Shown in pieces: positions 1 to 57,630 of a stretch of DNA of 57,630 nucleotides (within the stretch, counting starts at the first letter, position 1; each line of letters starts with the position of its first letter). The notes beneath the pieces are model-generated. The model did no database searches. It was given only the letters and a program-made list of their open reading frames with translations, and was not told the origin of the DNA. The stretch covers positions 1 through 57,630 of the forward strand of contig JAFQCR010000002.1 in NCBI GenBank assembly GCA_017416345.1. The letters are read 5' to 3'. This stretch comes from Clostridia bacterium. Its GTDB lineage: Bacteria > Bacillota > Clostridia > Oscillospirales > Acutalibacteraceae. The position numbers were made by a program, and so were the translations under genes.

Positions 1-240
1 AAGCCTTTCAGCCTTAAAACCTTTTCAAAAGCTTGTTCGCTTTTCTCAGAATTACACTTGCGGGTTAATCCTTAATTACTTTGAGTTTTTCTCAAAAAAA
101 TTTTAGGGTCCTAAATGTTCATATCGTTGTTTAATTTTCAAGGTCCGCTTTGGCGCTCCATCAGGCTTTTTAAGGCTTTTTTGAACCCCGCTTCCCGTGA
201 GGCGCTCGATTATATTACCACAACACTCCCCGTTTGTCAA
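1..240 (-). promoter_or_regulatory. Leftward stable-RNA (probably rRNA operon) promoter and leader
   Basis: Read on the minus strand, a -35 box TTGACA (240-235) is followed by 17 bases and a -10 box TAATAT (217-212) that carries an upstream TGG extension. Downstream the transcript contains CTTGAAAATTAAAC, a string typical of Firmicutes pre-16S leaders, and then an AT-rich tract running off the left edge. No rRNA sequence itself is visible. The inference is that a 16S gene begins just beyond position 1. The only open frames here (115-351 and 234-449, plus strand) are incidental. Confidence 0.6.
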
Positions 241-378
241 CACTTTTTTTCAAGAATTTTAAACTTTTTTCAAAAAATTTGTCAGACGGTCTTTTTTACG
301 CTGTTTTCCATTGGTATATTCACGAAAATACGGTTAAAAATGAATATATGACCGATTATTTTACTTTGGGTGGTTTGA

Positions 379-1047
379 ATGAAGAAGCTTTACAAATATA
401 TTGCCGTTATTCTCTGTTTCGTTTTGGTCTCATTTTCCTTTATTATTAATGTAAAGGGGTATTCGACGGTTGGCTCTCGTGGGAATGAGGTCCGCAATAT
501 TCAACAGCGTTTGAAGAATTGGGGTTACTACACGGGAGCTGTTGACGGGATATACGGCACCAAGACTAAGGCTGCCGTTATTAAATTTCAGAAAAAGCAC
601 AAAATTACCGCCGACGGTGTATGCGGTCCTAAAACCCTTGAGCTGATCGGACTTCCTACGGGTAAGAACCCTTCATCCTCAAACGGCGGTTATTCTTCCT
701 CCGATTATCAGCTTCTGGCACGGCTGATCTCGGCCGAGGCACGTGGTGAACCTTACATTGGTCAGGTTGCGGTGGGTGCTGTTGTTCTCAACCGTGTGGA
801 GCACCCTTCATTCCCAAACTCCGTTTCGGGCGTAATATATCAGAAAAACGCTTTTACCTGTATCAATGACGGACAGTTCAACAAGCCGATTGCCGACAGC
901 GCATATTCTGCCGCAAGGGACGCCTTGAACGGAATGGATCCGAGCGGCGGGGCAATATACTATTTTAACCCTTCGACCGCAACCAGCAAATGGATCTGGA
1001 GCCGACCGCTTATCAAGACAATCGGCAGACATCGGTTTTGCTCGTGA
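379..1047 (+). CDS. sleB: SleB-type spore cortex-lytic enzyme
   Basis: A 222-residue exported cell-wall hydrolase. A hydrophobic N-terminal signal segment (residues about 5-27) precedes a peptidoglycan-binding domain (about 32-92, with the GIYGTKTKAAVIKFQ helix and ADGVCGPKT). A Ser/Gly/Asn-rich linker leads to the SleB/Hydrolase_2 catalytic domain (about 108-222), whose ISAEARGEP motif holds the probable catalytic Glu. The family are lytic transglycosylases that cut muramic-delta-lactam-containing cortex during germination; a sporulation or germination role is inferred. The start follows GGGTGGTTTGA. It stands alone between the leftward RNA promoter and a convergent GH16 gene. I could not identify a convincing forespore promoter. 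Confidence 0.88.
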   Translation: MKKLYKYIAVILCFVLVSFSFIINVKGYSTVGSRGNEVRNIQQRLKNWGYYTGAVDGIYGTKTKAAVIKFQKKHKITADGVCGPKTLELIGLPTGKNPSSSNGGYSSSDYQLLARLISAEARGEPYIGQVAVGAVVLNRVEHPSFPNSVSGVIYQKNAFTCINDGQFNKPIADSAYSAARDALNGMDPSGGAIYYFNPSTATSKWIWSRPLIKTIGRHRFCS

Positions 1048-1083
1048 TATTACAATAATGTAACAGACAGCCGCTAACAATAA

Positions 1084-1126
1084 TACCGCCTGCCGACAGA
1101 TCAGTTCTGTTGGCATGCGGTTGATT
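1084..1126. terminator. Bidirectional terminator between sleB and GH16-1
   Basis: An imperfect stem (ACCGCCTGCCGACAGA against TCTGTTGGCATGCGGT, 1084-1120) lies between two convergent genes. It is followed by a T-rich tract on the plus strand and preceded by an A/T-rich tract that serves the minus strand. Confidence 0.65.
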
Positions 1127-1163
1127 TTATCTTTTGAATTTATATCTCACCGAACCAAACTCA

Positions 1164-2948
1164 TCACTCAAGATATCTGAACATATGCACTCCGTCGTTT
1201 TTCTGATATACGTGCACATAGTCGATCTGGAAGTTGTTGGAGGCGGTCCATTCGGGCGCATCGTCCGCAAGACACTTGTCACGTGCCTTGAAGCTTGTGG
1301 CCTGGCTCAATATAATGTAAAGCGGTTGTGCAAAGGTTTCGTTCCATTGCTGTTTTTCATTGGGATCAAGCGAGAAGAAAACATTACCGTCACAGGCAAA
1401 GCTGCACAGATCCTTAGTCCAGACATAAGAGAAGGTGTGCAGTCCGTCGTTAAACTTGCCCTCGGGGCAATAATACTTCTTGTCGTTGGAATAAGTGCCG
1501 TCCAAAGACCAATGGTCTTTAACACCTTGCGGTGCCCAATAGGAATTATAATAATCCATCTGGAACTTGTTGGCCCAGCCGTGCATATTTGATGCAAAAG
1601 AGGCTGAATTGCCGAACATTTCAACAACATTTATCTCGGGGTTGAAGGCTGTGGGATTGTTTTCGTGAATGGTTGCTGCCCACAAAGCTATCCAGAACGA
1701 GCCGGTCGATCCGCTGTCGGGCAGAATGGCACTCATTTCAAGCACACCGTATTGGAATTCCATTTTATATTTGGTGACTATCTTGAATCCGTAATATCTT
1801 TCTTCATCATAGGTTGCATAGAAATTGAGCATACCGTTCTTGACAAATAAATGCGCAGGATCTTGCGAGCGTGACGACTTGCGGCCGTTGTGTCCCGTTG
1901 ATCCGTCATTCATAAAGACCCATTTATTAAGGTCAACACCTGTCGGATGGGTATCGGACGGAGCATCAAAATCGTCACTCCAAACCGTCTTATACAGCTT
2001 TGAATCATCATAGGTCGCCACGGTTTCGGCATAGCTTCCCGTTACGCTGTTTTGGTCGGTTACGGCCCCAGACTGCAGCATCTTGGCAAACTCGGAAACA
2101 GCCATACCCTTGGCCGACGGACTGCCGCCGTTGAGGTAGACCTTGTTGCCGGAGATCTTCACGGAATACTGATCTTTGTCGGTTATTTTTTCAACACCGT
2201 CACGCTTGGCGTCACCGACGATTATCTCGTACTGTGCGGCTTCAGCGTTGTCCTCAACGAGCTCAAGCGCAAAGCCGGTCTTTTCGGTGATAAGCGCTAT
2301 TGCCTCTTCGATCTGAACCTGCGTTACATAGGACGTATTATATCTCTGCCTTACAAACACGAATTTATTGATGGGAACGCCGTTGATAGCGGCATCTGTG
2401 TAACCGTCTTTTTTGGCGTAAAAATACTTAATGCCGCCTTTAACTCCTTCGGGCTTTACGAAGTTAGCGGTAAAATACTCGGCAGCAGCCGTCAAAGCAT
2501 CACGGCTCATTCCGTAGATAACGATCTTTTTGCCGATGGTGCAAATGATATAGTCATCAACACGGCCACCGACGTTGGTCAAAAGATAATCACGAGCCTG
2601 CTTGGTCTCGGGACGGTTGGTTTCGCCGACGAGGATCTCATACACATCGGTTCCGTCCTCGGTATCGGTCATATTTTTAATGTTTACGCCTAAAGTCGAC
2701 TTTATCTGCTTGAATATTTGGCCTGCAGCAGCCGAGTCGCCGCCATCGGGACGAACGATCCTGTAGACCGCCTCGCCGTTGGCATCGGTCCATTTCACAT
2801 CGGCCGACGAGAAAATGTCATCGGCCGCAGAAGCATCACTTGATGTATTTTTGTCCGATGAATCGCCGCAACCGACGAAAACACCCGCTGTAAGTATAAA
2901 AATAAGTGCCAGGCAAACGAGCCTTACGGTATGTTTGAAAACGTTCAT
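1164..2948 (-). CDS. GH16-like lipoprotein 1
   Basis: A 594-residue secreted lipoprotein. The signal peptide ends in a lipobox (GVFVGC, Cys about 27). An N-terminal region (about 45-320) holds two copies of an alpha/beta unit, each with a YEI-[IL]-VG-x3-R motif (EILVGETNR, EIIVGDAKR), resembling the non-catalytic N-terminal domains of GH20/GH67 enzymes. The C-terminal domain (about 325-594) has the glycoside hydrolase family 16 beta-sandwich pattern: an ILPDSG strand, the active-site strand, HTFSYVWT and FQIDYVHVYQ. GH16 enzymes cut beta-1,3/1,4-glucans or galactans. The active-site strand reads EINVVE (E438, N440, E443), so the usual central Asp is Asn. Both Glu are kept. Substrate unknown. 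It starts after GGGGGATATCA. Confidence 0.8.
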   Translation of the reverse strand: MNVFKHTVRLVCLALIFILTAGVFVGCGDSSDKNTSSDASAADDIFSSADVKWTDANGEAVYRIVRPDGGDSAAAGQIFKQIKSTLGVNIKNMTDTEDGTDVYEILVGETNRPETKQARDYLLTNVGGRVDDYIICTIGKKIVIYGMSRDALTAAAEYFTANFVKPEGVKGGIKYFYAKKDGYTDAAINGVPINKFVFVRQRYNTSYVTQVQIEEAIALITEKTGFALELVEDNAEAAQYEIIVGDAKRDGVEKITDKDQYSVKISGNKVYLNGGSPSAKGMAVSEFAKMLQSGAVTDQNSVTGSYAETVATYDDSKLYKTVWSDDFDAPSDTHPTGVDLNKWVFMNDGSTGHNGRKSSRSQDPAHLFVKNGMLNFYATYDEERYYGFKIVTKYKMEFQYGVLEMSAILPDSGSTGSFWIALWAATIHENNPTAFNPEINVVEMFGNSASFASNMHGWANKFQMDYYNSYWAPQGVKDHWSLDGTYSNDKKYYCPEGKFNDGLHTFSYVWTKDLCSFACDGNVFFSLDPNEKQQWNETFAQPLYIILSQATSFKARDKCLADDAPEWTASNNFQIDYVHVYQKNDGVHMFRYLE

Positions 2949-3074
2949 TGATATCCCCCTTTTTTTAAAATCTTAACACGCTGTATACTGCTTAGTCAAT
3001 GAAATATACAATAATATATGGAGTATTTTCCAAAAAACTGCTTGATAAAAAGCCTCCATAACCTATCTTATTCT

Positions 3075-3139
3075 AATTTACTATACCCAAATTAATGATT
3101 CAATAGACAAAACAGCTATAAATATAGACAAAACGGCTA
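3075..3139 (-). promoter_or_regulatory. Promoter of GH16-1 with tandem AraC-type half-sites
   Basis: On the minus strand TAGCCGTTTTGTCTATA begins at 3139 and TAGCTGTTTTGTCTATT begins at 3118, a 21-bp repeat with 15 of 17 positions identical. The second copy overlaps a -35 box TTGAAT (3103-3098), followed after 17 bases by TAAATT (3080-3075). The half-sites resemble the E. coli araI1 site (TAGC, then TCCATA), and 21-bp spacing with -35 overlap is the AraC class-II layout. The leader to GH16-1 would be about 120 nt. Confidence 0.6.
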
Positions 3140-3263
3140 AACCTCCTCAAAACACACGGAGTACAATATCACCGTGATCGGCAAAAGTTATAGAATCACT
3201 GCGGCAAGGTATCGATTTCACAAAATCTGACTTTTTCAATTAAAGCATCAAAAAAACTTTCCG

Positions 3264-3329
3264 TCGGCAGATTTGTCCATACAGTCGACAGATTCGTCTA
3301 TTGAAAACAATTTTTATAGTTTGTATAAT
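3264..3329 (+). promoter_or_regulatory. Promoter of the MBL-containing secreted protein with tandem AraC-type half-sites
   Basis: TCGGCAGATTTGTCCAT (from 3264) and TCGACAGATTCGTCTAT (from 3285) form an exact 21-bp tandem. They differ at three of 17 positions, all transitions. The second runs into a -35 box TTGAAA (3301-3306), then 17 bases, then a perfect -10 box TATAAT (3324-3329). This mirrors the promoter at 3075-3139 in the opposite orientation. Confidence 0.7.
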
Positions 3330-3406
3330 TATAGTGAAATGGAATAGCTGTCTAATGGTTATACAGTTGTTTCACAAAAAAATATTTTAGAAAGGATTTT
3401 TTGAAA

Positions 3407-6400
3407 ATGATCAGAAAGAGTTTTAAAAAGGCACTCTGTTTATTGTGTGCTGTCGCTTTGATCGCATCGACCCTGGTTGTGATGTCAGTAAGCGCCTCAG
3501 CCGCCGCGATCTCGAGTGACGAAAATATTTTCACATGTCTTGAAACCAAAGAAACCGAGACATACACCTTCCAGACCGAAAGCGGAAATGATATTTCAGG
3601 TGCTGCTTCGGCCGGAAACGGAAAAGCTATCCCTGGTGTTGCTTCTGCACTGAACTGTTTGGCAGGCACCACAAACAAGCTGTACCTTCGTGTCAGCAAC
3701 CGTGACACTGCCGCAAACGCCACCCTGGCTATGAAGTGGGCCTCTCCCACAACACAAAAGAGCGGCGTTATGCTTGGCAAGACCGGAAGTAACATAGGAA
3801 GCGGTACCGATCAGGCCTATGTGCTTGAGGATAATACCACCTATGAGATCTCGTACGATTACATCAACTGGAACGGTACCGGTCTTTCACTCAATCTCTT
3901 GGGTGTAAGCCACGCAAGCAACATCGTATTGCAGGATCTTGATGACGAGCATACCTACACCGTTTTAAACTCCACATCAATTGATGCAACCGCAGCTTCA
4001 AAGGTATGGACTACCTACACCTGCAAGTTTACTACCGGTACTTTGGGTAACGATAAGTATCTTTCGTTTGCTGTTTTCAGAGAGGCAACCACCTCTTTGG
4101 AATTTTGGCTTGATAACGTCAAGGTCTCCAAGGTTACCGAGATCGACTCTGACGACGTCATCACCTTCAACGACAACGGTAAGACCTATTATGCTTATCC
4201 CGACGCTCTTACCGCTCTGCCCGACGGTGACAACGGTGCTTTGGGTTCGGAGTTTATCGGTTGGGTGGATGCCGACGGTAACGCTGTGACCGAGGTTCCC
4301 GAAGCAGGCGCCGTGCTCAACGCAAAGTACCCCTTTGTGACCGAGCTCCCCGAAAAGACCGATTCCTTGTATCTGGCATTGACCAACACCTCCGAGCAGA
4401 ATAATATCGCATATAACGCTGCGAAGGGTATACTCGGTGTTGTTTCTTCCTCCAACTCAAGTCACAGAATATACTCCAGAAATGTGACCATAGCCGATGG
4501 CAGCAGCGCCATCATCATCAAATTTGCCAACAGCTGGACCTCCTCCAGAACCGTTACCTTCGGTAAGGCAAATGTTGCCGCCAGCGGTGCCGATGAAGCT
4601 TTTATCGTTGAGCCTAATACCAAGTATACCGTTTCTTACAACATAAAGCACGAATCGGGTGCAGGCGTAAGCTTTGATATTATTGCAGGTGCAGCAACCA
4701 ACGCTACCTCGGGCTATGTTTTTGACAGCTACGCCCCCGAGACTGCCGCCAACGCTTGGACGGTGCACACCTGCTCCTTCACCGCTCCCGATGCCGCAAC
4801 TCTCGGCGCAAACAAGTATCTCCAGTTTGCTATCACCGTTCCCGAGGGTGAGGCTATCTCCAACGTAGCTTACCTTTACGGTGTTACCATCACCAAGGTT
4901 TCTGCAGGTGATCCTGCCGATTACATCAGCTTTGTTGACGGTGACGATGTATATTACACCTCCGTCGGTGATATTTCCGCTCTTCCCAAGGGTCAATCGG
5001 CCGACGGTGATGAGAGCTTCCTCGGTTGGTACGACGGCAACGGCGACCGTGTGACCGAGGTTCCCACCGAGGCAGGCGTTGTCCTTACCGCACAATACGG
5101 CGTTATTAAAGACGGTACCGTCGCAACCTCTATCCGAGAGGTAAGCGGCTCCGGTTCCGATTACGTCAGCGCAGGTATCCGCTTCCGTGCACGTCTTGAT
5201 TCTGCAACGGTCGAGGTGGCCGACGAGGTTGGATTTATCCTTGTTCCCAACGGTGAAGCCGTTGATTCGGAAAACGCACTTAAGGGCGTTGCCAAGAACA
5301 AAAACACCCACATCATCTATGATCTCACCTATGACGGCTTTATTGACTACCAGGTCATCGTTACCGGACTTACCCGTGAGGGCGATGATACCAACCTTTG
5401 CGACCTTAAGATCGACGTTTATTTCTACTACATCTTAAACGGCGACACCAACTATGTAGGTCAGCCGTACTCCACCTCCTACAACGAGGTGCTGGCGCTT
5501 TACGAAGCCGACCTTCCCGTTGTCAATAACACCTTGACCGAGATCACTACCGCACCTATCGGTGAGGCCGCTACCGACAAGCTGATCGGTACCGCCCTCA
5601 CACTCACCCCTCCCGAGTATAAGACTACCATCGGAAGCGCATCTTATCTTGATGCCGCCGACGGTGCAACTCTGATGACCGTCACCAACACCACCAAGGT
5701 CGAGTATGAGGCTTATCTTGCAAAGCTCGACACCTTAGGCTATACAGCAGTCGTCGGAAATTCGAGGATCCTTTCCTCCTCCCAGAGCTTCAGCGCTATC
5801 TACAGCGACGGTACCAACCTTATAAACGTTGCTTTCATCGCCTCCGAGAAGACCGTTAAGGCCACCATCGAGCCTCTCGGCTTTGATAACGTTGACGATG
5901 TAAACAGTTACCTTTCTATCTTCCACGATGCTTCCGCTGCCAACCCCGAGACCTATGTTTGCGATCCGCTGTTTTTGACGATCGGTCTCAGCACCTCCGA
6001 AAACAATAACGATGACGGCCTCGGCTTCTACCACGGTCTTGGCTACATCTACCGCCTCGCAGACGGCAGCTTTGTCATTATCGACGGCGGTCACAGCGGT
6101 GACACTTACGACCACGCAGGCAAGATCTACTCTATGCTGAAATACTATGCTCCCGATCCCGAGAACATTGTTATTTCTGCCTGGATAATGACCCACGCAC
6201 ACGGTGATCATATGTATGTATTCAAGTCGTTTGCACCCAAGTATCTTGCAGACGAAGCATACAATGTCACCTTGAAGAACATCATCGCCAACCTTCCCAA
6301 TGAGAACTGGGTCGCAGACGGCGGTATGCCCGAGACCAACCTTGCTCCCTTCCGTACCCTTTACGCAGAGTGTGAGGCAAGAGGCACTAACGTTTATAAG

Positions 6401-7762
6401 GCACACGTCGGTCAGGTATATAACCTCCCCGGCTTTACCACCGAGATGCTTTACACCTTGGAGCAGACCGCTCCGACCGTTGAAAATAAATCGATGTCCA
6501 ATACCTCGTCGCTTATTTTCCGCTCGGTCATCGAGGGTAAGAGCTTCCTCATCACCGCCGATGCCACCAGCACCTCCATCAACCATGTAAACGCCGCATT
6601 CGGCAAGAAGATGGATTCCGACTTTGTTCAGGTACCTCACCACGGAACCTTGAGCAACTTTGCCACCGACACCCGTGCCGAGCTCGGCAAGTTCTACACC
6701 GATTACACCACTCCCACCTATGCATTGTGGCCCTCGGCCGAGGCAGGTATGAACATATACCTTGCCAAGACGGTTGACGAAAACATCAATGCCATTCTGG
6801 GAACCATGATGCCCTACGACCATATGATCGCTTTGGGTCACAATATTGAAGAGATCAAGCTCAACTCCGAAACCGTTGACATCAAGACCCTTGAGTATTA
6901 TGAGATCGGATACCTCCGATATGAGCCCCAGGCCATCACCACCGAGGCCGAGCTGAAGGCTATTGCCGACAACCCCTATGGCTACTACTACCTCGCAAAC
7001 GATATCACCGTTACCGAGGAGTTCACAGCCCCCTATTGGTCGAAGTTTGCAGGCTATCTTGACGGTAAAGGACATACCGTCACCTTCGCAAACGATATCG
7101 TATTTGAAAGCGCAGCCTCCAATAACGGTATTCTCTGCAATTCTATTCAAGGTGTCATCCGCAACGTTAACTTCGGCTCCGAGAGTGCTCCTCTTAATAT
7201 TGCCTACAGCGAGACCGCTTCGGGCGCAATGGGACTTTTCGGCTCAACGCTTGCCGATATCACCTTTGATAACGTAAAGGTCTATGCCGAGATCGCACAC
7301 ACCGTATCCTCAAGCTACGGCAACTACGTAGGCGGATTCTTAGGCAGGATCTATCACTCCAGCGGCCGTGCCGCCATCGCCACCTTCAAAAACTGTCAGT
7401 TTATCGGTTCTTATACCGACAGCGCTTCGGGCGGACTTAAGGTCTTCGGCGGATTGGTCGGCGGAATGACCGGCGCAGGCAGACTTAATGTTTCGGGTTG
7501 CACCATCAACGCTACCGTAAACGGCAAGAGCACCGACTCTGCGGCAGGTATCGGCGGTGTTATCGGAAGGATCTCCTCCGCACGCACCGTTTATATCTCC
7601 GACACGACCGCCATCGGTACTTACAACGGCGGTAAATATGCAGGCGGCATCATCGGTAACGCCGATACCACCTCGGGTATCATCAAGGTTACCGACTGTA
7701 CCGCTCCCGGTGCCCTTTGCGGCAACGCAGGAACCCGTGTTGAGATCATCACGGCCAAATAA
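3407..7762 (+). CDS. Large secreted modular protein with embedded metallo-beta-lactamase-fold domain
   Basis: A 1451-residue secreted protein. The ATG at 3407 is chosen because AAAGGA lies 10 nt upstream; an in-frame TTG at 3401 is too close. After a signal peptide (about 1-33) come two beta-sandwich units (about 45-240 and 320-505, probably carbohydrate-binding). Each is followed by a short repeat (FNDNGKTYYAYPD, FVDGDDVYYTS) ending in GW-x-D and LNAKY/LTAQY, and then a further beta domain (about 570-700). At about 850-1150 is a metallo-beta-lactamase-fold domain with D893, HAHGDH at 930-935, a TADA strand with D1052, and PHHGT (H1078, H1079), most like the ComEC-type extracellular hydrolase domain. 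The C-terminus (about 1160-1451) has GLUG/beta-helix-like GGLVGG repeats. No transmembrane channel and no cell-wall anchor were seen. The substrate (phosphoester, lactone or other) is unknown. The first 700 residues are paralogous to the product of 8044-10134. Confidence 0.72.
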   Translation: MIRKSFKKALCLLCAVALIASTLVVMSVSASAAAISSDENIFTCLETKETETYTFQTESGNDISGAASAGNGKAIPGVASALNCLAGTTNKLYLRVSNRDTAANATLAMKWASPTTQKSGVMLGKTGSNIGSGTDQAYVLEDNTTYEISYDYINWNGTGLSLNLLGVSHASNIVLQDLDDEHTYTVLNSTSIDATAASKVWTTYTCKFTTGTLGNDKYLSFAVFREATTSLEFWLDNVKVSKVTEIDSDDVITFNDNGKTYYAYPDALTALPDGDNGALGSEFIGWVDADGNAVTEVPEAGAVLNAKYPFVTELPEKTDSLYLALTNTSEQNNIAYNAAKGILGVVSSSNSSHRIYSRNVTIADGSSAIIIKFANSWTSSRTVTFGKANVAASGADEAFIVEPNTKYTVSYNIKHESGAGVSFDIIAGAATNATSGYVFDSYAPETAANAWTVHTCSFTAPDAATLGANKYLQFAITVPEGEAISNVAYLYGVTITKVSAGDPADYISFVDGDDVYYTSVGDISALPKGQSADGDESFLGWYDGNGDRVTEVPTEAGVVLTAQYGVIKDGTVATSIREVSGSGSDYVSAGIRFRARLDSATVEVADEVGFILVPNGEAVDSENALKGVAKNKNTHIIYDLTYDGFIDYQVIVTGLTREGDDTNLCDLKIDVYFYYILNGDTNYVGQPYSTSYNEVLALYEADLPVVNNTLTEITTAPIGEAATDKLIGTALTLTPPEYKTTIGSASYLDAADGATLMTVTNTTKVEYEAYLAKLDTLGYTAVVGNSRILSSSQSFSAIYSDGTNLINVAFIASEKTVKATIEPLGFDNVDDVNSYLSIFHDASAANPETYVCDPLFLTIGLSTSENNNDDGLGFYHGLGYIYRLADGSFVIIDGGHSGDTYDHAGKIYSMLKYYAPDPENIVISAWIMTHAHGDHMYVFKSFAPKYLADEAYNVTLKNIIANLPNENWVADGGMPETNLAPFRTLYAECEARGTNVYKAHVGQVYNLPGFTTEMLYTLEQTAPTVENKSMSNTSSLIFRSVIEGKSFLITADATSTSINHVNAAFGKKMDSDFVQVPHHGTLSNFATDTRAELGKFYTDYTTPTYALWPSAEAGMNIYLAKTVDENINAILGTMMPYDHMIALGHNIEEIKLNSETVDIKTLEYYEIGYLRYEPQAITTEAELKAIADNPYGYYYLANDITVTEEFTAPYWSKFAGYLDGKGHTVTFANDIVFESAASNNGILCNSIQGVIRNVNFGSESAPLNIAYSETASGAMGLFGSTLADITFDNVKVYAEIAHTVSSSYGNYVGGFLGRIYHSSGRAAIATFKNCQFIGSYTDSASGGLKVFGGLVGGMTGAGRLNVSGCTINATVNGKSTDSAAGIGGVIGRISSARTVYISDTTAIGTYNGGKYAGGIIGNADTTSGIIKVTDCTAPGALCGNAGTRVEIITAK

Positions 7763-7777
7763 GCCCAAAATAAACTC

Positions 7778-7817
7778 ATCAGCACCCTGATCCCAACGGT
7801 TTGGGGTGCTGATTTTA
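7778..7817 (+). terminator. Terminator after the MBL-containing secreted protein
   Basis: ATCAGCACCC (7778-7787) pairs with GGGTGCTGAT (7804-7813), followed by TTTAT. Confidence 0.75.
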
Positions 7818-7939
7818 TAGGTCAATACTTCGTCATTTACGCTTAGGTCGCTTTAAACGACCTTTGGTGTCAATATGCATAAATCTGCTATTTGCTTTTG
7901 TTCAAGGCTACAAAAAGCACTGTACACACTAAAAATGAA

Positions 7940-7968
7940 TTGAAAACAGTTCCAAATAAATATATAAT
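7940..7968 (+). promoter_or_regulatory. Sigma-A promoter of the second secreted modular protein
   Basis: TTGAAA (7940-7945), 17 bases, TATAAT (7963-7968). The leader to the ATG at 8044 is about 70 nt. Unlike the promoter at 3301, I see no clear 21-bp tandem half-sites upstream. Confidence 0.7.
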
Positions 7969-8043
7969 TAAATAAAAGTATGCAAATTGTTATGGTTAGA
8001 AAGTACAATTCTCATACTTATTATTTTTAGAAAGGAAATTATT

Positions 8044-10134
8044 ATGAAATCGATCAAAAAGAATTTCAAAAAAGCACTCAGCCTTCTGTGTGCCGTCGTC
8101 TTGATCGCATCAACCCTGGCAGTGATGTCAGTAAGCACCTCGGCCGCAACGATCTCAAATGACGAAAACGTTTCTGCAAGTCTTGAAACATACGAGGTTT
8201 GGAGCTCAGGCTTTGAGAAGCAGGAAGGTATCGATTATGATTACCAAACGCTCGGAGCCAATACGACCCGACACGTAAGAGGCGTTGCAGGTGCAACAAG
8301 CACCGGCCATCACATCTATTCCCGTCTTGAGGGCAACCTGGATGCCGACGGCAATGCAACCGGTGTAATTAAATTCACCAACAAGGAAGCTCATGCCTAC
8401 CGCGGTGTTATGTTCAACAAGGTCGATACCTCCTCTAACGCCGGTGTGGAGTATGCTTATGTTATCGAAGCCAACACCACCTACACCGTCTCGTTCGACC
8501 TTAAGGACAGCACATCCGATGTGGGCGTAACCTACAATTTTATGGGCATCGCTCAGCAGAATACCGACACAGGCTATGTTTTGGCATCCTGGACTTCTGA
8601 TCAGATATCGAGCTCTTATGCCACATATACCGCCACCTTTACAACTCCCGATGATGAAACTCTCGGTGACAACAAGTATCTTTCTTTTATGATACTCAAC
8701 CAGAACAGTGTTGCACATAACACCTGGCTTGATAACTTGACGATCAAAAAGAAGGTAGTTGCTACCCCTGCCGATGTTATCACCTTCAATGATAACGGAA
8801 AGACCTATTATGCTTATCCCGATAAGCTTACCGCCCTGCCCGACGGCGACAACGGCACTTTGGATTCGGAGTTTATCGCTTGGGTAGATGCTGACGGCAA
8901 CACCGTTACCGAGGTTCCCGCAGCCGGTACCGTGCTTAACGCAAAGTATCCCGTTATGACCGAGATTCCCGACGAAGAGGAGTCGGTCTATCTGGCGCTG
9001 ACCAATACCGCAAGCAAGACCTTGGCAGGTAACGACAGTAAGGGTACCCTTGGATTGTCATCGTCATCCGGTTCCTCCCATGACATATATTCCCGAAAGA
9101 CCAAGCTCATAGACGGCACCAGCACCTGGATCGTTAAGTTTGCACACACATCAACCAACGCTCCCAATAATCTTCCCTACAGAAGCATTTGCTTCGGCAA
9201 GGAAAACACCACTGCCGACGGTTCGGATAACGCTTATGTACTCGAGCCAAATACCAAGTACACCGTTACTTATAATATTCTTCATGAATCGGGCGCAAGC
9301 ATCAGCTTTGACCTTGCCGCAGGAACCTCAACAAAATCCACTAACGGTCTGGTTTTGGATTCCAACAAGCCGGCCTCGGTCATCAGCTCCTGGATGACCT
9401 ACACCCGTGAGTTTACTACTCCCGATGCAGAAACCATGGGTAATCAGAAGTATCTGCTGTTTGTTATCAACAACCCCGCACTTGAGGTCAACGTTTCCTG
9501 GATCTACGGTGTAACCATCACCAAGTTCGTCGCAGGCGATCCTGCCGATTATATCAGCTTTGTTGATGGCGACAAGACCTATTACACCGAAGTTGGTGAT
9601 ACCGCAAAATTGCCCAAGGGTCAGTTGGCCGAGGGCGAGGAGAGATTCCTTGGTTGGTATGATGCTAACGGCGAACGTGTACTCGAAATGCCCACCGAAG
9701 CAGGCGCTGTTCTTACAGCACGCTACGGTGTAGTTAAGGACGGTACCGTTGCAACCTCCTTCCGTGAGGTCAGCGGCACAGGCTCCAACTATGTAAGCGC
9801 CGGCGTACGTTTCCGTGCGCGTCTTGACACTGTAACCGTTGAGGCCGCCGAAGAGGTTGGATTTATCCTTGTTCCCAACGGCAACACGGTTGATTCTCCC
9901 CTTGCCATCAAGGGTATTGCCAAGAACAAGAATACCCATATCATCTACGATCTCACCTATGACGGCTTCTATGACTATCAGGTCATCGTGACCGGACTTA
10001 CCCGAGAGGGTGTTGAGACCAACCTTTGCGATCTTAAGATCGACGTTTATTTCTACTATACCTTAAACGGTGTGACCAACTTTGTAGGTCAGCCGTACAC
10101 TACCTCCTACAACGAGTTGACAGCCGGTAACTGA
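8044..10134 (+). CDS. Secreted modular protein, paralogue lacking the MBL and beta-helix domains
   Basis: 696 residues from the ATG at 8044, which is preceded by AGAAAGGAAATT; an upstream in-frame ATG at 7987 has no ribosome site. The signal peptide is nearly the same as in the protein at 3407 (FKKALSLLCAVVLIAS). The same module order follows: beta-sandwich unit (about 45-240), short repeat with FNDNGKTYYAYPD and GW-like/VDADGNTVTEVP, second sandwich (about 310-490), second short repeat, and a C-terminal domain with GFILVPNG, KNTHIIYDLTYDG and VGQPYTTSYNE. It ends where the larger paralogue continues into its metallo-hydrolase region. Carbohydrate binding is inferred from fold-like strand patterns and GH16 neighbours. 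No catalytic motif was seen. Confidence 0.68.
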   Translation: MKSIKKNFKKALSLLCAVVLIASTLAVMSVSTSAATISNDENVSASLETYEVWSSGFEKQEGIDYDYQTLGANTTRHVRGVAGATSTGHHIYSRLEGNLDADGNATGVIKFTNKEAHAYRGVMFNKVDTSSNAGVEYAYVIEANTTYTVSFDLKDSTSDVGVTYNFMGIAQQNTDTGYVLASWTSDQISSSYATYTATFTTPDDETLGDNKYLSFMILNQNSVAHNTWLDNLTIKKKVVATPADVITFNDNGKTYYAYPDKLTALPDGDNGTLDSEFIAWVDADGNTVTEVPAAGTVLNAKYPVMTEIPDEEESVYLALTNTASKTLAGNDSKGTLGLSSSSGSSHDIYSRKTKLIDGTSTWIVKFAHTSTNAPNNLPYRSICFGKENTTADGSDNAYVLEPNTKYTVTYNILHESGASISFDLAAGTSTKSTNGLVLDSNKPASVISSWMTYTREFTTPDAETMGNQKYLLFVINNPALEVNVSWIYGVTITKFVAGDPADYISFVDGDKTYYTEVGDTAKLPKGQLAEGEERFLGWYDANGERVLEMPTEAGAVLTARYGVVKDGTVATSFREVSGTGSNYVSAGVRFRARLDTVTVEAAEEVGFILVPNGNTVDSPLAIKGIAKNKNTHIIYDLTYDGFYDYQVIVTGLTREGVETNLCDLKIDVYFYYTLNGVTNFVGQPYTTSYNELTAGN

Positions 10135-10165
10135 TCCGCTCCTACCGTTGTATAAAGCACATACA

Positions 10166-10200
10166 AAATGCCCCAAGCCAAATGGCTTGGGGCATTTCTT
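10166..10200. terminator. Terminator between 8044 gene and GH16-2
   Basis: A perfect 14-bp stem (10166-10179 with 10184-10197, TGCCCCAAGCC core) with a 4-nt loop, T-rich on the plus strand and A-rich on the other side. It can serve both convergent genes. Confidence 0.85.
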
Positions 10201-10215
10201 TGATCGTATTTGTGA

Positions 10216-11994
10216 TCACTCAAGGAAGCGAAGCTCGCTCACACCGTCATTCTTTTGATAGATGTGTACGTAATCTATCTGGAAGTTGTTTGAATTCTGC
10301 CATACGGGATCGTCATCGGCAGGACAGCTTGCCTGCTGTGCAAAGCCTGTGGCCTGGCTCAAAATAAGGTGGATGTGCTGGGTGAAGGTTTCCTTCCAGA
10401 TCTCCTTCTCGTTCAGATCGACCATAAAGTAAACGTTACCGTCGCAGGCAAAGCCGCAATGATCCTCATCCCAGATGTAGGTGAAGGTGTGGAGCCCATC
10501 GTTGAACTTGCCCTCGGGACAGTAGTATTTCTTCTGGTTGGAGTGAGAGCCGTCCAACGACCAATGCTCGGCGTAGCCCTCAGGCTGCCACTTGGACTCA
10601 TAGTAATCCCGACGGTTGGACTTCAGCCAACCGTGAAGGTTGGAGGCCTCTGATGCTGAATTACCGAACATCTCACAAACATTGACCTCGGTCATATATG
10701 CCGCAGGGTTATCGGGGTCATAAGAATTAGCCCAAAGCGAGATCCAGAAGCCCGAGTTAGGACTGCTGTCGGGCAGAATTGCACTCATTTCAAGCACACC
10801 GTAGCGGTAGGTCATCTTGTTTTTGGTATAAAGCTTGAAGCCGTAGTAGCTATTCTCATCATAGCAGGCGTAGAAGTTCAGCATTCCATCATTTACATGC
10901 AACATATCAGCCGTCTTGGCACGCTTTGAGTTACGTCCGTTATGTCCTGCCGACGCACCCTCGGTGCTGAACGCCCATTTTGAAAGGTCGATACCGGTCT
11001 CGTGACCCTCAACAAAATCAAAATCGTCGGCCCAGGTCGTTGAATACCACTTGGCGGGATCATAGCTTGCAACGGTTGCCGAATAGCTTGCGCTCTGAAC
11101 GCTGTTGGCATCGGTGACAGCACCTGCGGACACCAGCTTGGCAAACTCGGAAACAGCCATGGCCTTGGCCGAGGGGCTGCCGCCGTTAAGGTAGACCTTT
11201 TTGCCCGAAATGATGATGGAGTAGGTGTCTCTGTCCTCTATTGTCTGCACACCGTCACGCTTGGCATCACCCACAATGACCTCATACTCCGAAGCGGCGT
11301 TATGGTCCTCAACGATATCGAGCTTAAAGCCGGTCTTGTTGACGATCAGCTCATTAGCCTCTTCCATCTGGTTCTGGGTTATGTATGACTGGTTGAATCT
11401 CTGCTTGACAAACACGAATGCACCAAGGCTGACACCGTTTATCGCCGTATCAACAAAATCTCCTTCGGAAGCGTGGGTATAGCTGATACCGCCCTTGACG
11501 CCTGCGGTTGAAACGTAAGTATCAACAAAATACTTCATGGCATCCTGCAGAGCGTTGTCGGAACGGCTGTAGATAACAATCTTCTTACCGATGGTGCAAA
11601 TGATATAGTCATCATAACGTCCGCTGACGTTTTTTATAAGATAATCCTTGGCCTTAGCGGTCTCGGCACGGTTGGTATCACCCACGAGTATCTCGTAAAC
11701 ATCGGTGCCGTCATCTGCATCGGAGGTGTTTTTGATGTTTACGCCAAGCTTGCTTTTAAGCTGCTTGAACAAAAACGCTCCAATGTTTACGTCGGCCGTT
11801 TCGGCACGTGTGATACGGTAGACCGACTCACCGTTTTCGTCCAGAAACTTAACGTCATCGGTGGAAAAAATACCTGTGTCATTTGTGCCACTGTCGGTCG
11901 AAGCCGTACCGCTCTGGGACTCGTCCCCACCGCAGCCGACAAACAATCCGAGACACATAATGACCGCAAAGATCAAAGCAAGTGTTCTTTTCAT
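10216..11994 (-). CDS. GH16-like lipoprotein 2
   Basis: 592-residue lipoprotein (lipobox GLFVGC, Cys about 21) with the same architecture as the other two GH16-like proteins here. Two alpha/beta units carry EILVGDTNR and EIIVGDAKR, then comes a GH16-type beta-sandwich. The active-site strand reads EVNVCE (E436, N438, E441), again Asn for the usual Asp. The SNPNSGFWISLW strand and the FQIDYVHIYQ end are typical of GH16. The predicted role is binding or hydrolysis of a beta-glucan-like polymer at the cell surface. The start is preceded by GAGGAGAGATATT. It lies head-to-tail with GH16-3. Confidence 0.8.
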   Translation of the reverse strand: MKRTLALIFAVIMCLGLFVGCGGDESQSGTASTDSGTNDTGIFSTDDVKFLDENGESVYRITRAETADVNIGAFLFKQLKSKLGVNIKNTSDADDGTDVYEILVGDTNRAETAKAKDYLIKNVSGRYDDYIICTIGKKIVIYSRSDNALQDAMKYFVDTYVSTAGVKGGISYTHASEGDFVDTAINGVSLGAFVFVKQRFNQSYITQNQMEEANELIVNKTGFKLDIVEDHNAASEYEVIVGDAKRDGVQTIEDRDTYSIIISGKKVYLNGGSPSAKAMAVSEFAKLVSAGAVTDANSVQSASYSATVASYDPAKWYSTTWADDFDFVEGHETGIDLSKWAFSTEGASAGHNGRNSKRAKTADMLHVNDGMLNFYACYDENSYYGFKLYTKNKMTYRYGVLEMSAILPDSSPNSGFWISLWANSYDPDNPAAYMTEVNVCEMFGNSASEASNLHGWLKSNRRDYYESKWQPEGYAEHWSLDGSHSNQKKYYCPEGKFNDGLHTFTYIWDEDHCGFACDGNVYFMVDLNEKEIWKETFTQHIHLILSQATGFAQQASCPADDDPVWQNSNNFQIDYVHIYQKNDGVSELRFLE

Positions 11995-12011
11995 AATATC
12001 TCTCCTCTTCG

Positions 12012-12090
12012 TTATGGGATCAGTTTCAATATATCACATTAAAGCATAAAAGTAAATAAAAAAATATTGAATTTTGTAACTATATTGCAA
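12012..12090 (-). promoter_or_regulatory. Promoter of GH16-2 and single AraC-like half-site
   Basis: On the minus strand TTTACT, 17 bases, then TATATT with an upstream TGTGA lies within 12012-12060. A 17-mer at 12090-12074 (minus: TTGCAATATAGTTACAA) resembles the half-sites upstream of GH16-3. Only one copy is clear, because the terminator of GH16-3 occupies the next turn of helix. Confidence 0.45.
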
Positions 12091-12124
12091 AAGCCTTCGG
12101 CACCGAAATGCCGAAGGCTTTAAA
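12089..12124. terminator. Terminator of GH16-3
   Basis: Stem AAAGCCTTCGGCA (12090-12102) with TGCCGAAGGCTTT (12109-12121), 6-nt loop. It follows the GH16-3 stop on the minus strand and is followed there by TTGCAATA, a weak U-tract. Confidence 0.7.
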
Positions 12125-12128
12125 TAAA

Positions 12129-13904
12129 TTATCCCAAAATATTCATTAAGTGCTGACCGTCATCCTTCTGATAGATATGTACGTAGTCTATCTGGAAGTT
12201 GTTGGTGGTGGTCCACTCGGGAGCGTCATCAGCCATGTTATTTCCCGCACCGGTTGCGAAGCAGGTTGCCTGGCTCAAAATGAGGTAGATAGGCTGTGTG
12301 AAGGTCTGCTTATAGTGAGGCTGCTCGTTATGGTCAAGCTCAAAGTAAACGTTGCCGTCACAAGCAAACTTACTTGTGTTTTCATCCCAGATGTAAGTGA
12401 AGGTGTGCAGACCGTTGTTGAATCGGCCGTCGGGGCAAGTATACTTTTTATAGGCAGAATACTTGCCGTCCAAAGACCAATGCTCAGCCAATCCCTGAGG
12501 TGCCCACAGCTCGTTATAAACCTCTCTCTGGCCGTTCTTAAGCCAACCGTGGAGGTTGGAAGCCTCAGAGCCCGAGTTGCCGAACATTTCAACAACGTTG
12601 ACCTCGGTAAAGAAGGCCGAAGAGTTTATATCATCAACCTGCTGTAATGAGTTTGCCCAAAGAGATATCCAGAAAGCATCGCCGTGAGGCAAGATGGCAC
12701 TCATTTCGAGTATACCGTAGCGGAAGTTCATTTTTCCGCTTGTAACCAGCTTAAAGCCATAGTAATACTGATCATCATAAGCAGCAAAGAAGTTCAGCTT
12801 ACCGTCACTGACAAACAAATGCTCGGCACTCTGTGAACGAACCGAGATTCTGCCGTTGTGACCGGGTGCCGTATCGGTTGCCCATTTCCATTTTGTAAGG
12901 TCAACACCTGTTTCGTGACCGTCAGCCGGAGCATCAAAGTCATCGGTCCAGGTGGGAACGTAATAGGTGGATCTATCGTAGGAGTTTATGGTCTGAGAAT
13001 AGTAGCCGGAGGTGCTGCTCTGATCGGTAACAGCACCTGCAACCAAAAGCTTTGCAAACTCGGAAACAGCCATAGCGGTAGCGGCAGGGCTTCCGCCGTT
13101 AAGGTATACCTTTTTGCCCGATACCTTGACCGAGTACTCGTCGACATTGGTGACCTCGGCAACTCCGTCACGCTTGGCGTCACCGACAATGACCTCATAC
13201 TCCGAAGCCTCGTTGTGATCCTCAACTATTGCGAGTGCATAACCGGTCTTTTCGGTCAAAAGCTTATTAGCCTCTTCAATACCGTGCTGTACGATATAAC
13301 CGGTGTTGAATCTGGGTTTTACAAAAACAAAATTACCAAGCTTTACGCCGTTGATCGAAGCCTCCGAGAAGCTACCCTCGGTAACGTTCAGATACTTGAT
13401 ACCGCCCTTTACGCCCTCTGCCTTTATAAAATTATTGACAAAGTGTTCGCAGGCCTTCTGCAGGCCATCGTCGTTCATTGCGTTGATAACGATCTTTTTA
13501 CCGATGGTGCAGATGATAAAGTCGTTCACACGGCCGCCTGCGTTAGCAATAAGATACTCCCTTGCCTGCTTGGACTCTTCACGGTTGGTGTTACCCACAA
13601 GGATCTCATATGCATCGGAGCCGTCGACCTTATCGTCAACATTCTTCATATTAACTTCTAATTTTTCTTTAGCCTGCTTGAAAATATAAGCAGCCTTTTT
13701 AGCAGCATTGTCGTCATCTGCAGGACGGATGATAGTATATGTATTATCACCGTCGTTAGTAAACTTAACATCTTCGGTAGAAAAAATACCGTCAGAGGTG
13801 CCTGCCGAGGTGGAATCGGTCGAAGCGGTGTCATCGCCCGAGCAACCCACAAAGAGGCCCAGACACATAAGCAAGGCTACTATAAGCGCAATTGTTCTTT
13901 TCAT
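12129..13904 (-). CDS. GH16-like lipoprotein 3
   Basis: 591-residue lipoprotein (lipobox GLFVGC, Cys about 21), third member of the local GH16 family. The N-terminal pair of alpha/beta units carries EILVGNTNR and EIIVGDAKR. The C-terminal GH16-like sandwich has ILPHGDAFWISLW, the active-site strand EVNVVE (E434, N436, E439), HTFTYIWDE and FQIDYVHIYQ. The Asn in the middle of the catalytic strand is shared by all three paralogues, so it is a feature of this clade and not a local mutation. Start after AAAAGGAGAAATTTT. It has a strong sigma-A promoter and two upstream repeats. Confidence 0.8.
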   Translation of the reverse strand: MKRTIALIVALLMCLGLFVGCSGDDTASTDSTSAGTSDGIFSTEDVKFTNDGDNTYTIIRPADDDNAAKKAAYIFKQAKEKLEVNMKNVDDKVDGSDAYEILVGNTNREESKQAREYLIANAGGRVNDFIICTIGKKIVINAMNDDGLQKACEHFVNNFIKAEGVKGGIKYLNVTEGSFSEASINGVKLGNFVFVKPRFNTGYIVQHGIEEANKLLTEKTGYALAIVEDHNEASEYEVIVGDAKRDGVAEVTNVDEYSVKVSGKKVYLNGGSPAATAMAVSEFAKLLVAGAVTDQSSTSGYYSQTINSYDRSTYYVPTWTDDFDAPADGHETGVDLTKWKWATDTAPGHNGRISVRSQSAEHLFVSDGKLNFFAAYDDQYYYGFKLVTSGKMNFRYGILEMSAILPHGDAFWISLWANSLQQVDDINSSAFFTEVNVVEMFGNSGSEASNLHGWLKNGQREVYNELWAPQGLAEHWSLDGKYSAYKKYTCPDGRFNNGLHTFTYIWDENTSKFACDGNVYFELDHNEQPHYKQTFTQPIYLILSQATCFATGAGNNMADDAPEWTTTNNFQIDYVHIYQKDDGQHLMNILG

Positions 13905-13939
13905 AAAATTTCTCCTTTTCGAAACAATTCTCTAAAATC

Positions 13940-13968
13940 ATTCTAAACGACAGCCCCGGGTTTGTCAA
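13940..13968 (-). promoter_or_regulatory. Sigma-A promoter of GH16-3
   Basis: Minus strand TTGACA (13968-13963), 17 bases, TAGAAT (13945-13940). Confidence 0.75.
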
Positions 13969-13984
13969 TTAAAACATTCAATCT

Positions 13985-14020
13985 TTGTACTATTTTGCTA
14001 CAAGTTGTACAATCTTGCTA
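13985..14020 (-). promoter_or_regulatory. Tandem half-sites upstream of GH16-3
   Basis: On the minus strand TAGCAAGATTGTACAA begins at 14020 and TAGCAAAATAGTACAA begins at 14000, a 20-bp repeat. They share the leading TAGC and a GT core with the half-sites near 3100. They sit about 17 bp upstream of the -35 box, so the geometry differs from that pair. The AEC transporter promoter lies on the other side. Confidence 0.5.
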
Positions 14021-14043
14021 ACTTGACAAATTTCAAAAATATA

Positions 14044-14072
14044 TTGAAAACTTTATGATTTAGGTGTATTAT
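14044..14072 (+). promoter_or_regulatory. Promoter of the AEC transporter
   Basis: TTGAAA (14044-14049), 17 bases, TATTAT (14067-14072), about 32 bp upstream of the start codon. Confidence 0.65.
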
Positions 14073-14104
14073 ATAATAACTATCAAACTTTAGGCGGCGA
14101 AATT

Positions 14105-15100
14105 ATGTACGGATTGGATGTGTTGGTGCAAAAGGTACTGTTACTGACGGTAATGATTGCACTCGGCGTTATATTAAGATTGACAAAAAAGGCTGACGGA
14201 AATTTGGCCAAAGGCTTTTCGGATGTGGTTGTCTACCTCACCCAGCCTGCAATGATAATCTACAGTTTTTTAGATGCACCTTTTTCCAAGCGTATAATCA
14301 TCACCTCGCTTTGTGTGCTGGGCTTTTCGATGCTGCTTCATTTGGGATACTTTTACGTTTCAAAGCTGTTATACAAAAAAGCACCCGAAAAACAGCAGCT
14401 TATCCTGCGCTATTCCACCATCTTCACCAACGCAGGATTTATGGGTATACCGCTGATATCCGAGCTTATCAGTCCCGAGGCCGCCATTTATGCCACCTTC
14501 TACGTTGTTTCCTTTAACGTTTATAACTGGTCGTTGGGTTGCTATATGTACTCTAAAGACCGTTCCTACATATCGGCCAAAAAGATGCTTTTGAACCCTG
14601 CCACCATACCGACCTACATCGGTCTTGCGCTGTTTATCATCGGCGGATTATGGACGGTTCCCGAAGGCTTACAGCCCATCTTCGACAGCTTTATCGTCCC
14701 CGTCATCAAGGATGACGTGCTGTTCCTTTTAAAGAGCACTGTCATTCCGATGTCTATGATGATGATCGGAATCCGCCTTGCCGAAAGCGACTTCAAAACA
14801 ATGTTCAAGGACAAGTATCTGCCCATTTTAACGGTAGTTCGTCTGATACTCATTCCGTTTGCCGTTATGGGAATTATGAAGCTTGTAGAGTTTACGGGGC
14901 TTATCCCCGATTCGATACTCACCCCTGCCGCAACGGTGCTGGTCATCAGCTCGTCCACACCCGTTGCCGCAATGGCCAACATTTTTGCCGAACGGTTTGA
15001 CGGAGATGCTGTTTACGCCAGCAAAATAGTTTCGGTTACGACACTTTTATCCTTGGCCACAATGCCAATGATCGCCGCCGTTTTGAGTAAGGTGTTTTAA
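14105..15100 (+). CDS. AEC-family (auxin efflux carrier-like) membrane transporter
   Basis: 331-residue integral membrane protein with about ten hydrophobic segments across its length, in two halves separated by a short hydrophilic loop near residue 150-165. The SDVVVYLTQPAMIIYSF and STIFTNAGFMGIPLI regions and the TPAATVLVISSSTPVAAMANIFAERF segment match the AEC/PIN-like pattern, in which the GFMG(I/V)P motif lies in a broken helix. Bacterial members export or exchange organic acids such as malate; the substrate here cannot be told. It is divergent from GH16-3. The start codon follows TTTAGGCGGCGAAATT. Confidence 0.8.
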   Translation: MYGLDVLVQKVLLLTVMIALGVILRLTKKADGNLAKGFSDVVVYLTQPAMIIYSFLDAPFSKRIIITSLCVLGFSMLLHLGYFYVSKLLYKKAPEKQQLILRYSTIFTNAGFMGIPLISELISPEAAIYATFYVVSFNVYNWSLGCYMYSKDRSYISAKKMLLNPATIPTYIGLALFIIGGLWTVPEGLQPIFDSFIVPVIKDDVLFLLKSTVIPMSMMMIGIRLAESDFKTMFKDKYLPILTVVRLILIPFAVMGIMKLVEFTGLIPDSILTPAATVLVISSSTPVAAMANIFAERFDGDAVYASKIVSVTTLLSLATMPMIAAVLSKVF

Positions 15101-15127
15101 CACATTGTCTGCATTTTGTCAAATAAA

Positions 15128-15179
15128 GCCTCCCTTGTGTAAAGGGAGGTGGCAAAACCGAAGGTTTTGACGGAGGGAT
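15128..15179 (+). repeat. Palindromic intergenic repeat, copy 1
   Basis: Stem 1 (CCTCCCTT, GTGT, AAAGGGAGG) is followed by stem 2 (GGCAAAACC, GAA, GGTTTTGAC) and the closing string GGAGGGAT. The same plan recurs at 17650 and 57541 with different, still paired, stem 2 sequences. Confidence 0.8.
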
Positions 15180-15233
15180 CGTGAAGCATTCCTCCTCTTC
15201 AAAATAAACCCCACCCTAAAAAGGAGAAACAAT

Positions 15234-16439
15234 ATGAAATATTTAGTATTACTCTGTGACGGAATGGCCGACTATAAGTTTGAGGGACTCAAAAACAAGA
15301 CCCCCATGATGCTGGCCAACAAACCCAATATGGACCGCCTTGCCAAGACCGCTACGGTTGGTCTTGCCAAAACGGTTGCCGATCATTTAAAGCCCGGCAG
15401 TGACGTTGCCAATTTGAGCGTTATGGGCTATGACCCTGCCGAGTGCTATACGGGACGTTCACCGCTTGAGGCCGCTTCTATCGGCATTGCGCTGACCGAT
15501 ACCGATGTAACCCTTCGTTGCAACCTTGTCACCCTTTCCGACGAGGAGAATTACGAGGACAAGACCATGATCGACTATTCGGCAGGCGATATTTCGTCCG
15601 AGGATGCCGCCGAGATCATCAAATCGGTTCAGGAAGCCTTCGGAAACGATGTTTATTCGTTCTATGCAGGTGTCAGCTACCGTCATTGCCTTGTTGTCAA
15701 AAACGGTACTGTCGACCTTGGAAATATGACCCCTCCTCACGACATCAGCGGACGTGTTGTGGGTGAATACTTAAGCACTCACGAAAACGCCGCACCGCTT
15801 GTTGAGCTGATGAAGAAAAGCGTTGCTGTTTTGAAGGATCACCCCGTAAATAAGCGCAGAATTGCCGAGGGCAAGCGCCCTGCCAACTCCATCTGGCTTT
15901 GGGGTGAGGGCACCAAGCCGCAAATGCAGTCGTTTAAGGACAAGTACGGTGTGAACATGGGTATCGTTTCGGCCGTTGACCTTATCAAGGGCATCGGCAA
16001 GCTGGCAGGCTGTGAGGTTGCCGAGGTCGAGGGGGCAACGGGATATATCGACACCAACTTCAAGGGCAAGGCCGAAGCCGCCGCCGACCTTTTTAAGCGT
16101 AACGACATTGTGTATGTTCACGTTGAGGCCCCCGACGAGTGCGGTCACCGTGGCGAGGCCGAAAACAAGATCAAGGCCATTGAGCTTATAGACCGGCATA
16201 TTTTGAGCCGCCTTGTTGAAGAGCTTGAAAAGTACGGTGAGTACCGCATACTCATTATGCCCGACCATCCCACACCGCTCATCACCATGACCCACGCCCG
16301 TGATGCTGTCCCCTTCCTTTTGTATGACAACAAAAAAGCCGCCGCAGGCTGTGACACCTTTACCGAGGACACAGCAGCTGCTTCGGGTGTTTACTACGAC
16401 CACGCCCCCGACCTTATGGGTGTTTTGTTGGAGAAATAA
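15234..16439 (+). CDS. apgM: Cofactor-independent phosphoglycerate mutase, archaeal (ApgM) type
   Basis: 401-residue enzyme of the alkaline-phosphatase superfamily that interconverts 3- and 2-phosphoglycerate in lower glycolysis. The N-terminus LVLLCDGMAD gives the metal-binding Asp. SDVANLSVMGYDP supplies the catalytic Ser, and the C-terminal half has HVEAPDECGHRG and IMPDHPTP metal ligands, with HAR and DHAPDLM near the end. Length and the short insert fit the ApgM group, not the 510-residue GpmI type. It starts after AAAAAGGAGAAACAAT and is monocistronic, with a palindromic repeat before it and a terminator after it. Confidence 0.92.
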   Translation: MKYLVLLCDGMADYKFEGLKNKTPMMLANKPNMDRLAKTATVGLAKTVADHLKPGSDVANLSVMGYDPAECYTGRSPLEAASIGIALTDTDVTLRCNLVTLSDEENYEDKTMIDYSAGDISSEDAAEIIKSVQEAFGNDVYSFYAGVSYRHCLVVKNGTVDLGNMTPPHDISGRVVGEYLSTHENAAPLVELMKKSVAVLKDHPVNKRRIAEGKRPANSIWLWGEGTKPQMQSFKDKYGVNMGIVSAVDLIKGIGKLAGCEVAEVEGATGYIDTNFKGKAEAAADLFKRNDIVYVHVEAPDECGHRGEAENKIKAIELIDRHILSRLVEELEKYGEYRILIMPDHPTPLITMTHARDAVPFLLYDNKKAAAGCDTFTEDTAAASGVYYDHAPDLMGVLLEK

Positions 16440-16454
16440 GCTTTACAAAAGCAA

Positions 16455-16486
16455 AAGCCGCAGAGAACAAATCTCTGCGGTTTTAA
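16455..16486. terminator. Bidirectional terminator between apgM and the deacetylase gene
   Basis: CCGCAGAGA and TCTCTGCGG form a stem with flanking A- and T-runs, between convergent genes. Confidence 0.85.
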
Positions 16487-16487
16487 T

Positions 16488-17528
16488 TTATTGTGCGTAA
16501 TAATCATCCAAGCTCTTAAACGTGTAACCTTGGGCGTGGGCTTCGTCGATCATATCACTAAGAGCATCGACGTTGGACTGCGAGCTTGCGTGAAGCAGTA
16601 TCACCGCACCCGGGTGGTACCGACCCGTAACGGTGTCGAAGGTCTTTTGGACGGTCGGCTGGTTAGCGGTATCATAGTCGCCGTGCGCCACCGACCAGAA
16701 TATCGACTTATACCCCACCGAGGTCACAAGCTCCAACGCATTTTCGGAATAAGCACCCGTCGGGAAACGGAAGTAATCCGACTCATAATTGAAGTGCTTT
16801 TGCAGGTACTCGTCGACCTTGTAAAGCTCCTCGGCCATTTTGGTGCGTGAAATATCGGGAAATACGGGGTGCGTTGCCGAATGGTTGCCCACAATATGGC
16901 CTTCCTTTATCATACGGTCGACCTTTTCGGGGTTATTTTTGATATAGCTCAAGGTCACGAAAAACGCAACCTTAACGTTTTTCTCCTTCAGAATATCAAG
17001 GATATCAACGGTCAGGTTTTTATACTCATAGCCGCAGTCGAAGGTCAGATACATACGCTTGTCGGTCGACACGGTGTCTAAGGCTAACGCCTCAATATTT
17101 TCATACCCGTCAAAGCGCTTTTGATTGTTGACCGATATCTCATGCGGCTTGCCGCCCTTTGCGGCACCGAAGCCGAAGCCGTGCTTGGTATTGTCAATGC
17201 CACGTGCATTTTCGGCGTCAACGACGGTGTACTCCCCCACAGTCACGTCATAATTCTGCAAAACAAAGCTCGATGTGACCTTTGAAGAATCATCTTTTGA
17301 GGTCTCATCCTTTGATGAAATAACCTCCGATGATGACGGTTCTGATAACACCGTTTCGCTTACCGCACTTGACGTATCGGAAGATGTGTTATCCGACGAA
17401 ACCGATATTTCGGACGAGGTAGCATCGGCCGTAAGTGATGAGCTGTCACCCGTTGCGCCGCCCTGCCCGCAGGCACAAAGACCAAGCATCAACACAATAG
17501 CCATTAAAACCGAAATAATCCTTGTCAT
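16488..17528 (-). CDS. PdaA-like polysaccharide deacetylase lipoprotein
   Basis: 346 residues from the ATG at 17528; AAAGGGG lies 9 nt upstream of it but directly touches the earlier in-frame ATG at 17537. Lipobox LGLCAC, then a long Ser/Asp/Thr-rich linker (about 25-90). The NodB-type catalytic domain (about 95-346) has the metal Asp in TFDCGYE, HSATHP with the His pair, RFPTGAYSE and LLHAS. TFDCGYE and the preceding FGFGAAKGGKPHEIS region are typical of PdaA, which deacetylates muramic acid for spore cortex delta-lactam. The lipoprotein anchor and an ordinary sigma-A promoter make a purely forespore role uncertain. Confidence 0.82.
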   Translation of the reverse strand: MTRIISVLMAIVLMLGLCACGQGGATGDSSSLTADATSSEISVSSDNTSSDTSSAVSETVLSEPSSSEVISSKDETSKDDSSKVTSSFVLQNYDVTVGEYTVVDAENARGIDNTKHGFGFGAAKGGKPHEISVNNQKRFDGYENIEALALDTVSTDKRMYLTFDCGYEYKNLTVDILDILKEKNVKVAFFVTLSYIKNNPEKVDRMIKEGHIVGNHSATHPVFPDISRTKMAEELYKVDEYLQKHFNYESDYFRFPTGAYSENALELVTSVGYKSIFWSVAHGDYDTANQPTVQKTFDTVTGRYHPGAVILLHASSQSNVDALSDMIDEAHAQGYTFKSLDDYYAQ

Positions 17529-17554
17529 ATCACACATCCCCTTTCTATATTTTC

Positions 17555-17583
17555 ATTATAAAAGAGGATCATATAAAGTTCAA
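17555..17583 (-). promoter_or_regulatory. Sigma-A promoter of the PdaA-like gene
   Basis: Minus strand TTGAAC (17583-17578), 17 bases, TATAAT (17560-17555). Confidence 0.65.
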
Positions 17584-17649
17584 GTATCAATCGTGTAACA
17601 TAATAATACAGTTTTGTAATAAAATAAAAAAATCATTCTGAAGAAGCTT

Positions 17650-17703
17650 GCCTCCCTTGTCTAAAGGGAGGGGGACCGTGCGGTACGCACGGTGGAGGGA
17701 TTC
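17650..17703 (+). repeat. Palindromic intergenic repeat, copy 2
   Basis: Stem 1 (CCTCCCTT, GTCT, AAAGGGAGG) is followed by stem 2 (ACCGTGCG, GTA, CGCACGGT) and GGAGGGATT. Stem 2 differs completely in sequence from copy 1 but pairs perfectly. Confidence 0.8.
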
Positions 17704-17738
17704 CTTTTGCTTCCACAGAATGACTGTTTCTTTTTATA

Positions 17739-18128
17739 TTACTGCTTTTTGGCGTAGGTTTTGGCGGTGAATTTTTCCGCATTGACCACAAAGCGGTCGT
17801 GTGCACCCTTGCCGATAAGTCCTGCTTCGTCAAACGCCTCAACGCTGAAGCTGATCTTTCGTCCGTCAACGGCTGTTACGGTGGCGGTCACGGTGACCTC
17901 CATTCCGACGGGAGTTGCGGCAACGTGCTCAACGTCGACCTTAGTGCCGACGGTGGTGCTGCCCTCATCAAGGCTGTTTTCCAATGCCTTGCAGGCCGCC
18001 TTTTCCATCAAAGCCACCATCATCGGAGTGGCAAACACGGGTAATGAGCCCGAACCAACCTTTTCGGCGGTATTATTTTCGTTTACGGTCTCCTTGACCG
18101 TACCTTTAAGTCCAACTGTTATTTCCAT
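17739..18128 (-). CDS. FlK-like hotdog thioesterase
   Basis: A 129-residue single hotdog-fold protein, started at the ATG at 18128 because AAGGAG lies 7 nt upstream. T34 (in FATPMM), E42 (in LMEKAA) and H68 (in VEHVAA) match both the residue types and the spacings (8 and 26) of the T42/E50/H76 triad of fluoroacetyl-CoA thioesterase FlK. Many anaerobes carry such FlK-like proteins with unknown acyl-CoA substrates. It begins four bases after the nfnB stop, so it is very probably co-transcribed with nfnAB. A role in clearing an acyl-CoA is inferred, and defluorination is not implied. Confidence 0.8.
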   Translation of the reverse strand: MEITVGLKGTVKETVNENNTAEKVGSGSLPVFATPMMVALMEKAACKALENSLDEGSTTVGTKVDVEHVAATPVGMEVTVTATVTAVDGRKISFSVEAFDEAGLIGKGAHDRFVVNAEKFTAKTYAKKQ

Positions 18129-18132
18129 AATA

Positions 18133-19563
18133 TTACTCCTTAACCAAAGCATTTAAATACTCGTCAATGGCCTTTGCGGCAGTTTTACCTGCACCCATGG
18201 CCGAAATGACCGTTGCGGCACCCGTCACGGCATCTCCGCCTGCATAAACCCCGTCCTTGGTGGTCTTGCCCGTGGTCTCCTCAACGATGATACCTCCGTG
18301 CTTGTTGACCTCAAGACCTACCGTGGTGGCCTTTATGAGCGGATTGGGGCTTGTGCCTATCGACATTATGACGGTGTCAACATCCAGAACAAACTCGCTG
18401 TTCGGAATCTCAATAGGACGGCGGCGACCGCGCTCATCGGGCTCACCAAGCTCCATTCTGATGCACTTCATACCCGTAACAAAGCCGTTTTTAGGGTCAC
18501 GCTTGTCGTCGGGGTTATCATACCCCAAAATCTCAACGGGATTGTTGAGCAAACGGAACTCAATACCCTCCTCCATTGCGTGCTCGACCTCTTCACGTCG
18601 GGCGGGAAGCTCGTCCAAAGACCTGCGGTAGACTATGTAGACCTTTTCGGCACCAAGACGCAAAGCCGTTCTTGCGGCATCCATAGCAACGTTACCGCCG
18701 CCAACGACCGCAACCTTGCCGCCCTTCATAATGGGGGTCTCGGGGTCGTCCTTATACGCCTTCATAAGGTTGGAGCGGGTCAGAAATTCATTGGCAGAAT
18801 ACACACCCTTAAGGCTTTCACCGGGGATGCCCATAAAATTGGGCAGACCTGCTCCCGAGCCGATAAACACGGCCTCAAAGCCCATTTGGAGCAGCTCGTC
18901 AACGGTAAGTGTCTTGCCGATTATCATATTGGTCTGAAGGTCGACACCCATTTTGACGAGGTTGTCGATCTCTTTTTGAACTATTGATTTAGGCAGACGG
19001 AACTCGGGGATTCCGTAGACCAGAACGCCACCGGCTAAATGCAAAGCCTCAAAAACCGTGACCTTGTAGCCCTTTTTGGCAAGGTCACCTGCGCAGGTCA
19101 GTCCCGAAGGACCCGAACCGACCACGGCCACCCTTTTGCCGTTGGACTCGGCGCATTTGGGGGTCTCATCTGAATGAGCATTATGCCAATCGGCCACAAA
19201 GCGCTCAAGTCGGCCGATACCGACCGGCTCACCCTTGATACCACGGACACAATTGGCCTCACATTGGGTCTCCTGCGGGCAAACACGTCCGCAAACGGCA
19301 GGCAACGACGATGTCTCGCTGATTATCTCATAGGCGGCCTCAAAATCGCCCTCCTTGACCTTTTCTATAAATTCGGGGATCCTGATGTTGACGGGACAGC
19401 CCGATACGCACAGAGGATTTTTGCACGACAGACAGCGCAAAGCCTCATCAACGGCCGTAGCCTCGTCGTAACCGAGCGCAACCTCTTGGAAGTTGTGCGC
19501 ACGAACCAAAGCCTCCTGCGACGGCATGGGATTTTTCTTTAAACTCATATTAGGCTTCATCAT
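18133..19563 (-). CDS. nfnB: NfnB / glutamate-synthase-small-subunit-like flavoprotein
   Basis: 476 residues. An N-terminal Fe-S region (CLSCKNPLCVSGCP and CGRVCPQETQCEANC) is followed by a FAD-binding domain (VAVVGSGPSGLTCAGDLAKKG, about 145-165) and an NAD(P)-binding domain (VAVVGGGNVAMDAARTALRLG, about 285-305). Annotation as GltA is common, but the partner upstream is the Fe-S/FAD subunit NfnA. The pair is therefore better read as electron-bifurcating NADH-dependent ferredoxin:NADP+ oxidoreductase (or the related SudAB). Starts overlap as ATGA with the nfnA stop; RBS AAGGAGG lies in the nfnA end. No GltB-like large subunit is in the window. Confidence 0.85.
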   Translation of the reverse strand: MMKPNMSLKKNPMPSQEALVRAHNFQEVALGYDEATAVDEALRCLSCKNPLCVSGCPVNIRIPEFIEKVKEGDFEAAYEIISETSSLPAVCGRVCPQETQCEANCVRGIKGEPVGIGRLERFVADWHNAHSDETPKCAESNGKRVAVVGSGPSGLTCAGDLAKKGYKVTVFEALHLAGGVLVYGIPEFRLPKSIVQKEIDNLVKMGVDLQTNMIIGKTLTVDELLQMGFEAVFIGSGAGLPNFMGIPGESLKGVYSANEFLTRSNLMKAYKDDPETPIMKGGKVAVVGGGNVAMDAARTALRLGAEKVYIVYRRSLDELPARREEVEHAMEEGIEFRLLNNPVEILGYDNPDDKRDPKNGFVTGMKCIRMELGEPDERGRRRPIEIPNSEFVLDVDTVIMSIGTSPNPLIKATTVGLEVNKHGGIIVEETTGKTTKDGVYAGGDAVTGAATVISAMGAGKTAAKAIDEYLNALVKE

Positions 19564-20414
19564 TTTACCTCCTTTTTAAAGAGGTTGCAGGTGCGCTCAT
19601 AGGCGTGACGCTCAAAGTCACGGTACATTGCACCCCTTGACATAGCCTCGTCAAAATCGACCTCATAGCCGTTGAAATCGGGACCGTCAACGCAGGCAAA
19701 CTTGGTCACCTTTTGTCCGTCACGGTTCAAGGTCAATCGGCAACCGCCGCACATACCCGTACCGTCGATCATAATGGGGTTCATCGAGACCGTGCAGGGA
19801 ATGTTATACGGCTTGACCGCCTCAACAACAAATTTCATCATAACAAGCGGACCGATGGTGATGACCTCTTGGAAGTTCTCGCCGCCTGACAGCATTTCGT
19901 TTATAGGGACACAAACATTTCCCTTTCTGCCGTAGCTTCCGTCATCGGTCATAACATAAAGCTTATCCGACACGGCGTTAAACTCATCCTCTAAAATCAG
20001 CAGATCTTTGTTTCTAAAGCCGATGACCGAGGTCACCTCTGCCCCCTGCTCGTGCAGCTTTTGAGCCACGGGCAAAGCAATGGCGCAACCCACACCGCCG
20101 CCGACAATAAGCACCTTTTTAAGACCTTCTGTCTTTGTGGCAACACCCAAAGGTCCTGCAAAATCGGGGATAAAGTCACCCACGTTCTTATGGTTCAGCC
20201 TTTCGGTAGTGGCACCCACTATCTGAAAGATGATCTTAACGGTGCCCTTTTCACGGTCAAAGCCTGCCACGGTCAAAGGGATACGCTCCGACTCCTCATC
20301 AACCCGCAAAATGATGAACTGACCCGCCTCGGCCTTTTGGGCAACAAAGGGAGCCTCGATATCCATCATGGTAACGGTTGGATTAAGCGATTTTTTGTTT
20401 ACTATCCTATACAT
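19560..20414 (-). CDS. nfnA: NfnA-type ferredoxin:NADP+ oxidoreductase FAD/[2Fe-2S] subunit
   Basis: 284 residues of the dihydroorotate dehydrogenase electron-transfer (PyrK/SudB) family. There is an N-terminal beta-barrel FAD domain with IPLTVAGF, then an NAD-binding domain starting VLIVGGGVGCAIALPVAQKL (about 100-120). The C-terminal cysteine cluster GMCGGCRLTL...FACVDGP binds a [2Fe-2S] centre. Paired with NfnB it balances NADH, NADPH and reduced ferredoxin in fermenting anaerobes. First gene of a three-gene operon (nfnA, nfnB, thioesterase); a 60-bp AT-rich gap upstream must hold its promoter. Confidence 0.87.
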   Translation of the reverse strand: MYRIVNKKSLNPTVTMMDIEAPFVAQKAEAGQFIILRVDEESERIPLTVAGFDREKGTVKIIFQIVGATTERLNHKNVGDFIPDFAGPLGVATKTEGLKKVLIVGGGVGCAIALPVAQKLHEQGAEVTSVIGFRNKDLLILEDEFNAVSDKLYVMTDDGSYGRKGNVCVPINEMLSGGENFQEVITIGPLVMMKFVVEAVKPYNIPCTVSMNPIMIDGTGMCGGCRLTLNRDGQKVTKFACVDGPDFNGYEVDFDEAMSRGAMYRDFERHAYERTCNLFKKEVK

Positions 20415-20474
20415 TTCAACCAGCTCTTCTAAAGCGAAATATTATGATATATTTTAACACATTACGGCTTAAAA

Positions 20475-21383
20475 TCAAGTGTTTGTTTTTGTGTTTGAAC
20501 GTGTTTTAAATTTTTTGATGCAAACTGCCAAAAGCAAAGCGATGATATTGAAGCAAACCACCGTGGCACCCACCGGCAGCATCACGGTTCCCGACATAAA
20601 GCTGTCGGGCTTTCGGATGACGAAGGTCACCGCAAAAAGGAAGCCTATCACAAAGCAGAACATTGACATCACAGCCGAGCTGATAACCACCGCACGGAAG
20701 GTTTTGAAAAGTCGCATTGCCGCAACCGCCGGGATAACGATGACAGCCGAGATCATAATTGAGCCAAGCAGCTTCATTCCGACCACGATGGTTATAGCTG
20801 TCAAAGCAGACAACAGCATGTTACAACCTTTCACACCAACGCCCGAAGCCTTGGCGAAATCCTCGTCAAATGTAACGGCAAAAATGCGGTTGTAAAACAG
20901 CAGATAAAGCAAAACAACAATTCCGCAAAGCACAAGGCACAGCACGGTATCGGTAGCCTTCACGGTCAGCACCGAGGCTCCGAAAAGACCCGTGCAGACC
21001 TCGGCGGCACCTGCCTCGGCAAGACCGAAGATAATATAGCCAACCGCCACCGTTCCGACCGAAACCAAAGCCGTTGCAGCATCGCCCTTCAGTTTACCGC
21101 TGCTTGACAGCCACATCAAAAAGAATGCCGCCGCCGTTACAACGGGGATGGTGATGTAGATAACATTTTCATCGGCAACCTCAAAAAGGGCCGCAATAGC
21201 CAACGCGAGGAAGCCAACGTGTGACAGACCGTCACCTATCATAGAATACCTTTTAAGCACCAGGTTCACACCCAAGGCACTTGAGCAAAGGCAGGTCATA
21301 ATACCGACCACAAGGGCGTACAACAGCACCGATGCGTCAAAATACTGTCCCGAAAAGACGCTGAAATCAAATGAAATACTCAT
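20475..21383 (-). CDS. znuB: ZnuB zinc ABC transporter permease
   Basis: 302-residue ABC-3 family permease with eight or so hydrophobic segments. The family pattern is seen in CLCSSALGVNLVLKRYSMIGDGLSHVGFLALAIA near the N-terminus, the coupling region that contacts ZnuC, and in GSIMISAVIVIPAVAAMRLFKTFRA in the second half. It forms the membrane channel for zinc brought by ZnuA. Last gene of zur-znuA-znuC-znuB, overlapping znuC by four bases. Mn or Fe transport by the same family is possible; the His-rich ZnuA partner favours zinc. Confidence 0.9.
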   Translation of the reverse strand: MSISFDFSVFSGQYFDASVLLYALVVGIMTCLCSSALGVNLVLKRYSMIGDGLSHVGFLALAIAALFEVADENVIYITIPVVTAAAFFLMWLSSSGKLKGDAATALVSVGTVAVGYIIFGLAEAGAAEVCTGLFGASVLTVKATDTVLCLVLCGIVVLLYLLFYNRIFAVTFDEDFAKASGVGVKGCNMLLSALTAITIVVGMKLLGSIMISAVIVIPAVAAMRLFKTFRAVVISSAVMSMFCFVIGFLFAVTFVIRKPDSFMSGTVMLPVGATVVCFNIIALLLAVCIKKFKTRSNTKTNT

Positions 21384-22081
21384 TTCAAGCCTCCTTTCAG
21401 AAGTGCATCGCCAAAACCTGACGCAAGGTACTCCTCGGTCGTTCCAAAAAAGTGTCCGTCCTGGTTTAAGTGGAGTATTTTATCGGCCGTATTGACGGCT
21501 GTATTTATATCGTGGGTAATCATAATGACCGTCATTCCTTGGTCATTCAATTGCTTTATAACCGAGTACATCTCGGATGTAGCCGTGGGATCAAGTCCGT
21601 TGACGGGTTCATCAAGCAAAAGCATTTTTTCGGTAGCACACAACGCCCTTGCCAACAGCACCCTTTGCTGTTGACCGCCCGAAAGCTCGGAAAACGGATG
21701 CTCTGCCAGACCCGAAACATTAAGCAACTCTAAGTTTTGCTCTGCCTTTTGTTTCATTGCTTTTGTGTAAACAGGCAGCCACGTTTTTGACGCAAAGGCC
21801 GACATCACGACCTCCTTGACCGAGGCAGGAAAGTCCCGTTGGGCAGTCTTTTGCTGAGGCAGGTAACCAATGCGCCCCACCCTGGCTCCATCCGCAAAGC
21901 TTATCTCACCCGATTGCGGTTTTATAAGCCTTAATATACTTTTCATCAGCGTGGTCTTGCCGCTGCCGTTTTCACCGACAACGCAAAGGTACTCTCCCTT
22001 TTTTACATCAAAGGACAGCCCCTTGACCACGGCCTTGCCTTCATAGGCAAGCTCCAGATTTTTAACCGTTAATTGGCTCAT
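21380..22081 (-). CDS. znuC: ZnuC zinc ABC transporter ATPase
   Basis: 233-residue ATP-binding subunit. Walker A is GENGSGKTTLMKS (about 37-49), the Q-loop is GYLPQQ, the signature is LSGGQQQRVLLARAL, Walker B is MLLLDEPVNGLD, and the switch His is in MITHD. It powers zinc import through ZnuB in the cytoplasmic membrane. Both ends overlap their neighbours by four bases (ATGA), implying translational coupling with znuA and znuB. Confidence 0.92.
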   Translation of the reverse strand: MSQLTVKNLELAYEGKAVVKGLSFDVKKGEYLCVVGENGSGKTTLMKSILRLIKPQSGEISFADGARVGRIGYLPQQKTAQRDFPASVKEVVMSAFASKTWLPVYTKAMKQKAEQNLELLNVSGLAEHPFSELSGGQQQRVLLARALCATEKMLLLDEPVNGLDPTATSEMYSVIKQLNDQGMTVIMITHDINTAVNTADKILHLNQDGHFFGTTEEYLASGFGDALLKGGLK

Positions 22082-23049
22082 TGCAAAGCCTCCGAAATCT
22101 TTAAAATATTATCTCGCATAACCGAAACATAGGTCACACCGCTTGAAAGCTCAGCCTTTGAAAAGGTGTGACACGAGTGCAAAAGTTCAGCCTTTCCGCC
22201 CACCGTTTTGGCAATGCTTTCGGCAAACATCGGGTCGGAATTTTCCATATAAAAAATCACCTTTGCGTTTGCTTTAAGTGCGCTTTTGGTCAGCGAGGTC
22301 ATCTGCGCTACCGATGGGTCGACACCCGACGAGCAACCCGAAAAGGCCGCATCAAACTCAAGTCCGTAATCGGCGCAAAGGTATCTGAACGGGAAACGGT
22401 CACCGAATATCAGTTTGTTTTTAGAAGCGCTTTGGCAAACTGCCGAAAGGTCGCTATCCAACAAATTCAGCTTTTCAATATACTGCTCGCTATTGGCTTT
22501 GTAAAACTCACCGTTTTCGGGGTCAAGGCGGCACAGCACATCGGTCAGCGCCTTGACTATCATAACCACCCTTTTCGGCGAGGTCCACACGTGCTCATCA
22601 TAAGCAGTATGCTCGTGAACGTGTTGTTCATCGTGTCCGTGCTCATGGTCGTGGATATGCTCCATACTGTCGGAGGAGATCTCCTCCAAAGTATCGACGG
22701 TATCCGACATGGCCACCCATTCGGCATCCCCTTTTACGGTGTTTTTCAGCTCGGTTATCCAATCAAGATCCGATTCACCGCCGACATAGACCACAAGGTC
22801 GGCAGTTGCCACCGTTTTAAGCTCGGCTACCGTAAGGTTTTCAAGCTGAAAATCGTGACTTTCGGTTCCAAGCGGAACCAGCATTTTTATATCGGCCTTG
22901 TCCCCTGCTATGTTCCGCACAAAATCGTACTGCGGAAACACCGTGCAAACGACCGACAGCCTGTTTTCGTCAGCCGACGCACCTCCGCAGCCCGAAAGCA
23001 CGGCTACCGCCAAAAGGCAGGACAGAATAAAACAAAAAACTTTTTTCAT
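22078..23049 (-). CDS. znuA: ZnuA zinc-binding lipoprotein
   Basis: 323-residue cluster A-I metal-binding lipoprotein. Lipobox AVLSGC at about 16-21, and a first metal His in LGTESHDFQL. A His/Asp/Glu-rich loop (about 133-155, HDHEHGHDEQHVHEH) is a hallmark of zinc-specific members, followed by a second ligand in DEHVW. The site where many homologues have a third His reads FGDRFPFRYL here, as in other clostridial forms as I recall them. Final ligand region YMENSDPMFAESI. It delivers zinc to ZnuB. Overlaps zur and znuC by four bases each. Confidence 0.9.
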   Translation of the reverse strand: MKKVFCFILSCLLAVAVLSGCGGASADENRLSVVCTVFPQYDFVRNIAGDKADIKMLVPLGTESHDFQLENLTVAELKTVATADLVVYVGGESDLDWITELKNTVKGDAEWVAMSDTVDTLEEISSDSMEHIHDHEHGHDEQHVHEHTAYDEHVWTSPKRVVMIVKALTDVLCRLDPENGEFYKANSEQYIEKLNLLDSDLSAVCQSASKNKLIFGDRFPFRYLCADYGLEFDAAFSGCSSGVDPSVAQMTSLTKSALKANAKVIFYMENSDPMFAESIAKTVGGKAELLHSCHTFSKAELSSGVTYVSVMRDNILKISEALQ

Positions 23050-23459
23050 ATATCACCCGAAGCCTCAACACAGTCGGTGCATTCACCGTACAGCACCGAT
23101 TGACCAAAGCCCAAAATAAATCTATGTTCTTCTTTTATGTGCTCACTGACCTCATTAAGGTGCGGACATTCCATATGGATAAGCCGACCGCATTTAACGC
23201 ATTTCAAGTGATAATGACGGTCGCAATCGTCGTGCATATCGGCATATTGATAAACGAACTGCGGGCTGTCGGGCGTTTCAAAACGGCGAAGCACACCCTG
23301 CTCAAGCAAATTGGATATCTGACGGTAGACGGTGCTCTTGCCTGCACCGCTTTTGCAGACGGCATCCGACACCTCATTTACCGAAAAATGACGGTCGCTG
23401 TGCTCACGGAAAAAGTCAAGCACTATTTTCTTTTGTCCGGTCGTGTATTCCTTTTTCAT
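23046..23459 (-). CDS. zur: Fur-family regulator, probably Zur
   Basis: 137-residue Fur-type repressor. The winged helix (about 5-80) includes FSVNEVSDAV and KSTVYRQISNLLEQGVL. The C-terminal dimerisation half has the metal-site His residues in DRHYHLKCVKC and the structural zinc cysteines CVKC and CTDC. It is first in an operon with znuACB and two palindromes flank its promoter, so zinc-dependent autorepression of the whole operon is inferred. Start after GAGGTAGCGTT. Fur or PerR cannot be excluded from sequence alone. Confidence 0.87.
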   Translation of the reverse strand: MKKEYTTGQKKIVLDFFREHSDRHFSVNEVSDAVCKSGAGKSTVYRQISNLLEQGVLRRFETPDSPQFVYQYADMHDDCDRHYHLKCVKCGRLIHMECPHLNEVSEHIKEEHRFILGFGQSVLYGECTDCVEASGDI

Positions 23460-23481
23460 AACGCTACCTCAACTTGGATTT

Positions 23482-23496
23482 TGAGAATCATTCTCA
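23482..23496. promoter_or_regulatory. Zur/Fur box, promoter-downstream copy
   Basis: TGAGAATCATTCTCA, a perfect 7-1-7 palindrome located just after the -10 box and 23 bp before the zur start codon, where it would overlap the transcript start. Confidence 0.85.
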
Positions 23497-23504
23497 CTTT
23501 TGTA

Positions 23505-23532
23505 AGTATACCACCAAAATGCCAAAAGTCAA
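23505..23532 (-). promoter_or_regulatory. Promoter of the zur-znuACB operon
   Basis: Minus strand TTGACT (23532-23527), 16 bases, TATACT (23510-23505), held between two Fur-type palindromes. Confidence 0.75.
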
Positions 23533-23535
23533 TAG

Positions 23536-23558
23536 AAATTGAGAATTATTCTCAATTT
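23536..23558. promoter_or_regulatory. Zur/Fur box, promoter-upstream copy
   Basis: Core TGAGAATTATTCTCA (23540-23554) extends to a perfect 11-1-11 palindrome. It abuts the upstream edge of the -35 box. The same 7-mer arms recur at 23482-23496. Confidence 0.88.
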
Positions 23559-23573
23559 AAATAAATGCAAAAG

Positions 23574-23604
23574 AAAACCTCCGGAGGCTTGTCATCTCCG
23601 GAGG
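23574..23604 (-). terminator. Terminator of the XRE-type gene
   Basis: CCTCCGGAG (23578-23586) pairs with CTCCGGAGG (23596-23604). On the minus strand it is followed by GTTTTCTTTT. Confidence 0.8.
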
Positions 23605-23622
23605 CTTGTCTTGTGCGAATAA

Positions 23623-23904
23623 TCACAGCGTCTTAGACCAACGACTCTTGTCAGCATAATACCAACCGTCGGTCTCAGTGTCAAATGCACCTGCAAGTTC
23701 AAGCATTGTGCACATGGCAAGATAGGTGTCCCATCCCATGGGTGCGGAATGGCGTTCGATATCTGATATCTTCTGTCGGCTCTTGCCAACCATACTGCCA
23801 AGGTCATCCTGCGACAGGCGAACCTTTTTTCTGATCACAGGCAGTCGTTCTACCAGATTCCCTATCAACTGCTGTCTTTCAGCACTGATCACGAATTCGG
23901 GCAT
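23623..23904 (-). CDS. XRE-family helix-turn-helix protein
   Basis: A 93-residue DNA-binding protein. The helix-turn-helix region reads LSQDDLGSMVGKSRQKISDIERH, the usual Cro/CI-type pattern, at about 33-55. A short C-terminal extension ends in WYYADKSRW. The ATG at 23904 is chosen because GGTGAT lies just before it and the promoter would leave the upstream in-frame GTG (23919) with almost no leader. Such stand-alone regulators often control a neighbouring or distant operon; no target is evident here. Flanked by its own promoter and terminator. Confidence 0.78.
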   Translation of the reverse strand: MPEFVISAERQQLIGNLVERLPVIRKKVRLSQDDLGSMVGKSRQKISDIERHSAPMGWDTYLAMCTMLELAGAFDTETDGWYYADKSRWSKTL

Positions 23905-23938
23905 ATCATCACCGCTCACTTATTTTTATTACATTTAT

Positions 23939-23967
23939 ATTATAGTACGCTTTTTTAATAAAATCAA
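23939..23967 (-). promoter_or_regulatory. Sigma-A promoter of the XRE-type gene
   Basis: Minus strand TTGATT (23967-23962), 17 bases, TATAAT (23944-23939). Confidence 0.7.
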
Positions 23968-24213
23968 TTGTTTTCGAGTGGCGAACGAAAATTTTGTCGA
24001 AATGACCAATAGTTATGACCACTTTTTAACTATTTAGCACAGTATTTTTAAAACCCCTGTCACATAATGTTTAACACAAGTTTTTGCTATTCCGAAAAAG
24101 ATGTTACAAAACGGACCTTTGCCCTCAAAAAGCCTTATTTTAAGCCATTTTAGGGTTGTCGTGTCAGGTGTTTTCAATGCCGAAATAAATGTTAAATTAT
24201 TAACGAACTTTAA
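23968..24213. other. AT-rich gene-free stretch
   Basis: Between the XRE promoter and the clpX terminator there is no convincing open frame, hairpin, tRNA or repeat. I see nothing I can support here. Confidence 0.5.
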
Positions 24214-24244
24214 ATAAAGCAGCAGTTTTTAACTGCTGCTTTAC
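24214..24244 (-). terminator. Terminator of the clpP-clpX operon
   Basis: AAAGCAGCAGTT (24216-24227) pairs perfectly with AACTGCTGCTTT (24231-24242), 3-nt loop, just past the clpX stop. Confidence 0.82.
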
Positions 24245-24251
24245 GTGGAAT

Positions 24252-25556
24252 CTATGCTACGGGGAGGCCACTTTCCGATTTGCTTTTTGTGGTTTTCAGC
24301 TTATGATTGTTTTCGACTCGTGGACTGTTTTTGCCTTCTGCACACTCTTTGGTGATAATTATCTTACTTATGGTCTTGTCGGAAGGTGCGGTATACATTA
24401 TATCACGAAGGATATTTTCGATAATGGAACGCAGTCCTCTGGCACCCGTTTTGCGCTCGACCGTCTCCTTAGCAATGTGCTTTAAAGCGTCATCCTCGAA
24501 CACAAGCTCGATGTTATCCATCTTAAACAACTCGACATACTGCTTGATGACCGAATTCTTGGGCTCGATCATTATTTTATAAAGCGTCGGCTCGTCCATG
24601 GCATCAAGCGACGCTATGACCGGCAGACGGCCAACCAGCTCGGGGATAAGACCAAACTTAACAAGGTCGTGATGAATGACTTTACGTGAGGTTATCTCGG
24701 CCTCCATCTGCTGTTTGGACTTGACCTCGGCACCAAAACCGAGACTGCTTTCACCCATGCGCTTGCCGACTATTTTTTCGATTCCGTCAAACGCACCTGC
24801 ACAGATAAAGAGAATGTTGGTGGTATTGATCTGGATAAACTCCTGCTGGGGATGCTTTCTGCCGCCCTGCGGAGGAACGTTGGACACGGTTCCCTCTAAA
24901 ATCTTCAAAAGCGCCTGCTGAACACCCTCGCCGCTGACATCACGGGTGATGGAAACGTTTTCCGATTTACGCGCGATCTTGTCGATCTCGTCAACGTAGA
25001 TTATACCTCTTTCGGCCTTTTCAACGTCAAAATCGGCTGCCTGAATAAGTCTTAAAAGGATGTTTTCAACGTCCTCACCAACGTAGCCTGCCTCGGTCAG
25101 GGTGGTGGCGTCGGCAATGGCTATCGGGACATCAAGAAAACGTGCAAGGGTCTGAGCAAGCAAGGTCTTGCCGACACCGGTGGGACCCAACATCAGCACG
25201 TTGCTCTTAGCCAGCTCAACCTCCGACTTTTCGGCGCAGAAAATACGCTTGTAGTGGTTATAAACCGCTACCGAAAGCGTTTTCTTGGCATCGTCCTGGC
25301 CGATGACATACTCATCAAGGTGAGCCTTTATCTCGGCAGGGGTCGGGAGCTTGAAATCGTCATTTTTAGAAGCCTTTTTAGGTGCCTTGGGCTTACGCTG
25401 AGGTCCAAGGTCATTCTCCAAAAGCAGAGAATGACAGACCTCGATACACTCGTCGCAAATAAACACACCGTTGCCCGCAATAAGATGGTCGACCTCACTC
25501 TCGGAGCGGCCGCAAAACGAGCACACGGGATGGTTTCTGTTGTTATTGTTAGGCAT
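24252..25556 (-). CDS. clpX: ClpX, ATP-dependent Clp protease unfoldase subunit
   Basis: 434 residues. The N-terminal zinc-binding domain has [17 protein letters not shown] and CDECIEVC. The AAA+ module has Walker [17 protein letters not shown], Walker [14 protein letters not shown], and pore/RKH regions. The IGF-type ClpP-docking loop is less obvious: LGFGAEV lies where IGFG is normal. It unfolds tagged substrates and feeds them to ClpP. Fifteen bases separate it from clpP upstream, so they form one operon. The C-terminal tail after TKECAEGKN is lysine/serine-rich. Confidence 0.95.
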
Positions 25557-25571
25557 TATAAACTCCCGGTA

Positions 25572-26153
25572 TTATCTCTTGTCCAAAACCTTATCGATAA
25601 GGCCGTATTCCATTGCCTCCTTGGCCGACATAAAGTTGTCACGCTCGGTGTCAAGGCGGATGGTCTCGATCGGCTTACCGGTGTTAGCGGCAAGTATCTG
25701 ATTGAGCTTTTCACGGGTCTTTTCGATGTGTTTGGCGTGGATGATGATGTCGCTGGCCTGACCCTCTGCAGCTCCAAGGGGCTGGTGGATCATAATTTCA
25801 CTGTTGGGCAGAGCAAAACGCTTGCCCTTGGCACCTGCTGACAGAAGGAACGCACCCATAGATGCGGCCATACCCATACAAATGGTGCTGACATCACACT
25901 TGATATAGTTCATTGTGTCATAGATCGCCATACCGGCCGAAACACTTCCGCCGGGGCTGTTGATATAAAAGCTGATGTCCTTATCGGGATCCTTGCCCTC
26001 AAGATACAGCATCTGTGCAATAACAAGGCTTGCAGTCGTGTCGTTGACCTGATCGCAAAGCATGATGATACGGTCGTTCAAAAGACGTGAATAAATGTCA
26101 TAAGAACGCTCGCCTGCTCCGGTCTGCTCAACTACCATTGGTACTAAACTCAT
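25572..26153 (-). CDS. clpP: ClpP serine protease subunit
   Basis: 193 residues, the normal family length. The ATG at 26153 with AAGGAGA upstream is used; a longer open frame to 26315 lacks a ribosome site and the extra residues are unlike ClpP. Catalytic triad: Ser in [12 protein letters not shown], His in IMIHQPLG, Asp in DTERDNFM. It forms the tetradecameric barrel that degrades substrates unfolded by ClpX, the next gene. A 210-bp gap separates it from tig. Confidence 0.95.
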
Positions 26154-26363
26154 AAAAAATCTCCTTTTCCACCGCCAAAATAAACCGACATCCGTCCGGC
26201 GGTGAAGGACGGGTGCTTTACTCCGCAACCAATAAGCTCTACACTTAAAAATACACAAAGCGGCAGAACTCGGTCGAATTCCGCCGCATAAGCGCTTAAA
26301 TCTTGGCGGCATCACAGAAAATAGTATGCAACCGTTTTTTCAAATATAAACAGACCTTAAAAA

Positions 26364-27869
26364 TTATTCCTCAGTCTTATCTGCTGCCTTTTTGGTGGTC
26401 TTCTTTGCGGCAGGCTTCTTTGCAGCAGGCTTGTCACCGTCTGTAGCCTTCTTGGCGGCAGGTTTCTTTGCAGCAGGCTTCTTCGCAGGCTTCTCGCCGT
26501 CGGCATCAGCCTTCTTGGCGGTAGTCTTCTTGGTAGTAGTCTTCTTAGCAGGCTTCTTCTCCTCGGTCTTTTCTGTTCTTTTGTCTACCTCGGTGATAAC
26601 AGCGGCTGCCTTGATGACATCCATTGCCTTCTGAACTGCAAGATCCTTCTTAAGATCCTCTGCAGGAACGGAAGCCTTGACCTGGTCGATCTCGATGTTG
26701 TAATCCTTGGCCATCTTCTCGAACTCGGCGTTGAGGTCTTCCTCGGTGATCTCGATATTCTCAAGCTCGGCAACCTTTTCAAGTGCAAGACGGATCTTGA
26801 CCTGAGCCTCTGCCTGGGGCTTGAAGGTATCCTTGAACTGGTCGATGTTGCCGCCCATATACTTGAGGTAGGTCGAAAGATCCATACCCTGAGCCTGGAG
26901 TCTGTAAGCAAACTCCTCAACACTCTGTCTTGCGCGGTTCTCGATCATAGCGGCAGGGATCTCGGCCTTTACAAGCTCGATAAGCTTTTCTACGATCTGA
27001 TTCTCAACATCGGCATCAGACTGCTTTTCCTTGCGCTCAAGAGCCTTTGCCTTAAGGTCTGCCTTGTACTCTGCCAGGGTATCGAACTCACTTACGTCCT
27101 TTGCGAACTCATCGTCGATAGCGGGCATTTCCTTGACCTTGATCTCATGAAGCTTTACCTTAAAGGTAGCGGCCTTACCCTTGAGCTCCTCTGCGTGGTA
27201 CTCCTCAGGGAAGGTTACGTTTACATCAAACTCGTCGCCGGTGTTGTGACCTGCGACCTGCTCCTCAAATCCGGGAATGAAGGAACCCGAACCCAAAGCC
27301 AAAGAATAGCCTTCGCCCTTACCGCCGTCAAAGGCCTTACCGTCGGCAAAGCCCTCGTAGTCGATAACTGCGGTGTCGCCCATAGCGGCGGCACGGTCCT
27401 CAACGGTGACCATTCTGGAGTTGCGGTCTGCAACTGCGTTGACCTCTGCGTCGATCTCTTCATCTGTAACAACAGCCTTGACCTTCTCTGCGGTCAGACC
27501 CTTGTAGCCGTCGATCTCGACCTCGGGCTTAACGGTGATAACGACCTTGAACTCTACGCCCTCTGCCTTGGAGATGGAAACGAGATCGAAATCGATCTTA
27601 TCGTCAACAAACTCGAGCTTGGACTCTGCGATGGCAGACTCGACAGCCTCGGGGTAGATTATGTTGAGAGCGTCCTCAAAGAAGACCGACTCACCGTAGT
27701 ACTTCTCGATAAGACCCATAGGGGCTTTACCCTTTCTGAAGCCGGGTACATTGATTTTTTTGCCGTTCTCCTGATAAGCCTGCTTGATAGCCTCCGAGAA
27801 CTTCTCGGCATCTACCTTGATAACAAGCTCATAACGGTTAGTTTCTTTTTTACTGAATTCCTTAAGCAT
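26364..27869 (-). CDS. tig: Trigger factor with a lysine/alanine-rich C-terminal extension
   Basis: 501 residues. The ribosome-binding domain carries the signature GFRKGKAP (about 43-50). A FKBP-type prolyl isomerase domain follows (about 160-245, FADGKAFDGG and LGSGSFIPGFEEQ), then the helical chaperone domain (about 250-428). The family is usually near 430 residues. Here an extra tail of about 72 residues (430-501, DNA 26364-26582) is built from KKPAAKK and KKTT repeats, like histone H1 tails or bacterial Hc1-type proteins. Trigger factor binds nascent chains at the ribosome exit. The tail may add RNA or ribosome affinity (inference). Start after GGAGGTCTTAAA. Confidence 0.93.
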   Translation of the reverse strand: MLKEFSKKETNRYELVIKVDAEKFSEAIKQAYQENGKKINVPGFRKGKAPMGLIEKYYGESVFFEDALNIIYPEAVESAIAESKLEFVDDKIDFDLVSISKAEGVEFKVVITVKPEVEIDGYKGLTAEKVKAVVTDEEIDAEVNAVADRNSRMVTVEDRAAAMGDTAVIDYEGFADGKAFDGGKGEGYSLALGSGSFIPGFEEQVAGHNTGDEFDVNVTFPEEYHAEELKGKAATFKVKLHEIKVKEMPAIDDEFAKDVSEFDTLAEYKADLKAKALERKEKQSDADVENQIVEKLIELVKAEIPAAMIENRARQSVEEFAYRLQAQGMDLSTYLKYMGGNIDQFKDTFKPQAEAQVKIRLALEKVAELENIEITEEDLNAEFEKMAKDYNIEIDQVKASVPAEDLKKDLAVQKAMDVIKAAAVITEVDKRTEKTEEKKPAKKTTTKKTTAKKADADGEKPAKKPAAKKPAAKKATDGDKPAAKKPAAKKTTKKAADKTEE

Positions 27870-27898
27870 TTTAAGACCTCCACAAAAATTCTCAGATT

Positions 27899-27927
27899 AC
27901 TATACCACATATTTAAAAATATTTCTA
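27899..27927 (-). promoter_or_regulatory. Probable promoter of tig
   Basis: Minus strand TAGAAA, 17 bases, TATAGT (27904-27899) with a TGG directly before the -10 box, about 30 bp ahead of the start codon. Confidence 0.45.
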
Positions 27928-28037
27928 TAGTTTTCTTGAAATTTTTTACTGTTTTGCCAAAATTTATTAAAAATATCCATTAAACGCATTTTTTTACATT
28001 CAATTTATTGAGAATGACAATAAAATCACGCAAAAAA

Positions 28038-28721
28038 TCATAAAATAATCTCAAACGGTGTGAAATCAATACAATCGCACGAAACCAATTTGAAGGTTAT
28101 GCCGTCGTATTCGGGCACCGAGCGGTGTAACCCCGAGCCGTGAATGTGCCCGTGATAGACCGTTTTGATGTTGTGCTTTTTCAAAACATCAAGTATCTCG
28201 TCACAATGCGAATCCTCGTAAACGGGAGGATAATGCAGAAAAACAACGGGACTTAACCCAACATTTTCGGCAGCGGCAATGGATGCTTCAAGCCTTCCCG
28301 CTTCACGCAAAATGACCTTTTTTTCAGCCTCGGGTCTATCGAAAAACCAGCCTCGGCTGCCGCAGATACCAACGCCCTCGGCTTCTATGCACGAATTAAA
28401 AACACACTTTATGGTTTTAATATCATTTTCCTCAAAAAATGCATTGATCTTGGTCATAGTGCTCCACCAAAGATCGTGGTTGCCCTTCAAAAAGATCTTC
28501 TGACCGGGCAGAGCGTCGATAAACTTTATATCGGCAAGAGTTTCCTCCAGCTTTAAAGCCCAGGAAATATCACCCGGGATGACAACGGTGTCGTCAGCGC
28601 TTACAACACGCTTCCAATTGGCCTCAAGCCGTTCGACATAATTATTCCAACCGTAGAAAACATCCATCGGCTTGTCGGAGTTAAGCGACAAATGCAGGTC
28701 GGAAATAGTAAACAGCGACAT
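28038..28721 (-). CDS. Calcineurin-like metallophosphoesterase
   Basis: 227 residues from the ATG at 28721, which follows AAAGGAGGGCGGCAA. All five metallophosphoesterase blocks are visible: DLHLS (about 7-11), GDISW, GNHDLWW, the LHYPP region, and GHIHGSG near the C-terminus. The family hydrolyses phosphomonoesters or diesters with a two-metal centre. It is of the cytosolic YkuE/YvnB-like size, and the substrate is unknown. No signal peptide. A DUF1540 gene is divergent from it. Confidence 0.85.
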   Translation of the reverse strand: MSLFTISDLHLSLNSDKPMDVFYGWNNYVERLEANWKRVVSADDTVVIPGDISWALKLEETLADIKFIDALPGQKIFLKGNHDLWWSTMTKINAFFEENDIKTIKCVFNSCIEAEGVGICGSRGWFFDRPEAEKKVILREAGRLEASIAAAENVGLSPVVFLHYPPVYEDSHCDEILDVLKKHNIKTVYHGHIHGSGLHRSVPEYDGITFKLVSCDCIDFTPFEIIL

Positions 28722-28815
28722 TTGCCGCCCTCCTTTCGGAATAAAATTTAAGGTTTCGGTCACAATAATCTTGTCCGAGAAAGGACAAATTTTTGTGTTT
28801 CAGGAGAAAACCAAC

Positions 28816-28980
28816 ATGAACGAGAATTGCGGATGCAAGATTTCCGGTATCAAGTGTGAGGTTGAAAACTGCCGTTATCACACCAAGGACAACTGCTGTG
28901 ATGCAGGTCACATCGAGGTAATACACCACAACGCACAGACCTCGGCCGAGACCGCCTGCGGCACCTTCGAGATGAAGTAA
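28816..28980 (+). CDS. Small Cys-rich DUF1540 protein
   Basis: 54 residues, started at the ATG at 28816 after CAGGAGAAAACC. Cysteines fall in CGCKISGIKCEVENCRYHTKDNCCDAGHIEV and TACGTF, the pattern of DUF1540 domains (C-x4-5-C-Y-x5-8-C-x-A-x2-I-x-V). Clostridia often have small proteins with one or two such domains. Metal binding is likely from the Cys/His content, but the function is not known. Monocistronic, divergent from a phosphoesterase gene, with its own terminator. Confidence 0.82.
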   Translation: MNENCGCKISGIKCEVENCRYHTKDNCCDAGHIEVIHHNAQTSAETACGTFEMK

Positions 28981-28998
28981 TACCGGATATTCCAAAAC

Positions 28999-29030
28999 GG
29001 GACTGCCGAAAACGGCAGTCCTTGTTTTTG
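28999..29030. terminator. Terminator after the DUF1540 gene (also facing thrC)
   Basis: GGACTGCCG (29000-29008), AAAA, CGGCAGTCC (29013-29021), then TTGTTTTT on the plus strand. The gene is convergent with thrC. Confidence 0.9.
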
Positions 29031-29037
29031 GAGATTA

Positions 29038-30525
29038 TTATTTGATTTTAAGATAATCTATCACAACGTCAACCATGTTTTCCTTTTCGCAGACGTTGTT
29101 GAATCGGGGTGTTGCACCCTTCAAAGCCTTAATAGGTGCAGGAGGAGCGGTCTTGGTAACCTCACTCAAGGCATCGACCATTCCAAACTCGTCGTCAGAG
29201 CACTTGGACTCGTCAACAGCCTTCAAAACGCTGGCCGAGAACTTATAAGGGCTTGCGGTAGAGGCGATAACGGTCGGCTTTTTGTCACCCGTTGCGGCTA
29301 CATACTCATCGTAGACCTTAACGGCAACGGCAGTATGGGTATCGCATAGATAGCCGTACTTCTCAAACTTTTCGGCTATAGTCTTGAGGGTCTCTTTATC
29401 GTCACAGCAACCGCCGGCATAAAGCTCCTGCAGTTTCTGCAACATTTCACCGTTTATCTCATACTTGCCATCGTTGGCAAGGCTTGCCTGCAGCTTGGCG
29501 GTGCTTTCGGCATTGTTTCCGCCAAGGTGGTACATCATTCTCTCAAGGTTGGAGGAAATGAGAATATCCATCGAAGGAGAAGCGGTGGTGAAAAACTCAC
29601 GGTTGCGGTTATAGACGCCGGTATTGATGAAATCGGTCAGAACGTTGTTTGCATTGGAAGCGCAAACCAGCTTGGCCACGGGAACACCCATGCACTTGGC
29701 ATAGTATGCGGCAAGAATGTTGCCGAAGTTACCCGTGGGAACAACAACGTTGAATCCGTTTTTGAGATCCTCGCCGTTGTTGATAAGGTCGCAATATGCC
29801 GAAACATAGTAAACGATCTGCGGAACAAGTCGACCCCAGTTTATGGAGTTGGCGCTGGAAAATTCCATGCCGTTTTCTTTCAGTTTGCCCTTAACAGCCG
29901 CATCGGTGAAGATCTTTTTAACACCGCTCTGTGCATCGTCGAAGTTTCCCTCGATCGCGCAGACAAAGACGTTGTTACCCTTTTGGGTATCCATCTGCAG
30001 CTTCTGCATGGGGCTGACACCGTTGTTGGGATAGAAAACGATGATATCGGTATTTTCTACGTCGCTGAAGCCCTCCAAAGCAGCCTTACCGGTATCACCC
30101 GAGGTAGCAACAAGGATGACCGTTCTGCCCTTGCCGACCTTCTTGGCAGAGGTGGTGAGCAGGAAAGGCAAAAGCTGGAGTGCCAAGTCCTTGAAAGCAC
30201 AGGTGGGACCGTGCCACAATTCAAGGATATACTCTCCGTTATCGAGCTTATGAAGCGGTGCCGGTCTGTCGTTATCAAAGGTGCCCTTGTAGGCTCCGTT
30301 GACACAGTAATCAAGCTCCTCCTCGGTAAAATCGGTAAGGTAAAGCTTCAAGACCTCTTTTGCTCGGCCGATGTAATCCAGCTTGGCAATTCTTTTAAAA
30401 TCAGCATCGGTCAATGTGGGGATACACTCGGGCACAAAAAGTCCGCCCTCGTTGGATATACCCTGTGCTATCGCCGTTGCCGACGAAACCTTGACGTTTG
30501 CATCTCTTGTACTTCTGTATAACAT
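29038..30525 (-). CDS. thrC: Threonine synthase
   Basis: 495 residues from the ATG at 30525 (GGGGA upstream; an in-frame GTG lies seven codons earlier). Fold type II PLP enzyme converting O-phosphohomoserine to threonine. The N-terminal MLYRSTRD, GLFVPE, ELWHGPTCAFKDLALQLLP with the PLP Lys, LVATSGDTGKAALEGF and PTGNFGNILAAYYAK are all typical of the long (class with about 490 residues) bacterial form. Stand-alone gene with a strong promoter and a short leader; no T-box-like structure was seen. Confidence 0.95.
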   Translation of the reverse strand: MLYRSTRDANVKVSSATAIAQGISNEGGLFVPECIPTLTDADFKRIAKLDYIGRAKEVLKLYLTDFTEEELDYCVNGAYKGTFDNDRPAPLHKLDNGEYILELWHGPTCAFKDLALQLLPFLLTTSAKKVGKGRTVILVATSGDTGKAALEGFSDVENTDIIVFYPNNGVSPMQKLQMDTQKGNNVFVCAIEGNFDDAQSGVKKIFTDAAVKGKLKENGMEFSSANSINWGRLVPQIVYYVSAYCDLINNGEDLKNGFNVVVPTGNFGNILAAYYAKCMGVPVAKLVCASNANNVLTDFINTGVYNRNREFFTTASPSMDILISSNLERMMYHLGGNNAESTAKLQASLANDGKYEINGEMLQKLQELYAGGCCDDKETLKTIAEKFEKYGYLCDTHTAVAVKVYDEYVAATGDKKPTVIASTASPYKFSASVLKAVDESKCSDDEFGMVDALSEVTKTAPPAPIKALKGATPRFNNVCEKENMVDVVIDYLKIK

Positions 30526-30575
30526 TTTAATTCCCCATTCTGCCACACGGCATTTCAGAAATATTTAACTTAATT

Positions 30576-30604
30576 ATTTTACACCATAACGTATACTTTG
30601 TCAA
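30576..30604 (-). promoter_or_regulatory. Sigma-A promoter of thrC
   Basis: Minus strand TTGACA (30604-30599), 17 bases, TAAAAT (30581-30576). Confidence 0.75.
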
Positions 30605-30625
30605 AGCTATTTGACAAAATTTTCA

Positions 30626-31000
30626 CTATTTATGAAAATTTCCCGTGCTGAAGGCGTTTTCAAAGTAGTTCAGCCTCATACTGCCGTCGGGTGAAGTGAA
30701 CACCTCGGCAACATCGAACCTCGGTTTAAGGCCAAAGCCGTTATGCTTAAGATATATGTTGGCTGTGGTAATGATTCTTTGCTGTTTAGGGTTGTTGACA
30801 TACTCATAAGGTCTGACCTTGGAGCCCTCCGCCCTCGTTTTGACCTCAACAAACAGTATCTCATCATCGTTTTCGGCAATAACATCTATCTCACCGAATT
30901 TGCAACGGTAGTTTCGAGCCGAAATAATATAGCCCTTTTTCTTCAAATACTCGGCAACAAAGGCCTCACCCGAGTTGCCGATAACCTGCGTTTTGCCCAT
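30626..31000 (-). CDS. yraN: YraN (UPF0102) family nuclease-like protein
   Basis: 124 residues. The restriction-endonuclease-like core is visible as GEAFVAEYLKKKGY, NYRCKFGEIDVIAENDDEILFVEVKTR, where the spaced Glu-Asp and E-x-K residues form a PD-(D/E)XK-type site. Members sit beside rnhB in many bacteria and are linked to DNA processing, with no firm function. The ATG at 31000 overlaps the rnhB stop (TGATG); a GTG one codon earlier is also possible. Last gene of the rplS cluster. Confidence 0.88.
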   Translation of the reverse strand: MGKTQVIGNSGEAFVAEYLKKKGYIISARNYRCKFGEIDVIAENDDEILFVEVKTRAEGSKVRPYEYVNNPKQQRIITTANIYLKHNGFGLKPRFDVAEVFTSPDGSMRLNYFENAFSTGNFHK

Positions 31001-31608
31001 CACTTGCCCTCAAAAAAGCTTTTGAGAAAGCTCAAACGGTGGATCGGCAAAACGCCGTGCTGACGGATAGCATCATAATGCGCCGCCGTGCCGTAGCCCT
31101 TGTGCTTTTCAAAGCCGTACTCGGGGTACTTCTCGGCATATTCCAAAAGCAAACGGTCACGGGTCACCTTGGCCAAGATCGAAGCCGCCGAAACGGAGCA
31201 GGATTTTGCATCGCCCTTGACCACCGTTTCACACGGCACCGAAATACCCGTAGGCACACGGTTGCCGTCGATCAGTGCATACTGCGCCTTGACCGAAAGT
31301 CCGTCGATGGCACGGTTCATAGCCATATATGTAGCGTTTAAGATATTGTGCTCCTCGATCTCCTCAACCGTGGCAAAGGCAACCGAATAAGCAACCGCCT
31401 TTTCGATTATCACATCGAAAAGCAGCTCCCTTTTCTTTTCGGTCAGCTTTTTGGAGTCGTTAAGCCCCGGGATATCGCAGTCCTCGGGCAGTATTACGGC
31501 CGCCGCACAAACGGGGCCTGCCAAGGGGCCTCGACCTGCCTCATCCACACCGCAAACGAGTGAATAGCCTTTGGCCTTGGCCGCATTTTCGTATGTAAGA
31601 TCAGGCAT
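31000..31608 (-). CDS. rnhB: Ribonuclease HII
   Basis: 202 residues. The N-terminal [22 protein letters not shown] block supplies the first acidic catalytic residues, and [27 protein letters not shown] and [15 protein letters not shown] follow as expected. It cuts RNA in RNA:DNA hybrids and single ribonucleotides in DNA. The start overlaps the rbgA stop by one base (TAATG) with GGAGG upstream. Part of rplS-lepB-rbgA-rnhB-yraN, a common Firmicutes order. Confidence 0.95.
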
Positions 31609-32474
31609 TATTTATCCTCCGGCATTTCCAAGGTGATATTTCCCAATTTACCGCCACGGTACTCATCCAAAAGCATTGTTGAGGCACGCTCGCAATCGAC
31701 CTCACCGCCACGCATCATCATACCGCGCTTTTTACCGATGGCCTGCAAAAGGTCGTAAGCATCATAAAACTCCGATGGGTCGACCTTATAGCGCTCCAAC
31801 AATCGGTCGGGGTATTCTTGAGACATACATTCAAGCAGTCTTACCGCAAGCAGTTCTTTATCAATAACGTCATCCTTAACAGCACCCGTAAAGGCAAGAT
31901 GCTCACCCACCTTGGGGTCCTGGAACTTAGGCCACAACACACCCGGGGTATCGAGCAGCTCAAGCCGTTCATCGATCTTGAACCATTGGTTTCCCCTCGT
32001 CACACCCGGACGGTCGGCAACGCCTGCCTTGGATATTTTGGACATACGGTTGATAAACGAGGATTTTCCGACGTTGGGTACACCGACAACGGCAACACGC
32101 AACGGCTTGCCCGTCATACCTTTTTTATCGTAAGCCTCTAGTCTTTCGGCCAAAAGATTTTTGACCGAACGGACAAAGTTATCAACACCCTTACCCGTCC
32201 TGCAATCCATTGGAATGGCAATTATTCCTTGATTTTTAAAATGGTTTATCCATCGGTCGGTTGCCGCTTTGTCGGCAATATCGCACTTATTGAGCAATAT
32301 CAGCCTCGGTTTATCTGCAACAATACCCGCCAGATCCGGATTACGGCTGCTGACGGGTATTCTGGCGTCTGCAATTTCGGCAACGGCATCAATAAGCGGC
32401 AGGACCTTTTCTATCTGCCGCTCGGTTTTTTTCATATGACCGGGAAACCATTGAATATTCTGCATTTCGCTCAT
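31608..32474 (-). CDS. rbgA: Ribosome biogenesis GTPase RbgA (YlqF)
   Basis: 288 residues of the circularly permuted GTPase family. The motifs run in the permuted order: LLNKCDI (G4) near residue 61, then [14 protein letters not shown] (G1, about 130-143), GVTRGNQW (G2), [10 protein letters not shown] (G3). N-terminal [10 protein letters not shown] is the family signature. It acts late in 50S subunit assembly. It sits between lepB and rnhB with gaps of 12 and -1 bases, so it is in the same operon. Confidence 0.94.
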
Positions 32475-32486
32475 AATTTACCTACT

Positions 32487-33077
32487 TTAATATATACTTC
32501 CGAACTCGCTGAACGGATATATGCGGTACAGCGCTTTTCCGAGAATGTGACGCTCGTCGATAAGTCCGACCACGGTGGTACGGCTGTCAAGCGAGACACT
32601 TCGGTTATCGCCCAGCACAAAAACGTGGTTTTCGGGCACCTGCAAAGGGTATTCCTGACCCTCGTAAAGGCCGCCACCCAGCTCGGCTTCGGTATAAATA
32701 TCACCCACAAACTCCGAGCCTACCGGCTTCATATCGTCCTTGCTATCGCCTACATAAACTAAGCCGTCATAAATATCTATCCATTGACCCTCGGTTGCAA
32801 TGACCCTTTTTATAATGGGAACATTGTCATAAACCTCGCTAGATATAACCACAATGTCACCGTATTCAGGGGTGTAAAACATATCCGAAACAATGACACG
32901 TTCCTCGTTGCGAAGCGTGGGCTCCATAGAGCCGCCGTCGATCTTTACCTGACGGAAAACAAAGGTAAACATCAGCAGGATGCAAATTATCGTGATGATC
33001 GCACAGTCGACCCACTCGTACAGCTCGTTCCAGAATGTACGGGTCTCTTTAAGCTTTTTGTTGTCCTTTTGCTCCAA
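32487..33077 (-). CDS. lepB: Type I signal peptidase
   Basis: 196 residues with one N-terminal membrane anchor (about 23-43). The catalytic Ser is in DGGSMEPTL and the catalytic Lys in IIKRVIATEGQWI; GDNRSVSLDSR is the box E region. It releases exported proteins such as the many secreted proteins seen in this window. The start codon is TTG, with AGGTGAG six bases before it; no suitable ATG precedes the anchor. Downstream of rplS by 69 bases. Confidence 0.93.
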   Translation of the reverse strand: MEQKDNKKLKETRTFWNELYEWVDCAIITIICILLMFTFVFRQVKIDGGSMEPTLRNEERVIVSDMFYTPEYGDIVVISSEVYDNVPIIKRVIATEGQWIDIYDGLVYVGDSKDDMKPVGSEFVGDIYTEAELGGGLYEGQEYPLQVPENHVFVLGDNRSVSLDSRTTVVGLIDERHILGKALYRIYPFSEFGSIY

Positions 33078-33146
33078 CCGAAGCTCACCTGCCTTTCAAA
33101 AAGCAAAAAAGGAACAAGTATTAACTTGTTCCCTTCGTTGCATAAA

Positions 33147-33488
33147 TCAGATTTGTTCCTTAACCTTAGCGGCCTTACCAACTCTGTCACGGAGGTAGTA
33201 GAGCTTAGCTCTGCGAACCTTACCGTTACGAATAGTCTCGACCTTGGCAACGTTAGGAGAATGTACGGGGAATACACGCTCAACACCAACGCCATAGGAT
33301 ACACGGCGAACGGTGAAGGTCTCAGCGATGCCGCTGTTGTTCTTTGCGATAACAGTACCCTCAAACATCTGAATTCTCGACTTGTCACCCTCGGTGATTC
33401 TTACGTGAACACGAACGGTGGAACCGATCTTGATCTCGGGCTTCTCTTCCTTGAGCATACCCTTAGAAATCTCTTTAACGAAATCCAT
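33147..33488 (-). CDS. rplS: Ribosomal protein L19
   Basis: 113 residues, standard length. [29 protein letters not shown] and the [36 protein letters not shown] block are characteristic. L19 lies at the 30S-50S interface. It starts after TAAGGAGGAAATAAAA and heads the rplS-lepB-rbgA-rnhB-yraN cluster. A leader of about 147 nt with several hairpins precedes it (see 33489-33635). Confidence 0.97.
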
Positions 33489-33635
33489 TTTTATTTCCTC
33501 CTTAAATTTATCTCAGACGTTCATAACTTTATACATCTAAAGTCGGGAGTGACCCGAAAAGACAGAGGACCGTCCGCTTTGGTGTCGTTAAACGGCATCA
33601 AACCCATCGGCAAGGAAACCGATGAAATCAAATGC
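33489..33635 (-). ncRNA. Structured 5' leader of rplS (candidate L19 autoregulatory leader)
   Basis: The promoter places the transcript start near 33635, leaving about 147 nt before the start codon. The leader folds locally: CATCGG with CCGATG, and CGGG with CCCG around TCACT, among others. An L19 leader that binds its own protein is known in Firmicutes (Rfam family L19_leader). Membership is inferred from position and hairpins, not shown. Confidence 0.4.
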
Positions 33636-33641
33636 TAAAGT

Positions 33642-33670
33642 ATAATACCACAGTCAACCGTAAAATGCAA
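33642..33670 (-). promoter_or_regulatory. Promoter of the rplS operon
   Basis: Minus strand TTGCAT (33670-33665), 17 bases, TATTAT (33647-33642). Confidence 0.65.
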
Positions 33671-33694
33671 GCATTTTTTTAAAAAATATTAAAA

Positions 33695-34234
33695 TTAATA
33701 ATTATCGGCCTTGATTTCGAACCAAGCCTGCGGCTTTTTGCACACGGGGCAAGCTTTTGGAGCGGTTTCACCAACATGGATGTGACCGCAGTTAAGACAC
33801 TTCCAGATCCTCACACCGTCACGCTTGAAGACTATTCCCTCTTCAACATTCTGCATCAGCTTCATAAAGCGGTCGTGGTGCTCCTTTTCGATCTTGCCGA
33901 CCATTTTGAAAAGTGCGGCGATCTCCTGATAGCCCTCCTCCTCGGCATCGGCGGCAAACTGCTTGTACATACTGTCAAACTCGTACCACTCACCGTCGGC
34001 GGCATCCTTCAGCGACTCTGCCGTTGAAGGCATAGTATTGTCGTGAAGCTGCTTGAACCAAATTTCAGCGTGCTCCTTTTCGTTATCGGCCGTTTCCTGA
34101 AAGATGCGGCCTATCTGCTCATAGCCTGCATTTTTGGCCTCGGCGGCATAATAGGTATACTTATTTCTTGCCTGCGATTCACCCGCAAAGGCGGCCATAA
34201 GGTTTGAATAGGTCTTGCTTTTCTGAAATTCCAA
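33695..34234 (-). CDS. rbr: Rubrerythrin
   Basis: 179 residues. A ferritin-like four-helix di-iron domain (about 1-140) has the Glu ligands in AGESQARNKYTYYA, DNEKEHAEIW and IEKEHHDRF, followed by a C-terminal rubredoxin-type FeS4 site CLNCGHIHVGETAPKACPVC. It reduces hydrogen peroxide in the cytoplasm of anaerobes. The start is TTG at 34234 with GGAGG eight bases upstream; no in-frame ATG fits. Downstream of mreB by 56 bases. No clear PerR box was found. Confidence 0.95.
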   Translation of the reverse strand: MEFQKSKTYSNLMAAFAGESQARNKYTYYAAEAKNAGYEQIGRIFQETADNEKEHAEIWFKQLHDNTMPSTAESLKDAADGEWYEFDSMYKQFAADAEEEGYQEIAALFKMVGKIEKEHHDRFMKLMQNVEEGIVFKRDGVRIWKCLNCGHIHVGETAPKACPVCKKPQAWFEIKADNY

Positions 34235-34290
34235 TGTAAATTACCTCCAATAATAATTTACATTATCGTTTCCAAAAATTTTCGGCCTAT

Positions 34291-35316
34291 TCAGTCATCT
34301 ACTATAAGATCCTGGATGTTTTTAAGCTGATAATCTATATTCTTTATCAGTTCGGGATATTTCAACGCAGCATTGGCACCCTTTACTACCGAATATTCGG
34401 CATCCGAGCGGATATATATCTCGGTATTGAGGTTTTCCTCCAGCAGCTCGCCCATTCCGTTTATCAGAGCACCGCCGCCCGTGACATACACCTTATCGCA
34501 CATAATGTCGGCCACAATATCGGGCGGAGTGCGCTCGATAACACCGTTTATTGCCGAGAAAATGGCCATTGCCGTGTCCTTCATGGCGGCGTAAACATCG
34601 GATGAGGTTATCTCAAACAACTGCGGCAACCCCGAAAACAGGTTACGGCCCTTGGCCTTGATAACGACCTCAACACCTCGGGGCACTACCGAGCCTATCT
34701 GCTTTTTGATCTCCTCAGCGGTAAGGCTTCCGATAAGCACGTTAAATTCCTTACGTACGTATTTTATGATAGCCTCGTCAAAATCGTTCGACCCGATGGG
34801 TGCCGAATCGCACTGTACGATACCGCCTGCCGAAAGGGTGGCGATATCGGTCACGCCTGCGCCGATGTCGACTATCATTTTTCCGCCCGGCTTTGAAAAA
34901 TCAATACCCATACCAAGTGCCGCAGCCACACCCGAATCTATGACCTGCACCCGACGTCCGCCTGCAATTTCGGCGGCATTTTCAAGAGAACGGCGCTGGA
35001 TAGAGGTTGCGCCCGACGGCATTGCAATTATGATCCTGGGCTTTATAAGTCTTTTTCCCAAGGATGTGGAAAAATACTCGGTCAGCATCTGCTCGGCGAT
35101 ATCGTAATCGGCGATCATTCCCCTTTGTATCGGAAAGACCGACTCAAGATGCTCTGGCAAGCGGCCTATCATATTTCTGGCCTTTTCGCCAAATGCCACG
35201 GGCTCCCACGTTTCGCTGTCAACGGTGGCAACCGTCGGCTGTTCAAGCAATATCTTATTTGAGCATAAAAGCACGGTCTTGGATGTTCCGAAATCTATGG
35301 CAAGATCTATAGGCAT
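34291..35316 (-). CDS. mreB: MreB/Mbl-type actin-like cell shape protein
   Basis: 341 residues of the actin-like ATPase fold. Phosphate-1 motif is LAIDFGTSKTVL, phosphate-2 MIVDIGAGVTDIATLS, adenosine motif VYVTGGGALINGMGELL. The N-terminus AIDFGTSKT deviates slightly from the IDLGTANT usual in MreB, so it may be a divergent paralogue; no mreC or mreD follows. Filaments of this family guide peptidoglycan synthesis. Start after AAAAGGAGGCGATACGAG, 29 bases beyond the comF stop. Confidence 0.88.
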   Translation of the reverse strand: MPIDLAIDFGTSKTVLLCSNKILLEQPTVATVDSETWEPVAFGEKARNMIGRLPEHLESVFPIQRGMIADYDIAEQMLTEYFSTSLGKRLIKPRIIIAMPSGATSIQRRSLENAAEIAGGRRVQVIDSGVAAALGMGIDFSKPGGKMIVDIGAGVTDIATLSAGGIVQCDSAPIGSNDFDEAIIKYVRKEFNVLIGSLTAEEIKKQIGSVVPRGVEVVIKAKGRNLFSGLPQLFEITSSDVYAAMKDTAMAIFSAINGVIERTPPDIVADIMCDKVYVTGGGALINGMGELLEENLNTEIYIRSDAEYSVVKGANAALKYPELIKNIDYQLKNIQDLIVDD

Positions 35317-35345
35317 CTCGTATCGCCTCCTTTTTTACATTTATA

Positions 35346-36068
35346 TTATATTTCAGTTTTATCGGTTTTACAAGTGTTATTTGCCGACATCAGCGCCGTT
35401 AAGCAATAGACCTTTTCGGCACCCGCCATTCTCAACTGCTTTGAGCATTCGTTCAGCGTGTAGCCGGTGGTCTTGATGTCGTCTATCAGCAGTACCGTTT
35501 TACCGTCAAGACGCCGCATCGCCTTGTATGCACCCTTGACGTTAGCCTGCCTTTTGTCGGCGGTAAGCTCGTGCTGACGGTCGGTCTTGCGCACCTTTTT
35601 GAGAAGCTTGGGATCAAATTTCAAGCCAAGTTCCTTGGCACAGCGCTTGGCCAACAGCGCAACATAATCATAGTCACGCTTTCTTGCGTCAGCGGTATGG
35701 GTCGACACTATGCAAACAACATCAATACTGACATTCTTAAACCTTTGGCTGAAAACATCGGCCATCATTTTGCCGAAATACTTGGCACAATACGGTGCAT
35801 AGCTTAATTTGAAACGGTAAACACCGTTCTGTGCCGTGTCACGGTTGTAAAACGGAGCCGCCACGCCCTCGAAAAGATAATGATACTTTTTACACTCGCA
35901 ATACTGCTTTTCATGTCCGCAGTAACGGCATACCTTGCCCGTGATCAACTGTTCCTTCAAGCCGTTTTCGCAATCCTCACAAGGACCCTTCGCATTGAGC
36001 ACCTCGCCGCAGCACGGACAGCGCTCGGGGAATAAAACACTTTCCAAACGTTCAAACAGCTTCATCAT
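35346..36068 (-). CDS. ComF-family phosphoribosyltransferase-like protein
   Basis: 240 residues. An N-terminal double zinc ribbon (CPCCGEVLNAKGPCEDC and CRYCGHEKQYCEC, about 18-65) is followed by a phosphoribosyltransferase domain with the PRPP loop TVLLIDDIKTTGYTLNECSKQL near residue 200. ComFC-type proteins act in uptake of transforming DNA and possibly repair. Coupled to recD2 by a four-base overlap, which fits a DNA-processing role. The competence machinery itself is not in the window. Confidence 0.87.
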   Translation of the reverse strand: MMKLFERLESVLFPERCPCCGEVLNAKGPCEDCENGLKEQLITGKVCRYCGHEKQYCECKKYHYLFEGVAAPFYNRDTAQNGVYRFKLSYAPYCAKYFGKMMADVFSQRFKNVSIDVVCIVSTHTADARKRDYDYVALLAKRCAKELGLKFDPKLLKKVRKTDRQHELTADKRQANVKGAYKAMRRLDGKTVLLIDDIKTTGYTLNECSKQLRMAGAEKVYCLTALMSANNTCKTDKTEI

Positions 36069-38269
36069 TCACCCTCGGTAAGCATAGCTTTAAGTGCCGT
36101 GTAGCGCAAAGTTTTGCGGTCATTCTGAGCCATTGTCTCCAACACCTGACGGCTACCCACCACCACGAGCATCTTTTTGGCACGTGTCACGGCTGTATAG
36201 AGCAGATTGCGGTATTTCAACTGATACGGAAAATCCAGAAGCGGCAGAATAACACAGTCAAACTCGCTTCCTTGGCTTTTGTGCACCGTCACGGCATACG
36301 CCAGCTCAAGCTGACGCACCTCCTCGCCCGAATACTCGGCAACACGGTCGATAAACCGTACCTTAAGGCTTCGGTTGGCAACATCGATCTCCTCCAGAGT
36401 GCCGACATCACCGTTAAAAACGCCCATTCCGACGTTGCCCGAGTCATCCTCCCAGACAATGTCGTAGTTGTTTTTTATCTGCATGACCTTATCGCCACAG
36501 CGAAGCACAAAGCCCTTGAACTCGATCTCGGGCACACCCTCCTTGGGAGGATTAAGCTGTTGCTGAAGCATATTGTTAAGATTAACAGTGCCAAGCTCCA
36601 TTTTTTTGGAGGGACAAAGTATCTGTATATCCTCGGTCGGTGAAAAGCCGTAAGCCTCGGGCAATCTTCGGCAACAAAGGTCACAGACAAGCGATGCCGC
36701 CCTTTGAGGAGTTTTGCTTTCCAGCATAAAAAAGTCGGCATCCTTGCGGTCGAGCTCCATCTTTTGACCGTCGATAATACGGTGAGCATTGACCACAATA
36801 AGGCTTTGCAAAGCCTGTCTGAACACCTTGTCCAGCCTGACCGACGAAAACCTTTTTGACAGAATAAGGTCTTTGAGTACATTGCCTGCGCCCACGCTCG
36901 GAAGCTGATCCGAGTCACCCACAAGAATGAGCCGTGTACCCAGACGCAACGCCCTTAAAAGCGCATCAAACAGCACGGCATCCACCATCGACATTTCGTC
37001 GATGATAACAGCGTCATGCTCCAACGGATTCTTCTCGCATCTGACAAAAATATGCGTTTTGCCGTCATCCGAGGTGCCTACCTCCAAAAGGCGGTGTATG
37101 GTCTTGGCTTCTTGTCCGCAAAGCTCGGTCATACGCTTGGCCGCACGTCCCGTGGGAGCCGCCAACGCCACCTTAAGTCCTCGGTTTTCAAGAATTTTTA
37201 TGATACCGTTTACCGTGGTGGTCTTACCGGTACCGGGGCCACCCGTCAGAATAAAAACGCCTGCCTCAACGCTTTCGCAAATTGCCTTACGCTGAAGTTC
37301 CTCAAACTGAATCCCCAGCTCACGCTCGGCTCTTTTGAGCTCGGCATCCGAGACCGGCTTTTCACGGTTATTGAGCTTCAGCTCGGTCAGCATACGTCCT
37401 GCAATATACCGCTCGCAGTAAAACTGCTCACTTAAAGCAACAAACGGCTGACCGTCAATCATTACGGAATGCATCTGCTTGCGGCCGATAAGTTCCTCGA
37501 TGGCATCATCCAGAAGATTCTCCGTGCCCTCAATAAGTGCTGCAGAGGTCTTTACCACCTTGGCTCTCGGCAAGCAGGTGTGACCGTTTACAAGGTTATG
37601 CTTCACAACAAAGGTTACTGCGGCGCAGGCTCTTTCAAGGTTATCCTCGCTAAAGCCAAGCCTTAAAGCCAGCTCATCAACACGTTCAAAATCAAGCTCT
37701 ATTCCGTAAGAGCAAAGTATGTAAGGGTTGCTTTGTATCTGCTCGGCAACCGTTTCGCCCAGCGATTTGAAGGCCGTTACGGCCTCCTCGGCCGAAAGAC
37801 CGTACTGAGAAAGCCTTAAGCAAAGGTCACGCATCGAGCGTTTTCCTGCGACCTCCTCTTGGATCTGCCGAGCCTTGGACAATGAGATCCCCTTTATAAC
37901 GACCAGCCTTTCGGGCTCCTTTTCCATAACCTCAAAGGTGTCATCCCCAAAAAGCTTTACGATCTTTTTGGCGGTTGCAGGGCCTATTCCCTTTATCGCA
38001 CCCGACGAAAGATACCGTAAAATGGCCGCCGAACCCTTTGGCAGGGTCTTGATATAGCTTTCGGCCTTGAATTGCTGACCGTAGTTGCTGTGCAGTACAA
38101 ACCGACCCGTAAGCTCAAGCTCCTCGCCCACCGAAACGTCCGGCATATTGCCGACCACCGTTTCGGTATAGCCGTTGTTTTCCAGTTCAATAACGGTGAA
38201 ACCGGTTTCGGCGCTGCTGAATACCACACGAACGACCGTGCCGCTTATCATTTCAAATTTTTCCTCCAT
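36065..38269 (-). CDS. recD2: RecD2 (RecD-like) 5'-3' DNA helicase
   Basis: 734 residues from the ATG at 38269 (AAAGGGGTGAG upstream). An N-terminal OB/helix-hairpin-helix region (about 1-200, GAIKGIGPATAKKIVKLFG and VVIKGISLSKARQI) marks the RecD2 class that works without RecBC. Helicase motifs: ILTGGPGTGKTTTVNGI, VIIDEMSMVD, LVGDSDQLPSVGAG, AYAVTVHKSQGSEFD, LLYTAVTRAKK. It acts in DNA repair and replication fork processing. Eight bases separate it from nothing but the short gene upstream (38287-38619). Confidence 0.93.
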   Translation of the reverse strand: MEEKFEMISGTVVRVVFSSAETGFTVIELENNGYTETVVGNMPDVSVGEELELTGRFVLHSNYGQQFKAESYIKTLPKGSAAILRYLSSGAIKGIGPATAKKIVKLFGDDTFEVMEKEPERLVVIKGISLSKARQIQEEVAGKRSMRDLCLRLSQYGLSAEEAVTAFKSLGETVAEQIQSNPYILCSYGIELDFERVDELALRLGFSEDNLERACAAVTFVVKHNLVNGHTCLPRAKVVKTSAALIEGTENLLDDAIEELIGRKQMHSVMIDGQPFVALSEQFYCERYIAGRMLTELKLNNREKPVSDAELKRAERELGIQFEELQRKAICESVEAGVFILTGGPGTGKTTTVNGIIKILENRGLKVALAAPTGRAAKRMTELCGQEAKTIHRLLEVGTSDDGKTHIFVRCEKNPLEHDAVIIDEMSMVDAVLFDALLRALRLGTRLILVGDSDQLPSVGAGNVLKDLILSKRFSSVRLDKVFRQALQSLIVVNAHRIIDGQKMELDRKDADFFMLESKTPQRAASLVCDLCCRRLPEAYGFSPTEDIQILCPSKKMELGTVNLNNMLQQQLNPPKEGVPEIEFKGFVLRCGDKVMQIKNNYDIVWEDDSGNVGMGVFNGDVGTLEEIDVANRSLKVRFIDRVAEYSGEEVRQLELAYAVTVHKSQGSEFDCVILPLLDFPYQLKYRNLLYTAVTRAKKMLVVVGSRQVLETMAQNDRKTLRYTALKAMLTEGE

Positions 38270-38286
38270 CGGTCTCACCCCTTTCT

Positions 38287-38619
38287 TTAAAATAACTCTT
38301 TCAGCACCTCGGCCGAGGTACCTGAAACGAACACCGCCGCATTGCGTTCACACAGCTCACGGCAATACTCCGCCATTTCACCGTCAAGTCCGCCATCAAC
38401 GGCATACACCTTGACATCAGATAACGCATTTTCCCATTGTACGGTCTGAAACGCCATCTGCAGCCGTATATCGGGCGCATTTCCGTCCAGCAAAACCACG
38501 TATATGCTTTTGCCCTTTGTGTCCGAAGCCGCAACCTTGAGCGCCGTCCATTTTATAATGCTGACCGCACCCGCAACACAAAGCACCATTGCAACTATCG
38601 AAAGAACCGTTTCTGCCAT
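38287..38619 (-). CDS. Small membrane-anchored protein of unknown function
   Basis: 111 residues from the ATG at 38619, with AAGGGTG upstream. One N-terminal hydrophobic helix (about 4-22, VLSIVAMVLCVAGAVSII) is followed by a soluble alpha/beta domain of alternating strands and helices (IYVVLLDGNAPDIRLQMAFQTVQW, VKVYAVDGGLDGEMAEYCRELCE, AVFVSGTSAEVLKELF). I do not recognise the family. The gene is 17 bases ahead of recD2 and downstream of the cdaR terminator, so it probably starts the recD2-comF operon. Confidence 0.62.
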   Translation of the reverse strand: MAETVLSIVAMVLCVAGAVSIIKWTALKVAASDTKGKSIYVVLLDGNAPDIRLQMAFQTVQWENALSDVKVYAVDGGLDGEMAEYCRELCERNAAVFVSGTSAEVLKELF

Positions 38620-38663
38620 AAATATCACCCTTAATATACTATGGCTCACGGTATGTCCTTGAC

Positions 38664-38706
38664 AAAAAACCGACCGTCGTGCCAAAAAATCGGCTCGGCA
38701 GTCGGT
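38664..38706 (-). terminator. Terminator of the cdaA-cdaR operon
   Basis: On the minus strand ACCGAC (38706-38701) pairs with GTCGGT (38674-38669), with further pairing inside, followed by TTTTTT. Confidence 0.75.
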
Positions 38707-38720
38707 CAATATTTTATGAT

Positions 38721-40070
38721 CTACTTAATTTCAACAACCGTTTCGGCAGGTGTTATCGAATTTGCCCAGGCAAACACCTTGTTGGACGAGGTGGTCACCG
38801 TTACAGGCTTGGTAACGCTGGACGGGGTCGTGATCCCGGTGCAATCCACCGTCAGCACGATACCGCTCTTAGCCTGCGCCGCCGTGGTCTTGTCACGGTC
38901 GTAGCAGACCGTGACCTTAATAGACTTGGAAAGGCTGGAGGATGCGGTAAGCCCTGCAGGCAGACCGATAAATTTAATTTTAGACGGTGCTATCTCGACC
39001 GTTGTGGTCCTCAAGGAGCCAAGCTTCAACGCTACGGTTATCTCCTCGGTGCCGTCAACGATCTCAACGCCGTTTTCCAGAACAAAGGAAACATTGAACG
39101 AGGTATTATCGGCTTTGACCTTCATAAAATCTATGGGCGAAAGGCTCAAACCGTTCTTTACAAGCTCATCCATCACCTCGATAGGGCCTCTGACCTTAAC
39201 GTGGGTCAAGACCTCGTTTGCCCTTGCGTTGCCGTTGTAACGCCTCAACTCATAAGGAGGAAGACCTCCCTCAAGCGAGGAATAGCACAGCGGCAGGTTG
39301 GTGAAGGTAGGCTTAAGCGGCACATCGGCCACCTTGTAAACGATAACTCTTACCAGCGTGTCGGTATTATACACAAGCTGTGATGCATCGACCGCGGTCT
39401 TATCGTCGTTGCCTATAAACAAGATGGTTCCCTCAAGGCTCTGTGAGCCGGGTGCGGTGCCTTCGGGGATAATAGGAGTAACGACCGCCTTTTTAATGGC
39501 ACTCACAACTCCCGAGGGACCTGTGACGCTGATGGTCGGAAGCTCGGTTCCGTCGGCATCATTCTTCAAAAAGCTGCGGTAAATCTCACAATCCTGCGGC
39601 AGCATTTCCTGGAACTTCGAGGTATCGATCTCAACGGGGATCTCCGCCGAGGTATCGTAATCATAAACAACGGTAAGGTAGTTCTGCGACAGCTTTACAA
39701 CATTGCAATCGGTAACGTTGACCGTTGCGCTGATGTCCAGAGTATAGGTGCCGGGCTTGTTTACATCGGTAGAGGGCTTGACGGTTACAATAATGTCCTC
39801 TTTTTTGACCGTGGTAACAATATATCCCGGACCGCTGACCGTTACCGAAAGGTTATCGTTATACTCACTGACGACCTTCAGTTCATTCTGATTGTCATCC
39901 ATCTGGTTCTTGATGGTTATCTGAATATCCGAAATGGTGACCTCACGGATGGGGTTTTCGGTTATATCTATCACAAGCCAGAATATGACGGCGCAGATAA
40001 GCGAAAACGCCATAAGGAACTTCTTATTGTCAAAAAGCTTGGCAATAAAGCTTACGGGATTAAATTTCAT
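38721..40070 (-). CDS. cdaR: CdaR (YbbR-domain regulator of diadenylate cyclase)
   Basis: 449 residues. One N-terminal membrane helix (about 20-36, FLMAFSLICAVIFWLVI) is followed by four YbbR-type beta repeats spread over the extracytoplasmic part (examples [64 protein letters not shown]). CdaR binds CdaA at the membrane and tunes c-di-AMP synthesis. Located 36 bases after cdaA. The usual third gene of the locus, glmM, does not follow. Confidence 0.9.
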   Translation of the reverse strand: MKFNPVSFIAKLFDNKKFLMAFSLICAVIFWLVIDITENPIREVTISDIQITIKNQMDDNQNELKVVSEYNDNLSVTVSGPGYIVTTVKKEDIIVTVKPSTDVNKPGTYTLDISATVNVTDCNVVKLSQNYLTVVYDYDTSAEIPVEIDTSKFQEMLPQDCEIYRSFLKNDADGTELPTISVTGPSGVVSAIKKAVVTPIIPEGTAPGSQSLEGTILFIGNDDKTAVDASQLVYNTDTLVRVIVYKVADVPLKPTFTNLPLCYSSLEGGLPPYELRRYNGNARANEVLTHVKVRGPIEVMDELVKNGLSLSPIDFMKVKADNTSFNVSFVLENGVEIVDGTEEITVALKLGSLRTTTVEIAPSKIKFIGLPAGLTASSSLSKSIKVTVCYDRDKTTAAQAKSGIVLTVDCTGITTPSSVTKPVTVTTSSNKVFAWANSITPAETVVEIK

Positions 40071-40106
40071 GCTCCGTCACATCCTTTCCTAAAATTTCAA
40101 TAATTC

Positions 40107-41042
40107 TTAATTTTCGTTGTTGCCGCCGTTATCCTCGGGCGACTCATTTTCATTCTTCTGATCATTCTTTTTACCGAAAATACGTGAGAACCAGCCCTTT
40201 TTGGTGTTCTCCTCAACGGGGATAAGCTCGGCATAAAGGCGTTCTCTCAAGCTCATCTGGTTGTAGTTTCGCTGAATGGTGCCTGCGGTACAGACCGAAA
40301 TAACACCCGTCTCCTCCGAAACGATGACCACAACGGCATCGGACGACTCGCTCATACCGACGGCGGCTCTGTGGCGTGTGCCAAGCTCCTTGCTCAGCTC
40401 GTTATTGGCGGTCAGCGGCAAGATACAGCCTGCAGCAGCTACACGGCAATCTCTGATGACCATGCCGCCGTCGTGCAACGGCGACTTGGGATAAAAGATG
40501 TTGCCCACCAGCTCCTGCGTGATGGCGGCATCGACCGTGGTACCGGTCGAGATGACCTCACCCAAAGGCGTAGCTCTTTCAAAAACGATCAAAGCACCGA
40601 TTTTCTGCTCCTGCATGGAGGCGCAGGCCTTGCAGACCTCATCAATGCTTTTGGATATCTCGGTCGACTGTGCGGTGGTCTGGGTGCCCGTCAGCTTACC
40701 GAAGCCTGAATGGCCCACACGTTCAAGTGCACTTCTGAGCTCAGGCTGGAAAATAACGGCGACCGCAATAATGGCGTAATCAAAGAACTTGGTCAACAGC
40801 CACTTGATGCTGATAAGGTCAAGCCATTGAGCCACAAACCAGATTCCCAAAAGCAGTAAAAGACCTTTTATGAGCACCTTGGCACGGGTCTCCTTGAAGA
40901 AACCGATGGCTTTATAAATAACAAATGCAACAATTACGATATCAAGCAGGTCGGCAAAAATGCGCATATCGGCAAAAGCCAACAAAAGCTGCTTAAAAAA
41001 GCCTGCTATCGCATCCCAGATCTGACTGAAAAACTCGGCCAT
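40107..41042 (-). CDS. cdaA: CdaA diadenylate cyclase
   Basis: 311 residues from the ATG at 41042 (AAAGGATGT upstream; an in-frame GTG six codons earlier is unlikely). Three N-terminal membrane helices (about 25-110) precede the DAC domain. The active-site motif normally DGA reads LHDGGMVI here (D191-G193) and GTRHRAAVG is intact. The enzyme makes c-di-AMP, which controls potassium and osmotic balance. The C-terminal tail after about 270 is charged and Asn/Glu-rich (KKNDQKNENESPED). Operon with cdaR. Confidence 0.93.
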   Translation of the reverse strand: MAEFFSQIWDAIAGFFKQLLLAFADMRIFADLLDIVIVAFVIYKAIGFFKETRAKVLIKGLLLLLGIWFVAQWLDLISIKWLLTKFFDYAIIAVAVIFQPELRSALERVGHSGFGKLTGTQTTAQSTEISKSIDEVCKACASMQEQKIGALIVFERATPLGEVISTGTTVDAAITQELVGNIFYPKSPLHDGGMVIRDCRVAAAGCILPLTANNELSKELGTRHRAAVGMSESSDAVVVIVSEETGVISVCTAGTIQRNYNQMSLRERLYAELIPVEENTKKGWFSRIFGKKNDQKNENESPEDNGGNNEN

Positions 41043-41078
41043 TGCCACACATCCTTTCACTTGCTTTAATCACAACTT

Positions 41079-41108
41079 ATTTTAACATACTAAAGCCATG
41101 ATAATCAA
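41079..41108 (-). promoter_or_regulatory. Promoter of cdaA-cdaR
   Basis: Minus strand TTGATT (41108-41103), 18 bases, TAAAAT (41084-41079). Confidence 0.6.
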
Positions 41109-41117
41109 TAGTTTTTT

Positions 41118-42266
41118 TCATTTTTTATAAAATTTTACAATATTTTTTACGGTATTCAGAAGTTTGTCAGCTTGTTGGCGGTTGTTGAACACCGAACAGC
41201 ATATTCTGACCGTACCGATATCGACCGTGCCGAGCCTGCGGTGGGCCATCGAAGCGCAATGGAGTCCTGCTCTTACGGCTATTCCTTCCTTGGCAAGCAA
41301 GGTCGCCGCCGTTGTGCTGTCCATTCCGCTTATATTAAAAGACAACGTCGGCACAAAGCGTCCGACGGTCGGCCTTTCGGTATAAAGCACAACACCCTTG
41401 ATGCTTTTCAATCGGTCGTAGATATAGGTCATAAGCCCAAGCTCGTGACGGTAGATACTGTCTATTCCTTTTTTGCGGACAAAATCCACGCCCGCCGAAA
41501 TGCCCATTATCCCGGGCACATTGACCGTTCCGCTTTCAAAGCGCTCGGGGTAGTCCTTGGGCTGGTCATAGCTTGTCGACAGCGAACCCGTTCCGCCCTC
41601 AAAAAGTGTATCGGGTATCTCGCCCAGGGCTATCAGCACACCCGTACCCATGGGAGCATACAGTCCCTTATGCGGAGCAATGCACAGATAGTCTATCTTG
41701 CACCTTTGCATATCTATATCAACGATACCTGCCGTTTGGGCGGCATCCACCAAAAACGGTACTCCTTTGTCAGCGCATATCCTGCCAATTGCCTCTATCG
41801 GCAATATCTCACCCGTGACGTTGGAGGCGTGGGTGCAGACAACAAGCCGTGTATCGGGTCTTATCAGCCGTTCAAATGACCTTGCCGTGGCATCGGGGTC
41901 ACCGAATATGACCTCGGCAAAATCTACCTCTACACCCTTTCTTTGCAATTTATAAAGCGGTCTTGCAACGGCGTTATGCTCCATGCTTGAGGTCACAACA
42001 TGGTCACCCTTGCGGCAGACACCCTTTAACACATAATTGATGGCCGCCGTGCAATTGGCGGTGAATATCACCCTTTCAGGTGCGTTGGCACCGAACATAT
42101 CGGATAGTTTTTTGCGGCATTCGTATATCCTTTCGGTACATTCCACCGAGCGGTCGTATCCCCCACGGCCGGGATTGACCGAATACTCGTTTAGCGCACG
42201 GTTGACGGCCGAAATGACCTCGGGCGGTTTGTGACCCGTGGTGGCCGCATTATCAAAATAGATCAA
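41118..42266 (-). CDS. Cysteine desulfurase-like class V aminotransferase
   Basis: 382-residue PLP enzyme. YFDNAATTGHKP at the N-terminus, EHNAVARPLYKL, the PLP region DAAQTAGIVDID, the PLP Lys in APHKGLYAPMGTG, and the C-terminal active-site loop RAGLHCASMAHRRLGT with the persulfide Cys. The loop and length are nearest to the CsdB/SufS-like group that pairs with DUF3343. It would release sulfur or selenium from (seleno)cysteine. Overlaps the DUF3343 gene by four bases; no iscU, sufU or selD is adjacent. Confidence 0.85.
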   Translation of the reverse strand: MIYFDNAATTGHKPPEVISAVNRALNEYSVNPGRGGYDRSVECTERIYECRKKLSDMFGANAPERVIFTANCTAAINYVLKGVCRKGDHVVTSSMEHNAVARPLYKLQRKGVEVDFAEVIFGDPDATARSFERLIRPDTRLVVCTHASNVTGEILPIEAIGRICADKGVPFLVDAAQTAGIVDIDMQRCKIDYLCIAPHKGLYAPMGTGVLIALGEIPDTLFEGGTGSLSTSYDQPKDYPERFESGTVNVPGIMGISAGVDFVRKKGIDSIYRHELGLMTYIYDRLKSIKGVVLYTERPTVGRFVPTLSFNISGMDSTTAATLLAKEGIAVRAGLHCASMAHRRLGTVDIGTVRICCSVFNNRQQADKLLNTVKNIVKFYKK

Positions 42267-42487
42267 ATTTGCACCTCCTTTTCGGCTATTATCCTTACAT
42301 TTTCGCTTTCCAGAACATTCTTGACACGGCCAAGGTCATCAGCGGCAACGACTATCCCGAAAAGACAGCCTGCCGCCGTGCCGCCCTGCACCTTTCTGAC
42401 CTCGGCGGCAATACCCTTGGCCCTTAAAGCCGTCTTGGCCTTGTTGGCGTAGGTCGCCGTGGTCGTGACAAGTTGAACCTTTCTCAT
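42263..42487 (-). CDS. DUF3343 putative Se/S carrier
   Basis: 74 residues. VQLVTTTATYANKAKTALRAKGIAAEVRKVQGGTAAGCLFGIVV is the DUF3343 pattern, a small alpha/beta protein with a conserved Gly-Cys-Leu-Phe-Gly loop whose Cys could hold a persulfide or selenide. Translationally coupled to the cysteine desulfurase that follows, which supports a carrier role for the released sulfur or selenium (inference). Starts just downstream of a GGGAGGG site. Confidence 0.82.
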   Translation of the reverse strand: MRKVQLVTTTATYANKAKTALRAKGIAAEVRKVQGGTAAGCLFGIVVAADDLGRVKNVLESENVRIIAEKEVQI

Positions 42488-42580
42488 TTTTCATCCCTCC
42501 CTTTAACATTAGGCAGGTCTATACAAGCCCACCCTTACATCTTATGCCGTGATAGTGTACAGTGTACGGGATATACAAAA

Positions 42581-42612
42581 ACCGACCTGCTTCAAACGAA
42601 GCAGATCGGTCA
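42581..42612 (-). terminator. Terminator of the quinone oxidoreductase-like gene
   Basis: ACCGACCTGCTTC (42581-42593), AAAC loop, GAAGCAGATCGGT (42598-42610), one mismatch; minus-strand side followed by TTTTTG. Confidence 0.8.
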
Positions 42613-42632
42613 AATTTAATTTAAGATGTATT

Positions 42633-43622
42633 TTACTCTTTGACAACTTCCAAAACGACCTTGCCACAGCTCTTGTCGTGAGCCAAAAGGTCGTGTGCGG
42701 CTTCGGCCTCGGTGATGGGCAAGACCGCAAAAATGGTAGGCTTGACAAGTCCTGCAGATACCTTGGGCCATACGTTTTTGACCAGCTCGGCCAGGATCTG
42801 TGCCTTGACCTCGGGCTTACGTGAACGCAGGGTGCTGCCGATGATACGGACGTTGCGGACGTAGATGTTCTTAAGGTCGATCTCGGTCATCTGACCTGCC
42901 AGAGCGGCGATCATGATCCAGCGTGCACCGTGGGTAAGATAATGGATGCATTTGCCCATGATCTCACCGCCGAGGCAGTCGATAGCAACATCAACACTGT
43001 GACCCTCCTCCAACTGCTTTTTGAGAACCTCAACGATATCCTCGTTACGGGTGTTGACAACGATATCGGCACCCAATTTTTCAACAGCAGCTCTCTTTTC
43101 CTCGTCGATAATGGTGGTGATAACACGGATGCCGAATGCCTTTGCCATGGGGATGACAACGCTTGCAAGACCGCTTGCACCTGCGTTCATCAGAAGGGTG
43201 TTGCCCTCCTGGATCTTACCCTCGATAAAGAGGTTGAGGTATGCAGTTGCAAATGCCTCGGGCATAGCGGCGGCCTCGATCATCGAGCAGTTTTCGGGAA
43301 CGGGCATCAGCATATCATACTTAACGCTGACGTATTCGGCATAGCCGCCTCCGCCAAGCAGAGCACAGACCTTATCACCGATTTTGTAGTTCGACTTAGC
43401 TTTTGCCTCTTCACCGATCTCAACTATCTCACCCGATATTTCAAGACCCATCCATTCGGGAGCGCCGGGAGGCGGCGGATAGTCGCCTGCACGCTGCATA
43501 AGATCGGCACGGTTAAGCGCTGCATAATGGATCTTTACGAGTACCTCCTCGTCATTGATAACGGGATCGGGCACATTTGACCAGGTAAGCTCCTGGTTCT
43601 TTCCAACTAAAATTGCTTTCAT
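42633..43622 (-). CDS. Zinc-independent medium-chain oxidoreductase (quinone oxidoreductase type)
   Basis: 329 residues of the MDR superfamily. The GroES-like half has AALNRADLMQRAGDYPPPPGAPEWMGLEISGEI, typical of the PIG3/TP53I3-like quinone oxidoreductase branch. The Rossmann half has LLMNAGASGLASVVIPMAKAFG for NADPH. No structural or catalytic zinc cysteines are visible. It likely reduces quinones or enones in the cytoplasm. An 81-bp gap from the aroD-like gene holds a weak promoter; a terminator follows. Confidence 0.87.
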   Translation of the reverse strand: MKAILVGKNQELTWSNVPDPVINDEEVLVKIHYAALNRADLMQRAGDYPPPPGAPEWMGLEISGEIVEIGEEAKAKSNYKIGDKVCALLGGGGYAEYVSVKYDMLMPVPENCSMIEAAAMPEAFATAYLNLFIEGKIQEGNTLLMNAGASGLASVVIPMAKAFGIRVITTIIDEEKRAAVEKLGADIVVNTRNEDIVEVLKKQLEEGHSVDVAIDCLGGEIMGKCIHYLTHGARWIMIAALAGQMTEIDLKNIYVRNVRIIGSTLRSRKPEVKAQILAELVKNVWPKVSAGLVKPTIFAVLPITEAEAAHDLLAHDKSCGKVVLEVVKE

Positions 43623-43703
43623 AATTTATCTCCTTATATCAAAAATATTTTTAACCTGTTTCAAAGTTTAGCACTTTATACTGCGTTTTAAAAGTATTAA
43701 CTG

Positions 43704-44468
43704 TCAGAACCAAGCCATATTGTTACGCATTTCGCGAGTTGCTCTCAGCTGCGGCTGTTCCTTGGAGTTGATGGGACGGTAGCGCTGAACGCACAGCCAC
43801 ATACAAACGCCCAGCATAGGGCCTATCTGACGGAGAAGCTTGCAATGAGCTCCGTTGGCCAAAAACAGAAACTTTGAGTTCAGTTCCTTTTTAAGGCGGT
43901 GGCATATCTTAAGGTCGGCCACAAGCTCGTCCTCGGTGGTGGCAAAGGAAACCATTTTGCACACATCGGCTCCCCTGCGCTCCTGCTCCTTGCCTATTTT
44001 GACGATGGTCTCTTCATCAAGGAACTTATGGAAATGCGAAGAAATAAGCACCTCTGCACCCATATCATGAAGCTTTTTGATAAGTCGCTCCTGCTTTTTC
44101 ACAGCCTCGGGGTTATAGGTTATCTCAATGGGGTCGGGACAGTAAAGATCACCCATAACATCAACCAGCGTTGCACCGCATCTTGCGGCTAAAAGCATAT
44201 ACTCGGCACATTCATCGTCGGTCATGCCCTTGCTGTGCGAGTTGCGGTAGCAGGTGACGTATATCGGGCGGTTTTTGCAGGCGGCAAACAGCCTCTTAAG
44301 ATGCTCCTCGGTACGTTGGTCGTGGCGAAGATTTTCAAGCTGAATGCCGTAGCTTTCGGCACCGTCATATTCCGAATTGGCGATGATTGCGATGGCCTCA
44401 TCAACAGTTTCCGACTGCACCATTGCGCACAGCAACGGACGGTCGGCATTTTTGAAGGAAGGTCTCAT
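43704..44468 (-). CDS. Type I 3-dehydroquinate dehydratase-like protein
   Basis: 254 residues from the ATG at 44468 (GAGGTGAG upstream). The Schiff-base Lys is in ADVCKMVSFATTEDE and the catalytic His in LISSHFHKF, so the type I aldolase-barrel site is present. The usual E-x-R-x-D early motif reads AESYGIQLE, and the C-terminal Ser-x3-Gln anion site is altered. It is therefore a divergent member that may use another substrate. It lies 12 bases after an SDR gene, and both are divergent from an AraC-type regulator, suggesting a small catabolic operon, not aromatic biosynthesis. Confidence 0.72.
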   Translation of the reverse strand: MRPSFKNADRPLLCAMVQSETVDEAIAIIANSEYDGAESYGIQLENLRHDQRTEEHLKRLFAACKNRPIYVTCYRNSHSKGMTDDECAEYMLLAARCGATLVDVMGDLYCPDPIEITYNPEAVKKQERLIKKLHDMGAEVLISSHFHKFLDEETIVKIGKEQERRGADVCKMVSFATTEDELVADLKICHRLKKELNSKFLFLANGAHCKLLRQIGPMLGVCMWLCVQRYRPINSKEQPQLRATREMRNNMAWF

Positions 44469-44480
44469 TTTTCTCACCTC

Positions 44481-45236
44481 TTATGTACGGTCACGGGCAA
44501 TGTAGCGTCCGCCGTCGATCAAAATGTTTACACCTGTGGTGAATGCACTCTTATCAGATGCAAAGAATAAAATTGCATCGACTATCTCCCCGGGCTCGGC
44601 GGCACGGCCAAGGGCTGTTTTCATATGAGCCATACCGGGACGGGTCAATACGGGACCGGGTGAGATGCAAACACAGCGAATACCGTACTTTGAACCGTAA
44701 AGCGCAAGCGACTTGGTAAGTCCGTTCATAGCGCCGCTTTTAGAGGTTGAATATGCAACGTTACTTGCACAGCCCTCCTGACCGGTGATAGAGCCTATAT
44801 TGATGATAACACCGCTTTTTTGATCACGCATATATTTCATTACAGCGTGGTCAAAATAAAACTGACCCTTCAAATTGACATCAATGCCCCAATCGTAAAC
44901 ATCGATGGGAATATCAGGAAATTCAAGTCCGCCTTGAACGCCAAGCATTCTCGTCTCGGCTCCGCCTGCCATATTTACCATAACATCGATACTGCCGAAC
45001 TCTTCAAAAGCCTTCTTGCAAACTGCCGCGACCTCATCATAGTTTCTGACGTCGCACTTAAGACCGATAGCCTTGCCGCCCTCGGCACAAATGTCCTCGG
45101 CACATTTTTCAGCCTTTTCAAGATTGATATCGACCAGCACGACATTGCCGCCTTCCTTGGCAAAGCACTGACCGGTCAAAAGACCCATGCCCGAAGCACC
45201 GCCGGTGACGATAAGTGTCTTATTTTCAAACAGCAT
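44481..45236 (-). CDS. Short-chain dehydrogenase/reductase
   Basis: 251 residues from the ATG at 45236 (TTGGAG upstream). NAD(P) motif TGGASGMGLLTGQCF, structural motif NMAGG, catalytic Ser in NIGSITGQ and Tyr-Lys in AYSTSKSGA, then SPGPVLTRPGM. The acidic VLVDIN end of strand beta-2 favours NAD over NADP. A sugar, polyol or hydroxy-acid substrate is likely but not defined. First gene of a two-gene unit with the aroD-like gene, divergent from the AraC-type regulator. Confidence 0.87.
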   Translation of the reverse strand: MLFENKTLIVTGGASGMGLLTGQCFAKEGGNVVLVDINLEKAEKCAEDICAEGGKAIGLKCDVRNYDEVAAVCKKAFEEFGSIDVMVNMAGGAETRMLGVQGGLEFPDIPIDVYDWGIDVNLKGQFYFDHAVMKYMRDQKSGVIINIGSITGQEGCASNVAYSTSKSGAMNGLTKSLALYGSKYGIRCVCISPGPVLTRPGMAHMKTALGRAAEPGEIVDAILFFASDKSAFTTGVNILIDGGRYIARDRT

Positions 45237-45265
45237 AGTAATCACGCTCCAAAAGCATTTTTTTA

Positions 45266-45294
45266 AGTATAATCCCAAATTTAAGATTTGTAAA
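45266..45294 (-). promoter_or_regulatory. Promoter of the SDR/aroD-like unit
   Basis: Minus strand TTTACA (45294-45289), 17 bases, TATACT (45271-45266). Confidence 0.7.
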
Positions 45295-45310
45295 TAAAAA
45301 AAACGAAACC

Positions 45311-45375
45311 TTTTTAACATTTTCGATACTATTTTTACACTTTTACTTGTCAGAGTTTATTTAAAACAGTATAAT
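45311..45375 (+). promoter_or_regulatory. Promoter of the AraC-type gene with a 21-bp tandem repeat
   Basis: TTTTTAACATTTTC (from 45311) recurs as TTTTTACACTTTTA (from 45332), 21 bp apart and ending just before the -35 box TTGTCA (45347-45352). After 17 bases comes TATAAT (45370-45375). The repeats are AT-rich, so chance similarity is a concern, but position and spacing suit AraC-type autoregulation. Confidence 0.55.
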
Positions 45376-45408
45376 TTCATCATACATTAAGCGAGAGAGG
45401 TCTAACTG

Positions 45409-46185
45409 ATGAACCCCTTTGAAAAGATAACCGTAAGTAATATTGGTTCTCTGACCACCGTTCCCAGAAGCAAGGGCGAAGTCTATCACGTTACGCAAAG
45501 AACATCTTATGCTATCTCATTTTGCCTTTCGGGCAAGATAACCTATGTGCACAACGGTAAGCACTTTGTTTCGGATCCGGAGCACGCAATTTTATTGCCG
45601 ATGGATCAGGAATACGAGCTCCACTGCACCGCATCGGGTGAGTTTCCCGTTATAAACTTTTACTGCACCGACGATTACCGTCCCAATGAATTTTTCACGG
45701 TCGCCATAAGCAATATCGAACCGTATCTTAACGATTACGAAACGCTGCAGCACCTTGCAATGCTCCGCAAAAACGATTACCGTGTGAAATCGTTGGCCGT
45801 GCTGTACGATATCATAAGCCGCCTTGCCGCCGAGGCCAAGCCTGCTTCGCTGAATCCCGTTTTGGCCCCTGCCATTGAATATATTGAAGAAAACATCGAT
45901 AAGGCTGATCTCAGCCTTACTGCATTGGCCAACGTTTCCCGCATAAGTGAAGTATATTTAAGAAGACTTTTCAACCGCGAATTCGGCATATCCCCCAAGC
46001 AATACATCACCCGTTTGAGGATCTCCCGTGCCAAGCAGCTTTTGAAAAACTCCGGCATCCCCATCGGTCAGGTTGCCGAAAATTGCGGATACTCAAGTGT
46101 TTACCACTTCAGCCGTGCTTTTAAGACCTCCACCTGCTACACCCCGTCGGAATACCGCTCACAGCAGTCACAGCTGATGCTTTGA
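45409..46185 (+). CDS. AraC-family transcriptional regulator
   Basis: 258 residues. The N-terminal cupin sensor (about 1-140) has ISFCLSGKITYVHNGKHFVSDPEHAILLPMDQEYELHC. The C-terminal pair of helix-turn-helix motifs (about 160-255) includes SLTALANVSRISEVYLRRLFNREFGISPKQYI and GQVAENCGYSSVYHFSRAFK. Sugar-type ligands are usual for such cupins. It is divergent from the SDR/aroD-like unit and precedes an SGNH hydrolase gene, the likely targets. It could also act on the AraC-type sites near 3.1-3.3 kb, which nothing here proves. Confidence 0.9.
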   Translation: MNPFEKITVSNIGSLTTVPRSKGEVYHVTQRTSYAISFCLSGKITYVHNGKHFVSDPEHAILLPMDQEYELHCTASGEFPVINFYCTDDYRPNEFFTVAISNIEPYLNDYETLQHLAMLRKNDYRVKSLAVLYDIISRLAAEAKPASLNPVLAPAIEYIEENIDKADLSLTALANVSRISEVYLRRLFNREFGISPKQYITRLRISRAKQLLKNSGIPIGQVAENCGYSSVYHFSRAFKTSTCYTPSEYRSQQSQLML

Positions 46186-46204
46186 TTGTTTGAATGTAAA
46201 TTTA

Positions 46205-46234
46205 TTGACAATGACCTCGTTTTGATGGTATACT
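46205..46234 (+). promoter_or_regulatory. Sigma-A promoter of the SGNH hydrolase gene
   Basis: TTGACA (46205-46210), 18 bases, TATACT (46229-46234). Confidence 0.75.
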
Positions 46235-46269
46235 TCTAAAAAGTAAACTATCGGGATGAGGTTTTGTTT

Positions 46270-47292
46270 ATGATCTATAAAAATGTTGAATTTCACAATG
46301 TCGGCGAATTGATACATAACGACGACGGGAGTGTTTCGTGGTGCCGTATCCCCTGCTCGGTACACGAAAACACCGATATTGCGAAAAATGTTGCATACTG
46401 TGCCACAGGCGTAGAACTTCGCTTTGTTATGAAAAGCGACACCGTCACCATCCGTATGTGCAAATATGATAAAGAAAACAAGAACATCCACAATTTCCAC
46501 GTGTTCAGAGGTGCTATTCAGGGCGGCTGGAAGGACCACGAGATACACCACTCGGTCTCCGGCGAAATTGAGGACTATGTTATTGAAAAGCCGAAAAACC
46601 CCGATCATCTCAAAGCTGTCGACAAAATGCTGGGCTATGAGTGGGACTCCGAGGTAGTGCGTGTTATTTTTGACCGTGGACGTTACAGAATTTATGACAT
46701 AATCGGTGACGTTGAACCTCCCAAGCCGTCACAGACCCCTAAAAAGACCCTTTTGAGCTACGGCTCGTCCATCACCCACGGCTCTAACTCTATCGACCGT
46801 TCACACTCTTGGGTTTCGATTCTTGCACACAACCTTAAAATGGATGCCATAAATCTTGGAATGGCTGGTAACTGCCGTATGGAGCCCAAAATGGCCGACT
46901 ACATCGCCACAATGGGTGCCGAAGGCAAATGGCACGTCTGCACTTTAGAGCTTGGTATCAACGTGCTCACGTGGGAGGATGACCTTATAAACGAGCGTGT
47001 AAACTACATCATCCGTCAGGTCGCAGGCAAAAATCCCGAAAAGCCGATCTTTGTCATCTCGCCCTTCTATCATTACGGGGACGATTTCAGCGAGGAACAG
47101 CACGCCAAGCGCTGGAGACGGCATATTGAAAGGATCGTCAAGGAGCTGAACTACCCCAACGTGACCTATATCAACGGCTTTGATATTCTTGACAGCCCTG
47201 CCTACATCTCGGCCGATGAGGTCCACCCCAACATCTACGGCTGTCAGCGCATCGCCGACAAGATGACCGAGATCCTGAAAAACAACATATAA
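46270..47292 (+). CDS. SGNH/GDSL hydrolase with N-terminal beta domain
   Basis: 340 residues from the ATG at 46270 (GATGAGG upstream). The N-terminal about 155 residues form a beta-rich domain like the jelly-roll in family 2 carbohydrate esterases. The SGNH domain follows: block I SYGSSITHGS with the nucleophile Ser, block II NLGMAGN, block III LELGIN (here Gly-Ile-Asn), block V DEVHPN with the catalytic Asp and His. No signal peptide, so the enzyme is intracellular. Deacetylation of an imported oligosaccharide is a reasonable guess. It has its own promoter and terminator after the AraC-type gene. Confidence 0.8.
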   Translation: MIYKNVEFHNVGELIHNDDGSVSWCRIPCSVHENTDIAKNVAYCATGVELRFVMKSDTVTIRMCKYDKENKNIHNFHVFRGAIQGGWKDHEIHHSVSGEIEDYVIEKPKNPDHLKAVDKMLGYEWDSEVVRVIFDRGRYRIYDIIGDVEPPKPSQTPKKTLLSYGSSITHGSNSIDRSHSWVSILAHNLKMDAINLGMAGNCRMEPKMADYIATMGAEGKWHVCTLELGINVLTWEDDLINERVNYIIRQVAGKNPEKPIFVISPFYHYGDDFSEEQHAKRWRRHIERIVKELNYPNVTYINGFDILDSPAYISADEVHPNIYGCQRIADKMTEILKNNI

Positions 47293-47299
47293 CGAAAAA

Positions 47300-47332
47300 G
47301 ACCGACCGAGGTAACTCGGTCGGTTTGATTTT
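47300..47332. terminator. Terminator between the SGNH gene and pgsA
   Basis: ACCGACCGAG (47301-47310), GTAA, CTCGGTCGGT (47315-47324), flanked by A-rich and T-rich tracts; serves both convergent genes. Confidence 0.88.
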
Positions 47333-47912
47333 ACTCTTTGTGATTCTTAAGTAATTTGTGATTTTTCACACCGTACAGCACGAATGAGAAAAGCATCACC
47401 GCAAGGCAGAACGCCGCCATTATATAAGAAACGGTCGATGTGATCTCGAACCACACAAGATGCACAAACATCAACAAAAACAACACAACGGTGGTCAGCT
47501 TTCCGTGCCACTCGGCACCGTTGACGATACCCGTTTTCTTGGCAATATGCAGGTTCACGGCACCCGTGGTAACCTCTTTGATAATAAGCAGAGCCACCAC
47601 CACGGCAAGATACGGAAACCTTGTCAAAAGGCAGATGAGCACAACTCCCTGCGTCATTTTATCGGCAACGGGATCCAACGCCTTACCGAAATTGCTTATC
47701 ATATTGAATCTTCTTGCGATGAAGCCGTCTATAACATCGGTCAGAGCCGATACGCCAAGCAGTATTCCTGCGGCAAGACCGTCCTTCTTTGCAAAATACA
47801 GCACGCACAGCAAGGGTATCAGAGCAATTCTTAAAAGTGATAAAATGTTCGGTACCGTTAAAATTTTGTGGCTGTAATCAATCGGCTGAACTGATTTTTT
47901 CGACTTCTGCAT
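47331..47912 (-). CDS. pgsA: CDP-alcohol phosphatidyltransferase, probably PgsA
   Basis: 193 residues from the ATG at 47912, which has AAGGAG ten bases upstream; the start lies inside the end of the PerM-like gene, a 35-base overlap. The CDP-alcohol motif is complete: DVIDGFIARRFNMISNFGKALDPVADK (about 55-80). Four or more membrane helices follow. It makes phosphatidylglycerol phosphate from CDP-diacylglycerol and glycerol-3-phosphate; related phosphatidyltransferases share the motif, so the acceptor is inferred from overall similarity to PgsA. Confidence 0.87.
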   Translation of the reverse strand: MQKSKKSVQPIDYSHKILTVPNILSLLRIALIPLLCVLYFAKKDGLAAGILLGVSALTDVIDGFIARRFNMISNFGKALDPVADKMTQGVVLICLLTRFPYLAVVVALLIIKEVTTGAVNLHIAKKTGIVNGAEWHGKLTTVVLFLLMFVHLVWFEITSTVSYIMAAFCLAVMLFSFVLYGVKNHKLLKNHKE

Positions 47913-49086
47913 CCAAAACCACTCCTTTGTCAGCCTCTTTTTCACGTTTTTTCAGATCGTTGCGCAGCATCTTATACAAGGCCGCCGCCAACGGAACACC
48001 CAACAGCATTCCCACAACGCCCATAACTCCGCCGCCTATCGTAACGGCCGCCAGCACCCATATACCGGGCAAGCCGATCGAGCTGCCGACCACCTTGGGA
48101 TAGATAAGGTTGCCCTCGATCTGCTGCAGAACGATGATAAATATAAGGAATATAAGCGCCTTTAAGGGCGATTCCATCAAAATGAGGAACGCACCGACAC
48201 CTGCGCCGATATATGCACCCGCAACGGGGATGAGCGCCGTCAGAGCGATCAAAGCACCAATCATGGGAGCATAGGGCAAACGAAGTATAAGCATACCGAC
48301 AGCGCACAGGCTTCCCAGAATAACGGCCTCGATACACTGACCGACGATGTAGTTATGGAAGCAATCGTCAAGTATGCCTACAGTATATTTTACTCGGTTA
48401 TAGAATTTAGGTTTGGTATAATTTTTGAAAAGGCGGCTGACCTGACCGTAAAGCTTTTCCTTGCTGATAAGAATGTATACGGCAAAAATCAAGCTCAGAA
48501 CAGCGGTAACGATGCCCGAAAATACCGAGGACACGGTTGAGATAACAACATCCATAACGTTGCCGAGGCCGCTTGACAGCACCGAAACGGCACGTCCGAC
48601 CCACGACTGCCAATCAAAAGACTTCAAGTACTCAAGGGTCTTATCGGTCAGAATATGATGCTTTTCAAGGAAGCCGATAATGCTCTGTGCTACATCGGGA
48701 ATAGCCTGGATTATCAGCTTACAGCACTCGATAAACTGCGGCAGAACAAGTCCCACGACCAGAGCGATTATGGCTAACATGGTAATAAACGCAAAGCAAA
48801 GGCTGATAGGTCTTTTGGTCTTTTTCCAAAGCTTTTTTTGGGCCTTTTTGAAGACCGTACGCTCGTAAAAGGCCATAAGGATATTAAGAATATAAGCAAT
48901 GGCCGCACCGATAAACAAGGGCGAAGCCGCACCGATAATACCGCCGATAAAAGCGGCCGCAACCCTCCAATACACTATGCAGAGATAAAGAATAAAGATC
49001 GAAACACCGATCATAAAGCAGTGCTTCCACCCGAATTTTGAGGTCTTGCTGTTTTTTTCTTTGGCGTTGATTTTCTGGATCTTCAT
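47878..49086 (-). CDS. AI-2E/PerM-family membrane protein
   Basis: 402 residues with about eight hydrophobic helices. LIGALIALTALIPVAGAYIGAG and the QQIEGNLIYPKVVGSSIGLPGIWVLAAVTIGGGVMGVVGMLLGVPLAAALYKML end are the PerM/YdiK/AI-2E exporter family signatures. Family members have been proposed as autoinducer-2 exporters and as sodium/proton antiporters; no choice can be made here. The C-terminal 30 residues are charged and overlap the pgsA start, so pgsA is probably translated with it. Confidence 0.85.
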   Translation of the reverse strand: MKIQKINAKEKNSKTSKFGWKHCFMIGVSIFILYLCIVYWRVAAAFIGGIIGAASPLFIGAAIAYILNILMAFYERTVFKKAQKKLWKKTKRPISLCFAFITMLAIIALVVGLVLPQFIECCKLIIQAIPDVAQSIIGFLEKHHILTDKTLEYLKSFDWQSWVGRAVSVLSSGLGNVMDVVISTVSSVFSGIVTAVLSLIFAVYILISKEKLYGQVSRLFKNYTKPKFYNRVKYTVGILDDCFHNYIVGQCIEAVILGSLCAVGMLILRLPYAPMIGALIALTALIPVAGAYIGAGVGAFLILMESPLKALIFLIFIIVLQQIEGNLIYPKVVGSSIGLPGIWVLAAVTIGGGVMGVVGMLLGVPLAAALYKMLRNDLKKREKEADKGVVLDAEVEKISSAD

Positions 49087-49154
49087 AAAATCTCCTTAAA
49101 GCCGTCGCATTCAAAATTTTTCCAGTTACCATTGTATCACAAACAATTGTATGT

Positions 49155-49194
49155 TGCAAGGGGTATCGACCAAATTTTTGACCGATACCCCTTG
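49155..49194 (-). terminator. Hairpin after the Sfp-type gene
   Basis: CAAGGGGTATCG pairs with CGATACCCCTTG around an AT-rich loop. It sits just past the stop codon but has no strong U-tract on the minus strand. Confidence 0.55.
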
Positions 49195-49197
49195 TGT

Positions 49198-49833
49198 TTA
49201 AACATTTAAAAAGCTCTGTAAAATCCGCTTGGCTTCGGATACTTCGACCAACTCAAACTGACCGTCACAGCAGACCGAAAGCACCGCTTCATTGCTGAAA
49301 GCAGTCTTGACCGTCGGTTCATCCAAAACCGAAACCGAAGCCGCCTTCGCACCGACGCCCTCGCCAAAACGCTTAAAATAAGCCTCTTTTTTGGTCCAGA
49401 CCTCAAAAAAACGTTGCTTTGTCGTAGTGCTGTCGGCACCGATGTAAGCCTGCTCGTCGGGTGTTAAAAATTTTGTGTAACCGTTATGCTTCAAGGGTCT
49501 TACGGCTTCAACATCAACGCCGACCTCGCTGTTTGACAGAGCTACCGCCACAAGTGAATCGGTGTGCGAAATGCTGAAATGAACACCGGTGCAGTTTTTC
49601 AGATACGGCTTCCCTTTTTCTGAAACCGCAAACTCAAGCTCGCTGTTTTGCACCTTCAGTCGGTCACACAAGACCGCCCTTAAAAGGAGCTTTGCAAACA
49701 ACGATTGCGACTGCTTATCTCTTGATTTGAGGCGTTGTACCCTGGCCGCACGGTCGGGTGAAACAAATGTCAGCAGATTATTAAATTGATCATCCGATAT
49801 TTTTGGAACATCCAACAGAAAAACCTCGGTCAA
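49198..49833 (-). CDS. 4'-phosphopantetheinyl transferase, Sfp type
   Basis: 211 residues. The start is taken as TTG at 49833: GGAGG lies eight bases before it but only two bases before the ATG at 49839. Sfp-type motifs: KGKPYL, VHFSISHTDSLVAVALS, VGVDVEAVRP with the magnesium ligands, and FFEVWTKKEAYFKRFGEG. It transfers phosphopantetheine from CoA to carrier proteins. At about half the length of many Sfp proteins' relatives it is still normal for the bacterial family. No carrier-protein or NRPS gene is in the window, so it may serve the general ACP. Confidence 0.88.
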   Translation of the reverse strand: MTEVFLLDVPKISDDQFNNLLTFVSPDRAARVQRLKSRDKQSQSLFAKLLLRAVLCDRLKVQNSELEFAVSEKGKPYLKNCTGVHFSISHTDSLVAVALSNSEVGVDVEAVRPLKHNGYTKFLTPDEQAYIGADSTTTKQRFFEVWTKKEAYFKRFGEGVGAKAASVSVLDEPTVKTAFSNEAVLSVCCDGQFELVEVSEAKRILQSFLNV

Positions 49834-49865
49834 GTACATCACCTCCAAAACGGTAATTCAAAAAT

Positions 49866-50066
49866 TTACAGAACCTTATAGCCCTCGGCTTCGACCGTCT
49901 TTTTGAGCAGGTCATCCGATACATCGGCGCTCAAGGTGATAACTGCGGTTCCTTTTTCGTGGCTTGCGACCACCGACTCAACACCGTCCAGAGCCTCAAG
50001 AGCCTTTTTAACGTGAGCCTCGCAATGCATACACATCATACCTTCGATCTTCAAAGTCTTTTCCAT
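49866..50066 (-). CDS. Probable internally initiated CopZ-like copper chaperone (in frame within copA)
   Basis: Within copA, AAAGGAGAA (50082-50074) is followed nine bases later by an in-frame ATG at 50066. From there 66 residues run to the copA stop and make one complete HMA domain with [11 protein letters not shown]. That size and content match a free CopZ chaperone. The sequence shows a good ribosome site. Whether it is used is an inference. The same residues are also the C-terminal domain of the full ATPase. Confidence 0.55.
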
Positions 50067-52358
50067 TGTTTTGTTCTCCTTTGCTTTATGGATCTTTTTT
50101 AATTTATCGCCTTTGGCGCTGTGGATTTTTTTGAAATTCAGCCTCAGCGCATTGGTCACGACACAGAATGACGACAGACTCATAGCCGCCGCACCGAACA
50201 TCGGATCAAGCTCCCAACCCAACAGATGTATAAATGCACCTGCGGCAAGCGGTATTCCGATGCAGTTATAAATAAACGCCCAAAACAGATTTTCACGGAT
50301 GTTTTTGAGCGTGGCACGACCAAGTCTTATCGCCGCAGGAACATCGCAAAGTCGGTTTTTCATCAGCACAACGTCGGCGGCCTCCACCGCAACGTCGGTA
50401 CCTGCTCCGATAGCCACGCCGATATCAGCACGTGTGAGTGCAGGCGCATCGTTGATGCCGTCACCCACCATTGCCACCTTGCCGTCGGCCATCAGTTGCC
50501 TTATCACAGCCTCCTTGCCGTCGGGCAAGACCCCGGCAACGATTTCGTCAACCCCAACCTTATTACCAACGGCTTTTGCGGTGTTCTCGTTATCGCCCGT
50601 CAGCATAACGGTTTTGATACCCATGCCTTTAAGCTGTTTTATAGCCTCGGTGCTGTCGTCCTTTATGGCATCAGCAACCGAGATTATACCGAGAAAAGCA
50701 CCGTTTTCAGCAAAAAACAAGGGTGTTTCACCGCTCATCGACAGTTCATCGGCCTTTTTTACGGCCGATTCGGGAACGCTGACAACGGTTGAGATATATT
50801 TAAGGTTGCCGCCGTTGAGCTCAACACCGTTGACCGCTGCAGTAAGTCCGTTACCGGGTAAAGCCTTGAAACCGTCAACCTCAAACAAGGTCATCTGCCG
50901 TTTTTCGGCTTCAGCCATAATGGCTTTGGCCAGCGGGTGCTCGCTTTTGCTTTCCAACGATGCCGCCTTTTGCAGTAATTCGTTCTCCAATATATCAAAA
51001 GGATAAATTCCCATCACCTCGGGATTGCCCGTGGTGACGGTACCCGTTTTGTCAAGCACCGCTATCTCAACACGGCCTGCTTCCTCGAGTGCGGCCGCAG
51101 TTTTAAACAAAATGCCGTTTTTGGCACCCAGACCGCTTCCGACCATAACGGCAACGGGGGTTGCAAGCCCCAAAGCGCACGGGCAGGATATGACCAGCAC
51201 CGAAACAGCCCTTGCCAACGCAAAGCCTGCCGTTTGCCCCACGATCAGCCAGACTGCGGCAGTAACAACAGCTATTATAATGACCGCAGGCACAAAAATT
51301 CCCGAAACCTTATCGGCGACCTTGGCAATGGGAGCCTTGGTTGCGGCGGCCTCGCTGACCATTTTGATAATGCCCGAAAGTGCGGTGTCCTCGCCTATTC
51401 TTTGAGCCTCGCATTTCAAAAAGCCCGACGTGTTGACCGTGGCAGCCGAAACACCGTCTCCCACGCTCTTTTCAACAGGTATGCTCTCGCCCGTCAAGGC
51501 CGATTCATTGACGGCGCTGTTGCCTTCGAGCACAACACCGTCGGCAGGAATGCTGTCACCGGGGCGGACGATGAAAATATCACCCTTTTTGACCTCGGCG
51601 GCAGGCACCGTGACCTCAACACCGTCCCGCAGTATGACGGCCGTTTTTGGCGAAAGTTCAAGCAGGCTTTTGAGTGCACTTGTGGTCTTGCCCTTAACTT
51701 TTGCCTCAAGCATTTTACCGACCGTAATAAGGGTCAGTATCATGGCCGCCGATTCAAAATAAAACTCGTGCAGAAAATGCTCTGCGTGGTGGATATTACC
51801 GCTCACGTAAGCGCCCGTCATGGCAAACAAGGCGTACAGACTGTAGCCAAACGATGCCGACGAACCAAGTGCCACAAGAGTATCCATATTGGGTGCACGG
51901 TTTAAGAGCGCCTTGAAACCGCTTATGAAAAACTGTCCGTTTATGACCATTACAATGACGGTCAGAAGCAACTGCAAAAGTCCGACAGCCAACGGATTGC
52001 CCTCAAAAAACGGCGGCAAAGGCCAACCCCACATGGTATGACCCATCGACACGTACATCAGTATTATAAGAAAGCCTACAGACGAAAACAATCTCTTTTT
52101 AAGCCTTGGCGTGGTCTTGTCCTTAAGTGAATCATCAAAAGAGGTTCTTTTTGCATTTTCGGCACCCTTTAATGAGGCTCCGTAGCCTGCGTTTTCAACC
52201 GCCTTGATGATATCGGCCGCATTTCCGCCCTCAACACTCATAGAATTGGTCAAAAGGCTGACGGCGCAGCTTGAAACCCCCTCGACCTTATTGACAGCCT
52301 TTTCAACACGGGCACTGCAGGCGGCGCAGGTCATTCCTTTTATATTGTAATGCTGCAT
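49866..52358 (-). CDS. copA: Copper-translocating P1B-type ATPase with N- and C-terminal metal-binding domains
   Basis: 830 residues. N-terminal HMA domain with [11 protein letters not shown] (about 8-18); membrane helices; the actuator TGES in [11 protein letters not shown]; the transport motif [11 protein letters not shown]; the phosphorylation site [17 protein letters not shown]; and [10 protein letters not shown]. After the last helices a lysine-rich linker leads to a second HMA domain (765-830, [11 protein letters not shown]). It exports Cu(I) from the cytoplasm. Four bases after csoR, with GAGGTGAATTT ahead of the start, and controlled by the CsoR box upstream. The C-terminal HMA is unusual for CopA and may also be made alone. 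Confidence 0.94.
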
Positions 52359-52362
52359 AAAT

Positions 52363-52662
52363 TCACCTCATCAGCTTTTGCAGGGTGGCAACAAGCTCGT
52401 CAACCGTTTCATCCTTGCCGTTTTTGATATCATCGGCAACACAGGTCTTGATATGCTGAGCCAGAAGTTCCTTGTTAAACGCATTGAGTGCGGCATTGAC
52501 CGCCGCAACCTGGGTCAAAATATCGGTACAGTAGGCGCTTTTCTCAACCATTCCCTTTATGCCTCTTATCTGGCCCTCAATGCGGTTAAGGCGGTTCATG
52601 AGAGCTTTATATTCCTCGTCCGACCGTATTTTTGTTTTTTGACAATGACAAAATTTCTCCAT
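52363..52662 (-). CDS. csoR: CsoR-type copper-sensing repressor
   Basis: 99 residues from the ATG at 52662 (AGGTGA upstream). All-helical DUF156/CsoR fold; the Cu(I) ligands Cys-His-Cys appear as the Cys in KSAYCTDIL and the His and Cys in AQHIKTC. The N-terminus has an extra FCHCQK. It represses the csoR-copA operon in the absence of copper. A palindrome of the CsoR type overlaps its transcript start. Confidence 0.92.
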
Positions 52663-52680
52663 TTTATTCACCTGACAGTA

Positions 52681-52701
52681 ATATACCCCTCGGGGGTATA
52701 T
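52681..52701. promoter_or_regulatory. CsoR operator
   Basis: ATACCCC, TCG, GGGGTAT core; the arms extend to a perfect 9-3-9 palindrome. It directly follows the -10 box, so bound CsoR would block the transcript start. Confidence 0.9.
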
Positions 52702-52703
52702 TT

Positions 52704-52732
52704 ATTATACATCACGATCATACTTTTGTCAA
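52704..52732 (-). promoter_or_regulatory. Promoter of csoR-copA
   Basis: Minus strand TTGACA (52732-52727), 17 bases, TATAAT (52709-52704): full sigma-A consensus. Confidence 0.9.
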
Positions 52733-52774
52733 TAGGCAGTAGAATTTTACAAAATCGAAACAAAAAACTGAAAT

Positions 52775-52819
52775 TTGTATCATTTTTGCTATTGCGTTTT
52801 AAAAAAATGATGATACACT
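52775..52819 (+). promoter_or_regulatory. Promoter of SBP1 with an upstream AraC-like half-site
   Basis: A -35 box TTGCGT (52792-52797), 16 bases and TACACT (52814-52819) form a modest promoter. Directly upstream, 52775-52791 read on the minus strand is TAGCAAAAATGATACAA, close to the GH16-3 half-site TAGCAAAATAGTACAA. One copy only. Confidence 0.45.
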
Positions 52820-52824
52820 AAAAT

Positions 52825-52904
52825 CAAGGAAGTTTTTGCTTCCTTGGCAACGGTTTATCCGTTACCCGAAAAAGAGCGGTTCTTTTGCCGGTTTCCGCTC
52901 TTTT
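52825..52904 (+). ncRNA. SBP1 leader with three consecutive stem-loops
   Basis: Hairpin 1: CAAGGAAG with CTTCCTTG (52825-52846). Hairpin 2: GGCAACGG with CCGTTACC, one mismatch (52846-52866). Hairpin 3: AAAAGAGCGG with CCGCTCTTTT (52870-52904). They begin at the expected transcript start and end 42 nt before the gene. It does not match a riboswitch class I can name. An attenuator or a stabilising leader is possible. Confidence 0.5.
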
Positions 52905-52946
52905 GATGAATAATATTTCATTTTAAATATTTTAAGGAGGAACATT

Positions 52947-54365
52947 ATGAAAACCACCAAAAGAATCCTTTGTCTTCTGTTTGCGCTCTGCATGATGGTC
53001 AGCATTATGGCGGCCTGCGGCGGCGGTGACGACAAGACAACGGAAAGCTCATCAGTTTCCCAGAACTCTTCCGAGGAAGTAATTGTTTCGGGTATCGACC
53101 CCAGCGATGTTACGGATAAGTATAAGGACTTTGATCCTTATGCACAGATCCCCGAATCATCGAAGGGCGTTACCGTTCGTTACGCAACCTGGATCGACCA
53201 TACCCAGACCGAGGGTGCTATACCTCTGGCCAACTTCTATAATGACACCGGTATCCATATCGAGCTTTACACCGTAAAGCAGTCCGGCTACGTCAACAGC
53301 CTTATGACCAAGATCGCTTCGGGTGATATTCCGGACGTTTTCATCAGCAATGAGAAGGACCAGGCGTTCCCCCTCACCTTGCAGATTGCCGCACCCATCA
53401 ACAAGGTATCCACCGTTGACCTTGAAGACCCCCGTTGGGACAAGACGATCTGTGCTACAGGCACCATTGACGGTAACGTTTACCTTGTAAACACCATCGG
53501 TACTCCCTGGACCGGCTCCAACCTTGTTTTCTTCAACAAAACTCTGTTTGAAGAAAACGGCTTCAAGTCACCTGCAGATTATTATGCAGAGGGCACCTGG
53601 ACCTGGGACAATATGCTGAAGTGTGCCAAGGAGATCAAGTCTCTCGGCGCTGATTACAAGGGTATCGCCATCGGTTCCACCGGTAAGGAAATGGATATTC
53701 TTTGCGGCGCTGTTAATACCTCCTTCATCAAGTACGACTATAAGACCCACACCTTCTCCAGCGGTGTAAACGATCAGAACCTCCTTCGTGGAATGCAGTG
53801 GTATGCCGATGCGAGAGACCAGGGCGTTCTTGACGGTTCGTTTTCATACTTCAACAAGGGTAAGTGCGGTATTGCCATCCGTGGACCTTACGGTCTTAAG
53901 AACACCGGTTATTTCAAGGATATGAACCCCGAGGATGTAGGCTTTACATATCTCCCTGCCTTTGAAGAAGGCGAAAAGGGTCTTGTTTCGGCCATCTACG
54001 GTATGCACGGCATTATCGAGGGTTGCCCCAACCCCGATGCAGCAGGCTACTGGATCCGTTACTGGCTTGACTACAACAACTACGACCTGCAGAACACCTT
54101 CCTCACACCCGAAGCCGGTGTCTTCTACTACGAGCTTATCAACACCTCTGCAGATGAAAAGTACTTCACCTTTGACGATCCCTGTGCTTACCTTATCGGT
54201 GAACAGTACGGACGAGATGCTTTCTGGAACCCCGCACTTAAGGCTTCCAGCGCAGGTATGAAGACCGCTATCGACAGTGTCTCCAATAAGGTAGACCAGG
54301 CTGTTGCCGCTGCCAATAAGCTTATCAACGACAAGCTTGAGGCTGACAGAATCAGATACAAATAA
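52947..54365 (+). CDS. Family 1 extracellular solute-binding lipoprotein (SBP1)
   Basis: 472-residue ABC-transporter sugar-binding-type lipoprotein. Lipobox IMAAC (Cys about 23), then a Ser-rich linker. The mature fold begins at GVTVRYATWIDHTQTEGAIPLANFYNDTG, with SGYVNSLMTKIASGDIPDVFIS, FPLTLQIAAPINKVS, NGFKSPADYYAEGTWTWDNML and GADYKGIAI, the standard family 1 order. A conserved C-terminal coil reads NKVDQAVAAANKLINDK. First of three tandem paralogues. No permease or ATPase gene is nearby within the window. Start after TTAAGGAGGAACATT. Confidence 0.87.
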   Translation: MKTTKRILCLLFALCMMVSIMAACGGGDDKTTESSSVSQNSSEEVIVSGIDPSDVTDKYKDFDPYAQIPESSKGVTVRYATWIDHTQTEGAIPLANFYNDTGIHIELYTVKQSGYVNSLMTKIASGDIPDVFISNEKDQAFPLTLQIAAPINKVSTVDLEDPRWDKTICATGTIDGNVYLVNTIGTPWTGSNLVFFNKTLFEENGFKSPADYYAEGTWTWDNMLKCAKEIKSLGADYKGIAIGSTGKEMDILCGAVNTSFIKYDYKTHTFSSGVNDQNLLRGMQWYADARDQGVLDGSFSYFNKGKCGIAIRGPYGLKNTGYFKDMNPEDVGFTYLPAFEEGEKGLVSAIYGMHGIIEGCPNPDAAGYWIRYWLDYNNYDLQNTFLTPEAGVFYYELINTSADEKYFTFDDPCAYLIGEQYGRDAFWNPALKASSAGMKTAIDSVSNKVDQAVAAANKLINDKLEADRIRYK

Positions 54366-54378
54366 TTCCGGATCTTTT

Positions 54379-54458
54379 AAAAAAGGCGATGATGCACGGA
54401 GCGTTCAATTAGGGATAATTCGCCCTAAGTGAACGCTCCGCATTTCATCGCCTTTTTT
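54379..54458 (+). terminator. Long hairpin terminator after SBP1
   Basis: Arms of about 36 bases pair almost throughout (AAAAAAGGCGATGA with TCATCGCCTTTTTT at the base, CGGAGCGTTCA with TGAACGCTCCG inside), small loop, then a T-run. Much longer than an ordinary terminator. Confidence 0.8.
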
Positions 54459-54489
54459 TGTTACATTTCCCTGTTTTGAAACGTATTAT

Positions 54490-54537
54490 ATGTGTAACAC
54501 ACATCCAATTGACACAACGGCCGTGCTGCTGTATAAT
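54490..54537 (+). promoter_or_regulatory. Consensus promoter of SBP2-SBP3 with an upstream palindrome
   Basis: TTGACA (54509-54514), 17 bases, TATAAT (54532-54537) is a full sigma-A consensus. ATGTGT-AAC-ACACAT (54490-54504) is a perfect short palindrome four bases upstream of the -35 box and may be an operator. Confidence 0.8.
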
Positions 54538-54573
54538 AAATATGTAATAATGTGAGTTTCAGGAGGTACCAAT

Positions 54574-55959
54574 ATGAAAATTTTAAAACGGACACTGTGC
54601 CTTATGGCTGCCTTGCTTTTTATATTTGCCACCGCCTGCAGCAACGCTGATACCGCCGACAGCACAAGCACTCCCTACTCTTCCGACGACACAAGCTCCG
54701 ACACAGACTCGTGGTATGAACCCGACCCTATGCCGCCGCTCTTCGGTTACCCTTGCGGTGCAACCGTCCATTCGGGAAAAACCGATCACATTTACGCTGA
54801 TTCGGTTCCCCAAGAGCTTAAAGACACTACGGTTTATTATGCCACCTGGGTAGACCATACAGCTACGTTGGGTGCAGTACCGCTGGCAAATTTCTATGAC
54901 GATACCGGGATCAACGTTGAACTCATCACCTGCCAAGAGAGCGGTTACGTTGATGTAATAAAGGCTAAAGTGGCATCGGGCAATGCTCCCGACGTGTTTG
55001 TTGCGCCGAATTCAAGCTCGTTCCCCTTGACCTTTGAAATAGCGGCTCCCATAAACAAGGTCTCAAACGTATGCATTTGCAACCAAAGCCTCAACAGCAT
55101 GTTTTTAAAGCAGTTCACCGTTGACGGCAACCTTTATTACCTCGACACTTACTCGTCTCCCTATGCTGATGCGTCGATACTGTTCTACAACAAGCGACTT
55201 TTTGAAGAATACGGTTTTAAGACACCGAAGGAATATTACGTCGAAGGCAAGCTGACCTGGGACAATCTTGCCAAGTCAATGCGGGACATAAAATCGCTGG
55301 GTCCCGACTATAAGGGCGGAGCCATAGCACTGCAGGACGTTATAAGCTCGTGCGGTGGCGGCCATGTGAAGTATGATTCTGCCACACACGTCTTTTCGAA
55401 GAACACCGACGGTATAAAGCTTGTCCAAAAAGCGCAGGAGTGGTATTCAAATGCCAAAAACGACGGACTTCTGGACGGAAGTATAGAGGCCTTTTGCAAT
55501 AACAAATGCGGCATTTTGATAAGCGATACAAATGCCTTGAGAGTAAGTGGAATATTCAATAATATGGATCCCGAGGACATAGGCTTTAGCGACCTCCCCA
55601 CCTTAAACGAATATGATCATCCTTATGTGCCTACCGAGTTTAATTATCACGGCATCGTAAACGGCTCTTCCAACCCAAATGCGGCGGTCTATTTTATACT
55701 TTATTGGTTGGACGACATTAATTACGACCTAAATAACACCTTCCTTACTCCTGAAGCAGGCCTATTTTATTATGGGTATATGAATTATCCGATGAACCGA
55801 CACTTTAACTTTGACGACACCCTGGCATCGCTCGTTGAAAACGGTTACCGCTTTGGCAACGACACCAAAGACCTTGATAAAAACATCGACACGGCCGTCA
55901 ACGCCGCTAACAAAATAATAAACGATAAGCTTGAGGCCGACCGAAACAAGTACAAATGA
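54574..55959 (+). CDS. Family 1 extracellular solute-binding lipoprotein (SBP2)
   Basis: 461-residue paralogue of SBP1. Lipobox FATAC (Cys about 22), linker rich in Ser/Thr/Asp, then VYYATWVDHTATLGAVPLANFYDDTGINVEL, KAKVASGNAPDVFV, SSFPLTFEIAAPINKVS, EYGFKTPKEYYVEGKLTWDNL and the conserved C-terminal NIDTAVNAANKIINDKLEADR. The ligand pocket region differs from SBP1, so a related but not identical oligosaccharide is likely. It follows the long hairpin and has its own strong promoter. Start after CAGGAGGTACCAAT. Seventy-four bases before SBP3. Confidence 0.86.
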   Translation: MKILKRTLCLMAALLFIFATACSNADTADSTSTPYSSDDTSSDTDSWYEPDPMPPLFGYPCGATVHSGKTDHIYADSVPQELKDTTVYYATWVDHTATLGAVPLANFYDDTGINVELITCQESGYVDVIKAKVASGNAPDVFVAPNSSSFPLTFEIAAPINKVSNVCICNQSLNSMFLKQFTVDGNLYYLDTYSSPYADASILFYNKRLFEEYGFKTPKEYYVEGKLTWDNLAKSMRDIKSLGPDYKGGAIALQDVISSCGGGHVKYDSATHVFSKNTDGIKLVQKAQEWYSNAKNDGLLDGSIEAFCNNKCGILISDTNALRVSGIFNNMDPEDIGFSDLPTLNEYDHPYVPTEFNYHGIVNGSSNPNAAVYFILYWLDDINYDLNNTFLTPEAGLFYYGYMNYPMNRHFNFDDTLASLVENGYRFGNDTKDLDKNIDTAVNAANKIINDKLEADRNKYK

Positions 55960-56033
55960 CAAGTAACCGCAACTCAGATCATAAAGAAGCACCGATATTT
56001 AACATACCGCCACACAAGAAAAGGAGGAAAACT

Positions 56034-57425
56034 ATGAAGCTTTGTAAAAGATCACTCGTACTTTTGACCGTTGTTGGTATGGTTTTGACCTTGATAGCCT
56101 GCGGTTCGGGTAACGATACTGCATCCCAAACCTCGAGTCAAAGCATATTCAATACTTCAAGTGAACACACTCCTACATTCAGCGAGATTGCGAAGGGGTA
56201 TCCGCAGCCGTCACTTTATCCTTACGAAGCAATTCCGGAAAATATAAAAGGCTCCACCGTCCGTTTTGCCACCTGGGAGGATGAAACCGCCATCAACGGC
56301 GTCGTTCCTTTGGACAGATTTCATACCGATACAGGGCTAAAGGTTGAACTGTGCCACGTGCCCAAAAGCGGATATCTCAACACGCTTATATCCAAAATTG
56401 CTTCGGGAAATAGCCCCGACGTGTTTGTTTCGGACACCGGTACAAATTCCTTTCCGCTGTCGCTTCAGATAGCCGCTCCCATCAACAAGGTCTCATCGGT
56501 CAACCTGAGGGATTACTGCTGGGATGCGCCTCTGAACGAAATGGCAACTATCAACGGAAACGTTTATTTTGTAAGTAGCGATGGCTCTCCATGGGCTAAC
56601 GGTACCTTAGTATACTACAATAAACGAGTATTTGCCGATAACAATATTAAAACGCCCGAATCCTACCGCAGGGATTCAAAATGGACTTGGGATGCTATGC
56701 TGGAGTGCGCAAGGGCAATAAAGTCACTCGGTGCCGACTATAAAGGCATTGCGCTCGACCCAACATTAGTCCCGCATATTTTCGGCACATCGTTTATAAA
56801 ATACGATCAAAAAACAAAAACCTTTTCAAACAATGTGAAGGATGAACTGTTGCTGAAAGGATTACAGCAATATAATAACGCTAAAATCGAAGGCCTGCTT
56901 GACGGCAGTCTTGCCGCATTTGAAAACCATAAATGCGGCCTTTTGATAAGCGGTACAAAGGACTTGAGAACAAACGGAATATTCAATAATATGGATCCTG
57001 AAGATATAGACTACGCAATGCTGCCTACGTTAACTGAATCCGGCGTGGGTGTTTTTTCAAATGACTTCCGTATGTACGGCATCTGCCACAAAGCCCCCAA
57101 CGCCGATGCAGCAGGATATTTTATAAGATATTGGCTTGACCCCGATAATTACGATCTGCGAAGCTCCTTTTTAACTCCTGCAGCCGGTCAGTTTTATCTT
57201 TCGTTGACAATTGAGCGTGCCGGAAATAAATCGTTTTGGTTTGATGAGGCGGTCATGAGCCTTAACGGTGGCTTGGATGACATAAGGAACCCCCTGCTGA
57301 GCACCGACCAAGATAAACTGAAAAAGGCGTTAAACTCGGTTTCCAACAAGGTCGATAAAGCCGTGAATGCCGCCAATGCGTTAATACAGTCAAAAATAGC
57401 CTACGACCGGGACTATTATAAGTAA
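56034..57425 (+). CDS. Family 1 extracellular solute-binding lipoprotein (SBP3)
   Basis: 463 residues from the ATG at 56034, which follows AAAAGGAGGAAAACT; an open extension to 55956 overlaps the SBP2 end and has no ribosome site. Lipobox LIAC (Cys about 22). STVRFATWEDETAINGVVPLDRFHTDTGLKVEL, NTLISKIASGNSPDVFVS and FPLSLQIAAPINKVS align with the other two. C-terminal coil NKVDKAVNAANALIQSKIAYDR. The Asn-Phe-Tyr of SBP1/2 is Arg-Phe-His here. Probably co-transcribed with SBP2. A terminator follows. Confidence 0.86.
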   Translation: MKLCKRSLVLLTVVGMVLTLIACGSGNDTASQTSSQSIFNTSSEHTPTFSEIAKGYPQPSLYPYEAIPENIKGSTVRFATWEDETAINGVVPLDRFHTDTGLKVELCHVPKSGYLNTLISKIASGNSPDVFVSDTGTNSFPLSLQIAAPINKVSSVNLRDYCWDAPLNEMATINGNVYFVSSDGSPWANGTLVYYNKRVFADNNIKTPESYRRDSKWTWDAMLECARAIKSLGADYKGIALDPTLVPHIFGTSFIKYDQKTKTFSNNVKDELLLKGLQQYNNAKIEGLLDGSLAAFENHKCGLLISGTKDLRTNGIFNNMDPEDIDYAMLPTLTESGVGVFSNDFRMYGICHKAPNADAAGYFIRYWLDPDNYDLRSSFLTPAAGQFYLSLTIERAGNKSFWFDEAVMSLNGGLDDIRNPLLSTDQDKLKKALNSVSNKVDKAVNAANALIQSKIAYDRDYYK

Positions 57426-57428
57426 AAT

Positions 57429-57464
57429 AAACCCTTCACGAAGCATTTCGTGAAGGGTTTTATT
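57429..57464 (+). terminator. Terminator of the SBP2-SBP3 unit
   Basis: A perfect 14-bp stem (57429-57442 with 57447-57460, CCCTTCACGAA core) with a GCAT loop, then TATT. Confidence 0.88.
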
Positions 57465-57477
57465 GTTGTATAACGAA

Positions 57478-57502
57478 AACCACCCGCTTAGCGGGTGGTT
57501 CA
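57478..57502. repeat. Short perfect hairpin
   Basis: AACCACCCGC, TTA, GCGGGTGGTT. A second hairpin close behind the SBP3 terminator; it could end transcription from the right. Confidence 0.6.
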
Positions 57503-57540
57503 TTAGAGGCTTTTGCCGTTGAGCAATCCCGCCGCAGCGG

Positions 57541-57590
57541 TAGGCTCCCCTGTGTAAGGGGAGCTGTCAGCGAAGCTGACTGAGGGGTTG
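57541..57590 (+). repeat. Palindromic intergenic repeat, copy 3
   Basis: Stem 1 (CTCCCC with GGGGAG) is followed by stem 2 (GTCAGC, GAA, GCTGAC) and GAGGGGTTG: the same plan as the copies at 15128 and 17650. Confidence 0.75.
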
Positions 57591-57608
57591 TTTGAGAGTG
57601 CTTTTTTA

Positions 57609-57630
57609 CAATCCCTCCGTCACGCTGCGC
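57609..57630 (-). repeat. Palindromic intergenic repeat, partial copy 4 cut by the window edge
   Basis: AATCCCTCCGTCACGCTGCGC is the end of the same element in the opposite orientation (minus: GACGGAGGGATT). The rest lies outside the window. Confidence 0.6.

Follow-up and report, generated by a model that had tools for sequence, protein, structure and literature searches.

Putative AraC-type class II operators placed back to back between a GH16 gene and its divergent neighbor in a Clostridia bacterium

Introduction

The best described counterpart of the sites presented here is the araI1-araI2 operator of the Escherichia coli araBAD genes, in which two 17-bp half-sites with TAGC and TCCATA boxes lie in direct repeat 21 bp apart and the promoter-proximal one runs into the -35 box. 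The latter (CTGACG, which we take to be the -35) overlaps the half-site by 4 bp, and the -10 is found at 37 bp. Another AraC-family regulator of E. coli, MelR, controls melAB, with its GH4 alpha-galactosidase gene. The araBAD loop and activation scheme are outlined in PMC4760080 and PMC6018408. For Bacillales, Bacteroides and Enterococcus, PMC3870299 describes direct repeats with a periodicity of 21 bp that belong to AraC-family regulators. The rhamnose-gene regulators treated there (partly from Firmicutes, and predicted by comparative genomics) share the motif architecture found here and differ in their group-specific motifs and rhamnose targets; the comparison concerns the architecture. Since such repeats have already been described, the operators reported below would be a further case of a known type of switch. 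A keyword search of the literature, of limited scope, found no published description of these particular operators.

The locus that we have analyzed places the araBAD layout in front of a GH16 gene, and not of arabinose genes, with the -10 at 38 bp and a -35 overlap of 2 bp. It belongs to a 57,630-nucleotide stretch of DNA (hereafter the window) from a Clostridia bacterium, contig JAFQCR010000002.1 of assembly GCA_017416345.1. The genome that holds the window (2.47 Mb) is referred to as G000, its congeners as G001, G002 and G003, and contigs by C-numbers. An earlier note had read the region as two mirror-image AraC-type operators through which a single activator would switch on both divergent genes.

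The two operators and their promoters

The features considered are the following.

1164 to 2948, minus strand: GH16-family lipoprotein-like gene, 594 aa (Pfam PF00722, 23.8 bits, cut-off 22), downstream of the minus promoter
3075 to 3080, minus strand: proposed -10 of the GH16 promoter, TAAATT, 38 bp from the start of the proximal half-site (TAAAAT in G002)
3098 to 3103, minus strand: proposed -35 of the GH16 promoter, TTGAAT, overlapping the proximal half-site by 2 bp (TTGAAA at the G002 equivalent)
3102 to 3118, minus strand: minus operator (type B), proximal half-site TAGCTGTTTTGTCTATT, at 21 bp from its distal partner
3123 to 3139, minus strand: minus operator (type B), distal half-site TAGCCGTTTTGTCTATA, exact match
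3265 to 3281, plus strand: plus operator (type A), distal half-site CGGCAGATTTGTCCATA, in the araI register
3286 to 3302, plus strand: plus operator (type A), proximal half-site CGACAGATTCGTCTATT, in the araI register
3301 to 3306, plus strand: -35 of the plus promoter, TTGAAA, from consensus scan and operator alignment
3324 to 3329, plus strand: -10 of the plus promoter, TATAAT, from consensus scan and operator alignment
3401 to 7762, plus strand: gene following the plus promoter; its product, of 1453 aa, begins with a signal-like segment, matches CBM_4_9 and contains an HAHGDH motif

The four 17-mers picked out by the earlier note were found to the letter (minus strand from 3139 and 3118, plus strand from 3264 and 3285), and both pairs are direct repeats exactly 21 bp apart, as it had said. 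Its register is the right one for the minus pair and begins one base early for the plus pair, judged against the minus pair and araI, and we have therefore listed the latter in the araI register. In this register the proximal half-site enters the -35 box by 2 bp on both strands, in agreement with the note, and the resemblance that it saw to araI1 is also real: the minus distal half-site is identical to E. coli araI1 at 13 of 17 positions, and the four type-B distal half-sites discussed below reach 13-14/17. The label of metallo-beta-lactamase given to the plus-side product fared less well, the HAHGDH motif being metallo-beta-lactamase-like but without a Pfam or NCBIfam match to that family at E 0.001.

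On both strands of the window, only two 17-mers reach 13/17 or more to araI1, the minus distal half-site and one on the minus strand at 7890. The latter is a single half-site in reverse orientation (7874-7890, TAGCAGATTTATGCATA, 14/17), located in the gap before a 715-aa paralogue of the plus-side gene, for which a TTGAAA-17-TATAAT is discernible by eye at 7940-7968. Allowing up to 3 mismatches, the window has no other type-B half-site that could correspond to araO2, the third half-site involved in looping over some 200 bp in araBAD, and a more degenerate copy may exist.

The plus promoter, TTGAAA-17-TATAAT at 3301-3329, agrees with the consensus at 11 of 12 positions. The minus promoter (TTGAAT-17-TAAATT, 3103-3075) was placed by aligning it with the plus promoter and with G002, and is absent from the six sites returned by a promoter consensus scan (2.2 expected). 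In both cases the proximal half-site overlaps a sigma-70-type -35, the arrangement of a class II operator, as judged from the letters only. Nearer to the GH16 gene the consensus scan detected another minus-strand promoter-like site, TTGACT-18-TAAGAT with a TG (2999-2970), which could be an alternative GH16 promoter. The leader between operator and GH16 start contains a block conserved with G002 (2975-3030, minus strand, GAAAATACTCCATATATTATTGTATATTTCATTGACT...ATACAGCGTGTTAA) that includes this site. Rfam gave no matches up to E 1 in 2900-3450.

The most regular aspect of the promoters is the position of the -10. When nine related operators were aligned on the start of the proximal half-site, TANNNT was found at offset 38 in all nine and at any other offset between 25 and 59 in at most four. 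The nine represent six independent loci: GH16 (G000 and G002), GH4 (G000 and G002), C13 with its G002 ortholog C61, the window plus operator, C17 and C36. For C13 and C61 we placed the registers by eye, prior to inspecting the -10. The -35 boxes are TTGAAA or TTGAAT at the GH16 and type-A promoters and TTCATT, TTCACT, TTTCAA, TTCCTT and TTCCAT at the remaining five operators. Such non-consensus boxes are what a requirement for an activator would predict.

Recurrence and conservation of the minus operator

The generic tandem pattern, at up to 3 mismatches, occurs at three places of G000, both window operators and C17:54923-54963 (reversed control, 0). The earlier note had proposed to look for the pair before other secreted carbohydrate genes, and one further place of this kind does exist, in front of the solute-binding lipoprotein-like gene of C17, but the pair is not widespread. 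Among 60 genomes, the pattern was found at two places of G002, upstream of the ortholog of the GH16 gene and of a GH4 gene, each with 3 mismatches, and it had no match in G001 or G003, the latter carrying a GH16 relative at 41%. Ten matches at 2-3 mismatches appeared in seven genomes of other genera, the reversed control giving five in four genomes.

The GH16 ortholog of G002 (81%) retains the tandem pair and has a different neighbor. The homology between window and G002 spans 1185-3141 at 76% and stops at the edge of the operator, suggesting that the operator has travelled with the GH16 gene while the neighbor changed. The alignment across relatives called for by the earlier note thus speaks for the minus operator, in one congener only, and leaves the plus operator without an ortholog. 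No AraC gene adjoins GH16 within the first 9 kb of the window. In G002, a GH38 gene adjoins it with another AraC gene behind (L100:599-1435), and this gene, only the GH38 away, could be the GH16 regulator there.

A different AraC gene is pointed to by the half-sites themselves. With 0-1 mismatch, the type-B half-site TTAGCCGTTTTGTCYATA is found in the four genus genomes only at the window minus operator, at C2:154329 (G000) and at C100 and C123 (G002), two places in each genome and all four at GH16 or at the gap between GH4 and an AraC gene that we call AraC-B (C2:154387-155229 in G000, outside the window). Without mismatches, the G000 occurrences are the window distal site and the GH4/AraC-B gap. 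Weaker matches are uninformative, since the totals with up to 3 mismatches (10, 0, 10 and 1 in G000-G003) are no higher than those of the reversed control (14, 10, 14 and 18). C2 of G000 and C100 of G002 are the same locus, with GH4 divergent from AraC-B in both; the AraC-B orthologs are about 66-67% identical, and the 18-mer TTAGCCGTTTTGTCCATA is identical in the two gaps. The G000 GH4 pair is 20 bp apart and its second half-site is degenerate. The type-B half-site is thus linked to an AraC-family gene in both genomes, and AraC-B is probably the protein that reads the minus pair.

The GH4 product scores 484.7 bits as an alpha-galactosidase against a cut-off of 486, and is a probable member of this family. 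Its neighbors in G002 resemble MglA and MglC (parts of a galactose transporter) and N-acetylneuraminate lyase, all under the curated cut-offs. Together, they provide a hint of a galactoside regulon. The pairing of an AraC-family regulator with a GH4 alpha-galactosidase gene recalls MelR-melAB; however, the best NCBIfam model for AraC-B is AraC, and the MelR model is absent among the matches listed (25 of 32). The model of E. coli AraC itself (NF007860) gives 112.7 bits, under its cut-off of 208, and among solved structures the DNA-binding domain of E. coli AraC comes nearest to AraC-B (E 5e-19).

A general GH16 operator was also considered and ruled out, no tandem pair being present upstream of the other GH16 paralogues scanned. 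GH16-type matches number at least 22 in either genome, the scored share of the first-look candidates being 22 of 50 in G000 and 22 of 47 in G002. The pair was absent from 21 upstream regions of G000, which are all the others of the 22 listed, and from 17 of the other 21 listed in G002 (16 plus the C100 one inside L114; C109, C148, C149 and C152 were left out).

Two observations on these genes were made in passing. The GH16 motif is ordinarily ExDxxE. In the G000 and G002 genes examined it reads ExNxxE in seven of ten (three in the window, at 1164-2948, 10216-11994 and 12129-13904, and those of C13 and G002 C123 plus two of G002 C73), the other three having ExDxxE. Two GH16 matches of the 46.7-kb G000 contig C8 (5341-7050 and 39617-41326) score identically and are preceded by the same DNA in opposite orientation, which points either to an inverted duplication of recent date or to an artefact of assembly.

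One regulator or two

Half-sites of one type, be it minus or plus, have a mean identity of 12.0-15.0/17, and those of different types 9.5-11.0/17. The type-B sites recur with GH4 and the type-A sites with the C17 binding protein, the two being found together only in the window gap, and the type-A pair was not found in G002, where type B persists and a full-length plus-side gene is missing. These differences leave unsupported the single activator of both genes proposed by the earlier note, and incline us towards two different regulators for the minus and plus operators. One AraC-family protein acting on both pairs and switching on the divergent genes together would be compatible with some shared traits: both proximal half-sites end in GTCTATTGAA, with an identical run into the -35, the TCYAT box is common to the two types, and the E. 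coli araI1 and araI2, which are read by one protein, are alike at only 8 of 17 positions. Along the same lines, the C36 operator CAGCAGATTTGTGTATA is about equally near to both (mean of 12.7/17 to the minus pair and 12.0 to the plus pair), so that types A and B are not sharply separated. Given the separate target sets, we regard a common activator as possible but unlikely.

The plus operator

The type-A consensus, YGRC-AGATTYG-TCYAT, is common only to the window plus operator and to that of the C17 sugar-binding-protein gene, the only places in the four genus genomes where the half-site occurs with 0 mismatches. The plus pair is closest to the C17 pair (mean 14.0/17), as opposed to 10.0-11.0 for the type-B pairs (9.5-10.5 when C17 is compared with type B). 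With up to 2 mismatches, the half-site pattern gives 18 matches in G000 against 15 in the reversed control, and for this reason only matches with 0-1 mismatch have been used. Pattern scans of the genus genomes did not find the type-A pair in congeners. In G002 there is no full-length relative of the 1453-aa plus-side gene, the best match being one 124-residue module. The C17 binding protein has there a best whole match of 62% and a contig-edge fragment (C79) of 67%, a G000 paralogue being at 65%, and no 17-mer of the C79 locus is above 12/17 to a type-A half-site. Three tandem paralogues of this solute-binding protein (42-57% identical to it) are located at the end of the window (52947-57425).

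Since the plus promoter is near consensus, an activator may be unnecessary, and the operator might serve for repression or fine tuning instead. Both type-A promoters (window plus and C17) have TTGAAA-17-TATAAT, against the poor -35 boxes TTCATT and TTCACT of the GH4 promoters. However, the half-sites lie upstream of and against the -35, with an offset of 38 bp that the weak promoters share, and we consider a role other than activation rather improbable.

AraC-family regulators of the genome

HTH_18 matches number 73 in the genome (72 exceed the cut-off), and there is a single LytTR match, which is on contig C22 and away from the operators. These numbers bear on the possibility that the sites belong to another family that binds in tandem. 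LytTR sites of the AgrA/VirR type are direct repeats about 21 bp apart beside the -35, so that the layout by itself would fit, and the ACAGATTYG of the plus sites, which we assume to be loosely similar to LytTR boxes, has been counted in their favor. Against the single LytTR match stand the abundance of HTH_18 proteins, the link of the type-B half-site to conserved AraC genes and an identity to araI1 of 10-14/17 for type-B half-sites (8-12/17 for type A), making a LytTR origin very unlikely.

In resamplings of the intergenic 2949-3400, 17-mer pairs with at least 14 matches appeared at 21 bp in 0 of 1000 and at any spacing from 17 to 40 in 36 of 1000; across the whole window, 14/17 pairs at 21 bp are found at three places, both operators and one at 242 rich in T/A. 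Coincidental repeats in AT-rich DNA could thus provide an isolated pair at some spacing, but have a negligible probability of explaining two pairs at 21 bp within one intergenic region, the minus one conserved in G002, with a pattern rare in its own genome. The resamplings, here and below, are first-order Markov and preserve dinucleotide content on average, inexactly. Taken together, the geometry, the conservation of the minus operator in G002, the link of its half-site to a conserved AraC gene and the wealth of AraC proteins bear out the class II reading of the earlier note, and the sites at 3075-3329 are very probably operators of this type.

The spacing is also prominent in front of the AraC genes themselves. 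Upstream of 65 AraC entries, 17-mer repeats had a spacing of 21 in five regions, against 0.35 in resamplings; the next-best spacing was 31 (four regions against 0.7). The entries come from 70 loci for the 73 HTH_18 matches (three matches were unfetched and others filtered), one being a partial copy of C36:1770, and of the five regions just C36 belongs to the nine aligned operators. An open scan of the G000 loci for pairs of at least 12/17 followed by a -10-like box at offset 38 counted 25 rows at spacing 21 and 0-10 at the other spacings from 15 to 30 (10 at 20). We give it little weight, because the loci were selected, the rows overlap one another and several of them describe a single place.

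The closest G000 relatives of AraC-B are C36:2788, C13:1755, C36:1770 and C17:69683. A profile scan of the genome contigs with an AraC-B alignment gave two loci, the G002 record and a distant relative, and no G002 relatives at the level of C36 were found beyond the C13 ortholog (threshold 1e-20, scores for 40 of 45 candidates), a type-A pair likewise not being found there. Between C36:1770 and a divergent gene whose product has a signal-like N-terminus lies an operator of three copies at 21 bp, and C36:1770 has CAGCAGATTTATGTATA before TTGACG-17-TATAAT; at the corresponding place its neighbor C36:2788 has a reverse half-site, CAGCAGGTTTATCCATA, before its own TTGACT-17-TATAAT. The half-site before C36:2788 is 14/17 to the plus distal one, 14 to its C36 neighbor and 13 to the GH4 type-B half-site. 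In 93 G000 loci (486 kb, both strands), 14/17 to some type-A half-site is reached at eight distinct places, those upstream of the AraC genes C36:2788 and C22:5779 among them, and matches this frequent make C36:2788 only a weak hint as the reader of the plus pair.

The two AraC genes of C36 form a tandem pair (L209, C36:270-4064) whose second recognition helices differ, GFRDPLYF in C36:2788 and GFKNQLYF in C36:1770, as do the boxes, TCCATA and TGTATA. The residues taken to contact DNA in AraC (Ser208, His212 and Asp256) have been kept out of the evidence, a literature search having given no confirmation of them. A more speculative possibility is that the AraC paralogues of this AraC-rich gut lineage read dialects of one operator on a rigid chassis, with half-sites of 17 bp that are mostly spaced by 21 bp and a -10 at 38 bp. 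Right-hand boxes and helices pair as TGTATA with GFKN (C36:1770), TCCATA with GFRD (C36:2788), TCYATA with GFED (AraC-B) and TACAWW with GFSD (C13), a covariation of four points in which D goes with two different boxes and the GLSD of G002 AraC-B with the same box as GFED. If true, the window gap would hold two dialects back to back, and the GH16 enzyme and the secreted protein could be switched separately.

A model of the locus and its meaning

We propose that 3075-3329 contains two independent class II AraC-type operator-promoters placed back to back. At each of them an AraC-family dimer, with its presumed ligand, would occupy the two 17-bp direct-repeat half-sites at 21 bp, with the proximal subunit touching the -35, and would recruit RNA polymerase to the -10 at its constant offset of 38 bp. 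The minus operator (type B, TAGCCGTTTTGTCYATA) would serve a small regulon of GH16 and GH4 (the probable alpha-galactosidase), its driver most likely being AraC-B, the paralogue diverging from GH4. The plus operator (type A), shared with the C17 ABC sugar-binding-protein gene, would most likely be read by a different AraC paralogue. We give this whole statement, two class II operators with AraC-B on the minus one and another paralogue on the plus one, a probability of about 0.6.

The mechanism is textbook, and what the sites provide is a sequence-level entry into the enzyme wiring of a gut bacterium with 72 HTH_18 and at least 22 GH16-type matches. Two small regulons are now testable, one of GH4 and GH16 and the other of the secreted protein and the sugar-binding protein. 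The tandem AraC pair of C36 may offer, in addition, a natural test of AraC specificity.
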